This document shows positions 1 through 64,000 of a stretch of DNA of 64,000 nucleotides, one piece after another. The stretch is from Orobanche coerulescens (Eukaryota; Streptophyta; Magnoliopsida; Lamiales; Orobanchaceae): contig CM065815.1 of NCBI GenBank assembly GCA_033398695.1, forward strand, positions 14,315,501 to 14,379,500, in the 5' to 3' direction. Under the pieces are notes generated by a model. It did no database searches. It had not been told where the DNA came from and saw nothing but the letters and a program-made list of their open reading frames with translations. The translations under genes and the position numbers were made by a program. Position 1 is the stretch's first letter. Every line of letters begins with the position of its first letter.

Positions 1-260
1 TTGTACTTAGCTCAATGTACACGACCTGCTATCACTCATCAGTTAATTCACTGACTAGATTAGTTCAGCATCGACGCAACATCAATGGAATGGTATCAAG
101 AGTATCTTTTGATACTTAAAAGAAACCATTGACTTGGGACTATTCTTTTCCTACAAGCAGGCAAAGAAAGCTGCTTACGAAAAGGCAAATGCTAAAGTAA
201 ATGCTGGTGCCGAAGCAACTACCACAAAGTATGTGTTGGTATGAATTGCTTATGTTTTGG
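1..260 (+). pseudogene. Ty1-Copia pol C-terminal relic (RT/RNase H)
   Basis: Frame 1 opens with LYLAQCTRPAIT, which matches the conserved Copia segment at the end of the reverse transcriptase, and continues through a degenerate match to the block that normally reads as a single-tryptophan repeat region before RNase H. In-frame stops appear from about position 58, so it is dead. The left end lies outside the window. The downstream 3' region of the same Copia family follows. Confidence 0.6.
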
Positions 261-1320
261 AATTCGACTACACAAACCCCTCTTGGCTACCTCCTTCACG
301 ACATGATTATTGCTTACCATGAATCAGTCTGTGAGTGTACATGATTAAGAACTATCATTCTACACTTGTGAGGAACTAGCGGTTAAGTACTGCCACAGAT
401 GAACATACTTACATTTATGAACATGATGTAACTTGTAAATCCCCTTGATTGATGGAATGATCAGAACGGGAAATATGTGAGATATAATGGAACATACTTG
501 CATATGTTGCACTCTTTTCTTTAGACCAAGGTTTATTTTCCTATTGGGTTTTGTTACTTGGCAAGGTTTTTAACGAGGCAACGATATATGAATGTAAGCA
601 TTAGGGGGAGCTGTAGAGTTTTCCAATTTCCGAGATTGATGTAAAGATCACAAGGAAATGGTGATTTATAAAGAAACTTAATCACATGTGATTTACTCTT
701 TTCTTTGACCAATGTTCATTTTCTCCCATTGAGTTTTGTTACTTGGCGAAGTTTTTAATGAGGCAACAACTACTTGATTGATGTACAAATCAGGGGGAGA
801 TGTAGACTTGAGGGGTATAGTATATTACCCGATTACTCGACTTGATTACCCGACCCACGTACTCACTTGAATTATATAAATATATTTTTATTATAAATTA
901 TACCCAAAGATTATATTATATTATATATTATATATATATTATTATATAAAATATTATATTTTAAATATTTACTATACTAAATTGAATTTATTAATTACAT
1001 TGTATGTATATATGATATATATTAAAAAATATTTACATTCTTAAATATAGGGTATACGGGTATCCGAATACCCATTGAGTACCCGATTACCCGATGGGCA
1101 ATACCCGAACCCGATTCGAATCAAATAGGGTAGGGTATGGAGGAGGCATACCCGTACCCTACCCGACCCATTGACATCCCTAATGTGTCTAGATACTGTA
1201 CTCTTTTCCCTACGATCAAGATATTTTTCTCACTGGGTTTTTGCTTGACGAGGTTTTAACGAGGCAACATGACATGCGCTTGTAAACTAGGCACAAGAGA
1301 GAGTGTTAAAGTAATAATAC
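261..1320 (+). repeat. Copia 3' untranslated region with repeated 'ACTGGGTTTT...AACGAGGCA' blocks
   Basis: No gene is seen. Blocks near 510-600, 695-770 and 1198-1270 repeat a pattern of CTCTTTTC, then a pyrimidine-rich stretch, TGGGTTTT, AAGGTTTTTAA and CGAGGCAAC. Polypurine GGGGGAG sites occur near 603 and 792. The same blocks recur at 7.6-8.4 kb. They are typical of the 3' region of some plant Copia families. An AT-rich repeat element interrupts the region at about 811-1181. Confidence 0.5.
811..1181. mobile_element. MITE-like element with ACCCGA-rich ends
   Basis: The block has GC-richer ends made of ACCCGATTAC/ACCCGACCC repeats around a 150-bp core that is almost pure A/T. The right end, read in reverse, starts GGGATGTCAATGGGTCGGGT, which resembles the ends of plant hAT-like non-autonomous elements. 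The left end is less clear and I could not find a convincing target duplication, so the boundaries are approximate. Confidence 0.4.
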
Positions 1321-1579
1321 TCATTGTGTGCCTAAGTCTGTTAATTTGCGGGCTTTCCTAGTTAAAGTATGATTAGACCTGCTTGTTTGGATTTTTCTCA
1401 ATTTAAAGGGGTGTAATCAATAGAATAATACACAGTTTTGCCCTAATTTTTGTCTAATGGTGGTATCATATACGGCATAGAGGACAGGTTAACAGGTAGA
1501 TAGATTGGATCGAAACGAAACTCTTTGCCCCCAAAGCCGGCCCGCGCAAAGCAGAACAAATCAGGGGAAAACGGTTCCA

Positions 1580-4500
1580 ATGGCAGAAGCTGCAATTAGA
1601 AAAAGACATGATGATGATGGTGATGGTGATTTTTGTCCTCCACGGAAAATTAGAGTGAGCACTCTTGGAGATATTAATCGTGCCTATGGGAGGGTAAATT
1701 ATTTTTCGCAATTAATATTATTGACTATTTCAATTGCTGGTGTTTTGTAAGTATCAGTTTATTTGTTTGTTGATTCTTAGTGTTTGTTTATATTATACTC
1801 GAGATGAGATGATGATTATACATAAATTGGTTTGATTGATTAGACCAGACCACTTTTATGTTTCTCAGCAAGTTACGTCGATTCATCTCCTTTTTGAATG
1901 TGCCTCCGGATACGCCCTTTTTCTTGCCAACGGAATCAGTCGAGTTGATACGAGCAAGTTTCAAGCAGTCGAGGACTACATCAATGGCTCCCCCCAACCC
2001 TTTGAGCTCATAGATTTTCAACGCTTTTCATCTCATCAGGACGCTCTCCTTCAAATCAATGCTATATCCAAGTGTAAGTTCTTATCGGCCTAAAACACTT
2101 CTTCCACGTATATCCTACCCTTTCTACACAAATTCGTATATTTGTTTCTTCTGTAGCAACTGTGACTCACAAGCTAAAACACTTCCTCGAGAAAAATCTT
2201 CCACACCCTAGAAAAAATTGCTATTCCCTTGCAACGTCTGATTCACATTTGGGAGGAATGATATTAAAGAAAACTGGACTGGGGGTCCAAAGTGGTATTC
2301 TGACCGATGATGTCATGCGTGGTTTGCGGGACAAAATTTACAAACTCATCGGTTTGGAGGTATGTTGTTCCTTCTTCAAGCTACCACTTACAACCCGTAT
2401 ATGTTATATGTTATATATATGAGAGTAAACTGCACATTACACCCCCTAGCCTATAGTCATTTGCACTTCTATATCATTATGCATCCCCTAACATCAAAAA
2501 ATGGATCAATATGCACCTCTTGGCAAGATTTCAGTTTGTTTATAATTAACGGTGGTAGAATGCCTGGGCAGTATTGTCATAACTTGTTTAATGCAAGTTT
2601 TTTTTTTTTTTTGAACCCATTTGTTTAATGCAAGTTGAAAAGAAGAAAATTATTATATTTTAACGTAAATTGATGGAAAAACCTGTGCTACCATCCTTCA
2701 TCTTTGTATACACATGAGATTTCTATCCACATTTTAATATGGGTTAGGCTTTTGAAATCTTTAAACCTGGTAGACTAAAAGACTAGAAGAAAGATGTTAT
2801 AATAGTAATAAAACAAGAAATATGGGTATCAAGAAAATTTGCATGTGAAATATAAATTAGTAAAGATCCAATATGTCTTAAAAAGTTAAATTGTTTGTAA
2901 ATATTTGTGTCAGTATCGAGAAGTATGAGTGCTATTTTACCTTAGGATACGAAGAATTAAAGTAGTTTATTTACATTACAAATGTATTAGTCGCCTATTG
3001 AGTTGAGGCTGGAAAAGAATTTTTTTCCTTTATAGTTCCAATAATGCCCTGATCAGTTTTAACAGTAAGAGTGTAAATAGACTGTAACAGTATCATAGGA
3101 TGCATGTTGAGGTGTTTCTTGAAGTCAGGGGATGCAAAATGACTTATTTCAGATAGTACACACAAGCGAAAATGGCTATATGCTAGGGGATGCGATGTTG
3201 TGATGTGCAATTCACTCTATATATGATTTCGTACTAAACCAAACTTTTGATTTATTGCAGTCTGGGGCGTTGGAAAAGGCCCAACTCAATCTGGCGCGCC
3301 TTCACAACAACACCAGAAGTCCTGTCGTGGTTTCACCATCTTATTTACAACAAGAAGTCGGGGTTGTGCCACATAGATTTGAAGGATTTTTCAACATCAA
3401 GGGTAAAGAGAATGTGTTGTGCACAAGAAATCTAGTACCTGGTGAAGCTCTTTATGGTGAAAAATTAATTCGTGTGCAGGTGAGTCGACTTATATTTGAT
3501 TACTATCTGCCTCTTAATTGATTTATGTACTTCATGAATATCCATGGATATTATTATCTTTATGTTGAAAACGCTCTCCAGGTCACATGTTACCAACGCA
3601 TTAGTACTCAATTAGTGTTTGAAAATTCTAATCACTTTATAAGTTATAAATGCTGTAGATGAAAACAAATAAATTGTATATAACATACAACCATTTTGTC
3701 CATTAAAAACCTTAGTCTCTTGTGCATTAACAATATATGCGTGAGTATGCATATACCTTTAACATCTTATCTTCTTTTGTACATAAACTCCAGGTGTGTG
3801 AAAAATGGATACATGAGTATTTGAGTTACGGCCATTTCCAAAAACAACCCAGTACATATTTTTGTATCGTCAACTATGTGGTTTATTTGTAGTGAACACA
3901 TATTTTGGCAGAGAACATTATAGTGACATGGTGGCCGCTATTAGCTAAGACCTATCCAAGCAAGGTTACAAATGCACGGACCGGATGGAAGTTTTTTGTA
4001 TTTCGCAAATATTCAAAATGTTATGTTAACAGACATAGACTAGAGATTGCGGATAAATTGTCAACCTCTTAAATCTTAATCTTATTGCGATGCTATGGAT
4101 TGCTTTTGGGTTTATCGCAATCCGGATTCTTGCTGGCATATTGTGCTCTTTGACTAAATAGTGGATGTTATGTGAATTCATTTCTAGCAAGTATTACAAA
4201 GCTTTCTCATGATTGAATTTAGCTAGTTAGGGATCGCTAATGGTAATAGACAGACTAATATGTTTGAACCACGAGTTGAGTAAAAGCTTAACTGCAATTG
4301 ACATTGTAAGATATATGACTTAACTCCAATTTGCTTCAACTGTTTTTTTATAAGAGCCCAATTTTTTTTCGCACTAGGCCATAAAACCCTGGGCTGGCCC
4401 TGGCTTCAAATTGGTCTTTTGGCCTTTTTAACTGTTATCAATGTTTAATGTACAGTAATTCAGAGCTTTATGTTTCCACCTGCCGTCCTAGTTTTTTGTG

Positions 4501-5571
4501 TTGGGACTTATTTCAGCCTTTATATCTCAGAATGAGGAAAGAACTGAAGTCGAGTACAGAGTGTGGGATCCGCTTAGATCGAAGTTGGGTGCTGCAATCC
4601 TTGGTGGTGTTACCAATATATGGATTGTAAGTATTATCCTATGTTGGAACCTGGAATAGCATGAGTTGTGCAATAAATTAATTAATTTAAATAATTATGC
4701 TTTATTTTATGTTTTTCAGAAACATGGCTCTCGTGTTTTATATGTGGGAAATGTATGTGGACTTACTGTTTCTAATTTGTCTGATCTTGTTGGCCCGGTA
4801 AGTTTTGTGGTCTATTGTCGGTCATTTATCTCTTATCGTTTATACCTTGCCTAGATGTGTGCTTCAGTAGTATAAAAACATATCTATTTCATCTGCAGGA
4901 TGGTTTGGTCTATGTAGTGGGGTTCTCTGATGGTGATGCTGTTGTAGACATGGCGGGGAAGAGGCCAAATGTTGTGACAATTACTGAGAAATATCCATAT
5001 GGCCATTGGCATTACCGCATGCTTGTTGGTATGGTGGATGTGATCTTCGCTGAGATTGATCATTGTCCTGATCATCCTCCTAGACAGCAGGTTCTCTACT
5101 GCCCCATACTATGTTTAATTGTTTCGCACTCTTTCGTATTAAATGCTTATATATGTGGACAATGCTTTTATTGTATATTATTTTTAAGTAATGCTATATC
5201 ATCTTCACATTTTAGTTTTCTCTTTTACGTAGTAGGGATATTGGTTTTGTGTTTGTCAAGGTGCATTGTCCGGAGGTGAATTTTATAGTTAATAATGCAC
5301 ATTTTTATCTTAGAGCTGGTGGACATTACATGATCTCCACACAGGTTTGTTTTTCAATTATAATATTGAATTTACTAAGTATAATAATGTCGTTGGTATC
5401 TTTCTTAAATCATTTTGATGAGTTGTGTGAACTATATAGGTAAACGACAATTCAACTGGCCATGTTAAAGATCCTTTTACTCGTTACGACAGACGAAAGG
5501 AGTTCAAGCCAATTGAAACAGTCATGCTGGATGGAGCATATGCCCTGTCTGTTGGTGGCTACCGCATTTAA
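1580..5571 (+). CDS. Nop56/Nop58 N-terminal domain fused to fibrillarin methyltransferase domain (nine exons)
   Basis: Exons by splice consensus and reading frame: 1580-1693, 1869-2073, 2157-2359, 3261-3479, 4531-4626, 4720-4797, 4899-5090, 5261-5344, 5440-5571. They sum to 1323 nt, 440 codons plus TAA, with no internal stop. Residues 1-38 are a basic/acidic leader. Residues 43-192 match the NOP5NT region of Nop56/Nop58 ([40 protein letters not shown]). Residues 208-440 match fibrillarin ([65 protein letters not shown]). Exon 4 alone holds both the end of the Nop part and the start of the fibrillarin part, so the fusion does not depend on exon choice. The usual Gly/Arg-rich fibrillarin N-terminus is absent. 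In box C/D snoRNPs the Nop56/58 N-domain binds fibrillarin, which 2'-O-methylates rRNA in the nucleolus. Most catalytic residues are replaced here, so activity is doubtful. The start at 1580 is the ATG of [10 protein letters not shown]; an upstream in-frame extension is possible. Expression is unproven. Confidence 0.85.
2423..3217. mobile_element. Mutator-like MITE in intron 3 of the fusion gene
   Basis: The 795-bp element has terminal inverted repeats starting GAGTAAACTGCACATTACA on the left and, read in reverse, GAGTGAATTGCACATCACA on the right. It is flanked by a perfect 9-bp target duplication TATATATGA (2414-2422 and 3218-3226), as expected for Mutator-like transposition. It encodes no transposase. 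It lies wholly between donor 2360 and acceptor 3260. A related 240-bp element is at 36126-36365. Confidence 0.85.
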
Positions 5572-6291
5572 TCTAGTCACCAAGCCTTTTTGCCATGAAC
5601 TTTTATATTGATTAGTGCTGTTGCAGGTCAAGACATGTAATTAAGAATGCTTTGTTATTTGTTTGGTTTCCACTGCTTCACAACTGATACATTACCAGTA
5701 GCATTGTCAATTTGTCATAACAAGTAGCAGCATGCAACCGAAAAGAACAAGCCAAACAGATCATCAGTCAGATAGACACCTCTTCACCACTAATGTATAC
5801 TCTTACAACACTGGGACTATTATTGAATGGGCGAATAAGGTTTATTAAGACTCAAGTCTATGGAAAAAGAAATGGTCCGATTCAAAGTGATATAATGAAA
5901 TTAAAATATTGATTAAAATATTTTTGTCATACATCTGTATTATAATTTAATATAGGTGATCAAAGGCGTACTGGAATACCATCAGAGGTCTATGATGCTA
6001 CTAACTAAATTCAAAGTGATGCATGGAGCATACGAAATTACAGATATGCTGAAAGTGATATCTATTTTGGAAAAAGTCAATCTCCTTTTTTTTTTTTTTT
6101 TATCTCAGTATCATTACTTCTTGGATGGGGGAGGTGGTTGTTTCACTTAAGGTGGAGGCCTTTTAAAGACTGGTCGAGGTGTTTACTTGATTACTTCTTG
6201 GATGGGGGAGGTGTAGGTGTTTACTTGATTATTTCTTGGATGGGGGAGGTGTTTACTTGATTACTTCTCTTATGTATACAAAGTATTTGGG
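5572..6291. other. 3' flank of fusion gene, with minisatellite
   Basis: No gene is seen. The interval contains the likely 3' untranslated region of the fusion gene and A/T-rich DNA with a T16-T18 tract near 6085. A short minisatellite lies at about 6112-6267: three to four imperfect copies of a 36-42-bp unit with core TTACTTCTTGGATGGGGGAGG. Confidence 0.5.
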
Positions 6292-6504
6292 TTAGAGATG
6301 ACCTGTACCTAGCATGTACTTAAATGAATTTGAAAATTCGTCAGATAGTCGAACTTGTGTCTCAATCAACCATCGAATATCTTCTGGGATGCCATTTCTC
6401 ATTAGCACCATTAATCTTTCGAGTCGAGCTCGATAAATTCTTTTTATGATATTCACTGGAAGAGATGAGTAATATTTACGAAGATTTGAAAGCGTCGAAT
6501 CCAT
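6292..6504 (-). CDS. Small hypothetical protein, 70 aa
   Basis: The ORF reads MDSTLSNLRKYYSSLPVNII at its start and is rich in Arg, Leu and Ile. I recognise no family. A TATA-like CTATAAATAGATT lies on the same strand at 6555-6568, about 50-65 nt upstream of the ATG at 6504, so the arrangement resembles a small gene or a captured first exon. No signal peptide or membrane segment is evident. It lies between the fusion gene and a Copia 3' region and may be part of a decayed element. Confidence 0.3.
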   Translation of the reverse strand: MDSTLSNLRKYYSSLPVNIIKRIYRARLERLMVLMRNGIPEDIRWLIETQVRLSDEFSNSFKYMLGTGHL

Positions 6505-6549
6505 TATGATATTCAGACCCTCAGTATAAGTGAGTTTTGTGAATACAAT

Positions 6550-7600
6550 AATAATCTATTTATAGATTGTAATTACGCGTATGGGATTTGACTCCGCGTC
6601 CAGAAGCATATGAACTACAGTTCTATTTGAATAATAAACATAATATGACATGTGGGAGCGGCGACTCCATGTTGAAAATGATGTGTAATAATGGCACCGA
6701 AAGATGATGTGATATGCCGGTAAAATATCTATATGGTGATATAGACACATCGTCTTCAAATATTTATTCTCGATTAATATCACTACTAGTCAATATTGGG
6801 AATGAATTCCTAAAATTTGGAATATATTAAGGGGGAGTATGGGCCCACTTCCTCTACATGTGAACTACTAGATATTATGGATCCACTAGATAGTCATATG
6901 TGTATATGACTCGTAAACAGAAATTTACGAGATGATTGCTCACGATTTGAGCATATATTCCAGATCAGATAAAGCTAGTAATATATCCCAAATAAACTTG
7001 AATAGATCCCAGAAAGGATCAAGATATGCGCATACAAGTGGGATATCAATTGGCATACTATTTGAAGTCCTCCAGCCAATATCGAGAACATAATATATAA
7101 ACTCCCATGACTGAAGATGAATACTGAGATACCGGCATACGAGTTTGGTGCTCAAGAAATCTCTTAGCATGAGGGGGAGTATTGGTAGTTAGAAATATGT
7201 GAAATGCATCACACTATATCCTCACAACTGAAATATGAACTTGAAGTTCAAAGATGCATGACAGATTATTAATCTTTGGTACCAACTACAACCGCTTTGA
7301 TAAATACATAATAATTCCCCGAATATATATCAAAGCAAATGATAAAAGGAGGCTTATACTTTTGAAGTATATAGACATAACTATAAATGATTGATAATGA
7401 GATATCTCGACAAGTTATGTTGCCATGGAGAAATAAATGTTGAAATGTGTCGACACAATATAGCGCTATGAATGAAATGAGGATATCAATGGGAAATTAT
7501 GCCCTTATAACAAAACGAAACATATGGGCTTACTAAAAGTGACTCGTGAGGAAATTTTGAACATATTATCAGTGCGTGCAGTCACTCAAAATAAGGTGTT
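6550..7600 (+). other. Gene-free Copia-derived sequence
   Basis: No supported gene. GGGGGAGTAT polypurine-like tracts occur near 6832 and 7172, each followed by sequence resembling Copia 3' internal DNA. I see no domain-encoding frame. Confidence 0.4.
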
Positions 7601-7609
7601 GTGAAAGAA

Positions 7610-8419
7610 AATTATATGTTGTACTCTTTTCCTTGACTAAGGTTTTATCCCACTGGGTTTTTCAGCAAGGTTTTTAACGAGGCAGCTTAATCACAACCAA
7701 CCTCCAAAAGAAATTTGGAATATATTGCAATGAATATGAGTTCGATATTACAAACTGCACTGAAAATGATAATCCGTGGAGGATCATTGAAATGCCTGGG
7801 GCATATTTATATAAAATATGTGTTGCACTCTTTTTCCCAATTCCCTTGACTGAGGTTTTGTCCCATTGGGTTTTCCTAACAAGGTTTTTAACGAGGTAAC
7901 TGGAATGGCGTATTAGTATGAATAATGTACTCTTTTATATTAATTATAATTTTTCCCATTGGGTTTTCCCTAATAAGGTTTTAACGAGGCATATTCATGG
8001 CATAATGAGGAACACTATAAAGATCAAGATTATTCCTCAAAGCTTGAAAATAGAAGGAGTAGTTGTGCTCTTTTTCCTTCGATCAAGTTTTTTCCACTCG
8101 GTTTTCTTGATAAGGTTTTAATGAGGTAACACGTGGATACTCCCAACAACGAATTATATACATGACAGATTCACCCAGTTTTTGTCCCACGAGGTTTTAC
8201 TGAGACGGCACAAGAATAAGAACTATCAAGCGGGAGCAAATTTATGAAATCACAGATTGCTGAAGTTTTATCCCACTGAGATTTCCTAGCAACATTATGA
8301 TGCAACATGATATGATTGCCACAAGCTCCAATACAAACAGTTTGAAAGTTTTTCTCCCATTGGGTTTTTCTTCAAACTAATTCAGCAGATATTTATGTAA
8401 ATAGTCATTCAAGGAGGAG
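7610..8419 (+). repeat. Copia 3' region: serial 'CCCACTGGGTTTTTC...AACGAGGCA' blocks
   Basis: At least six degenerate copies of a 60-70-bp block occur near 7622, 7828, 7950, 8070, 8160, 8270 and 8345. Each has a CTCTTTTTCC start, TCCCACTGGGTTTT, and an AAGGTTTTAACGAGG end. The spacer between blocks differs. The run ends with the polypurine tract AAGGAGGAG (8411-8419) directly before an LTR, so this is the 3' internal end of a Copia element. Confidence 0.55.
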
Positions 8420-8601
8420 TGTTATAATATACCATGAAAGTGACGTTTCAATTACCCCTTTGTTTTTATATAGTGTGAATGACTATTATGCCCCTGATGT
8501 AATTATATAATTACGATTGTGCCATCTGAAGTTTTCCTATAAATAGAATCATTCTCTATTCTCTCTCTAAATCCCCTCTACGATATTTCGATTTCATAAC
8601 A
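8420..8601 (+). repeat. Copia 3' LTR, 182 bp
   Basis: The repeat starts TGTTATAATA directly after the polypurine tract and ends TTTCATAACA, with the 6-bp inverted ends TGTTAT/ATAACA. A TATA-like CCTATAAATAGAATC is present near 8538. No matching 5' LTR is visible in the window, so the rest of the element is lost or lies to the left. Confidence 0.65.
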
Positions 8602-8688
8602 CTTCTATATATTAATATGCCGTCTAAGGGAAAAATGAGCCGGAAAAATGGTTGTGAAATTACTGTATTACCCCTCTTTGTTGAAAAA

Positions 8689-8785
8689 TTACAAAAGTGC
8701 CACACCTATATAAAACCAAACCAAACCAAACATACCCAGTATATCCCGCTCAGAGCAGGGTCTGATGAGGGTAAGATGTACGCAG
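8689..8785 (-). mobile_element. RTE-type LINE, 3' tail (left part, split by LTR element)
   Basis: Read on the minus strand this ends in CTGGGTATGTTTGGTTTGG, the tail style of plant RTE LINEs and of SINEs that share that tail. The sequence continues across the 20.9-kb insertion: the target duplication CGCAG at 8781-8785 reappears at 29734-29738, after which the LINE 3' UTR and ORF end follow. Confidence 0.65.
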
Positions 8786-10778
8786 TGTAATACCCGTAAT
8801 TTTGTTTCCCGGAAATTTTCTATTTTTGGCGGAAGTCTATTTTGACGACTTTCTTGGGACCGTTTAGTCATCCTGAGAATGATTAAATCTACACTTTTTG
8901 TCATCCGAGTTCGTTTCGGTATCGTTCTGTTGAATTCCGTGTTCTTTAGCGACTTTTCCACATATAAGTTCGACTTTGTTAAATTACCGTAAATTCTTGG
9001 AAACTCCAAAAATTCTGAATCTTTGCAATAATATAAAGCATCGAGTTAGCTTTCCAATGGTTCAAACGGTGAGTCAATCGGAGTCCAGACGAGAGAGTTA
9101 TGGTCGAAATAGCTGGGTCACTCTCATTTTCCAGATTTGGCCAAAACCGCCTGTACCGGTGCGCGGCACACAGGCTGAGCCGCGGCACACCGCCGAGCCA
9201 CAGGAGCGAATTTTGGGCCTGTGCCGCGGCACACATATCTTGAGCCGCGGCACACATGATTACCCTATATATCTGCGTTTTTCTGCGCGTTTCAACCGAT
9301 ATTCCTCATTTCTTCACCATCACACGAGAGGAAAGGCTTGAGAGAGGAAGGTTTCTTCACCTATCACTTGAGTATATGGTTTCTCTTCATCTCTTTTCGA
9401 TTGTGAAGCCCGGATCATCGTTCTATCGTGTGCTCTTCGAATCATAGTGCTTGGATCTTCAAGAGGTAATTTCTTCAACATCTTGGATTTCGATTTTGTA
9501 TTGGGTAATAATGTTTTGGATGCTAAAATCATGGGGTATGAAGTGATATACGCATGATTATGGACTTGTTGGAGTATTCATCGGATTATTGAAAGATTAT
9601 TCAAGAACACTTCGAATTTTATGTTGGAAATTGGGGATTTTGTTTGACTTCATCCTTTTAATCCGTAGTAAATTAGATTAGTGATGGATTGATGATGATT
9701 TAGGTGTATTCTATCATTTCCATCGTTATTCCACGGTTGGATTGTATTGGTTCGTCGTTTTGGTTGAGTTATTAGTCGACGCCTTGAAGGTGTCCGACAA
9801 AAGGTCTAAGAGGGGGTTTTGTGCGTTGTACGATTATTATTCATCGCATTTACGATTGTTGATTTATCATTGATATGACTTAGGGACGAAATCCTTGTGA
9901 AGAACTCAAGTGAAACCCTTCCGTTCGTTGTCTTCTTCGTGGTTCAAGCTTCCGGTCGAACCGTGTTCTTGGGATCTTGATGCGTTTATTAAAGGCAAGT
10001 ATACATTTATGATTATGCGTTCTCGACTTTGAAAGTAAGAAATATTGATGGCATATCATGAGCGAACCATTTTACGGCATTCATAGATATATTGATTGGC
10101 ATGTAATGAGCGAACCGTTTGTGGCATTCCTACATGTATCGGCGTATGAGGTGAGCGAACCGTTTTGACGGCATTCACATACGTAACGGCGTATGAGGTG
10201 AGAACGAACCGTTTCTACGGCATTCGCATACGTCTTATGAGATTTGGTTATTAGGAATACTAGTCTTAAATTGATGAATTGACGGATATTGATGAATTGA
10301 CGGATTACATTTACTTTATTGTCGAGGAGTATTATGTTTCATATTGTTATACTTGCACTAGCTATTCGACGGCTAACCCCTTTATGGGAAATACGTTTCA
10401 TGTATTTGAGTTCGGGAGCGCGGACAGACGGGTATCGGGTCGGCATGAAGATGATGGGCAAGTGTGATCGTGTCTTGTCTCCGGTTATTTTTCTTGGATT
10501 CCCCCATTCAGTGTTGTTGTCTTGGAATGGATTTTTAATACTCGAGTATTGTATTTGATTTCCTTGATGTTAGGCCTGTGTTGCCGAGGTATTGATTTGT
10601 GCAGTGATGTATATGGTTTCATTGGTTATGGTTTTGAATACCATTTGTATCGTCTTTCATTCTATTGTATGTAGACCTTATCGGTCAAGTTTATAGTTCC
10701 GCGTATGTTTAGCCTTGTGGGTCCCACGGCGGGGCTCACGGCGCTGTAATATACCCTGAATAACTTGGGGGTGTTACA
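8786..10778 (+). repeat. 5' LTR of the 20.9-kb element
   Basis: The 1993-bp repeat pairs with 27738-29733. It includes a GC-rich block of GCCGCGGCACAC repeats (9150-9260) and a minisatellite near 10035-10235: about four copies of a ~55-bp unit with cores GAGCGAACCGTTT and ACGGCATTCACATACGT. The ends are TG and CA. Confidence 0.85.
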
Positions 10779-10851
10779 GAATATGGTATCGAAGATTAGG
10801 TTTATGGATACCTAGGCTGTCGGTCTTTTGGGTCGATTGAGTCGGCATTTG

Positions 10852-12186
10852 TGTTTAGTATATTTTGAGTAATATTTTTATTAGTATTTTATGTATATAA
10901 TTGTGTGTTTTGTGTGATAATTTATTCGTTTTACCATATATTTATATTATTTCATTTTCTTAGAATTTTCTATAATTTTATGTCATTTTTGGATAATTAA
11001 TTGGAATTAAATTATATCTGCAGGTTAACCAACCGGTACAAGACAGATCAATTGGTTCAAGGGCGATATTTTTACAAAACTCAAATATAGTCACGACTGG
11101 TCTCACTTTATTCGTCTCGTCGAGACGATCGTTTTAAAAAAAAAATTCATCCAAATCCGAGTTCGTATGAAGAAGTTATGACCGTTCGAAGGACAATTAA
11201 ATAGACGGACCATATTGTGCCACGTGTCAACACCTGATTGGACCGGAATTTCAACTCTGTGCTGATATCATCCATGACATCACCACTCATGGCAGCCGTG
11301 TATTATTGTTGGGGGTGAAATTTTTAATTGTAAAAATGATTATTTTATTGATTTTGAAGTAGTATAAATAGGGGATGATTGTGTAGTGTTTGGAGAGGAA
11401 AAAAAAAGGAGAAAAAATAGAGAGATATTATTGTAAGGGAGAGAAAAAAAATATTGTGTAATAAAATTATATTTGTGTAATAATATTATGGAATATTTAT
11501 TTATTTGTGTTGTTATTATGAGTGAGTAATTTTCTTTTACTGGGGTTATGATGAAACCATGTCTATATTATTATTAATATTTATATAATAATTCCAAATA
11601 AATATTTTTAACGATTATGATTTTCGCTTCAATATGGGAATATTATTTCATCAATTATATCACGTATTTTTGATAGTTATAAATTCCCCCTTGCTTTGTG
11701 ATTATTGATATTAGTTAATTTCTTTGATTATTTGTTTTCCATTAAATTGGATACATATAATGCTTAGAAATTACATTTTTTAAGCGAAGGAAAATCTATA
11801 TTTGAATTATAATTTTGTACTTATTGTCAAATCTATAGGGAAATAGTGAGATTGATTTCAGAATCTATTCCCTGAATTTCTTGGAATTAAAATATAAAAT
11901 AAATAATAAATAGACATTGGTGGACTCTAAACCCTAGTAAATTATTTAAAATCAATTTATCTAAAATCTACTTAAAAATTACTGTTATTTAATGCAATTA
12001 TTATAACCATTCAAAAATAAATTATTTGGGACTAGGTTAGAATTTAATATAATTTGGTTCAAAACGATAGGAATCATTTGACTTCACTAGTATAGTCCTC
12101 CCTGTGGAATCGACCTTGCACCGCATATCTACATCGAACAAATCGTGCGCTTGCGAGTATAAGACTAAAGAATCAAACCAACAACA
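10852..12186 (+). repeat. 5' outer LTR of the Athila-type unit
   Basis: The 1335-bp repeat starts TGTTTAGTAT and ends ACCAACAACA with inverted TGTT/AACA ends. It contains the hairpin CGTCTCGTCGAGACG near 11115 and a TATA-like GTATAAATAGGG near 11363 ahead of a purine-rich transcribed leader. It pairs with 22180-23502. Confidence 0.85.
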
Positions 12187-13328
12187 AGTTTTTTTTTTTT
12201 TGGCCTTTATTTATATTTTTTTTTTTGGTTCAATACTCCAATGTACTTCACACCCTTTCACTTTCAACAAAAGCTCTTAATCTCCACAATACTCTTATGA
12301 ACATCGGCCCCTATTTGTCACACATCTAGTTCACAATTAAATCTTTGACTAAAGGGTGCAAATGGATGAGTCATCAACAAGAATGGATAATGGCTAAAGT
12401 AATGTGCTTGATCAAAGAAATAGGCTCAGGCTCAATGGGGCTTCTAAGGATAAAATATAATGGGTGGGAAAAATATAAGCCAACAAGGGTTAATCCTAAT
12501 TGCCTTTATCATCTTAATGCAAGAGTTTATGAATGTAGTCTCGAAATGTATAAATGAGCAAGTTCTAGAATGAACACAATATGTTTGACCACACAACAAA
12601 AAATATAGAGCGTATATATAAGGATTGCTCTAAGGCTCAAAACTCACAAAAAGGGTGTTGTGTACTGAATCCCATACACCTTCATCCAAATCCATTATCA
12701 AAACCAGTGAAATATCCCAAAAATGATTTTTTCACTAACGTTTTCTCAAGAAAATGGTGCCGTGATTTTCAGCCCTTTTTTTTTATTTAATATTGCATAT
12801 ATATATATATATATATAGATATAGATATACACCTTCCCCCACACTTAATTATAAACAATATCCTTATTGTGTAAAAAGAACAATGGAGTAAGGGTTTAAA
12901 TAAGACTTCCCTGTTTATGAAAGACGACGCTTTGCTCAAGCCTTTTTTTTTTTTGGACCTGCAAGAAATAAGTGTGGCAAAACAACAAAAGAAAATATAT
13001 ACCCGGAAGTATAACACAAACAACCTAGATGCGCTTCAAGAGAGTCCGAAGAGTCGCCTTACGCTGCCATCAATGCTTTTATTAAAAACAAACAGAAAAA
13101 GTACAGTAATAGAAATAACAATACATAAATCGTGGATAGATGCGCGTCAAGAGATCGAAAAGAAAACTCCTTAAGCTGCCATCATTTTCACGATTTTTAC
13201 ACTCGCTAAAAAGTAAAAACAACAAGAGGGATGAAGTGGGATATCAGAGGGAAAGGAATGTATCAATTTTGCGTTTCCGCACAGTGAAATCTTCCATCCA
13301 AACAATATTAGCTAGAGTCGGGTGCAGT
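12187..13328 (-). other. Non-coding 3' segment of the inverted Athila interior
   Basis: No gene is seen. On the minus strand a polypurine-like AAGTGTGGGGGAAGG lies near 12825-12845, similar to the AAGTGTGGGGAATT before the plus-strand 3' LTR. A TA microsatellite lies at 12797-12818. Two related 60-bp segments around 13027-13080 and 13138-13190 share GATGCGC, TCAAGAGA and GCTGCCATCA. Confidence 0.45.
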
Positions 13329-13876
13329 TCAGAACAAATGCAATAAGTTTTTGTTCAGATCTTCTGGTGTTTTTGCAACTACTATTATTCTTTTATGACG
13401 CTCAGATATAATACCTTTTTCATAAGAGTTGTTGTTGAAAGATAGTAAAACATCGAAGTAACCATTGACATTTAGCTGACCTATTGGTTTCGTTTGAACA
13501 TTTAGTGGGCTCGTAACCACATGAAAAAGTTCCTCAAGAGTGCCAAAACCACGGAAGGGTGATAAAGGCATCGGCATTATTTATCATGTGAGTTATGCGG
13601 TCTTGCATATTCACACTCAACTCATCTCCAATAGTTGCTCCATGATTTTACTTTCACCGGAGGTTTGGAATGATTCCCAACACTCTTACTCCTTCCAGAT
13701 AGGCGAAGACGTCCCATTAATCCTAGACTTCCTCCTCCGTAAACTACATGAATGCATTTTTTTCCTAAGGTACGACCCAAGTTGTGGGTCGCTTGAAAGC
13801 AAGCCTCTTTCCCATGACAAGCTCCACCAAAAATGCGGATGGAGTTAAATCTTTTTGCGGAAGATGATGATTCCAT
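13329..13876 (-). pseudogene. LOG-like: Captured LONELY GUY (LOG) cytokinin-activation gene copy
   Basis: On the minus strand the ATG at 13876 opens MESSSSAKRFNSIRIFGGAC, followed by VVYGGGSLGLMG, then VLGIIP, NADAFITLP, GFGTLEELFHVV, KPIGQLNVNGYFDVLLSF and a TGA at 13329-13331. These are the ordered blocks of LOG, which releases active cytokinin bases from riboside monophosphates in the cytosol. The family motif PGGxGTxxE is damaged at the PGG and reading needs at least two frame changes (near 13705 and 13555), so as written it is broken. It has no introns, although plant LOG genes usually have several, which points to capture from a processed transcript. It sits inside the Athila interior, in the same orientation as gag-pol. 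The ~180 codons are slightly short for LOG. Confidence 0.8.
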
Positions 13877-13960
13877 TTTTTTTTTGAAAAGAAAATTACT
13901 TAGAGAGATAATGAAAAGAATACAAGTTTGAGGGATGCGTAAAAGAAACAACCGCAATGT

Positions 13961-13970
13961 TTATTTATAG
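13961..13970 (-). promoter_or_regulatory. TATA-like box upstream of captured LOG copy
   Basis: The minus strand reads CTATAAATAA, about 85 nt before the LOG start codon, followed by a pyrimidine-rich leader (TTCATTATCTCTCTAAG). Spacing and context fit a plant core promoter, so the copy could have its own transcription start. This is inferred from sequence only. Confidence 0.4.
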
Positions 13971-14188
13971 ATGCAAAATAAAGTAAAAAGATTTATCAAA
14001 TCTGTGACGCGTTAATTGCGCTTCAACTACTCAATAGAATAATGAATGCATTTATTGCGTATCACGTTTTTATTCGGAAAATCTAAAAAAACTACAAAAA
14101 ATAAAGATACTCACGTGTATGTACAGTAGTTGTGATTGTGGCTCACATCTTCCTCTGATTTTACGTTCAGAAACGGCTTAAACGCCTT

Positions 14189-14577
14189 CTATGAGTCTGG
14201 GAGAAGCTTCCCATCCAATTTTCTTACAAATTGGCAAACAGGGTCTTTTAACGTCAGATTCCCAAGACGTTGTTCATATTCTGGTTTGAATTTATTCCAC
14301 AAACATCGAATCCTGTAATGTACGAGTCCACTAGGATGCGTGTCAAGAGAAATTTCGATATCATCTAAATTCTCCTTATTCAGACCATCCTTGATGAACT
14401 GAATTTTATCTTCTCTGTTTGTGGAAGGAATTCCTAAAGATCGACATCTTGAATCACAGTTCCACCTAGCACATTTGTAGCAAACGGCGATTTTCTTTGC
14501 TCGTCGTTTCTTGGCATATGAACTTTTTCCAAGCCCTGGTAAAAATCTAGTTGGTGTTTCCGTGAACTCACCCGCTA
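14189..14577 (-). CDS. Unidentified ORF in the place of Athila integrase
   Basis: From the junction after RNase H, the minus strand encodes about 129 residues in a clean frame ending in a stop at 14189. Features are a basic stretch [12 protein letters not shown], a cysteine cluster CYKC then CDSRC, and a C-terminal part with [13 protein letters not shown]. It does not look like integrase (no HHCC, no DDE) or LOG, and I do not recognise it. The frame differs from the RNase H frame, and the sequence changes character at about 14570-14580. It may be a second captured host fragment or an Athila-specific extra ORF. Confidence 0.5.
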
Positions 14578-15336
14578 TTACCAGTAACAAGGTAATTGAC
14601 AATGTCTGCATACCAAGGTATTTGAGAAACAGACATGAGTTGTTCATCAGGGAAAGTTTCATTAATGGGAGGTTCTTTATCAGTAAAATTCACGATTAGC
14701 CTAGACAAATGATCAGCAACAACATTTTCAACACCTTTTTTATCTCGAATTTCTAAGTCAAACTCTTGTAACAATAGAATCCAACGGATCAAGCGAGGTT
14801 TAGCATCTTTCTTAGAAAGAAGATATTTTAATGCAGCATGATCGGAGTAAATTATGACTTTTGAACCAATCAAGTAAGGTCGAAATTTGTCTAAAGCAAA
14901 AAAGATCGCAAGCAATTCTTTTCGTTGTAGAATAATTTAATTGGGCATCATTTAGAGTTCTACTTGCATAATATATTACGATTGGCAATTTATTTTCTCT
15001 TTGACCCAATACTACACCGACGGCATAGTCGGATGCATCGCACATTATTTCAAAAGGAAGATTCCATTTTGGAGATTTGATGATAGGTGCAGAGCTCAAC
15101 ATAGATTTGAGTGTCTTAAAAGCTTTTAGACAATGATCATCAAATACGAAAGGTGTGTCTTTTGAAAGTAAATTACATAATGGCCTTGAGATTTTACTAA
15201 AATCGTTGATGAATCGACGGTAAAAACCAGCATGGCCTAAGAATGACCGAATTTCTTTAATCGTTCGTGGGGGTGGAAGACTGGATATTAAATCAACTTT
15301 AGATTTGTCCACCTCAATTCCTTTTTCAGAAATCAC
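14568..15336 (-). pseudogene. Athila RNase H domain
   Basis: Minus-strand blocks in order: [51 protein letters not shown], then after a frameshift near 14925 [28 protein letters not shown] and VVADHLSRL. The last recognisable pol motif is [14 protein letters not shown], where Athila normally runs on to integrase; here the sequence changes instead. Confidence 0.8.
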
Positions 15337-15341
15337 ATGTC

Positions 15342-16080
15342 CTAAGACAATTCCTTTTTAACCATAAAATGACATTTTTCCCAGTTTAGGACAAGATTCT
15401 TCTCCTTACACCTAACCAACACTTGGGTTAAGTGGTGTAAACATTCATCAAAGCTAGATCCGAATACAGAAAAATCATCCATAAAAATTTTCAAAAAACG
15501 CTCAACCATGTCAGAGAAAATGCTCATCATACACCGCTGAAAAGTAGCAGGTGCATTACACAGACCAAATGGCATTCGTCGGTAAGCAAAAGTACCGAAA
15601 GGACAGGTAAAAGTGGTTTTTTCTTGATCTTCAGGAGCAATGGGAATTTGGTTATAGCCGGAATATCCATCAAGAAAACAATAATAGGCATGGCCGGCTA
15701 ACCTTTCTAGCATTTGATCAATAAAAGGAAGTGGAAAGTGATCTTTTCTTGTAACAGAGTTCAATTTTCTGTAATCAATACAGACTCTCCATCCAGTTTG
15801 AATTCTGGTTGGAACAAGTTCATTTTCTTCATTTGTGATTACAGTTATGCCAGATTTCTTTGGAACCATATGAACAGGACTGACCCAAGAGCTATCAGAA
15901 ATAGGGTAGATGATCCATACATCTAAGAGTTTGATTATTTCAGCTCTTACAACTTCTTTCAAATTAGGATTTAGTCTTCTTTGAAATTCTCGGGAAGTTT
16001 TCGCATTTTCTTCAAGGTGAATTCGATGCATGCATATAGAAGGATTAATACCTTTAATATCGGAGATGGTCCTATTGCTT
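15342..16080 (-). pseudogene. Athila reverse transcriptase domain
   Basis: A long minus-strand frame holds MHRIHLEENAKTSREFQRRL, WRVCIDYRKLNSVTRKDHFP, CFLDGYSGYNQI, CPFGTFAYRRMPFGLCNAPA and the catalytic box FMDDFSVFG (the MDD form of YxDD seen in Athila). It ends near NWEKCHFMV with a frameshift into the next domain. The conserved wording is that of plant Athila elements. Confidence 0.85.
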
Positions 16081-16139
16081 CTTTATGTTCTTTAAGAACA
16101 TTGATTAACTTATCTTCTCGTTCTTCATCTAAATCGATG

Positions 16140-16508
16140 CTATGATGACGAGTGGGGTTTCGATGGCCCTAAAAATGCATATTTTAGAGATTCGGGTAAT
16201 GGATTGAGCTCTATCTTTGAATCCTCAATAGTTACTTCATTATTCATTTGGCTCTCAAGTGGTTCGGTTTTAGCTTTCCATTTATCATTATCCAATAATG
16301 GTGTAGACTCTAGTAAAGAATTTACTTCATTAATTGAATTGTCGATGTCAAAATCGAGCCAAAATGAGCAAGACAAACTTTCAAAAAGATCATCATCATC
16401 CATTTTTGGAAAGAAATAAGGACCCATACTCTCTATCATATTTACCTCACAGACATCATCAAGATCATCATGTTGTTGAGAAATGTTAAACATATTTAGT
16501 TCAATCAT
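16140..16508 (-). pseudogene. Athila protease-RT linker region
   Basis: An acidic 122-residue minus-strand frame is rich in Asp/Glu and ends near IELNPLPESLKYAFLGP. This is the segment that lies between protease and RT in Athila polyproteins. No catalytic motif is expected here. Confidence 0.6.
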
Positions 16509-16599
16509 ATTTCCAAAAGAAAATTTTATGATGTCATTTCTACGATTAATTAATGCATTTGAAGTAGCTAAAAATGGCCTTCCTAAAATAACAGGATTT

Positions 16600-16880
16600 G
16601 ATCTTTGGTATTCTCAACGAGTTCGGTGTCTATGACTATAAAATCAACAGAAAGTAGAATTTATCTACTTGAATCGAACATCCTCTACGATTCCTCGAGG
16701 TATTTTTATAGATCTATCGGCTAGTTGAAGTATCACGGATGTTGATTTTAGCTCCCTAATCCAAGTTGTGTATAAACAGAATATGGTAATAAATTCACAC
16801 TGGCTCCTAAATCAAGCAAGGCTCGTTTAATGATGTGATCTCCAATGACACAAGATATTGTAGGACTACCGGGATCTTTA
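16600..16880 (-). pseudogene. Athila aspartic protease relic
   Basis: The minus strand reads LLDLGASVNLLPYSVYTQLG, the Athila protease active-site block (DLGAS in place of DTGAS), followed by a stop and then ADRSIKIPRGIVEDV in another frame. The domain is present but broken. Confidence 0.7.
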
Positions 16881-17288
16881 TACTTAACGGAGTTTTATTT
16901 TGGATTATTGAGCTAACATGTTCACTAAAAATGCCTTTCTTGGAACATTTGTTCTTCTTTTTACAAGGCAAAGATCTTTCAAGAACTTAGAATAAGCGAG
17001 GCACTTGTTTAATAGCATCAAGGAATGGAATATTTATTCGAACTTGTTTAAATATTTCCATTATATCTTTGTATTGCACACTTTTATCTTTTGGAATAAG
17101 TCTTTCAGAAATGGAGCTTTTGGAACGTAAGGCTTTTCTTTTTCCTTAGAATCTTTTGGTTTTGAAACTTGTGGTTCATTTGATTTTTCTTAGGATCATA
17201 TTCGGGCTTTTGTATTTCTTTTCCACTTCTAAGGGTAGTTATGGGTGAACCTGCGTTAGAAGAGTTTACTTCATATTGTCCTTTAGGA

Positions 17289-18560
17289 TTAGGGATGGGT
17301 GACTCGGAAATTTTCCCTTTTCTCTTTCAATAAAGGCTGCAAGTTGACCAATTTGTGTTTCAAGCTTAGAAATAGCCTGTGAGTTTGGTATGCGACTTCT
17401 GAGTTGATTGGAACATTTGTTGAGTAGATTGCATGAATTGTTGCAACGTATCTTCCAAAGATGGTTTCTTTGGCACTATAGAAGGATCGATAAGTATTTG
17501 GAGGATATTGATTAGGACGGACATTTTGTTGATTTGGCATATTCATTTGATGTCCTCCTTGATTCATTGGAGGCATATTTTGCTTCGGGAAAAATTTGGA
17601 TGATTCCTCCAATTTGGATTATAAGTTGGAGCAAATGGGTGTCAGAAGATTTTCCATATGAATGTAACACATTGACTTCTTCATTAAAAATTTCTTGATT
17701 TTGTGGACCGGAGGGACAAGATTGAGATGAATGAAATGATTCCGCACATGAAATGCAAAATTCATTTTTGAGTTTGACGAGGATGGATTGCTTCAAGACT
17801 AACGCATCCACTTTTCGTACTAAATCATCTATAGTAGATTTTATTTCAACATCTTGTTTAACCTCGTAAATTCCACCTTTTTGGGGTCGTATGCATCGAT
17901 TTGGCTCTAGAGTCGAGTGAATTCCATTGTTGTGAATTAATTGACATATTTTCAAGTGCATTCCAAGCTTCGTCTCAATAAGGTGAAGAAATTTTCCACC
18001 ATGCATTGATTGGATTAATTGGCGATTGTTTGGAGTTAAACCGTCATAAAAATATTTTACCAAACGCCATATTTCAAAACCATGATGGGGACACTTAAGG
18101 ATTAAATCATTAAATCTTTCCCAACACTCGTAAAATTCTTCATTTTCTTTTTGGAAAAATTCGGATATTTCTCTTCTAAGACTATCGTTTTGGACATTGG
18201 AAAAATTTTGCGAAATTTATTCACTAGTTGGTCCCAACTAGTAATTGTTCTTGCTTGAAGAGAATTTAGCAATTTTGCTTTATCTTTGAGAGAAAATGGA
18301 AATAATCTAAGTTTGATGATTCATCGGAGAAATTTTGGAATCGGAAAGTAGAACAAATATCGAAATTCCTTGACATGCATATACGGATCTTCTCTTTCCA
18401 AACCGTGAAAAGATGGAAGAAGTTGAATTATTGATGGTTTAAGTTCGAAATGAGTTGCATTAGTCGTAGGCAACACTATGCAAGAGGGAGAATTAGCACT
18501 CACCGGAGAAAAATATTCTATTAAAGTTTTTCTTTTGCAACTTGATTATTCCGATTTTCG
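17289..18560 (-). pseudogene. Athila gag relic
   Basis: Minus-strand frames read FELKPSIIQLLPSFHGLERE (capsid start), then VKYFYDGLTPNNRQLIQSM, then VRKVDALVLKQSI with CISCAESFHSSQSC, a zinc-knuckle-like Cys/His cluster, then an Asn/Gln/Pro-rich tail (MNQGGHQMNMPNQQNVRPNQ). The order matches Athila gag. It is split by several frameshifts and stops. Confidence 0.7.
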
Positions 18561-20300
18561 ATTTCGTCCATTTTTGGTATCGGTTTCGTTTGTTGAACTT
18601 CAATTTTAGTTAAGGACAATTTTCTTCTCGTTAATCGACCTTTATTATTTCGTTGCCAAACTTGCATTCACCGATATTATAATTTTTTTTAACTTTGCAT
18701 ACAAACCAAATTATGATAGTCGATCGAACTTCCAGATCGTTGGAGCGTCTGGCAGTCGCACTTAAAATCCAACTTTCTTCGGCATGTACAACAGAGGCCT
18801 TTTTGCCAAAATTCAATCGATTTTCAAAATCAGTTTGTACGAGATTGATATTTAGCTTTTCTCTATTCGAATCGAACAAAGTAGTGAGTGAAAAATATCA
18901 ATCCCTTGTTGAATCTTTTAAAGGATTTTATTGTTTAATTAATTTTTTTTTGAGTTGTTATATTTTTATTATTATTAATAATAATGATAATTATTATAAT
19001 TATTACTAAAATTATAGGATGTAATAGATTGCAAAGGAATAAATTTACTAATTGATCTACGGAAGCAATATCTATTGATAAACTAAATTATACGACGAGA
19101 AATATTACAACTAAACTAAATGTCTAAGAATAATGTAAGTAGAAAATAACAACTAAAAACACAATCTAAATTTACCACTAGAAGATTCTATTAGAACTAA
19201 AGACAAGATATAAAAATTAAAAAAAAAAAAATTCTGATTTTTTTTTGTATTATTTTATATTTATTTTATATTTTTATATTTATTATAATTTTATTATATT
19301 TTTAGACTAATAATATTGAGCTAATATATATATATATATATCAAGATATATTATTTATTTTTTATAAAAAAATCAGATTTTTAAAACAGTTTTTATGCAA
19401 ACAATTTTTAAAACAATTTTTATAAAAGTTTTTATAAAAGGTAAAAGCTTTTACCTTTTAAAAAAGGTAATTAAAAATTAAAATTACAAACTTTTATTTT
19501 ATGCAAACAATAGAAATAGTTTTTTTTTTTTTATAAATTATCGTTTCTGTTTTTTTTTTTTTAAATTTTCAGGCTTTTAATTTTTTTAGTATTTTCCTTT
19601 TTATTAAAATATTGTAATTTATTTTAAAAAAATAAATTCTGTTTTTATTAAAAAAATTCAAAGTTCAGAAAGTTTATTTTATTATATATATTCCAGATTG
19701 TTTAAATTATTAATTCTTAATTGATTTTTTTAGATTTTTATGAAAATTAAATTTTTAATAAAACTAGCGAGTTTTACTTTTAAAAATAAAATAAAATAAT
19801 TCAGATTTTTATTTATTACGGAAAATAATATTCCAGATTATTTTTATTTTATTTTTATTATTTTTATTTTTTATTTTTTTCGAATTTAAATTAAAATTTT
19901 TGATTTTTATAATATTAATATACCAAAATTACAAAAATATTACCTTAAAATCTGAAACTTTTTGTATTTTCCAGATCTCTTTTTTTTTTTAAATAAAAAT
20001 AAATAAGTTCTGAATTTTTAAAGTTTTTGATTTTTCTTATATTTTTATATATTTTTGGACTTTTTAATTTTTTTATTATTTTATTATTATTTTTACGAAA
20101 ATGAACAGTAGATTTTATTATTATTACTTATATTTATTATTAAAAGTTTTTAAAGTTTTTGATTTTTCTTTATGAATAAAATAAATTCTACAACTAATGA
20201 GATATTAAAAAAGGCAGATAATAATAAAGAAAAGCGATAAAATAAATAACAAGTAGAAGAATTCAACTAACTTGGTGACGGTCTTCTTATACTTCGTTTG
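18561..20300 (-). other. AT-rich leader between primer site and gag of inverted Athila interior
   Basis: No gene is seen. About 1.3 kb (18.9-20.2 kb) is nearly all A/T with long T-runs and TTTTATTTTTATT-type low-complexity repeats. Some short inverted repeats occur (for example AAAAGGTAAAAGCTTTTACC near 19435). Confidence 0.6.
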
Positions 20301-20324
20301 CGCCTCTAAACGGCGCCAAAAACT
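20301..20324 (-). promoter_or_regulatory. Primer-binding site of inverted Athila interior
   Basis: Read on the minus strand, the LTR end ACCAACAACA is followed by AGTTTTTGGCGCCGTTTAGA. The TGGCGCCGTT core is the primer site style of Athila/Tat Gypsy elements. It confirms that the interior is oriented leftward, opposite to the outer LTRs. Confidence 0.7.
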
Positions 20325-21377
20325 TGTTGTTGGTTTGATTCTTTAGTCTTATCTTTCATGGCCTTGCGATTTGTTCGATGTAGATATGTAGTGCAAGGTC
20401 GATTCCACGGGGAGGACTATCTTAGTGAAGTCAAATGATTCCTATCGTTTTGAACCAAATTATATTAAATTCTAACCTAGTCCCAAATAATTTATTTTTG
20501 AATGGTTATAATAATTGGATTAAATAACAAATTTTTAGTAGATTTTAGATAAATTGATTTTAAATAATTTACTAGGGTTTAGAGTCCACCAATGTCTATT
20601 TATTATTTATTTTATATTTTAATTCCAAGAAATTCGGGAATAGATTAAATCAATCTCACTATTTCCTATAGATTTGACAATAAGTACAAAATAATAATTC
20701 AAATATAGATTTTCCTTCGCTTAAAAATGTAATTTCTAAGCATTATATGTATCCAATTTAATGGAAAACAAATAATCAAAGAAATTAACTAATATCAATA
20801 ATCACAAAGCAAGGGGAATTTATAACTATCAAAAATACGTGATATAATTGATGAAATAATATTCCCATATTGAAGCGAAAATCATAATCGTTAAAAATAT
20901 TTATTTGGAATTATTATATAAATATTAATAATAATATAGACATGGTTTCATCATAACTTGAAAAGAAAATTACTCACTCATAATAACAACACAAATAAAT
21001 AAATATTCCATAATATTATTACACAAATATAATTTTATTACACAATATTTTTTTTCTCTCCCTTACAATAATATCTCTCTATTTTTTCTCCTTTTTTTTT
21101 CCTCTCCAAACACTACACAATCATCCCCTATTTATACTACTTCAAAATCAATAAAATAATCATTTTTACAATTAAAAATTCCACCCCCAACAATAATACA
21201 CGGCTGCCATGAGTGCTGATGTCATGGATGACATCAGCACAGAGTTGAAATTCCGGTCCAATCAGGTGTTGACACGTGGCACAATATGGTCCGTCTATTT
21301 AATTGTCCTTCGAACGGTCATAACTTCTTCATACGAACTCGGATTTTGATGAATTTTTTTTTTAAAACGATCGTCTC
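20325..21377 (-). repeat. Third Athila LTR copy, inverted and truncated
   Basis: The segment is the reverse complement of the last ~1050 bp of the outer LTRs, from TGTTGTTGGTTTGATTC on the plus strand up to AAAACGATCGTCTC. There it breaks off in the middle of the LTR hairpin CGTCTCGTCGAGACG. The ~270 bp that would carry the TGTTTAG end are missing. Confidence 0.8.
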
Positions 21378-22179
21378 ACATTTACGAGAATCGAATAGTG
21401 AAAATCATACCGTTTAAAAAAAAAAATATATATATATACGGACCAAAAGATTCAATACGACCAAAAAAAAACGGCCTAAATAAAAAAAAAAAAAAAAAAA
21501 CGGGAGGTCAAGTGCGAAAATCATCACTATATATACATAAAATAGCACTTGAACTATCCTTTAAGTGATACATAAATCCTTCCAGAAGATCCATTGCATA
21601 CTTTTCCTTACACAAGAGTATGACCTTACCAGATGAATATTCAAATACCATGTACAGAATAACTTGGGGATGATGGGTTGAGAGTTTTCATTACAGAAGG
21701 GGGGGTGTTGATTGTTATTTGTAGGATTTGTTATGCATCTAAATTCACAATTGATCTTGGCTAGCAAACCTCATAATTTTCCCTTTATCCTACCCATTCC
21801 CAAAGCCACGTTACAACCAAATGAAAGACCTTTTGATTTATGCATGAGTTTATTTTTAAGTAGTGGAGATTTGATTTTTGACCAAGCATATGGTAATGAC
21901 ACATTATGCTTTGATATGAGTGAACTCTTCTCGAATATCCCGTATATACACTTGAGTGAAGAGTGATATCCACTGTGAGGGTATTGAATCTTTTGGCATT
22001 CGATTCTCAATGAAGTTGTTAGAATTTGGTGCGGCATCCTATTTTTCTCTGATCTCACTTGGGTCATGATCACTTGTTCTCTCTTGATATTGGTTTTGTC
22101 ATGATTTTTTCAGCATATGAGTATTATAACTCGGGTATAAGATTTGCCAGGGACGTGCAAAAGATAAGTGTGGGGAATT
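21378..22179 (+). other. 3' internal end of the outer Athila unit with polypurine tract
   Basis: The segment has A-runs and a TA tract (21420-21500), then sequence of mixed composition with an 84-codon plus-strand frame (21712-21966) that I do not recognise. It ends in AAGTGTGGGGAATT just before the 3' LTR, the expected polypurine tract for a plus-oriented element. Confidence 0.5.
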
Positions 22180-23502
22180 TGTTTAGTATATTTTGAGTAA
22201 TATTTTTATTAGTATTTTATGTATATAATTGTGTGTTTTGTGTGATAATTTATTCGTTTTACCATATATTTATATTATTTCATTTTCTTAGAATTTTCTA
22301 TAATTTTATGTCATTTTTGGATAATTAATTGGAATTAAATTATATCTGCAGGTTAACCAACCGGTACAAGACAGATCAATTGGTTCAAGGGCGATATTTT
22401 TACAAAACTCAAATATAGTCACGACTGGTCTCACTTTATTCGTCTCGTCGAGACGATCGTTTTAAAAAAAAATTCATCAAAATCCGAGTTCGTATGAAGA
22501 AGTTATGACCGTTCGAAGGACAATTAAATAGACGGACCATATTGTTCCACGTGTCAACACCTGATTGGACCGGAATTTCAACTCTGTGCTGATGTCATCC
22601 ATGACATCAGCACTCATGGCAGCCGTGTATTATTGTTGGGGGTGGAATTTTTAATTGTAAAAATGATTATTTTATTGATTTTGAAGTAGTATAAATAGGG
22701 GATGATTGTGTAGTGTTTGGAGAGGAAAAAAAAAGGAGAAAAAATAGAGAGATATTATTGTAAGGGAGAGAAAAAAAATATTGTGTAATAAAATTATATT
22801 TGTGTAATAATATTATGGAATATTTATTTATTTGTGTTGTTATTATGAGTGAGTAATTTTCTTTTACTGGGGTTATGATGAAACCATGTCTATATTATTA
22901 TTAATATTTATATAATAATTCCAAATAAATATTTTTAACGATTATGATTTTCGCTTCAATATGGGAATATTATTTCATCAATTATATCACGTATTTTTAG
23001 ATAGTTACTGCTTTGTGATTATTGATATTAGTTAATTTCTTTGATTATTTGTTTTCCATTAAATTAGATACATATAATGCTTAGAAATTACATTTTTAAG
23101 CGAAGGAAAATCTATATTTGAATTATAATTTTGTACTTATTGTCAAATCTATAGGGAAATAGTGAGATTGATTTCAGAATCTATTCCCTGAATTTCTTGG
23201 AATTAAAATATAAAATAAATAATAAATAGACATTGGTGGACTCTAAACCCTAGTAAATTATTTAAAATCAATTTATCTAAAATCTACTTAAAAATTACTG
23301 TTATTTAATGCAATTATTATAACCATTCAAAAATAAATTATTTGGGACTAGGTTAGAATTTAATATAATTTGGTTCAAAACGATAGGAATCATTTGACTT
23401 CACTAGTATAGTCCTCCCTGTGGAATCGACCTTGCACCGCATATCTACATCGAACAAATCGTGCGCTTGCGAGTATAAGACTAAAGAATCAAACCAACAA
23501 CA
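22180..23502 (+). repeat. 3' outer LTR of the Athila-type unit
   Basis: The 1323-bp repeat is near-identical to 10852-12186, ends ACCAACAACA and is followed by the ATTTG target duplication. A few small deletions distinguish it (for example around 23005). Confidence 0.85.
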
Positions 23503-23507
23503 ATTTG

Positions 23508-23963
23508 CCCACAGTATCACTACTCTGCCATCATCACAGTGCGACCGGTACTTGTAAGTCCTCTCACTCTTCTTGTATTCTTCTTAATCGTTTCGTTTAT
23601 AGCTTGGTATTCTTGGGAATTGGTCACTTCGAGAATGTGCGATTCGGATTATACTTACGCACGTGTGTGCCTTTCAGAATGTTGACTGAAAGTAGGAAGA
23701 ATCGTGGCCGTGGTCACGGACGTGAACTCTTCCTTGAGATTTTGTTAAGTTGCTAATTGCGATAATGATGTGTATCGATATTATGTTGAGACTTTGTTTA
23801 GGAGTCGCATGCTAGTATCACGGGAGATCTTCGACTTCGCAGACTTGTAAGTATGTTGTTCGAATTATTCGATAATTCTTGGTGAAATTGAATTCCCGTT
23901 GAAATGTTGTTTATTTAGTGATTGTAAGTTTCGAGGACGAAACTTATTTTAAGGGGGGTAGAG
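23508..23963 (+). pseudogene. Gag start and 3' end of the outer Tekay-like element (pol deleted)
   Basis: After the Athila unit the outer element resumes. A start at about 23680 gives MLTESRKNRGRGHGREL, the basic Gly/Arg start of Tekay gag (compare MLRGGRGRGRGRGRR at 47220). It passes within ~300 bp to TTTCGAGGACGAAACTT and the polypurine tract TTTTAAGGGGGGTAGAG, which normally lies after integrase. Everything from capsid to integrase is missing. Confidence 0.6.
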
Positions 23964-25333
23964 TGTAATACCCCGATTTTTCGGATATATTTTTTTTCGT
24001 TTATATATTGGATATCGTGGATGGTTAATTATGCTCGAGGACGTTGTGAACGTATGACAATATTATTAAATTGAGCATATGTATTGATTTTGCCGTATGC
24101 TCGTATTTGGTATGTCATGACTTTGGACAGAAATTGTTGAAATTGGCTAAGTATGGAATTATTACGTACGTTAATAGGTGAGATTACGTACGTAAGATTG
24201 GCATGGTTACGCACGTTAAAGCTAAGGTATTATGTACGTAACGAAGGCATCGGACAGAACCGAGTCCTGGTCGGCAGGTGGGACCCTGTTTCGGCAACTT
24301 TCGGCGGAGGATGTTGACAGGCGAGTCAACGTACGTGTTACGTACGTTATACAGGATGTGTTACGTACGTAACACAACCATTGTACCGTAGCAAGTCAAC
24401 TGGTATATTACGTACGTTATATGGTATGGGTTACGTACGTACTGGACTGCACGGAATGAGACAGTGAGTTGGTTACGTACGTTATGGATTTTGGATTGCG
24501 TACGATAAAGTTGTTACGTACGTTAAGAAAGGACACTTACGTACGTAATGAGAGTGCAATTTATATATTGAAGTGTTGCCTTTCATTTCTCTCACGATCC
24601 TTTGAGATATTTCTCTCCAAAACTCGTCCCTCTTTACTTTTAAGAGTGTTCTAAATGCTTTTAACATGATTGTGAGCTTGGAATCATGGAATTAGAGCTT
24701 GGTTATGGAACTATTGTTGATTCTTGAAGTGATTTCTTGTGTTATACATATTCTATGAGGTTTATGTTGAAGGAAGATAATGATATGCTTTGAATATGTT
24801 GATTATGATTATGGAATCATAGAGATCTTGATGTTCTTGAGGCCATATGATGATTATGATGATTTAATGATTCTTGGAATGGAGTTCAATTATTCTTTCT
24901 TCGTGGTTCGTCCATACAAGGTAATCCTCGTATCCCTTTGCTAGTGGCTCATTTTTTTTTTTTTTTTGGATTACTACTTGGGAGGGAGTATGTTGGGAAT
25001 CGTGTATTTTGATGTTCGTCTTATTTCAATGAAAATGCATAAATTGGACTGTAATTTTTATCCGCTGCGTGAGTATTTTTGAAATGGATTTTGGTATTTT
25101 GCCAACTGAAATTTTATTTTGTAAAACCGATTCCCTAAACTGAGTTTTTGGCATTTTAACCTTGATCGTTTTGACGGTATTTGGAAAATGATTTTTTTTA
25201 GTATTTGAAAAATATTACCGTCATCGGTCTTTTTGGCATTTTTGAAATAACATGGAAAATTGTGCTTAGCCTGGTAAATCCTTATGAGAAGGGTTTACGG
25301 CGTGTAATATTCGTGAGGATGCAGGGTGTTACA
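23964..25333 (+). repeat. Embedded LTR of a second Tekay-like type
   Basis: The 1370-bp block starts TGTAATACCCCGATTTTTCGG after a polypurine tract, ends GGTGTTACA and is followed by a primer site (TATGGTATCATG). So it is both a 3' LTR to its left and a 5' LTR to its right. It differs from the 8786 LTR over most of its length. It carries about a dozen copies of TTACGTACGTT/A between 24070 and 24550. Flanking 5-mers do not match, so it is not a simple solo-LTR insertion. Confidence 0.7.
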
Positions 25334-27737
25334 ATTATGGTATCATGTGATAATGTTACACGAGATTTATTGGAATTGTAATAAGAGATTTCGGATGTTG
25401 ATATGATCATTGAGATCTTCTTCATATGGTGATAAGGGTTTTGTTGCGGTTCTTGAGATTGTATGAATGACATGATGAAGAAAATGGTAACATGGAGATA
25501 TATACCTCGGATATATTGTTCTGAACGTGATTTCGGATATTTCATGTTTTTGAAGAACTCTTGAATTATACGAGGTGATAAAAAATTCTTTTTAGATGTG
25601 TCGATGTTTTGAAAATGAATATGGGATATTCATATCTAGAGCTAAACTATGTGTTGGAAATAATATTCGTATAGGAAATACGAATGTGGTTATGAGCTTG
25701 ATGAGACTATTGTTCATCTCTGAATTTGGAAGCCCATACGTATGGAGCAAATATTCAAATCGAATGATTGGATTGTTCGATAACCTTTTTAATATGATTA
25801 TCTATTGTTTTGAACCAGACGGATGATTCGAATTGATGACGGTTATAAGTAAATTTTAACGAAGGATTTTCGAGAAGGGAACCTTGTCAATTCGTATTTA
25901 AGAATTGAGTTTGGAACATTTAGACCCTTATTATTGGTCCGAATTGGTTGCCGATATGATCATCATATTTCACTCGTATTGTGGACAGGATTTGTAAGTG
26001 TCGAGTTGGATTGTTCGGTGTGATTAGTCGAGATATGGTAAAACGATTGAGTTCGTGGTTTGGTGGTATTGATATTGGTCGTCATCGAACCGGTTGATTA
26101 TCAATCCTTCGTTTTACAGTAAGATATGATGTTTGATCATAGATTATGACTTTTGTGTTGCGGTTAAGGTTGAAGGGTTCGTAGATTAACTTGGTCGAGA
26201 CTCGTAAGACGAAATCAAGCAATTGGTAATGATCGTTGTATTGATATCGAGACAAGTTTTATACTCGTACTAATCAGTGAGACTAATGTTATCGTGTAGG
26301 CGTACGATTGTGTGTATCATTTCGGGACTTGGCCTCTTTATGATTGTATTGATATCAAGGGATTGGTTGACACGACGCCCGTTGGAAGATTATGCCAAAT
26401 GTTACTGTTGTTTGTTAAAGGTCGATTCAAGGCATTACGATACTTGTTGGTAAGTTGCTGTCGATAGCCAGTTCGCGGTATCGATGTATCGATTATTATT
26501 GTTCGCGATTAATGTCGTTCTGAGTCATCGTCGAAGCTTTGTTGTCGAATTGGAACTGTTGCTATGATGTTGCATTAACCGATTGGGGACGTTTGATATA
26601 TCCTTTTGTCATCTCCGTTTCGGTGGTCGGTTTAAGACACCGGGACATCTATTCTATCGTATCATTGATTATCGATTGACCGTTCTAAGGTAATCGAGGT
26701 ATTGAATTGGGACTATCGAAGATAATTCCCATCCGTTGTCAAAGATATTCTCATCCGTTGTATCGTTGTTATCGATTGGCCATTCTACGGTAATCGAAGC
26801 ATTGAATTGGGACTGTCGAGGATAGTTCCATCCGTTGGATTATTATTGCTGTGTTGGCCGACTCAAGGCAGCACACTATTATTCTTGTGAACTCGGTAAC
26901 TTTGTGATTGTTGAGGGTTGAGGATTTCCCGAACTGTTGTGTTGTGATCGATGTTCGTGTTAATCGGTCCTTAGGGAATTCTGATCCCAGGATGGTTGTT
27001 TTGAATATCGTTGGTCGTGTCGATCTTTCATTATTCGTGTGTCATCGTTCACTTGGTGGGTCGTATGATCCGTATTGGATATATTATCCCTTGAGTTTCG
27101 TTGTCATGTTGTATCGTGGCATATCTGGAATCATGTCTGCGTGCCGATTGGTTATGTGTAGGATTTTTAGCCAGGCACTCGATGGTCATGCGTGGATATT
27201 TCCGCATTGGACCGTGCACACGAGACGTAGTTCTTGAGGCTAATTAGGTACATTGTCACACGTATATTCTGGATTTCGTATACGGGGTGGACATGTGCAC
27301 GGACACATTTCCGGATCGGGCGTACTGTGATGTCCCTCTTGAGCTTTATTGATTGATCGTTTGTAGTCCATGTTGTATTGGGTATGTCCGACGATTTGCG
27401 ACTGGTTGTTCATACGCCGAGGGGTATGTCCGACAGTCAGGTTTGCTTCTTTGAGATCTGTATTGTGATGATTTACAGCTTTGGGCTGTTCGGCTTTCAG
27501 GCCATTGTGATGTATCGGTATTTCCGTTGGAGCCTTCGGGCATTGTGAATTCGTATCTTTTTCGGCATTGGTTTGGTTTACCTTCGGGTAATGTATTGTT
27601 GTGTTCTATATTAATGATTCGCCGTTTGGGCGTAAATTTCGGCTCTTGTGTATCTCGTTGAGTTTTTCCTGGCGAAATATTTCTTCTCCCTGCCTGTTTT
27701 AAGTTTCGGGACGAAACTTCTTTTAAGGAGGGTAGAA
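25334..27737 (+). other. Internal region of the outer element without recognisable domains
   Basis: A primer site follows the embedded LTR, and TTTCGGGACGAAACTTC plus a polypurine tract precede the 3' LTR. The 2.4 kb between contain only short frames with no gag, protease, RT or integrase motifs that I can recognise. Near 26640-26850 a ~100-bp unit (ATCGATTGACC/GGCCATTCTA, GGTAATCGA, GAATTGGGACT) is repeated about twice in tandem. The content resembles a large retrotransposon derivative (LARD). Confidence 0.5.
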
Positions 27738-29733
27738 TGTAATACCCGTAATTTTGTTTCCCGAAAATTTTCTATTTTTGGCGGAAGTCTATTTTAACGA
27801 CTTTCTTGGGACCGTTTAGTCATCCTGAGAATGATTAAATCTACACTTTTTGTCATCCGAGTTCGTTTCGGTATCGTTCTGTTGAATTCCGTGTTCTTTA
27901 GCGACTTTTCCACATATAAGTTCGACTTTGTTAAATTACCGTAAATTCTTGGAAACTCCAAAAATTCTGAATCTTGGCAATATTATAAAGCATCGAGTTA
28001 GCTTTCCAATGGTTCAAACGGTGAGTCAATCGGAGTCCAGACGAGAGAGTTATGGTCGAAATAGCTGGGTCACTCTCATTTTCCAGATTTGGCCAAAACC
28101 GCTGTGCCGGTGCCGCGGCACACTGGCTGAGCCGCGGCACCGCCGAGCCACAGGGAGCGAATTTTGGGCTGTGCGCGGCACACATATACTGAGCCGCGGC
28201 ACACATGACAGATTACCCCTATATCTGCGTTTTTCTGCGCGTTTCAACCGATATTCCTCATTTCTTCACCATCACACGAGAGGAAAGGCTTGAGAGAGGA
28301 AGGTTTCTTCACCTATCACTTGAGTATATGGTTTTTCTTCATCTCTTTTCGATTGTGAAGCCCGGATCATCGTTCTATCGTGTGCTCTTCGAATCATAGT
28401 GCTTGGATCTTCAAGAGGTAATTTCTTCAACATCTTGGATTTCGATTTTGTATTGGGTAATAATGTTTTGGATGCTAAAATCATGGGGTATGAAGTGATA
28501 TACGCATGATTATGGACTTGTTGGAGTATTCATCGGATTATTGAAAGATTATTCAAGAACACTTCGAATTTTATGTTGGAAATTGGGGATTTTGTTTGAC
28601 TTCATCCTTTTAATCCGTAGTAAATTAGATTAGTGATGGATTGATGATGATTTAGGTGTATTCTATCATTTCCATCGTTATTCCACGGTTGGATTGTATT
28701 GGTTCGTCGTTTTGGTTGAGTTATTAGTCGACGCCTTGAAGGTGTCCGACAAAAGGTCTAATAGGTGGGTTTTGTGCGTTGTACGATTATTATTCATCGT
28801 ACGATTGTTGATTTATCATTGATATGACTTAGGGACGAAATCCTTGTGAAGAACTCAAGTCGAAACCCTTCCGTTCGTTGTCTTCTTCGTGGTTCAAGCT
28901 TCCCGGTCGAACCGTGTTCTTCGGATCTTGATGCGTTTATTAAGGCAAGTATACATTTATGATTATGCGTTCGACTTTGAAAGTAAGAAATATTGATGGC
29001 ATATCATGAGCGAACCGTTTTACGGCATTCATAGATATATTGATTGGCATGTAATGAGCGAACCGTTTGTGGCATTCCTACATGTATCGGCGTATGAGGT
29101 GAACGAACCGTTTTGACGGCATTCACATACGTAACGGCGTATGAGGTGAACGAACCGTTTCTACGGCATTCACATACGTCTTATGAGATTTGGTTATTCC
29201 GGAATACTAGTCTTAAATTGATGAATTGATGGATATTGATGAATTGACGGATTACATTTACTTTATTGTCGAGGAGTATTATGTTTCATATTGTTATACT
29301 TGCACTAGCTATTCGACGGCTAACCCCTTTATGGGGGAAATACGTTTCATGTATTTCAGGTTCCAGGAGAGCGGACAGACGGGTATCGGGTCGGCATGAA
29401 GATGATGGGCAAGTGTGATACTGTGTCTTGTCTCCGGTTATTTTTCTTGGATTCCCCCATTCAGTGTTGTTGTACTGGAATGGATTTTTAATACTCGAGT
29501 ATTGTATTTCAGTTTCCTTGATGTTCCGGCCAGTGTTGCCGAGGTATTGATTTGTGCAGTGATGTATATGGTTTCAATGGTTATGGTTTTGAATACCATT
29601 TGTATCGTCTTTCATTCTATTGTATGTAGACCTTATCGGTCAAGTTTATAGTTCCGCGTATGTTTAGCCTTGTGGGTCCCACGGCGGGGCTCACGGCGCT
29701 GTAATATACCCTGAATAACTTGGGGGTGTTACA
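27738..29733 (+). repeat. 3' LTR of the 20.9-kb element
   Basis: The 1996-bp repeat is the partner of 8786-10778. It is followed by the target duplication CGCAG and then the right half of the interrupted LINE. Differences from the 5' copy fall largely at CAG/CTG sites. Confidence 0.85.
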
Positions 29734-30463
29734 CGCAGACCATGCCCCTACTTATTACGGTAGGGAGGTTGTTTCCGTGAAGACCCCCAGCTTAGTGCAC
29801 AGCAGAATCTTGTGTGATAAATGCAAAGGAAAACATATGATTCGAAAAAGCTCGAGACCATACCTGAGCCCATGGCTTGATCCACATGGGACTTACCTAA
29901 GCGGAATTTGGCTACTTCACTCCCGATGAACGCTGCTCTAACAAAAGAGAGGTTGGCTCTGCGCACAGCTCTCTGTCAAAAATACACCACATGCAAAGAC
30001 AATAGGATAAAATATACAATAAAAATAAAAATGCAATGTCCTAGGTCAAAGCTAACCGAGACAACCCAACCCTGAAGCTCTCAACTACAGCACCGCTCCC
30101 TACAAAAGAATCCACAACTCTGATCTGGCGCCTCCAATCGCACCTATCAACAGTCATGGTCTCGGAAATGTTTAAGGCCTTCAAATCTAATCTCAGTTGC
30201 TCCTCCCACGTCCTCCTCGGTCTGCCTCTCCTCCTCTCCCCGACAACCATTAAACTCTCAACCCTCCTCACCGGAGCAGATGCCTGCCTCCTGCGGACGT
30301 GGCCAAACCATCTCAATCTCCCTTCCCTAACTTTCGCTGAAATGGGCGTCACTTCCAGCGCGTTCCTGAAAACCCCGTTCGCAATTCTATCTAACATTGT
30401 GCGACCACACGACCAACGTAACATTCTCATTTCAGCCACTTCCAACTTGCTTTCAAGAATCAA
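29734..30463 (-). pseudogene. RTE-type LINE, C-terminal ORF and 3' UTR (5'-truncated)
   Basis: Minus-strand codons from 30463 down to a stop at 30041 read VAEMRMLRWSCGRTMLDRI, VREGRLRWFGHVRRR and GRRRGRPRRTWEEQLRLDLK, the conserved C-terminus of plant RTE LINE polyproteins. RT and endonuclease are missing, as expected from 5' truncation at about 30465-30480. The 3' UTR runs on to 29739 and continues at 8785. The frame from 30463 to 30041 has no stop. Confidence 0.75.
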
Positions 30464-30480
30464 ACCCCTAACCTTCCACT

Positions 30481-31184
30481 TTCAAAGTTTATACCATAAC
30501 CATCGAGTTACATTCAATTTTGAGTTTATTTTAAAAATCATGCTTGATAAACGACGTGTACTCTTATTATTTTATCTTCTTAATTTTACTTTTCGAGTAA
30601 AAAAGTTATTGGTTTATATTATTTATAAAATTAAAATTCTTATACATAAATGTAAATGAATCCGGATAAGAAATATGAATTTGTTAACATTCGTCATTAT
30701 GTAGATATTAGATTATTGAAATAATAAATAAGATTATATTTTAAGAAAGATCTATATTATATTTATAAAATCATACAAAATATTAAATTGCATCATATAA
30801 TTTTTAGGTTTACAAAAATTTAAATATGTGAGCTCAATTGGTCGACCAATCATTTAGACTTTGAGCGATTTAGATATATAATTGGTCTAAAAAGGATAAA
30901 TATTTATAAAAATATTTGAATTTATATTAAAAAAACGAGACTTTTAAAAATGAGATCTATGTTCTATGTAAAAATAACGTGATTAATATGCAGTGTTAGA
31001 TGAAAATAAGATACGATCTTTTTAGATCATCAATATTATAAAATTGCATTGATTATTAGCAATGCCCAATTAAATTATTACTCGACTATAAAGTATAATA
31101 ATACAAATTTTATATAATATAAACGGGTGACTTTAAAATTTGTTATCTTATTTGTATTTTAGTACTCCTAGTTTGTATTAACTT
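30481..31184. other. AT-rich intergenic DNA
   Basis: No gene or clear repeat was found. This flank, with its A/T-rich stretches, separates the LINE from the gag-only element, whose target duplication AACTT starts at 31180. Confidence 0.5.
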
Positions 31185-32503
31185 TGTTATTATTTTTGGC
31201 CCAAACATTGGCACAGAATTATTTATCTCCATTGGCCCATTTGTGTTGACCCGGCCCATGGCAGCCCTTTAATTAGGAGCCGTCCGATCCAGACTTAATA
31301 TCTCCTTTTAATCTGGACCGTCCGGACTCCCCTATATAATACTAACCCTAAAACTCCACTCCCTCACTTCACCTCTCTGCGCCGTCACCCCCCTTCCCCT
31401 CTTTTCTTTCTTCTCTCCCGTGACCTTCCTTCCCTGGTCAAAACTCCTCCTCTCGCCGCGATTTTGCTCCCGATTCTCACTACCTCCTCTCCCCCGTGAG
31501 CGGTTGAATATCACAATGGAATCCCGTGACCGATTCCATCCTTGTGAGTATTTAAATCGCGGCTGGGGAAGGAGTTTTAGAAACCGAGAGAAAGAAATCG
31601 ACTTGTGCCTTGAGAATCCGAAGTGAAACAAGTGATATTCTTATTGTGATATCATTGAGGGTGACCGGGATTTGTTCCTGAGGTTTCTGAGGGTTTTTTT
31701 CTTGGTTTAGAAAGGTGCTACCGGGCTGTGTGCCGGCCGGCGTTGGATCGGCGTTCGTCCTTCGTGGATCGGACATATTTGGTGTCAAATTGCATAGGGT
31801 TCGGAAGATCTGAGCCTAATCACCACTTTCACAAAGGGGGTTTCTTGTCCTTTTTATTTCTTCCGTTTTTCTTATTTATATATATATATATTATATATAT
31901 ATTTGTTATATATATATTTATATATATATATTCTGTTCTTTCGGTATTTATATATATTATATATATTTGTTATATATATATATATTTATATATATTCTGT
32001 TCTTTGGTTTTTTATTTATATATATATTATATATATTTGTTATATATATATTTATATATATACTTTGCAGAATCGTATTTATATATATATATATATACTG
32101 CTTTATATATATTAGTTATATATATATAATTTATATATATATATAAATACTACAGTTTCTGTTTTATCTATACATATATAGTATATATATCAGTTATATA
32201 TATACCTATATATTTATACTGCATTCGTATTACTTGGTGTATTCGATCGGTATTTTCATATCTCGGCTAACTTGAAAATCATTGTGGTTTTTTCAGATCT
32301 GTTCTGACGATTAAATTCCCTGTTCGGGAGTCTGCTTGTTCTCGGGTTGATTTATTTAAGTATTTGGTTATTATAGGTTCATTAGTTGGCCTGTAATCCT
32401 TAATCCCTTTTCCCGTTAAATATAATTGTAATAGTTGTATTCGTTTTAATCCGCTTGTATTAACGATCCTGTCTTTAGCCATTGATAGACCCGATACCCA
32501 ACA
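31185..32503 (+). repeat. 5' LTR of gag-only element
   Basis: The 1319-bp repeat holds a CCTATATAATACTAACCC TATA-like region near 31330 and a long leader. Between 31875 and 32215 is a TA-rich tract made of TATATATA blocks alternating with TTTG and TTCTGTTCTT spacers, in two to three larger repeats. Confidence 0.85.
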
Positions 32504-33131
32504 GTGGTATCAGAGACCGTTTTGTCGGGTGTCGGGTCCTATGGCGTCTTGGTGATACGGAATAACCATCCGGGTTTTCCGCTCTGGTATTTTGGCTGAA
32601 CTCCACTCTTTTACTGTTTTCGTGGATACCGCTTGCCGTGGTTGATTATTGTGCGTTCTTAATCTGTGTGATTGATCAGTGTGTATTAATCTGTGTGATT
32701 AATCTGGGCACATTGCTTACTATCGGTTTGCTTGCCGCGGCCTATCTCTGTGTTATATGGTTGGATTCAGTTTTTCGGGCGACTCTTGTTTCCCTATTAA
32801 TTAAAATTCAAACAAATTAAAACCTTAAAATCCAAAACAGCACTAATCTTGCGCTGCCAGGACCGAAAGTGTCCCTCGGATCTTTGTCAAGAGCTTGAGG
32901 ATCCCGGTTTTAATTTAAACGGGTTTTAATCTCAAAAATCAAATTGAGTCCCTGAATTTTGATTCCCATCAGCTGTGTGCTTCCTTTTCTTTGTGATTTG
33001 TGGTTGTCTTTGTGATTACCTTATACTGTGTATTTTTCTGCACTCGGAGTTTCTTCTGGGAGGAGTGCTGTAAGTTTTTCCAACTCCTTGCGTATAAACC
33101 CTCCTATTGGGTTAAACTTTGTGTTTTCAAA

Positions 33132-33938
33132 ATGGGCATGACTTCTACATTTTACTTGGCCCCGTTTGATGGAAAATCGGATTTTCAAATATGGCAGCAA
33201 AAATTGAAAGGTATTTTAATACAGCAAAAAGTTTTTAAAGCCATTGATCAAACTTTTGCCACCGATACTACGACCGACAAAAAGGCTGAATTGGATGAGT
33301 TTGCTTACTCGTCTATTATCTTGAACTTGTCTGACTCTGTGATAAGAAAAGTTGGTAAACAAAATTCGGCTAAGGAACTTTGGGAAAAATTGAAAGAATT
33401 ATATGTTGAAACCTCTTTGCCAAATAAACTTTTTTTGCTTGAAAAATTCTTTGGTTTTCAACTTGATTTGAATAAAAGTCTTGATGAAAACCTTGATGTG
33501 TTTACCAAGTTAGTTCAAGATATTAAAAATTCCGGTGATAAACATATTGATGATTACTCCGCTATTGTTCTGTTAAATGCTATTCCTGAGTCTTATGGTG
33601 ATGTTAAATCTGCTATTAAGTATGGTAGAGATAACATATCTTTAGATATTGTTGTATCCGGTCTAAAGAGTAAGGAATTAGATTTAAAAAACAATGTGAG
33701 TAATAATCTGAATTTTGAATCGATTTAAATGGTTAGGAATGAAAATTGCTATGAATATTTCACTAAGAAGGATGGTCAAAATTCTAATTTTCGACGGAAC
33801 TCAAGGAATTGCTATAGTTGTGGTAAAAAGGGTCATATTGCTAGTAATTGTCCTAATAGGAACAAAAAGGGTAAAAATCATCCTGATGATAAGGCTAACT
33901 TAGCTACGTCTGATATCAATCGTAGTGATGTATGTTAG
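33132..33938 (+). CDS. Copia-type gag with zinc knuckle, one internal stop
   Basis: The ATG at 33132 opens MGMTSTFYLAPFDGKSDF, then QIWQQKLKGILIQQKVFKAI, ELWEKLKELYVETSL and LVQDIKNSGDKHIDDYSAIV. These are the successive blocks of the Copia gag capsid domain (UBN2-like). A TAA at 33726-33728 interrupts the frame. The same frame resumes at once (ATGGTTAGG) and encodes the nucleocapsid knuckle CYSCGKKGHIASNC with a Lys/Asn-rich tail, ending at 33938. The stop may be a mutation, or capsid and knuckle may be made separately. The product would package element RNA in virus-like particles. Confidence 0.8.
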
Positions 33939-33958
33939 TTGACCCTTATGGTTTTTAG

Positions 33959-34128
33959 TCCTTAGTGGGCTGTGGAGTGTCTTTGTGACTTGTCCTTAGT
34001 GGGTTGTGGAGTGTCTCTGTGACTTGTCCTTAGTGGGCTATGGAGTGTCTTTGTGACTTGTCCTTAGTGGGCTGTGGAGTGTCTGTGTGACTTGTCCTTA
34101 GTGGGCTGTGGAGCGTCTTTGTGACTTG
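33959..34128 (+). repeat. 34-bp minisatellite, five copies
   Basis: There are five head-to-tail copies of a 34-bp unit beginning TCCTTAGTGGGCTGTGGAGT and ending TTTGTGACTTG. Only single-base differences separate copies (GGGTTGTGG, CTATGG, CTGTGTG, GAGCGTC). It lies between gag and the polypurine tract of the gag-only element. Confidence 0.9.
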
Positions 34129-34663
34129 TGTCTGATTTATATGTCTGTGTGACTTATATGAATTACTCGTGGTTCTATTCCTTTGTGGATGTAAGTAGTA
34201 TAATCTCTGTGATTGTTTTTCTCTTGATCTTTGTGTTCTTTGTTACATTTGTGGTGTTGTGGTTGGTCGACCAACCTCTTGTGTTTCTGACTTTCATGTG
34301 TTGGCGTTTTTGTGTTAAACCCCGTCCCGTTTTCAGGTGGAGCAACATGCTTAGTACTTTGCGTTTGAGGTGGAGTGGTGTCCCCTCAAATCTATGTGTT
34401 TATTATATCATTTCCCTTGATGTGTTTGTGTTTTTGAATATTATGGTATTTGTGTGTTTTGTTCAATTTTAGCTTATTGCTAAAATATTTGCTGTGCTAA
34501 CTGTGTGTTTTTAGGGGGATCTCTTTGTGAGTTAGTCTTCTTTGTGAATACTTTACCTTATCTATTGTGTGTGAGTGCAGGTAACCCCGAAGATAGGCGA
34601 TGATGAATCTTCTCCGTAACCCGAAAATGCAATTTGACTGGTTGGCCCAAAAAGGTGGAGAAA
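34129..34663 (+). other. Non-coding 3' interior of gag-only element
   Basis: The segment is T/G-rich with TTTGTGT-type repeats and no pol motifs. It ends at the polypurine tract before the 3' LTR. A 114-codon frame (34128-34472) is very hydrophobic but resembles no known family; I regard it as composition-driven. Confidence 0.5.
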
Positions 34664-35972
34664 TGTTATTATTTTTGGCCCAAACATTGGCACAGAATTA
34701 TTTATCTCCATTGGCCCATTTGTGCTGGCCCGGCCCATGGCAGCCCTTTAATTAGGAGCCGTCCGATCCAGACTTAATATCTCCTTTTAATCTGGACCGT
34801 CCGGACTCCCCTATATAATACTAACCCTAAAACTCCACTCCCTCACTTCACCTCTCTGCGCCGTCACCCCCCTTCCCCTCTTTTCTTTCTTCTCTCCCGT
34901 GACCTTCCTTCCCTGGTCAAAACTCCTCCTCTCGCCGCGATTTTGCTCCCGATTCTCACTACCTCCTCTCCCCCGTGAGCGGTTGAATATCACAATGGAA
35001 TCCCGTGACCGATTCCATCCTTGTGAGTATTTAAATCGCGGCTGGGGAAGGAGTTTTAGAAACCGAGAGAAAGAAATCGACTTGTGCCTTGAGAATCCGA
35101 AGTGAAACAAGTGATATTCTTATTGTGATATCATTGAGGGTGACCGGGATTTGTTCTGAGGTTTCGAGGGTTTTTTTCTTGGTTTAGAAAGGTGCTACTG
35201 CAGTGTGTGCCGGCGTTGGATCGGCGTTCGTCCTTCGTGGATCGGACATATTTGGTGTCAAATTGCATAGGGTTCGGAAGATCTGAGCCTAATCACCACT
35301 TTCACAAAGGGGGTTTCTTGTCCTTTTATTTCTTCCGTTTTCTTATTTATATATATATATATTATATATATATTTGTTATATATATATTTATATATATAT
35401 TACATTCTTCGGTATTTATATATATATATATATATTATATATTTGTTATATATATATATTTATATATATTACATTCTTTGGTTTTTATTTATATATATAT
35501 ATTATATATATATTTGTTATATATATATTTATATATATACTTTATGAATCGTATATATATATATATATATCGCTTTATATATATATATATTAGTTATATA
35601 TATAATTTATATATATATATAAATACTACGATTTACATTTTATCTATACATATATAGTATATATATCGATTATATATATACCTATATATTTATCTTGCAT
35701 TCGTATTACTTGGTGTATTCGATCGGTATTTTCATATCTCGGCTAACTTGAAAATCATTGTGGTTTTTTCGGATCATTACGACGATTAAATTCCTGTTAA
35801 AGTCTTGTTCTCGGGTTGATTTATTTAAGTATTTGGTTATTATAGGTTCATTAGTTGGCCTGTAATCCTTAATCCCTTTTCCCGTTAAATATAATTGTAA
35901 TAGTTGTATTCGTTTTAATCCGCTTGTATTAACGATCCTGTCTTTAGCCATTGATAGACCCGATACCCAACA
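34664..35972 (+). repeat. 3' LTR of gag-only element
   Basis: The 1309-bp partner of 31185-32503 is nearly identical over the first ~450 bp. The later differences are concentrated at CTG/CAG sites (for example TTCTGTTC versus TTACATTC). It is followed by AACTT. Confidence 0.85.
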
Positions 35973-36125
35973 AACTTTTTATATATGCCTTCTTATTTTG
36001 GTCAGTTGTACGTATTATGCCTAGACTCCTAGTTTCATATAAATTACATGTACTTTGGTTGGTACTTCTTTACCAAAATGTGTATATAGATGATTCAAAT
36101 TATTCATTAGCTAAGGAAAAAACAA

Positions 36126-36365
36126 GAGTAAATTACAGAATAGTGGGCGTATTTTACACCGAATTTTTCGCAAATTAATAGCCAATTTTAATTTTCGCGT
36201 TTTAAAATAATGGCTCCCGCTAACTTTTTTCTAAAAGAATGGCCTATCAAGAGCCATTCTTTTAAAAGATGTAAATAAAAACTGACCATTAATTTGCGAA
36301 CTTAAAAATTTGGCCACATTTTTAAACTTCGGTGTAAAATACAGCCAACACTCTGCAATTTACTC
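36126..36365. mobile_element. Mutator-like MITE, 240 bp
   Basis: Terminal inverted repeats are about 38 bp, starting GAGTAAATTACAGAATAGTG and, in reverse, GAGTAAATTGCAGAGTGTTG. A perfect 9-bp duplication AAAAAACAA lies at 36117-36125 and 36366-36374. The terminal GAGTAAA resembles the element at 2423-3217, so both may be moved by the same Mutator-like source. Confidence 0.85.
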
Positions 36366-36484
36366 AAAAAACAACTGCAGCTTGTTTAGTAATTTTTTTT
36401 TAATAAAATAAAAAAATCAGTTCATATTTCTAGTTGTCCTCCTGTAAATACAAGCTTACTGTGGAAACATGTGTGCTTTATCAA

Positions 36485-36903
36485 CTAATTCATAGATTCA
36501 TCCTTTGCTAGTCCCCGAGCAAGTCGAAACACTCCTGATCCGCCAACAACAGACAATTCACGATACTGATTTGTTATTGGATTCCGCCCTTCAATATTGA
36601 GGGTGCTCGCCATTTGTGAAGTAAAAATTAATAGATATTAGTAGCGAAATCTCATCCTGCATGGACGAAGCAGCAAACAACCCTTGAGCCCTTCCGATTA
36701 TTGGCGATTTCGGATCAGGACCTTCCGTTAATGGATCATCAATAACGTGGACTTATTATGTCATGCAAGTAGAAGTGAAGTTTTGTTACCTTTAGTTTCA
36801 TGTGGCCGAGGTTTTGTATCCATTTTTCGACAGCCTTAGGGCTTTGATCAATATTGCAAAGAGCCATTGGCATGGCTATGACAATTGCAGAAAACACAAA
36901 CAT
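36485..36903 (-). pseudogene. Dirigent-family protein pseudogene
   Basis: On the minus strand, from an ATG at 36903: MFVFSAIVIAMPMALC (signal-peptide-like), then LKVTKLHFYLHDII, then in another frame VIDDPLTEGPDPKSPIIGRA and QGLFAAS, then STLNIEGRNPITNQYRE and ELSVVGGSGVFRLARG before a stop at 36485-36487. These are the ordered blocks of dirigent proteins, secreted beta-barrel proteins that guide stereoselective phenoxy coupling in lignan and lignin chemistry. About 40 residues after HDII and the segment before STLN are lost, and frames differ, so it is dead. Confidence 0.8.
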
Positions 36904-37491
36904 TATCAGTAGTAGCTTTCACGTATTATAGATTTCTACTTGCGCCCATTGAAGTTTCATGCATTATATAGCGGTGAATCAGCAATGAAAGAGTACTTGC
37001 AGAAGGTGGCGAATAAAATATATTGCCATAACCTATTGACTTTGCATGGTCCGTCACCTACGCCACATCCGGATTTCTTCAAGTTAATGTTCCTATAAGT
37101 ATGTTTAAACATGTGCAAGTGATAGAGTAATTTGTTCTGATTAAGCAAAAATATTTTATATTAAATAAAATTCATATTTCAAACTTTTCTTATCATATGT
37201 TTGCGGCAGGGTCAAACTCTGGCATTGACTCAGGAGAAAAAAAGACTATAATAATTTGTAAGTAAATTGTAAGTTAAAGAATATATGTATTCTAATTTAT
37301 CTATACTAAATAAGTGGTACTTTGGTTCAATTATAAAAAAAATAATGATGGTTAGAACTTTAGTAAATAAATGAGGAATATTCTATCTTTTAATTTTTAA
37401 ATGATGTACTAAAAATCTATGTTTCGAATCCCGTCAATAACCTATCAAAATTAAGATTTTATATCATTGGTTCTAAATAATAAATGTTACT
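36904..37491. other. Intergenic DNA upstream of dirigent relic
   Basis: No supported gene. The DNA is A/T-rich and may include the old promoter of the minus-strand dirigent copy. A short frame at 36957-37148 (minus) has a Cys/Gly-rich segment (KKSGCGVGDGPCK) that I do not recognise. Confidence 0.4.
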
Positions 37492-37750
37492 TACTTCCTC
37501 CCATCCAAATGTTTACATTTGGTTGGACACGAAGGTTAAGAAAAAACATAGATTAGTAGAGAAAAGTAAGAAAAGTGAGTAAAATGGTGGGTCCAATCAA
37601 TATTTAAATGTATAAATTGAGTATAGTGGAGGAAATTAGTGGATTTAGTTAATTTTTATATTATAAAACTTTACTATTTTTGGAATGTAAAAAATTGAGA
37701 GGGACAGCCAAAAAAGGAAAGTGTACAGAAATGGATGGACAGAGGGAGTA
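37492..37750. mobile_element. Stowaway-like (Tc1/mariner) MITE
   Basis: The ends read TACTTCCTCCCATCCAAATG and, in reverse, TACTCCCTCTGTCCATCCAT, the CTCCCTCCGTCC-style terminus of Stowaway MITEs. TA dinucleotides stand at both ends. The length is about 255 bp and there is no coding capacity. Confidence 0.75.
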
Positions 37751-38164
37751 TTAATTAAACAATTCTTATTATTATTGATAATTAAAAATTCCAAAGCTAT
37801 GCACAATTATAAAAGAAGTAATTATAATATAAAAAATTTTATAACATATTAAGATTTTCGTGCATCATACGGATTATAATCTAATATAGATAATTTATAA
37901 CTTTTTTCGAAAAAATCGCAAAAACTTATAAATTAATTATAAGCTAGAAATACATAAAATTACTTATAAGATAAGTTAAATGAATTTGAATTTGAAAATT
38001 TATGTGCTAAGCTTGATTTTATTTTATTATGATCAAGTTGGAATTCAGGTCCAGTATTCATTAAAAGGCAAAGGTCATCAAACAACACATTTTAGGTTTT
38101 TTCGTAGTGTGGCCGAAATTAAAATTATTGTCTGCATAGCTGTGATCATCCGGGTTAAATTTGA
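37751..38164. other. AT-rich intergenic DNA
   Basis: No gene or clear repeat recognised. Confidence 0.4.
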
Positions 38165-39160
38165 ACTTTTTTTGAAAATCGAATGAAGTCCCGATCACGA
38201 TTAAAATAAACCAAAGTATATTGGTCCAAATGTAACAAATTATATAGTCCACAAGTCCACTACAGACCTCCAAAAGATCAAGAATTGTTGGTGTACTTAG
38301 TAGAGACTCCCCCACTTAAACTTCTGACATTCTTCTTTGGCATGAACGGATAGCCCATAACCCCAGATCGTACCTCTATAGCCATTGTGGGATGATACAG
38401 GTTGGATTCGTGTCCTCACTTTCGAAACTATATTTATTTTGGAATAATACCACCAGTGTTCGTGTCCCTGCCTCCGACAACTTGTCGAATCAAGTTTTCA
38501 AGAGTCGGCTCTAATACCATATGTGATAACCCAAGATAAATTTCGAGCCTTTTTCGAAAATTAGGTCAAGTTCCGATTATGAATTCAAAATAAGCCGGAG
38601 TACACTGGCCCAAATACAGCAACTTGGGTAGTCCACAAGCCCACCACAGGTTCCCAAAAAATCATGATTTGTTGGTGCACTTAGTAGTAGTACTTTGCCT
38701 TATTAACTGAAATGATGTCCCAATTCTTCTCGATGTGGGACTAGGATGTTACAAACTCTTTCACTACTTTAACTCCTGATGTCCTCGTCCTGCCTGAACG
38801 GATAACTCATAGGCTAGATCGTTCATCCCTAGCCATTGTAGGATAATACTGACTAGTTTTGTGTCCCTGCCTCTGGACCTCTGTCCATTGTGAGATAATA
38901 TTACCAGCCTTCGGGTATCCACATCTAGCAACTTGACGAATCAAACTTTCGAGAGTCTGCTCCGATGCCATATGTGACATTCTGGATCAAATTCCGAGTC
39001 TTTTTCGAAAATCGGGACAAGTCCCGATCTCGAATCTGAAATAACCTGAAGTACATTGGCCCAAATGCAAGGACTTGGCTAGTCCACAAGTCCACCATAG
39101 GCCCCAAAAGATTTTTTAGTGCATTTGGTACTAGTAACATGATCTTATACTATTCAACAC
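38165..39160 (-). mobile_element. TRIM-like tandem array, minus strand
   Basis: Three related LTR-like blocks (partial 38165-38304, full 38522-38753, partial from 38973) alternate with ~217-bp spacers that also match each other. The full block read on the minus strand runs TGTAACATCC to GGTTATCACA, 232 bp. Directly after it on that strand come primer-site-like sequences: TGGTATTAGAGCC (38507-38519) and TGGCATCGGAGCA (38958-38970). The spacing LTR-spacer-LTR-spacer-LTR and the small size suit a terminal-repeat retrotransposon in miniature that recombined into a tandem. Confidence 0.6.
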
Positions 39161-39373
39161 TCCCCCTCAATCGTACGATACGTTTCGCTATGGTTGACCA
39201 GACAGACAACATACAGAACCATGCAGACATACACACAGACGGACAAACAAATACTTAAATTAAATAAATGTGGGTGGGAGGACTCGAACCCGAGACCACT
39301 CTCTAAATCGAACTCTGATACCATGTTAAGTAACCAGTCCGTCTAAAATTTTAAGGTACTAGAGAAAGACCCC
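39160..39373 (-). mobile_element. tRNA-derived SINE-like copy
   Basis: On the minus strand TGGTATCAGAG (39313-39323) and GGTTCGAGTCC (39280-39290) match pol III A and B boxes at tRNA-like spacing. A 24-bp perfect direct repeat beginning AACATGATCTTATACTATTC brackets it (39136-39159, 39374-39397). The A-box-like sequence is also a Met-primer-site motif, so a fragment of an LTR element is the alternative. Confidence 0.45.
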
Positions 39374-39399
39374 AACATGATCTTATACTATTCAACAAC

Positions 39400-40300
39400 A
39401 ATAACTATTTGATTTTTTTCAATTTTTAGCAAATTAGCTGATTAAGTAGGTGATATTTTGTAAAATGACATTTAAGGGCATTACTTTTATTTTTCTTTTC
39501 TTTTAAACTTTATCATCATATTATAGTCTTTTTTTTTAAGAATTTAAACTGTGTATTGATATAAACCAGAAAAAATTATCTGAAATAATAATATTAAAAG
39601 TCAGATCTTTTATTTAAAATTCAAAAATAAAAAGTAAAAGTTCTGATTTTTATATTATTATTTTTAGAATTTTATTTTAAACTTTCCAGAATTTTTCAGA
39701 ATCGGAACTTTTATTTTAATTTTTTCAGATTCTTTTATTTTTTACTTTTTATTTTTTAATTTTAAATAAAAGATCTAATTTTTAATATTATTATTCAAGA
39801 TAATTTTTCTTAAAAAATAAAAGTTCCGATTTTTTTTTCAGATTTTTTAAATTTTGCAGAATTTTCAGATTTTATTTATTTTTGATTTTTAGATTTTCCG
39901 AATTTTAATTTTTTTACTTTTTATTTTTCTGACTGGAATTCTTAACGCCATCCACAACATTTGTTTTGTTTTTCTAATTTAGGTCAGGGATATTTCTGGA
40001 ATGGAAAATATAAAAGGAGCTTTTTTTAAAAAAAAAAAGCTAACTTAGTTAGCTTCTCAACCAGCTAGCTGAAAAGCTAGCTGATCAGCTAGTTGGTTTA
40101 AGAAGATGCGCGTTCACGTAACAAGCTTTTTTTAGTCAAAGGTCAAAGAAGCTACTCGAGCTGAAAAGCTAGCTGAAAAGCTAGTGCTAAACACAGCTTA
40201 ACTTGCAAGTGGTACTCTCCATGCAGAAATCAAATATTAATAATAAATTCAGTCAAGCAACAACCTTCCTTTGGGCCGGTATATTACTCATATGCATTAG
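39400..40300. other. AT-rich DNA and palindromic AGCT-repeat block
   Basis: No gene. 39500-39920 is A/T low complexity with long imperfect inverted repeats (AAAAGATCT / AGATCTTTT arms). 40040-40200 is rich in AGCTAGCTGAAAAGCTAGCT-like palindromic words and ends near CTAGTGCTAAACACAGC, resembling the terminus of an old hAT-type MITE; boundaries are not certain. Confidence 0.4.
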
Positions 40301-40329
40301 TAGAATTTTGTTAATAGACTTTAGTAGCA

Positions 40330-43300
40330 CTTACTTCATTAATTATAGAAATTGAAGTCATAATATCACACTAACTTCACGTTTGGCAGTAGTGAAGTAA
40401 TAGAGTGCATACGCTTCGCCAAAATAAACACAGAGCTTGGGCGGGATCTTTAAGTAAGATACACTTCAGTAAATTGTTAATTAATGAAGTGGAAAAAATG
40501 GCCAAAAAATTCTAAAAAAATATCCCACCAAAACTGAAATGAAAGCCAAGTGGCGGGCTTTGAAAAAAAACCCACCCAAAATATACCCCAAAAATTTATA
40601 CTTCAGTTTTATTTTTAACACATTGTGAGAGATCCCACTGCTCATTGTTTTAATCTCGGGAAAGTAAATCAACTTTCTCTACAAACCCATACCCGTGAAA
40701 ATCAAACTCCTTGAGGAGTACTGCTAAGTGAGAGAGAGAGAGAGTGTACTGCCGTTCGTCACCACCACCACCACTACTGTTCGTCACCGTCGTTCGTCGC
40801 CGTCACCATCGTTCGTCGCTATCGCCACCAACATCAACACCATCGGTCAATTATAATCTTTCCCCTAATTTTCCCTAATTTTACCCCTAAATTTTCCCCA
40901 ATCTTTTGTGTTCTAATTTATTCCCCAACTTTTCATTGTAGGGTTTAAGTTATTCACCGTTCGTCGCCGTCACCACCAGCGAATCTGAAGGTAACTTTAT
41001 GTTCGATTCTACATTGTTCGATTCTACATTGTAGGGTTTTATTATGGGTTAATTTTTAGGGTTCTTGGCATTTATTTTGGGGTTTATGACTGACACTGTA
41101 TTCTTAGGTGTTTCTGAGGTGTCTTAGGTGTTTTTATTGTGTTAATTCTTGTGATTTTCTTGTGGTTTTTGTGCTGTATTAAAATATTGTTGGGCTTTTT
41201 GTAGTATTTTGTTGATTCTTGGGATTTTCTTCTGATTTTTGTTATTTTTGTGGTTTGTTTTGGATTTTCTTTAAGTATTTTAGTATGTGTGACTTTGATA
41301 TGGATCCTTTAGTTTCTGATTTATATTTTAGTGCTTAGTTATTTTTTTTGTTCTTGCTCATTTACTGGATTTCACTAGTTGCATTTGGCTCCTGTTTACT
41401 AGTTGCATTTGGCTGCATTTCACCTACACCATATTTCCTCATTTTGCAGATTTCTTTGAGGGGTAAGAGACATTTCCTCACTGTTCATTCATTTAAGTAT
41501 GGATAAAACATGTATTCATGCGGATAGGATGTCAAAAGAGTATGAGGAGAGTGTGGAATTGTTCATTAAAGGATGTCTAGAGAATGTAGGAAGTGATCCA
41601 GAATTCATTCATTGTCCTTGCTGCAAATGCATAAATATGAAAAAGGGACCAGTTAAGATGATTAGAGAGCACCTGTTCTTCAATGGTTTCGATAAGTTTT
41701 ACTCAAATTGGAATTGGCCTGGTGAATCAACTAGTAAACATGGGAAAGCATTTGATGATTATGACAACTTCGGAGTCGGTAATATATGTGAGGCCGCATA
41801 TGAAAACTACACAGAAGACCCGTCAATGTTTATGAAATTTCTGGAGGAGGCAGAAAAGCCGCTGTACAAGGGTTGTCGAAGATACACAAAGTTGAGTGCA
41901 CTTGTGAGGTTATACAATCTAAAGGCAAGGCATGGAATGACTGATGCTCTCTTCTCGGATTTATTTGTCGACTTCGGGGAGATGTTACCAGGCAACCATC
42001 AAATACCGTCCTCAATGTACGAAGTGAAGAAGACACTGAGCTGTTTGGGGTTGAAGCATGAGAAAATTCATGCTTGCTCTAATGATTGCGTGCTTTATAG
42101 GGAGCGATACAAAGATTATACAAGCTGTCCAAAGTGCAAATTGTCAAGATGGAAATTATCGAAGACGAAGGTGGAGAAAGTAGGTGTACCTGCAAAGGTG
42201 TATGGTATTTTCCTCCAATACCGAGATTTTAATGCATGTAAATCAATTGAGACTTCAAGAAAGTTAACATGGCATGCTGAGACGAAAAAAGTTGAAGGCG
42301 TGCTACGTCACCCGTGTGATTCTCCATCATGGAAACAAGTTGATCATCTGTGTGTGGACTTCAAAAAAGAGCCGAGAAACCTAAGGCTAGCACTTGCCGC
42401 TGATGGAATAAATCCTCACAGTAATCAAAGTACTCGACACAGTTGTTGGCCCGTCATGTTACTAACATACAACCTGCCTCCTTCGATGTGTGTGGAGCGG
42501 AAGTTTATCATGCTGACCATGCTTATTTCTGGCCCCAAGCAACTGGGAAACGACATAGATGTATATCTTCAATTGTTAATTGAAGACTTGCAATGGATGT
42601 GGAAGGGAATAGATGGAGTATACGATGCTTATAGAAAAGAACATTTCTGCTTAAAGGCAGTACTCTTATGGACCATAAGTGACTTCACGGCATACGATAA
42701 CCTTAGTGGATGCACTACACATGGTTACTTCGCGTGTCCAATCTGTGGTGAAAATACGCATGCCATCCACTTGGAGAATGGGAAGAAAATGTCGTACGGT
42801 GGCCATAGACGATATTTGAAAATGGTCTATCCGTATTGATTCCCAGCAAACGATTTCAACAGTGCAGAGGAACTTGAAGAAGCACCAAGACCATTATCGG
42901 GAATAAAGCTATGCGAGAAGATTTCGTTCATAAAGTATGAGATAGGCAATAAGGTCATTATTAGAGGTCATAAAATAAAAAGAACAACTAAGAAGAAGGA
43001 AATGTGTACACAAGAAGAAGAAGAAGACGATGATAAATTAAAGAAATTCAGAAAATGTTGGAAGAAGAAGTCGATATTTTTCAATCTTCCATACTGGAAA
43101 CATATACATGTAAGGCATTGTCTCGATGTGATGCACATCGAGAAAAATGTTTTTGAATCCTTGATCAATACAATGATGACTGTTAAAGAGAAGACCAAAG
43201 ACAATGTGGCGACAAGGTTAGACTTTGTGAAGATGGGAATACGTCCAGAATTGGCACCTGAAGTATGGGAGAAAAGGACAAACATTCCTCTTGTTGCGTG

Positions 43301-44448
43301 CTCTTTCACCAAAAAAGAAAAATAACACGTTTGCGAATCTGTGATGAATATTAAAGTACTCAAGGGTTTCTCATCCAACATGAAGAATATTGTTTTCATT
43401 GATGAGCTGAAGTTGACAAGTTTGAAGTCACATGATTGTCATGTACTAATTCAACATTTTCTTCCCAGAGTTATTCGTGTCGCTCTACCAAAACACGTGA
43501 GATACGCAGTCATGAGGTTGTGCTTCTTTTTCAAAGATATTTGCTCCAAGGTCATAGAGGTAACCAAGTTGGATAAGTTGCAATATGACCTGGTGATTAC
43601 ACTTTGCCTGTTAGAGCAGGATTTTCCTCCTTCGTTCTTCGATATAATGGTTCACTTAACAGTCCATCTCGTTCGAGAAGTCCGATTATGTGGGCCAGTG
43701 GGTTTAAGATGGATGTATCCCATTGAGCGATGCACGAAAGTGTACAAATGCTATGTAGACAGTCGAAAACATCCTGAAGGGTGCATTGTGCAACGATATT
43801 CGGCGGAAGAGGCAGTAGAAATTTGTTCAAAGTACATGAAAGATGTATATGCTGTTGGGATTTCTATTCCACTTAGAGATCTTGAAGATACCACACCCGG
43901 TTTCCTAGCTTGCACAATAGCTGCTGTTGTAGTGCCAAAAGTTGATCACCAAAGAGGACACATGACTGTATTAGTAAATATCGAGCCAGTTTCTCCCTAC
44001 ATAATGTAAGCTAATTTATTCTCTATCAAATTCTGCATGTGTATATCTTGTTTTAGGTGTCAAACATGTGTGCTGACTTGAATTTGTTTGTTTACCTCTA
44101 TAAATAATCTACAGTGAACACAAAGCTGCCTTGAAGTTGATGTACTCAAGGAAAGAGAAAGGCGAGAAGTGGATACAAGATGAGCACAACAAGACATTTA
44201 TCACAGTGGCTACTGAAATCAATAGTGGCCTTGGGAGAACGACGTCAACATTGACATGGTTGGCACATGGTCCACGTGAACGAGTCGTGAAGTACAGTAG
44301 TTATGTGACTAATGGAAGGTTGTACCAAACAAAGACTCGAGACGATGAGAGAGTCTGTCAGAATAGTGGGGTTTCTCTTGTTGCCAACACAATGCTTGTA
44401 TGCGGTGGGAAGGATAAGAATCCTTTGCTGGCAGACCTGTGTTACTAC
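40330..44448 (+). mobile_element. CACTA (En/Spm) DNA transposon, 5' part
   Basis: It contains a TNP2-type transposase gene. Upstream, 40330-40610 holds seven copies of ACTTCA/TGAAGT in both orientations, like the subterminal binding sites of CACTA elements; a possible terminus is CACTTACTTC at about 40330, uncertain. The element is cut at 44448 by a Tekay retrotransposon; its 3' part is not seen in the window. Confidence 0.65.
41499..44448 (+). pseudogene. TNP2-type CACTA transposase
   Basis: One frame runs from ATG 41499 to 44005 with a TGA at 42837-42839 and a TAA at 43323-43325. A splice (donor 44006, acceptor 44114) continues it to the retrotransposon junction. Blocks in order: the transposase-associated N-domain with Cys pairs (HCPCCKC), NLKARHGMTDALFSDLF, KYKDYTSCPKCKLSRW-like motif (YKDYTSCPKCKLSRW), FKKEPRNLRLALAADGINPH, SGCTTHGYFACPICGE, HVRHCLDVMHIEKNVFESL, then the DUF4218-like part (FPPSFFDIMVHLTVHLVREV) and WLAHGPRERVVKYSSYVTNG. 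TNP2 cuts and pastes CACTA elements. The conserved D-containing blocks are kept, so only a few changes inactivate it. Confidence 0.85.
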
Positions 44449-46985
44449 TGTAATATCCGAATTAATTATTGAGTATTTCCTCTGGAATTGAACCCTGTAT
44501 TATTCGAATTGGTGATATCGATAATCGAAGTATGATATTTCTAGTATTTGTATCCTTGTGTATGATTATAGCAACATATAAATTTTCTCATGCAAATACG
44601 TGATAACGTACGCTAAGAATGTAGCCTAACGTACGTTATCGGCCAGAGTTAGCGTACGCTACGAATGAAGCATAGCATACGTTAGGCAGTCAATAATTGA
44701 GCTGGACGGCTAACACATGCGCCAGTCGGACTTGGGTCTGGATAAGATTCCCTCGGATGAACCTGGACACTTTTGAAGTCAACAATTATTAACGTACGCT
44801 AAGGAATGTGTCTAGCGTACGCTAATTGGTGTTAATTACGTACGTAACCTGATGGTGTAGCGTACGTAATCGAGTACAGAATGAGAACAGTTAACTATCG
44901 GTGACGATAGCATACGCTAAGAATATTGGATAGCATACGCTAAGAGACTAACGTACGTTATGCATGAAGGCTAACGTACGTTAAGGTTAAAAAATTATAA
45001 ATTAGACATCATCCCATTTTATTTCAGCTCGTTTATTTCACTTAGCCTTCAACATACTTCGTGCCCAGAGAGATCCCAGCCTTCTTAAACACATATAGAC
45101 CATCTCTACTTGATCATTGAAGATTGGATATCACTTATGCTTGGTCATTGAAGTGGAGAAACATCTTGGATTGGCACACAAGCAACCGGAGTTGGATTCC
45201 ACCTATTGTCTCGGTGTTTTCTTCATCTTAAGGTATGTTGTACTATCTTCAACCTTGGATTCGTGTTCTTAAGGATATGATGATCATGCTATCAAGATAT
45301 TAAGTTCCAGAGATGATTCATTCAACCAAACATCATGTTTAGAAGTTGAGATGATTATGCTTTAAGTACATCGGTTAAGAACATCATAATTTGAATCTTG
45401 TTACGATGAACAAGTAAAGGAAGTTTTCTGAGATTAGTAATCCAAATTTGGAAGGTGTCTTCGTAGTAATCACGGACTTGGTATTAACATCATTATTGTT
45501 AGACGAACCTAGGTGATTGATCATGGAAGGATTTGTTGTATCTTGTAAAGATGGATTGTTAAAACAAACTTCAAGATGATAGTTTGAATGATATAAGATA
45601 TTGATGTCAACCATAGGCCTTCCGAATTATGTATGAGAATTTGTAATCAAGATTGGAGTGTGATCACCATGATGATATATGTATCCTTGAATTCGAAGAT
45701 GTTTTAATCCGTAAGATCATTCATAACTGTATGAGCATGATAAGTACGGGGATGACGTACGTTAATCACTGAGGATTTCATAAGCTTCATCACAAATCGA
45801 GGCAGTTATCTGCCCAGTGAGAAACTGTCATATGTGTGTTTAGTGTACGCTAAGTTATGTAGCTTACGTACGCTATCGGGCATAGTTAACGTACACTACG
45901 TTTGGTACGTAATGTACGTTATATCATCAGTCGAGTCAGTCGACTGATTAGTGGGGGACTGTCGATGCATGGCTAGCGTACGCTAGACTCCGTAGTTTAC
46001 ATACGCTAACGAGTAGGCTTAACGTACGCTACAAAGGGTACATAACGTACGTTAAACAGGTCAGACAGGTTACGTTTTATGAACTTTCGACCATAATTTG
46101 GATTGTTAGATGTTCGTACGACGTGAGATGAACTCTACATTATTTGTTTTGTTTAAGGTTCGAGTTTTGCAACGTGATTAATCGAAGGGGCGACCTTTAA
46201 TTATTTTGATATTCGTGGAAGTGTTATTCTTGTCATCGAATCGAGGCAAGTACTTTAACTGTTTTATGTATTGATGTTATACATATTGTTGTGCATATAT
46301 GTTGTTGTTTTATGTCCAACTCGTGTTGGTCCGACGGGATCATCGGGGGATCTATGCTAGCGTGCGCTTGATCATCGGGTGGGTTTTTCCACCTCAGGTT
46401 GGTTTGACGGAATCATCGGGGGATCTAGGAAGTGAACGCTGGATCACCGGAATTTCCATGTGTATGTTGTGATATCATGTTGTGATTATCATTTGTATAT
46501 GTTATTTGTGAGTTTCTCGTAGGAGGAGACTCGTTAGTATTTTGTCATTCATGTTATTATTATTCTTCATGAGATGTTGAATAATATGTTGTGGTACTTG
46601 TACTAGCATCGTTGTGCTAACCCCTTCGGGGGTGAACATTTGTTTATGTTCAGGGTCCAGGAGAGCAGGTAAACAACCACTGGAGTTACATGACGACGAG
46701 GGTGCAGAATGATGTTCCGGTTGGGTTTAATTGTCTGTTGTTTGTGTTGTTTTTAATAAGTACTCGAGTACGTCGTCGTCTGTGATGATTTGGATTTGGT
46801 GATGTATTAATACTCTTCTTTTGGATATTTGTATTCTCGGTATTGGCCATAACTGTTTGTATTTTATTTCAGTTACTTTCATACGTTGGTAACTGTTATT
46901 GTCTTTTCATTTCTTCAGCCTTGTAAATTCTTATGTAAAGGATTTACTGCGCTGTAATATTCCTGAATATATCGGGGGTGTTACA
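44449..46985 (+). repeat. 5' LTR of plus-strand Tekay
   Basis: The 2537-bp LTR runs TGTAATATCCG to GGTGTTACA. It contains two clusters (44590-44990 and 45750-46060) of about 20 palindromic words of the type AACGTACGTT, AGCGTACGCT and ATACGCTA. A repeated GGAATCATCGGGGGATCTA segment lies at 46330-46450. Confidence 0.85.
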
Positions 46986-47219
46986 GAATATGGTATCGGA
47001 GCTAAGATTATAGATATCTTGGCCGTTGGGTTAAATAGGGGTCATATATGTCTTTTGAGGTAACCGGCCGTGAATAACATCACTGTACTGCCTACGTCTT
47101 CGTGCGAACGGTGGTTGTAAGTTCCTAAACTCTATCTCGTCCTTTACATGTTATACTTCTTTATATTTGAACATTAGAACGATATTGCTTCCTATATATT
47201 GAATAATTATGCTTACAGT

Positions 47220-48310
47220 ATGTTGAGAGGTGGACGTGGACGTGGTCGCGGTCGCGGACGAAGGAATGCTGAAAGAGAAGCTTCGCCTTCTAATCAGGCC
47301 AGCCACAAAGATCTATTAACAATGAACCAGAACCTGTTGTGCCCGAAATTCTTCGTCAGGTGGTTAACCAGATGACCCAGTTCGCCTAGGTCGTGGACCG
47401 AATGTAGGTGGCAGTAGGACTACAACAGGGAAATCGACAGCAAGGTATCCCAGACATGGGAAATCGAGGCGACTGATGGCTGCAAGAGGTGGCGAAGATG
47501 CAACCACCCAAATTCGACGGCTTTTCTGAGACACCAACGTGAGATCATTGGTTAAAAGAACTGGAGAAAATTTTTGCCGAGATCAATTGCCCAGATGACC
47601 GGAGAGCCTCTATTGCTCAGTACTTTCTGATAGGGGAAGCGTCTGAGTGGTGGGAAGCCATCCGGCCTGTAGATCATGATGCTGACTGGGCATAATTTAA
47701 ATTAATGATAGAAGCTCAGTACTGCCCTCGTCCTGTGAGGGAAGCCAAAGTTCGGGATTTTTTCTCTGCGCAACCTTCAGATGTGCCAGTATCTCAGGCA
47801 ATTAAGACGTTTAACCAGCAGCTGGCATTTGTTCGACATCTGGTCAGAATAGATGCAGAAATGATGATCCATTTTGATATGAGAATGAAATCAGAAATCC
47901 AGAGGTACATGTCCGGTTTTGAATGTACCACTCTCCGTCAATATCAGGATAAAGCATTGGCGTATGAAATCAAGGAAGCAACGATGGAAAAGTTTGCAAT
48001 CCAAGAAGCAGAAAGTCTCTGGTAGTTTCACAGAGCACAAGTTCAGCGGGCCCCGCAAGGCCCAGTCATCCTTTCATTCGTTCAAGAAACCTCCGCACCC
48101 ATCCAAGAGCGAAAAGAACTTCGGAGCAGCATCAGCCACGACGGATGTAACAAGGAAGTGTTTTCACTGTGCCCAGACGGAGCACTATCGACGAAATTGC
48201 CCCCTACCTGTCGTGACTTGTTTTGATTGTGGTCGAGAGGGACATCATGCGGTGTTTTGTGAAGAGGTTGCAAAGTCTTTTAGAATACGTACATCACATC
48301 TAGCTCAGAA
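47220..48310 (+). pseudogene. Tekay gag relic
   Basis: The start MLRGGRGRGRGRGRRNAERE is followed, after frameshifts and stops, by FDGFSETPT, YFLIGEASEWWEA, RPVREAKVRDFFSAQ and LRQYQDKALAYEIKEATM (retrotransposon gag capsid). Two zinc-knuckle-like clusters follow: CFHCAQTEHYRRNC and CFDCGREGHHAVFC. Stops at about 47386 and 47692 and a frame change near 48010 break it. Confidence 0.75.
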
Positions 48311-48347
48311 GTAAGCCAGTATTCAGCAGACGCAGCAGAGTGTTCAG

Positions 48348-51300
48348 ATGCCCCAAAATTTTGGTCGCGGACGAGGTAGAGGACAGTGGGACCGAAAGGG
48401 GACATCGAGTGACGGATCTGTTCCCCCACGTCTGTACGAGATGAGGAGAGCAGCCGATCAGGATGCTGCTGTCGCATCAGGTACTGTTCAGATCCTTTCA
48501 CACCCAGTTAGCGTTTTATTCGATACAGGAGCTACACATTCATTTATATCCTTGTCTTGTGTAAATCGTTTGAATATTTCTGGTTTTCATAATTGTGAGC
48601 CTTATGTTGTGGGTTTACCAAGCGGAGAGAGAATTGTGGGAAACTTAGAAACTAGAGATTTCCCTGTATTAATTGGAGGCAGAGAGTGGCCCTCAAACCT
48701 GATTGTGATAGAAATGCAAGGAGATGACTTGATACTCGGAGATGATTGGCTTAATCGTTATGGAGCTATTGTAAACTACCGAAAGAGGAATATTTTGATG
48801 ATAGCTGATGATGGTTCTGAAATACTGTTTAAGGGATGGAGACCAGGAAGCTTAGGAAAGTTGATCAAGGTGATGAAAGCTGTTAAAATGCTAAAACAGG
48901 GTTGTACTGGATACTGGTGTTACGCATTGAAGAAAGAAGACGGAAAAGTGGAACTTTCATCCATTCCTGTTGTGAACGAATTTCTGGATGTGTTTCCTGA
49001 CGAATTACCTAGACTACCTCCACGACGGGATGTAGAATTCACCATCGAGCTGGAACCAGGAGCTACACCAATTTCTAAGGCGCCGGTACCTACTGAGATG
49101 TACGAATTGAAGAAGCAACTGGAAGAGTTACTGGACAAAGGCTATATCTAGCCAAGCGTTTCGCCCTGGGTGCACCCGTTCTTTTTGTCCGGAAGAAGGA
49201 TGGATCACTTCGATTGTGTATTGACTATCGAGAGCTGAACAAGATGACGATTAAAAACAAGTATCCGTTGCCACGAATTGATGATTTGTTTGACCAGTTA
49301 CAAGGAGCAACCGTGTTTTCTAAGATCGATCTGAGGTCAAGATATCATCAGTTGAGGATTAAGGAATCCGATGTTCCAAAATCAGCGTTCAGAACTCGCT
49401 ACGGACACTATGAGTTTGTAGTGATGCCGTTTGGTCTCACTAACGCACCTACTGTATTCATGCAATTGATGAAACGAGTGTTCATAGAGTATTTGGACAA
49501 GTTCGTAGTCATATTTATTGATGACATTCTAGTTTATTCCAAGAGCCCGGAAGAGCATGCACAGCATTTGCGGATCTTTTTAGACCTTTTGAGAAACGAG
49601 CAATTGTACGCCAAGCTTTCTAAGTAGGGGTGGGCATAAAAAATCAAAATCCCTATCCCGTCCCGGTCCCATCCCAAAATTACCCGGGATGGGACGGGAT
49701 CCAAAATTAAAAACACTAGGCCCGTCCCGTCCCGTCCCATTAGAGTAACTACGGGACGGGACACGGGACAAAAAATCTGAGGCCCGTAAGTCCCGTCCCG
49801 TCCCGCTAAGTTTTTAACCCTTTTTAAAACCATATATTTTTATTATTTGTAACCCTTTTGTAATTAATTTTTAATAATAAACTATTTTTATTTTTTACTA
49901 TCTATATTTTATAATTATACAGAAACCTAATTAATCGATATAAAGTTTGTAACTGACATTTTTTCAAAAAAAAAAAATAGACATGTTGTATTCAATGTTA
50001 ATGATTGTTATTTTAAAAGTTTAATTTAGGCTATTAAATTAGTTTGTTGGATATTTTTCCCGAATTTAGATGCATAAAATTATAGATTTTCTTACTTTTT
50101 TCTAATTTATATTTTGAACTTTCTTATGCGGGACTAAACCCGTCCCGTCCCGTCCCGCTTGTTATAATACGGGACAGGACGTGGGATGACCCCAGGCCCG
50201 TCCCATCCCGTCCCATGCCCACCCCTATTTCTAAGTGTGAATTCTGGCTAAAGGAAGTAATGTTCCTCGGTCATGTGGTGTCAGCAGAAGGAGTCCGAGT
50301 AGACCCCCAGAAAATCGAAGCAGTTATGGATTGGGAGTCTCCTAAGAACGTGAAGGAAGTCCGGAGTTTCTTAGGACTTGCTGGGTATTATCGTCGGTTC
50401 GTGGAAGGGTTTTCCAAAATTACCCGCCCACTTACTCGACTACTACAGAAAACTCAAAAGTTTGAGTGGAACGAGATGTGCCAGACTAGTTTTGATGAAT
50501 TGAAGAAGAGATTGACGACGCCACCGATTTTAGCACTCCCACAGGGAACTAGAGGATTCATAGTTTACAGTGACGCTTCGAACCAAGGTCTTGGGTGTGT
50601 ATTGATGCAAAATGAGAAGGTGATCGCCTATGTGTCACGACAGCTGAAACCTTACGAAGTAAATTACCCAACACATGATTTGGAGCTGGCAGCGGTAGTT
50701 TTTGCTTTGAAAATCTGGAGACATTACCTGTACGGGACTCACTGTCAGATCTTCACGGATCATAAGAGTCTCAAATACATCTTCAGTCAGAAAGAGTTGA
50801 ACATGCGGCAAAGGAGATGGCTGGAACTAATTAAGGACTATGACTTGGAGATTCTTTATCATCCAGGCAAAGCAAATGTAGTGGCCGATGCACTTAGCCG
50901 CAAGCCTGTTTCTATTCAGATGCTGGAGACTCTGACCTCCCAGCACAGCATTCAACGGGAATTGATTCGCGAAGGAATTGAAGTATGGTTGCAAAGAGTC
51001 CAAGGACAACTGTGTGTGATGGAATAACTTCATCGTTGACCGAAGAAATCAAATCTAAGCACTTGGATGATCCTATGGTGATTCGGTTACGCGATGAAGT
51101 GAGCAAGGAAAAAGCCCCAGGATTTGTAATTCATCATGATGGAGTATTGAGATTCCAGATCCGACTTTGTGTTCCCGATGTCGATGTTTTGAAGCAGACA
51201 ATTATGAAGGAAGCTCATAGCACGCCCTATTCTGGCACCAATAAGATATATAAGGATCTGAAGCATAATTTCTGGTGGGGCAACATGAAGAAAGACATAG

Positions 51301-52444
51301 CCGATTACGTCTCGAAATGTTTGGTTTGTCAGCAGGTTAAGATTGAGCATCAACGACCTGCCGGAATGCTGAAGCCGCTCCCAATTCCTGAATGGAAGTG
51401 GGAGGACATATCGATGGACTTCATCACTATAATATGCCGAGAACCAAGACAGGAATGAACATGATTTGGGTGATAGTTGACCGCTTAACCAAATCAGCTC
51501 ATTTTCTAGGCATTTAGGACACGTGGGGACCAGAGAAGTTGGCACGAGTGTTTATTGCAGAGATAGTTCGATTGCATGGTACGCCAAAGACCATTATTTC
51601 TGACCGAGACGGTCGTTTTGTGTCTCATTTTTGGAAAGGAGTTCATAAGGCCTTGGGGACCGAATTGAACTTCAGCACAGCAGACGGACAATCCGAGAGG
51701 ACTATTCAAATGGTGGAAGACATGCTGAGGGTTTGTGCCTTAGATTGGTCAACTGATTGGGAAGTTCATCTACCGTTGATTGAATTCACCTACAACAATA
51801 GTTGGCATACTTCCATTAAGATGGCACCGTTTGAGGTATTATACGAGAGGAGATGCATATCGCCCCTATATTGGGACGATTCATCAGACTTGATCGGAAC
51901 GGAACCAGAATTGATTGTACAGACACGAGAGAAGATAGCCTTGATTCGCGAAAGGCTGTTGACCGCCCAGAGTCGACAGAAATCTTACGCAGACGTACGC
52001 CGTCGCCCGTTAGAGTTCAGTGCTGGAGATCACGTACTTTTAAAGGTTTCTCCTACTCGGGGAATCTTTCGTTTCGGAAGAAAGGGGAAGTTGAGTCCGA
52101 GATATATCGGACCGTTCGAGATTCTTGAGAGAGTTGGAGAGTTGGCATACAGATTGGCATTACCTCCGTCATTAAGCCATGTTCATAACGTGTTCCACGT
52201 ATCCCAGTTACAGAGGTATATACCAGATCCTAGTCATGTCATTGATTTCGGCGAGATCAAAGTCGCTCAGGATGGCACGTTTGAAGAGAGACCGATCAGG
52301 ATACTCGAGAGTCGAGTTAAGCAATTGAGGAACAAACCGATCGCTTTGGTCAAGGTTCAGTGGTCACGTCACGGAGTGGAAGAAGCCACTTGGGAAACGG
52401 AAGATATTATGAGGTCCAGATATCCAGAGTTATTTTCGTCTTGA
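48348..52444 (+). pseudogene. Tekay pol: protease, RT, RNase H, integrase, chromodomain-like tail
   Basis: Protease LFDTGATHSFISLSCV (Asp codon near 48522). RT from [13 protein letters not shown] through [20 protein letters not shown] and [15 protein letters not shown], split by a hAT MITE. RNase [26 protein letters not shown] and VVADALSRK. Integrase zinc finger EAHSTPYSG then CLVCQQ, with the HPG part carrying the second His missing; core DFIT, SDRDGRF and GQSERTIQ, with the residues between NFST and DGQS shortened. GPY/F motif RYIGPFEIL and a chromodomain-like tail KVQWSRHGVEEATWETED end at TGA 52444. A TAG at 49149, a frameshift before 49214 and others disrupt the frame. Confidence 0.85.
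49625..50227. mobile_element. hAT-type MITE inserted in Tekay RT
   Basis: The 603-bp element has perfect ends TAGGGGTGGGCAT / ATGCCCACCCCTA and an exact 8-bp duplication TTTCTAAG (49617-49624, 50228-50235), the hAT signature. Subterminal regions repeat GTCCCGTCCC/GGGACGGGA. The core is A/T-rich and non-coding. The RT motif is AKLSK before it and CEFWLKEV after it, so the host ORF was continuous at the insertion point. Confidence 0.92.
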
Positions 52445-52638
52445 GTTTCGGGACGAAACTCCTTTTTAGAAGGAGAGTATGTAATATCCGGATTAATTAT
52501 TGTGTATTTCCTCTGTAATTGAACCCTGTATTATTCGGATTGGTGATATCGATAATCGAAGTATGATATTTCTAGTATTTGTATCCTTGTGTATGATTAT
52601 AGCAACATGTAAATTTTCTCATGCAAATACGTGATAAC

Positions 52639-54510
52639 TGTTAGGAATATGCCCTCGAATGCCACTCAGGGGATGAGAGAGTAAGGGCATTGTACTTGTA
52701 ATTATGGAATAATTAATAAAAAGGCAATACGATTCATTCACTGTTTATTGTATTTCAATTGCATTCTTGACTTGGTAAACATTGAAGTGAAGTCCATGTA
52801 AATAAATCGAACATTCCATTCTCGTTATGGGATAAGAAAAAATGCACTGGAAGTGTTTAAAGTTTATTTACGTAAATTGTTCGCAAGTCAATAAACTTAA
52901 AATGGGCATTAAGTTTTAATACGACTTGTATAACTGATGCTAGGACGTGTGCACGTCTTGATAGCATAGTTATAAGTATATTGGTGGGCCCAGTATACTC
53001 GAACACGACTCATACTCGATTCAGTCACACGATATTCACTCTCGGAGAGTCGATGACGAATCGAAAGGTTGTGATAGTATACGTGGACTTTTGACTTGAG
53101 GGTTCAGTAGAAGATGTGCCTGTGACGTTTAGTTTGTCATTAGAGTAGTTAGACTCATTTGCTTAATTACTGAGTCGACCTCGAAGTGCGGACTATACGG
53201 GCAGTAGCGCTTTATCAGACGCCAAGAAAGGATTTTATCTCCTGTTAGTGAGCAGGTGAATGTCCTATACGGTTAATGGAAAATAAGATCATAAGTCTTT
53301 GGCCAAAGCATTCTGATATAGTCGTATTAGATACACTATTAATCAGTCGGTCTTGATTTGCATTAACACATGTATAGAGTTTAGTCAACAGTAGGGTTTG
53401 ACTTTACCGTGACCCGAAGACTTGACCGGGACATCTGATGAAGGGTCTATACGTATATAGTATTCACGACATAATGGTTACGGAATGATCCCTTCATTCG
53501 TTCTCGATCGGGGTTTACAGTGCGGCCCGCTAGTGGCTAAGTGCTGCCCGCACTCATTGGTTCCTCCCAATGCCGGCTGAGACGGACCTACGGAGTCGCG
53601 CATTAGGAGCGTTGACGGATAAATGTGAATTTATTATCTCTCTATTAATATTAGATATTGGATATCTAATTAGATTTATTGGATAAATCAAATAGCGGTC
53701 TTATGAATTAAAATTAAGTTACCGAGTAATTAATTTAATTCATAAATTATATTTCTTAGAGAAATATATATGTATTTGATATAATTAATTAATTAGATTA
53801 ATTAATTAATATAAATACATTGGTGATTAAACGGAATGTATTTAACGGAGTCGTTTGACGAACGTCCGGTACACGAGCCGAGTGGCTCGGCTCGTTTCTA
53901 GGAAACTTCCATGGGCCGCCCCCTTCCCCACCTCACATGAATTAATTCAACCTTGCATGTTGTATGTCTTGTCATGTTTTGTAGTAATAATGTTGAGATT
54001 CTATTCTCACATGATTAATACATGATGTGATATTATTATATGGGATATAATGACCAACTCATCTATAAAGAATATGACTTAAAATCATACTCAATCATGC
54101 AAGTGTCTTTGCTCTTCCGTGAGAAAAACTGGAGTGAGAGAGGGAGAAGTTTTTCTTCAAGTTTTCACTTTGAGTGAGAAAAATTAAGAAAGAAAAGGAT
54201 ATATAAATTCCTATAGTAATTCCTAGCCGTGTTCTTAGAGAACGGATTGCTATCGAATTTTTCCGGGCAACTTCCGACGCGTGTGAAGTAGAGGCTTCGT
54301 ATTTTCGGTGCTTGGAACGAAGGGATTTCGTGTTCGGGACGGGGTTCGTGATCGTCATCCATATTTACGAAGATTTATTTCAAAGGCTTCAAGGGTATGA
54401 TCCTTTATCTTCGTATTTATATTTTCGTATATACGTTACTTGATCGATCCTGTTTGGGATTTGTATTTTTTTTCTGCTGCGTATTTCGTTTTATTTTCGG
54501 AATCCCAACA
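52639..54510 (+). repeat. Copia LTR (Angela/Tork-like), 1.87 kb
   Basis: The repeat starts TGTTAGGAATATGCCCTCGA, ends TTCGGAATCCCAACA and is followed by the primer site TGGTATCGGAGCGAGG (54512). The opening AATATGCCCT resembles LTRs of Angela-type Copia elements. It interrupts the Tekay 3' LTR after GTGATAAC. The 3' partner LTR is not in the window. Confidence 0.7.
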
Positions 54511-54784
54511 GTGGTATCGGAGCGAGGTCAATGTTTCCGTATATACGATTATTTGTGCATTTTGAATGCTTTTGGATGATGATTATGATTTAGAATCATG
54601 TTTGGTATAATCGTAGATTTTAAATTGTTCGTTGTAGCATCACGTTTTTGGAAACGAGCCAAAAACGAAGAAACGGGGCTGCCGGCAGTGGTGCTGGCAG
54701 CACTGCCTGGGCCGCCTGCCCAGGCTGCCGATCATGCTCGGCCATGCTCGGCCATGTCTCGGCCGCATCTGCCGAGAGGCAGCC
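54511..54784 (+). other. 5' interior fragment of the Copia element
   Basis: The fragment holds the primer site and leader only, with a GC-rich repeat of CATGCTCGGCCATG type near 54730. It is cut at 54785 by the minus-strand Tekay LTR. Confidence 0.55.
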
Positions 54785-57212
54785 TGTAACACCCCCGATA
54801 TATTCAGGAATATTACAGCGCCGTAAATCCTTTACATAAGGATTTACAAGGCTGATTAAAAGAAAAGACAATAACAGATATTGTTTTAAGAAATTACTGA
54901 AGTAAAATACAACCGTCTGGTTCAAAAATCGAAATACAAATATCCAATGAAAATTTATTACATCATTAAAATCCCAACATTATAAACGGACGACGTACTC
55001 GAGTACTTATTGAAATATCCAACAAATAACAGACGATAAACAGTAGGAACATCACTTTGCACCCTCGTCGTCATGCATTTCCGGTGGTTGTTTCCCGCTC
55101 TCCTGGATCTGAACAAACAAAATGTTCACCCCAGAAGGGTTAGCACAACGATGCTAGTACAAGTACAATAATCATACACAAGTGATATAATCAACAATTA
55201 TATCATACAAATTTCTCAACGAGAATATCCACAACACATATCATATCATAACAGTTTCAACATACCGATGGTATTCCAACGATCCAGTAGACACAACTAT
55301 AGATTCCCATGATGATCCCATCGGACCAACACATGGTGGAACTACTGTCAACGATCCAGCGCACACGACTATAGATTCCCATGATGATTCCCGTCGGATC
55401 AACACATGGTGGACATATAATCACAACATATTTACACGATACAATCACATTGTCATAATATAAACATTTCTAATTAGAATACTTGCCTCGGTTCAAGACA
55501 AGAACAATACTTCCACGAGAACGAAACGCTCGAAGGTTGTCCCTCTCGATCAATCACGTAGCAAAGTTCGAACCTTAAATAAGAGAAATAACATGGAATT
55601 CATCTTAGGTCGAGCAGACATCTAACAATCCGAATTACGGTTGAGAGTCTATAAAGCGAAATCATCGACTGAATAACGTCGTTACATGTCCTCTGTAGCG
55701 TCGTTAAACTATTATTAGCGTCGTAAACTATGAAGTATAGCGTCGCTAAACATATACCAAGTTCCTCTGGTCGATGCGTCGATAGTGTAACGTGCGTTAC
55801 GTGCGAGCGTAGCGTCGTTAACAACGTCATATAACGTCGTTAGTAACCAAACTTAACGTACGTTAATCATGCATGTCAGTTTCTCACTAGACGGATGACT
55901 GGCTCGATTAGTGACGAAGTATTACGAAATTCTTAGTGAGTAATCTAATATACCTTCAAATATATATATCATACTCATGAATGATCTCCGGATTAATATC
56001 TTCAATTTTAAGGATACGGATATCATTGTAATACTATTTTCAATCTTGATCGAAATACTCATACAAGGTTCGGTTGGTCTAAGGTTGATGTAATTGATCT
56101 AATATCGTCATTAAATCCAGGCTTATCTGATGGCGAACTACTTATTCCATCTATGCAAGCAAGATTACAACTATGATGATTCTTTTCAAAATCCATTGGT
56201 AAAAGTGGAAATTGACACTCAGTTTACAATCAACATGACGATAACATTTGATACGGTTAATAATTCACTATCATCATCTATGGCATAACCAGGTTCAACT
56301 ACGGTGTTCTACACCATAATAGTTCGATCATTATAGTTTAAATATGATACTAGGTCGCATACGTCGTCAAAGTGATCTACTGATCTTGGTGATGCAATCA
56401 TATCGTCTTAATCAACATAACTTCAAGATTGGAAGTAGTATAACATACCTTAAGAGGAAGATAATACTGAGACTCTAAGTAAAAATCCAACTCCGGTTGC
56501 TTCAACGCTGACTCGTGATGATTTCTACTCCAAAGTCAATATAAGTTGTCTTCAATGATCAAGTAGTGTCATACAAGCTCAATGATTCAAGAACTATTGA
56601 TATAAAGGTGTTAAAAGAGGTCGAATCTTACGGGACGAATATGATGAAGTTTAGGAGCAAAAGGACGAGTTGAAATGAATTGGGGTCTTGCTCCTTTTAT
56701 AACTTTCGAGTGTTACGTACGCTAGGGCTACATCATAACGTGCGTTATCGCCCAAAATAGTTCACGTGCGATTTACGAACTTCATTACGACGCTATCTTG
56801 AGCAGCGTTACGTCGTAACCCCTATAGTTTGCGTCGCTACACAATGTTCATAACGTCGCTAAGCCGTTGACTTAAAGGTGTCCGATTCATGCCGTGCGAA
56901 TGCGGAGGGTATCTTGGTCGAGCCCACCACCATGTACTCCATGTGCTAGCCGGCCCACCCAATAATAGACCGCATTACGTGCGCTACGCTTCATCCGTAG
57001 CGTGCGTTAACATTAACAGATTACGTCGTTAAGTTACACTCTTAACGTGCGTTATCACGTATATGCATGGAGGAAATTTATATGTTGCCACACCCATGAA
57101 TAAGGATACAAATACGATAATGATCATAATCCAATATCAATATCAACATTCCCAAAAAAATACAGAGTACAAAGTACAGATGAAATACACATTAATAAAT
57201 CCGGTTATTACA
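54785..57212 (-). repeat. 3' LTR of minus-strand Tekay
   Basis: The 2428-bp LTR on the minus strand runs TGTAATAACCGG to GGGGGTGTTACA. It has clusters at 55670-55870 and 56715-57060 of words such as TAACGTCGTT, AGCGTCGCTA and AACGTGCGTT. These are shortened variants of the ACGTACGT palindromes in the plus-strand LTR. Confidence 0.85.
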
Positions 57213-60200
57213 TACTCTACTACTAAAAAGGAGTTTCGTCCCGAAACTCAAGACGAAAATAACTCGGGATATCTGGACTTCATGCCATCTTCCGTTTCCC
57301 ATGTGGCTTCTTCCACTCCATGGCGTGACCATTGAACTTTGACTAAAACGATGGGTTTGTTTCTCAACTGCTTAACTCGACTTTCGAGTATCTTGACCAG
57401 TCTTTCTTCAAGCGTCCCATCTGCGACTTGATCTCGCGAAATCAATGATATGGTGGGATCGGTATATACCTCCGTGGTGGGATACGTGGAACACGTTATG
57501 TACATGGCACAATGACGGTGGCAATGCTAATCTATACGCCAACTCTCCAACTCTCTCAAGGATCTCAAATGGTCCGATATATCTCGGACTTAGCTTTCCT
57601 TTCCTTCCGAAACGGAATATCCCCCGAGTAGGTGAAATTTTTAAAAGTACGTGGTCTCCAATACTGAACTCCAAAGGGCGACGACGTGCGTGCGTAAGAT
57701 TTACGGCGACTGCAGGCGGTCAACACTTTCACGAATCAAGGCTATCTTCTCTCGAGTCCATACGATCAACTCTGGTTCTGTTCCGATCAAGTCCGATGAA
57801 TCGTCCCGGATAGGGGCGATCTGCATCTCCTCCCGTATAATGCCTCAAATGGTGCCATCTTAATGGAAGCATGCCAACTATTGTTGTAGGTAAATTCAAT
57901 CAACGGTAGATGAATTTCCCAATCGATTGACCAATCTAGGGCGCAGGCCCTTAGCATGTCTTCCACCGTTTGTATAGTTCTTTCCGATTGTCCGTCGATC
58001 TGCGGGTGATAAGGCATCTTGAAGTTCAATTCGGTCCCCAAGGCCTTATGAACTGCTTTCCAAAAGTGAGACACAAAACGGCCGTCTCGATCGAAACAAT
58101 AGTCTTCGGCGTACCATGTAATCGAACTATCTCCGAAATAAATACTCGTGCCAACTTCTCTGGTCCCCATGTATCCTTAATGCCTAGAAAATGAGCTGAT
58201 TTGGTTAAACGATCAACTATTACCCAAATCATGTTCATTCTGTCTGTTCTCGGCATATTAGTGATAAAGTCCATCGATATGTCCTCCCACTTCCATTCGG
58301 GAATCGGGAGTGGCTTCAACATTTCGGCAGCCGTTGATGCTCGATCTTAACCTGTGACAAGTCAAGCATTTCAAACATAGTCCGCTACATCTTTCTTCAT
58401 GTTGCCCCACCGTAAATTTTGCTTCAAGTCCTTATACATTTCTTGGTGCACAGGTGGATAGAATAGGGTGAGCTGTGAGCTTCCTTCATAATCATCATTT
58501 GAGAATATCGATATCGAGAACGCAGTCGGTTACGAAATTTCAAAATTCCATCATCGTGAATTAGGAATCAGGGGCCTTTCCCTTGATTACTTCATCACGT
58601 ACCGAATCATCGAGAGGATCATCCGCTGTCTGGATTTGATTTCTTCGGTTAATGATGAAGTTATCTCCATCACGCCATTGTCCTTGGACTCTTTGTAACC
58701 ACACTTCGATTCCTTCACGAATCATCTCTCGTTGAAGGCTAAGTTGGGAGGTCGGTGTCTCCGAGATCTGAATAGAGACAGGCTTGCGGCTAAGTGCATC
58801 GGCCACTACATTCGCTTTGCCTGGATGATATAAAATCTCCAAGTCATAGTCCTTGATCAGCTCTAACCATCTTCTTTGCCGCATGTTCAACTCTTTCTGA
58901 CTGAATATGTACTTGAGACTCTTATGATCCGTAAAGATCGACGGTGAGTCCCGTCAGATAATGCCTCCAGATCTTCAAAGCAAAACCACTGCCGCTAGCT
59001 CCAAATCATGTGTTGGGTAGTTTACTTCATAAGGTTTCAGGTGTCGCGACGCATAGCGATCACCTTATCATTACGAATCAATACGCACCCAAGTCCTTGG
59101 TTCAAAGCATCACTGTAAACTATAAATCCTCCAGTTCCCTGCGGAAGTGATAGAATCGGTGCCGTCGTCAGTCTCTTCTTCAATTCATCAAAGCTAATCT
59201 GACACAACTCATTCCATTCAAACTTTTGAGTTTTCTGAAGGAGTCGAGTAAGTGGGCGGGAAATTTTGGAAAACCCTTCCACGAACCGACGATAATACCC
59301 AGCGAGTCCTAAGAAACTTGGACTTCTTTTACATTCTTTGGAGGCTTCCAATCCATAATTGCTTCGATCTTCGAGGATCTACTCGGACTCCTTGGTGACA
59401 CCACATGGCCGAGGAACATTACTTCTTTTAGCCAGAATTCACACTTGGAAAATTTGGCGTACAATTGCTCGCTTCTCAAAAGTTCCAATCTGATCCGCAA
59501 ATGTTGCATGTTCTTCTGGATTCTTAGAATATACGAGAATATCATCAATGAACACGACCACAAATTTATCCAAATATTCGATGAACACTCGGTTCATCAA
59601 GCGCATGAATACGGCGGGCGCATTAGTGAGTCCAAATGGCATCACTATAAACTCATAGTGTCCGTAGCGAGTTACGAATGCGACTTTGAAACATCGATTC
59701 CTTAATCCTCGGTGATGGTATCCGATCTTAGATCGATTTTTGAAAACACTTCTTGCTCCTTGCAATGGTCAAACAGATCATCAATCCGTGGCAACGGATA
59801 CTTGTTCTTAATCGTCATCTTGTTCACTCTCGGTAATCAATACGATCAGGCGATCCATCCTTCTTTCGAACAAAAGAACTGGGCTCCCAGTGAAACGCTT
59901 GGCTGAATGTAGCCTTTGTCTAGTAATTCTTCCAGTTGCTTCTTCAGTTCGTACATCTCCGTGGGTGCCATGCGATATGGTGCCTTAGAAATTGGTGTAG
60001 CTCCGGGTTCTAGCTCAATCGTGAATTCTACTTCCCGTCGTGGAGGTAGTCCAGGCAACTCGTCAGAAATACATCCGGAAATTCGTTCACAATAGGAATG
60101 GATGAAAGTTCCACAATTTCATCTTCTTTCTTCATTGCATAACACCAGTACCCGATACAGCCCTGTTTCAACAACTTGATAGCTTTCATTGCTTTGATCA

Positions 60201-60960
60201 ACTTTCCTGAGCTTCCTGGTTTCCATCCTTCAAACAGTACTTGAGCCATCATCGGCGATTAGCGAAATATTCCTCCTTCGGTAATTTACAATTGCTCCAT
60301 ATCGATTAAGCCAATCGTCTCCGAGTATTAGGTCATCTCCTTGCATTTATATCACAATTAGGTTTGAGAGCCATTTCTTACCCCCAAATAATACAGGAAA
60401 ATCTCTAGTCTCTAAGTTCCCAACAATCCTCTCTCCACTCGGTAAACCAACAACATAAGGTTCACAAGTATGAAAACCGAAATATTCAAACGATTTACAC
60501 AAGACAAAGAGATAAAAGAATGCGTAGCTCTGTATCGAATAAAACGCTAAGCGGTTGGAAAAGAATGCGGGCCGATGCACGATCGGCGGCGGCATCGATC
60601 GTCTGTCCTTCTCATCTCATACGGGCGTGGGAACAGATCCGCACTCGATGCCCCCTTTTGGTCCCATTGTCCTCTGCCTCGTCCACGGCCAAAATTTTGA
60701 GGCATCCCGAACACTTTCTTTGCGTCTGTTGAATACTAGCTTCCTTAAATCGGCCATTTTGACGAGCGGGTTCCTTTGTATTTGGTGGCGTCCTTGCAGA
60801 CGTCGCACGGTGCCCTTCCTGTCCGATCAAAGCATGTAACTGGGGTGCGCAAACAATCGCGCCAAAGGTGGCCTGGGCGACCACAATTAAAACACTTCCT
60901 AGCTGTATCCGTCGTGGCTGACACTGATCCGTAATTCTTTCCGTTCTTGGATGGGTGTTG
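54785..60960 (-). mobile_element. Second Tekay-type Gypsy element, minus strand (3' LTR to gag)
   Basis: On the minus strand: gag zinc knuckle (60890), protease, RT, RNase H, integrase, then polypurine tract and 3' LTR 57212-54785. The protein blocks are the same as in the plus-strand Tekay, and the LTR ends match (GGGGGTGTTACA), so the two belong to related families. The gag is cut at 60961 by a Tat-type LTR; the 5' LTR lies beyond the window. Confidence 0.85.
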
Positions 60961-60966
60961 TGTCAC
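57248..60966 (-). pseudogene. Tekay gag end and pol, minus strand, many frameshifts
   Basis: Minus-strand pieces in order from 60966: knuckle CFNCGRPGHLWRDC, protease flank EPYVVGLPSGERIVGNLETR, RT start [37 protein letters not shown] and [15 protein letters not shown], RNase [18 protein letters not shown], then [15 protein letters not shown], integrase ISMDFITNMPRTDRMNMIW, YHPQIDGQSERTIQTVED and [32 protein letters not shown], tail VQWSRHGVEEATWETEDG. Integrase segments lost in the plus-strand copy (YHPQ) are present here. At least ten frame changes occur across 3.7 kb. Confidence 0.8.
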
Positions 60967-62141
60967 GATTTATTCATCCCGACAGGCGATCGACTATAAG
61001 GCCGAGCGACCAAGTCAACATCAGTCAAACTATGGCTAGCTCGCCAAATCAAAGATATCAGACCCCATCGATTACCCAATGATCGACCCCCAAGGCGATC
61101 GCCCTTTGCATTGGCGATCTACTCTACTAACCGGCTAAGGGCAATCGACTGCGCCCCGAGCAGAGACGATCGCCCGTCAAAACCATCAAGGATTGGATCT
61201 CGGGAAAGCACCCACGTGCGAGATCCACCAAAGGCGCCGACGAGATCTTCGCCAGAGATAAGATCTTTTGTGACAGACAAGACATTTGACCACACTGTCA
61301 CCTACCTCACCTACCGGCATGCGCGCCGAAAGTTGTCGGTGGGACCACCCGCGACGGCAACTCGGGACGCGTGTAAGCTCCCATTGGACCGCACGGTTGA
61401 TGCCGGCAACTCCTGCAGACTTTGAGGGGACAGGCCCATGTCTTTGAAAGACGATCGCCCGATTATTATATTGCAAAGAAGGCGATCGCCGGCATGTCAA
61501 GCCACATAAATAGAGAACCTCCTCCTACCGGAAAAAGGTTCCCGATTCATTGAATATACGGTTCGGAATTCATTTGACTTACGTCCGAAATACATTCCAC
61601 CAAAAGTTCACATTCTCTCACATTCCGATACATCCATGGAAATCTTGAAGAACACACATATCATCAAGCTCCGGCTATCTCACCGAATCCATCTCAGACT
61701 TCTCTCTCCAAATCTCTCGTCCGAAGACGATCGGCGACGGCAAGTCTCCACTAGGCAGATTCCAAGGGATTCATAAGCCCGAAGCCCAAACATCCGGCTA
61801 AATACTCGCCGTGAGAGGCGGTCGATCTCTCACCGCCGCATGTTCATCACCTTTGTTACAAGAACTCACAGAGCATCAAATCTGGTTCTTCCGGCAATCT
61901 ACACGCTCACTAGCTAAGATAACAAGAAACTTTACACTCATTGTAATTGTATTCTTACATTAGTACTTGTATCCCCGAATATCGGTATTAATAATATCTC
62001 GCGAGAGCATTCAAGCCCGGGACTAACAACCCCGGCAAATCTTGTGTTATTTATCTTTCTCACGGAAGTGCTCTTGCATTTGTTTGCTATCCCATCCATT
62101 CCAGCAATATCTATCTCCGGATAATATTTTGGGTAGTAACA
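60961..62141 (+). repeat. Tat/Retand-type Gypsy 5' LTR
   Basis: The 1181-bp block starts TGTCACGATTTATTC and ends GGGTAGTAACA, then the primer site TTGGCGCTAGAAGGAGGG of Tat-lineage elements. It is much more GC-rich than its surroundings and repeats the palindromic words GGCGATCGCC and ACGATCGCC. It interrupts the gag of the minus-strand Tekay. A fresh 5-bp duplication cannot be checked because the right end lies outside. Confidence 0.75.
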
Positions 62142-62142
62142 A

Positions 62143-62160
62143 TTGGCGCTAGAAGGAGGG
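62143..62160 (+). promoter_or_regulatory. Primer-binding site of the Tat-type element
   Basis: TTGGCGCTAGAAGGAGGG begins one base after the LTR end, the usual placement and sequence style for Tat/Retand elements. Confidence 0.7.
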
Positions 62161-62270
62161 CATATCTAACCCTCAAACTTTTACTTCTACCGTCCCGAAG
62201 AACACTCACTGTTCTCGGGGCATATACTTGAAGTGACACTCACTGCGCTTCAAAGAAAACCTTCAGAATC

Positions 62271-63800
62271 ATGACATCTGCCGGTACATCGAAGCAAGCT
62301 GCTCTCCGAACCGCCGGACACCATATCCCGGCTCAATCCGAACCCGGCCGGCGACGGGGAAGCGCGGCAGCGAGACTCTCGATCCGCATCGAGAGATGGC
62401 CCCAACCTCTCACTCGATCAATTCCAAGCGAGGAAGCGGATCGAGGAGGCTATGGCCATCTGGAGGAGCGACGGAGAGCATGCGCGCCACCGCGATAACT
62501 CCCTCGATCATCCGCCGCATGGGAAAGCGGAAATTGATGGGCTCACCAACGAGCGATCGTCAAAAGCCCCATTCGAGGAAAGGCTCTCGCACGACCGGAC
62601 GGATCCATATTCGATCGCTTGGGACGCGACCCATCCCGGCGACCGGGGCACTCTGTTTCCAACCTTGAAAAGACGGAATCTGAATCCGTCACCAGGAGTT
62701 CGGCCTACTCACCTCACAGCCGAACGCATGTCAGCCATCTGACTCCCGCCCCGATCGCCAGGGACTCAGTTTCAATCGCCTCGGCTCCCGCTCCGATCGC
62801 CGAGCCGCTAACAGTCAGGCCACGGTGATGGCCGCCATGCAACGTCAGCTCGACGAGATGAGAGCACTCCTGGACACTGGGGCAAGCACCAGCAAGAAGA
62901 TCGCCGGGCCGACCGAGCCACTCGCGGTCCACATCGAGCTTGCCCCCATACAACCAACGATCGCTCCTCCTAAAACACCTCTGTATAAGGGGAGATCGGA
63001 CCCAGAAACCCACCTGAGTAAATTCCGAATTTACATGACTGGGTGTGGGGCATCTGATGCAACCAAGTGTCGGATCTTCCCGCTGACATTGGGCGAGCTG
63101 GCCCATAAGTGGTACGTCTCACTACCACCACGATCGGTCACCTCTTTTAAGAAACTGGCGGATGACTTCACGTCATACTTCGACAGCAAGGTCGCCAGAC
63201 CAGAAGGCCCCCAGCGCATGATAAAAATCAAGCGGGGAAGAATGACGCAGCGATTACATCGGCCGGGTAGACGAAATCATCCTCACCGGCGAACCCGTCG
63301 TGATGAGCTCGCTCTCTATTCGGTCATGGGGGATTCCACGGTCACTCTCCCATGTTCGACATCTCTCCAAGGATATTCCCCAACTTACACGATCTTCGCG
63401 CTAAAGCCGCCAACTTCTGGCCGAGGCAAAGGCTACTCACCCTCGCTTAGACGAGGAAACGCCACCTCTTGCCCGGAAGATAGCGATCGCCAAAGCAAAG
63501 AAGGCGATCGCCAAGACACCGGAGATCTCAAGGCTTTCGAGGACATGGAAGCCCATCTCCTCCATACGTTCAATGAACTCCGGCACATATTTTCTATGCC
63601 ATCAAGGGGCACGAAGAGCTCAAAAGCCAAAGGCGATAAGGGACCACGGTCACTGGACAACAATCAATATTGTGCCTACCACAAGAGTCCCGGCCACAGA
63701 CCAACAATTGCGCGACCTCCTCAAAGCGACTCTGGAGACTGTTCGAGGAGGGCAAGTTGAGACTTATTGGTTTAGCGAAGCCCCCGCCTATCTCTATAGA
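62271..63800 (+). pseudogene. Tat/Retand gag
   Basis: A charged, Arg/Ser/Pro-rich N-terminal part (from MTSAGTSKQA, frames changing) is followed by the capsid domain in the frame from 62825. Blocks there are TPLYKGRSDPETHLSKFRIY, GCGASDATKCRIFPLTLGE, LAHKWYVSLPPRSVTSFKKL and DDFTSYFDSKVARPEG. The frame shifts near 63230, where YIGRVDEIILTGEPVVMSSL appears in another frame, and a knuckle-like remnant CAYHKSPGH follows at 63660-63690. The domain order is that of Retrotrans_gag. The window ends before protease. Confidence 0.75.
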
Positions 63801-64000
63801 CGATCGTCAAGTCGAGCGCAAAGCAGTGGGAAGCTCATACGATCCGACCCCTGGATCAACCTCGGCGACCGTCTATATATGCTTCAATCAAGAGAAGGAG
63901 ACCACGGAAGTCATCCCGATCTCCCTCCTTATTTAAGAAACCGGAGGACTCGATCGCCATCTGCAGTTCACCGTCTAACACGATGGACTAAGGCACGAGA

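Follow-up and report, generated by a model that had tools for sequence, protein, structure and literature searches.

Few nucleolar proteins are as conserved as Nop56, a core protein of the box C/D snoRNP, and fibrillarin, also described as Nop1 or Mediator subunit 36 (PF01269), and a fast-evolving, amplified, enzyme-dead chimera of both would be unexpected. The nearest structural precedent is the crystal structure 6zdt, which contains fibrillarin and the Nop56 N-domain bound in trans as two chains. Here, we describe a gene from the broomrape Orobanche coerulescens in which the same two domains stand in cis, with the Nop56 part first and a linker of about 15 residues between them. It lies in a stretch of 64,000 nucleotides that we call the window (contig CM065815.1, positions 14,315,501 to 14,379,500). 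Its protein has the Nop56 N-domain (PF08156) but ends before the coiled coil and PF01798, and compared with fibrillarin it is devoid of the GAR region and of the SAM-site and catalytic residues.

Genes have moved between parasitic Orobanchaceae and their hosts, according to the accessible parts of several articles (PMC6294234, PMC3893544, PMC3601976). Compared with the cases found in those parts, the fusion is similarly common to broomrapes and to plants of host families in a way that contradicts the species tree; it differs in that several lineages of one family appear to be shared, that these contain introns and that they also occur in Linum and Rumex. The word fibrillarin is absent from the accessible main text of PMC6294234, as are 'fusion', 'Daucus' and 'Trifolium' from that of PMC7608942, and a word search of the accessible text of PMC13192451 gave no mention. 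The initial annotation of this DNA, made from its letters alone, knew of no protein with this layout; since no description of such a fusion protein or of its transfer was found in the portion of the open literature covered, the Nop56-fibrillarin fusion family is apparently undescribed. Some database entries are called 'Nucleolar protein 58/56 N-terminal...' or 'fibrillarin-like', which indicates that annotation pipelines saw the domains, with no sign of a family description.

Gene structure and domain content

The window gene is an intact fusion that encodes 440 amino acids in nine exons (Table 1). The initial annotation had joined these exons in frame, and its model holds: the spliced gene of 1323 nt contains 440 codons and a single terminal stop, with 17 and 37 stops in the two other frames, and all eight introns, of 83 to 1051 bases, have GT...AG ends. 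A Pfam scan of the 440 residues (hmmscan, E up to 10) returned exactly two families in the order that had been expected, namely NOP5NT (PF08156) at residues 44-106 (E 2e-7; 31.7 bits for a cut-off of 27) and Fibrillarin (PF01269) at residues 210-427 (E 1.2e-47), which matches over the full length of the fold. Similarity to Nop56 chains of known structure in the PDB extends to about residue 193, and the second part fits fibrillarin. The first part had been assigned to Nop56/Nop58; the N-domain match stands, with the correction that Nop56 is the closer of the two (best PDB chain at E 1e-13, versus E 3e-8 for Nop58). Neither the Nop RNA-binding domain PF01798 nor a coiled coil is among the Pfam matches at E up to 10, and residues 1-43 contain no GAR repeat, as the annotation had read.

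Table 1. Exons of the fused gene in window positions, with the features that each encodes
Feature	Position	Strand	Content
Exon 1	1580..1693	+	Start codon; 38-residue N-terminal tail RKRH...PPRKIR, NLS-like, without GAR region; aligns with the N-terminus of Heracleum P0003
Exon 2	1869..2073	+	Start of the Nop56 N-domain; Pfam PF08156
Exon 3	2157..2359	+	Remainder of the Nop56 N-domain; Pfam and PDB-chain match
Exon 4	3261..3479	+	Chimeric: end of Nop56, short linker and start of fibrillarin (...LIRVQ); counterpart absent as one unit in Apium P0064 and P0179
Exon 5	4531..4626	+	Fibrillarin part; boundaries agree with Daucus isoform P0011
Exon 6	4720..4797	+	Fibrillarin motif I altered: GNVCGLT versus GAASGTT
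Exon 7	4899..5090	+	SAM-site Glu to Gly (VVGF versus AVEF), Asp to Lys; motif IV Asp to Glu
Exon 8	5261..5344	+	Fibrillarin core; Lys of ISIK to Gln (ISTQ); boundaries agree in Daucus P0014 versus P0011
Exon 9	5440..5571	+	Fibrillarin C-terminus and stop; Tyr at the catalytic His position

That exon 4 encodes both the end of the Nop56 part and the start of fibrillarin, so that the join is genomic, had also been claimed and is confirmed in the window DNA. The exon model was fixed prior to any homologue comparison. The same architecture, which the annotation had proposed to seek in related genomes, was found in other plants by protein searches; P0003 from Heracleum sosnowskyi, aligned afterwards, matches the window protein end to end with 343 identities out of 444 (77%) and 4 gap positions. 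Exon boundaries fall at residues 174, 247, 279, 305, 369 and 397 of the window protein, and these were compared with segments of at least 15 residues missing in isoforms or paralogues of Daucus, Apium and Linum (13 segments in 11 hand-picked pairs). Eight of the 13 match window exon boundaries at both ends, two from Linum start exactly and end 2 and 5 residues off, and three have no match. An assembly error at exon 4, which the annotation had named as a possible objection, is ruled out because this exon is absent as one unit in the two celery models. Together, the missing segments lying on exon boundaries and the loss of exon 4 as a unit indicate that copying of the gene took place at the DNA level, introns included, and that the join is old.

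Family members, domain order and active-site residues

By sequence comparison the window gene is a member of a multi-copy plant family, for which we propose the name NOP56N-pseudofibrillarin, having both the N-F order in one gene and the exon boundaries shared by its members. We call N-F the type with the Nop56 part first, as in the window gene, and F-N the type with the reversed order. A search of 5.8 billion proteins, for which the best 120 of 816 matches were listed, gave both Pfam domains in 47 of the 120 rows. Far from being an isolated case, the fusion belongs to a large and patchily distributed family, with ten named species among the matches listed: Apium graveolens, Heracleum sosnowskyi and Daucus carota in the Apiaceae, Orobanche hederae, O. 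minor and O. gracilis, Trifolium pratense and T. repens, Linum perenne, and Rumex salicifolius. P0004 from O. hederae is 73% identical to the window protein. Further members come from 'lgn' contigs of 1557 to 2012 bases, a source that we take to be assembled public sequence reads, with uninterrupted frames of 435-554 amino acids (P0008, P0009, P0010, P0025, P0026 and the F-N protein P0181). Judging by their length, these contigs resemble spliced transcripts, since the window gene with its introns takes 3992 bases.

A profile built from 34 fusions (best 120 of 3362 matches listed, with scoring of the 7991 candidates sharing most words) placed most full-length N-F fusions above the canonical fibrillarins, which start at about 370 to 350 bits, and caught P0123, which is not among the matches listed for the window protein. 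The F-N rows P0189, P0190 and P0121 (338-349 bits) and some fragments score amid the canonical fibrillarins, and such forms could therefore escape notice in other plants. Basic NLS-like motifs are present in the tails of 41 of 51 members, a count without a control set. Two members have additional features: P0016 from O. hederae has an extra SRA domain at residues 400-521 (E 8e-11), and P0025 a weak DnaJ match at residues 14-80 (E 0.005, below the Pfam cut-off).

The fusions have a single origin in the trees of both domains. The fibrillarin tree groups 49 of them in one clade with support 100/98 (14 canonical rows as outgroup), and the Nop tree groups 48 with support 99/96 (12 NOP56 rows as outgroup). 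Five proteins have the F-N order: P0121, P0183 (Heracleum), P0189, P0190 (Trifolium repens) and P0181. They form a clade in both trees (100/100 and 100/99), and the N-F type forms the other, with just 89/87 for the 44 fibrillarin rows and 99/96 for the 43 Nop rows. This sister relationship in both domain trees means that the two types are probably related by circular permutation, most simply by way of a tandem array. The tandem orders N-F-N-F and F-N-F are seen in the gene models P0172, P0017 and P0001, which may be merged predictions. Both permuted forms occur in Apiaceae and clover.

The SAM site of the window protein is altered in motif I and at its Glu and Asp (Table 1), and its four catalytic columns hold Lys, Glu, Gln and Tyr, where the catalytic set of fibrillarin is, as we take it, Lys/Asp/Lys/His. 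Throughout the N-F type, the SAM-site Glu is kept in 0 of 44 rows and GAASGTT in 0 of 44, and the second catalytic Lys is retained in 6; the canonical proteins keep both Glu and GAASGTT in 14 cases out of 14. With its SAM-binding and catalytic residues lost, the fibrillarin half of the N-F type looks dead. This can be said firmly for the N-F type only, because F-N rows keep Glu in 2 of 5 (both Trifolium repens) and His in 5 of 5. Among 34 distant fusion members, 21 columns are invariant. The Heracleum member has an AlphaFold model with pTM 0.87, which would agree with the two domains being held in a fixed position to each other; the model of the F-N member P0190 (pLDDT 56.6, pTM 0.46) is too poor for use. 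The annotation had viewed the chain as a pre-assembled half complex. Both domains are indeed fused, but from its residues the fibrillarin half would not be a working methyltransferase, and, given this loss in a large and patchy family, the protein is better read as a half-complex mimic.

Gene tree, species tree and rival readings

In a tree of 50 concatenated rows with the F-N type as root, Orobanche rows stand at several places amid Apiaceae rows, and Trifolium lies within the clade of the window gene. Linum and one Rumex row are basal, and the second Rumex row sits on a long branch next to an Orobanche row. On the 37 labelled N-F rows, the five plant labels require 10 changes for a minimum of 4 (12 when the F-N type is included), and the labels Orobanche and Apiaceae alone require 6. 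Constraining the 13 Orobanche rows to one clade is rejected (p-AU 1e-41), and so is one clade of the 15 Apiaceae N-F rows (p-AU 1e-5); the latter constraint repeats one on 17 rows (p-AU 1e-60), whose rejection was partly trivial since it included two F-N rows. Forcing Trifolium outside the window's clade is barely rejected (p-AU 0.047). The rows of the VIA-align alignment span mainly positions 208-444, the fibrillarin part. Within the clade of the window gene, Heracleum is 0.49 away from O. hederae P0004 and 0.74 away from Daucus P0011. The distances from O. gracilis P0034 to six Apiaceae rows of clade C are 0.47-0.54, and between genera these Apiaceae rows are 0.24-0.52 apart. For other Lamiales, no fusion is among the annotated-protein matches listed, though canonical fibrillarins of Striga, Erythranthe, Penstemon, Olea, Forsythia, Handroanthus and Primulina appear there. 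Because Orobanche and Apiaceae rows interleave and no fusion is listed for other Lamiales, the comparison suggests that DNA with introns was repeatedly transferred by a horizontal route. Contamination of the broomrape data with host DNA is unlikely, because close pairs (P0006/P0007, 91%; P0020/P0032, 93%; P0053/P0123, 91%) join Orobanche species that differ in host range, as stated in the accessible part of PMC13192451. As for viral carriers, 19 IMG/VR contig stretches matched a pattern and zero encode a relative.

By itself, the interleaving of Orobanche and Apiaceae could also reflect old duplicates with loss: the fusion would be an old multi-copy angiosperm family, inherited vertically with massive independent loss, and the Orobanche and Apiaceae copies would be ancient paralogues, with no transfer. 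Linum, Rumex, Trifolium, Apiaceae and Orobanche together span the core eudicots, and non-monophyly of species groups is likewise expected from old duplications. However, the six Orobanche/Apiaceae changes then demand that several ancient copies were all lost in those other genera of Lamiales, for which the matches listed include canonical fibrillarins and no fusion although most full-length N-F fusions score higher. The Orobanche-Apiaceae distances in clade C barely exceed those between Apiaceae genera, and in the window's clade P0004 of O. hederae is closer to Heracleum than Daucus P0011 is. We consider purely vertical descent unlikely, and horizontal transfer of fusion genes between plants likely on these gene trees.

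Mobility might also be explained by selfish cargo, the fusion being carried by a transposable element or by mobile DNA of another kind, with no host function and its copies being transcribed by-products. The high copy number, the patchy distribution, the odd tails of P0025 (DnaJ-like) and P0016 (SRA), the tandem and permuted forms (P0001, P0017, P0172, P0121) and the retrotransposon sequence around the window gene would all suit such a passenger, but no convincing terminal inverted repeats were found in 800-1580 and 5572-7200 on either side of the gene, its nine-exon frame is intact and the invariant columns persist among distant members; we find this reading rather improbable. An active, pre-assembled Nop56-fibrillarin methyltransferase unit would agree with the retention of both folds and with a model whose pTM of 0.87 places the domains, yet it is contradicted by the residue counts of the N-F rows and by the lack of a coiled coil or Nop domain for holding guide RNA, which makes it very improbable. 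Gene predictors do merge tandem genes, and the database rows P0001 and P0172 look merged, but that assembly or annotation merged two adjacent genes here is scarcely credible: the join lies within one exon of the window DNA, and it recurs in ten named species and in the uninterrupted frames on contigs of 1.6-2.0 kb.

We judge it somewhat more probable than an even chance that the family arose once and is a dead Nop56-fibrillarin mimic whose gene, introns included, was amplified and passed from plant to plant. In this history, a part of a NOP56 gene and a part of a fibrillarin gene would have been joined once, at the DNA level and within one exon, and the fused protein would have retained both folds while its SAM-binding and catalytic residues disappeared. 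It may act in the nucleus as a pseudoenzyme imitating the Nop56-fibrillarin half complex, competing for or sequestering box C/D snoRNP partners, which might be components of the host snoRNP or fibrillarin-targeting proteins of viruses. The gene would have been amplified and carried between plants, broomrapes and Apiaceae among them and in one direction or the other, as genomic DNA that still held its introns. The gene structure, the family, the loss of active-site residues, the single clade in both domain trees and the interleaved tree are observed; we infer the horizontal route and the nuclear or nucleolar decoy role. The chances are about equal for and against a snoRNP-mimic role in any form, whether the protein regulates, inhibits dominantly or acts as a decoy for those plant viruses that use fibrillarin (according to the accessible part of the review PMC11599257). 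Its many copies, rapid divergence and patchy occurrence are more in keeping with an arms-race gene than with a housekeeping gene. More tentatively, one may imagine a horizontally mobile family of dead nucleolar pseudoenzymes that exists in two forms related by circular permutation, spreads between broomrapes and host plants as DNA with introns and serves as a fast-evolving decoy or poison for the C/D snoRNP or for viruses exploiting fibrillarin. If snoRNP parts are bound, the fusion would be a naturally occurring model, in cis, of how Nop56 and fibrillarin contact each other, and a natural means of inhibiting or regulating rRNA methylation. The family distribution, with several lineages common to broomrapes and Apiaceae, is a testable case of repeated plant-to-plant transfer.

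Genomic surroundings of the window gene

The window gene stands amid transposable elements. A retrotransposon-like motif, CCCACTGGGTTTT...AAGGTTTTTAACGAGGCA, flanks it at about 500-1266 and 7609-8400, and the gene is placed as if inside or between copies of one element. A search for terminal inverted repeats in 800-1580 and 5572-7200 found no convincing TIR-type ends: its 15 matches of 14 bases with 2 mismatches were mostly A+T-rich, and the flanking repeat had 3 bases at best. At 1120-1190, repeated ACCCG words terminate in CATTGACATCCCTAA, a stretch that resembles the end of a hAT-type miniature element. A tblastn search with proteins P0001-P0171 found no second fusion copy in the window. 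Arabidopsis fibrillarin genes carry a snoRNA in their introns, and none was found in 1500-6500 at E up to 1. Elsewhere in the window, a match to Rfam snoR71, a plant C/D snoRNA (56.9 bits), occurs at 18077-18183 on the plus strand, antisense inside a retrotransposon gag frame at 17512-18216 on the minus strand; the snoR71 family may include transposon sequence. Long direct repeats that are 97-98% identical (8786-10778 with 27738-29733, and 10852-12000 with 22180-23316) are probably recent transposon copies, and 11122-12000 has an inverted copy at 20512-21377. Finally, positions 41460-44472 contain a CACTA-type transposase (Transposase_21, tnp2, in 41460-42839) followed by more open frames.
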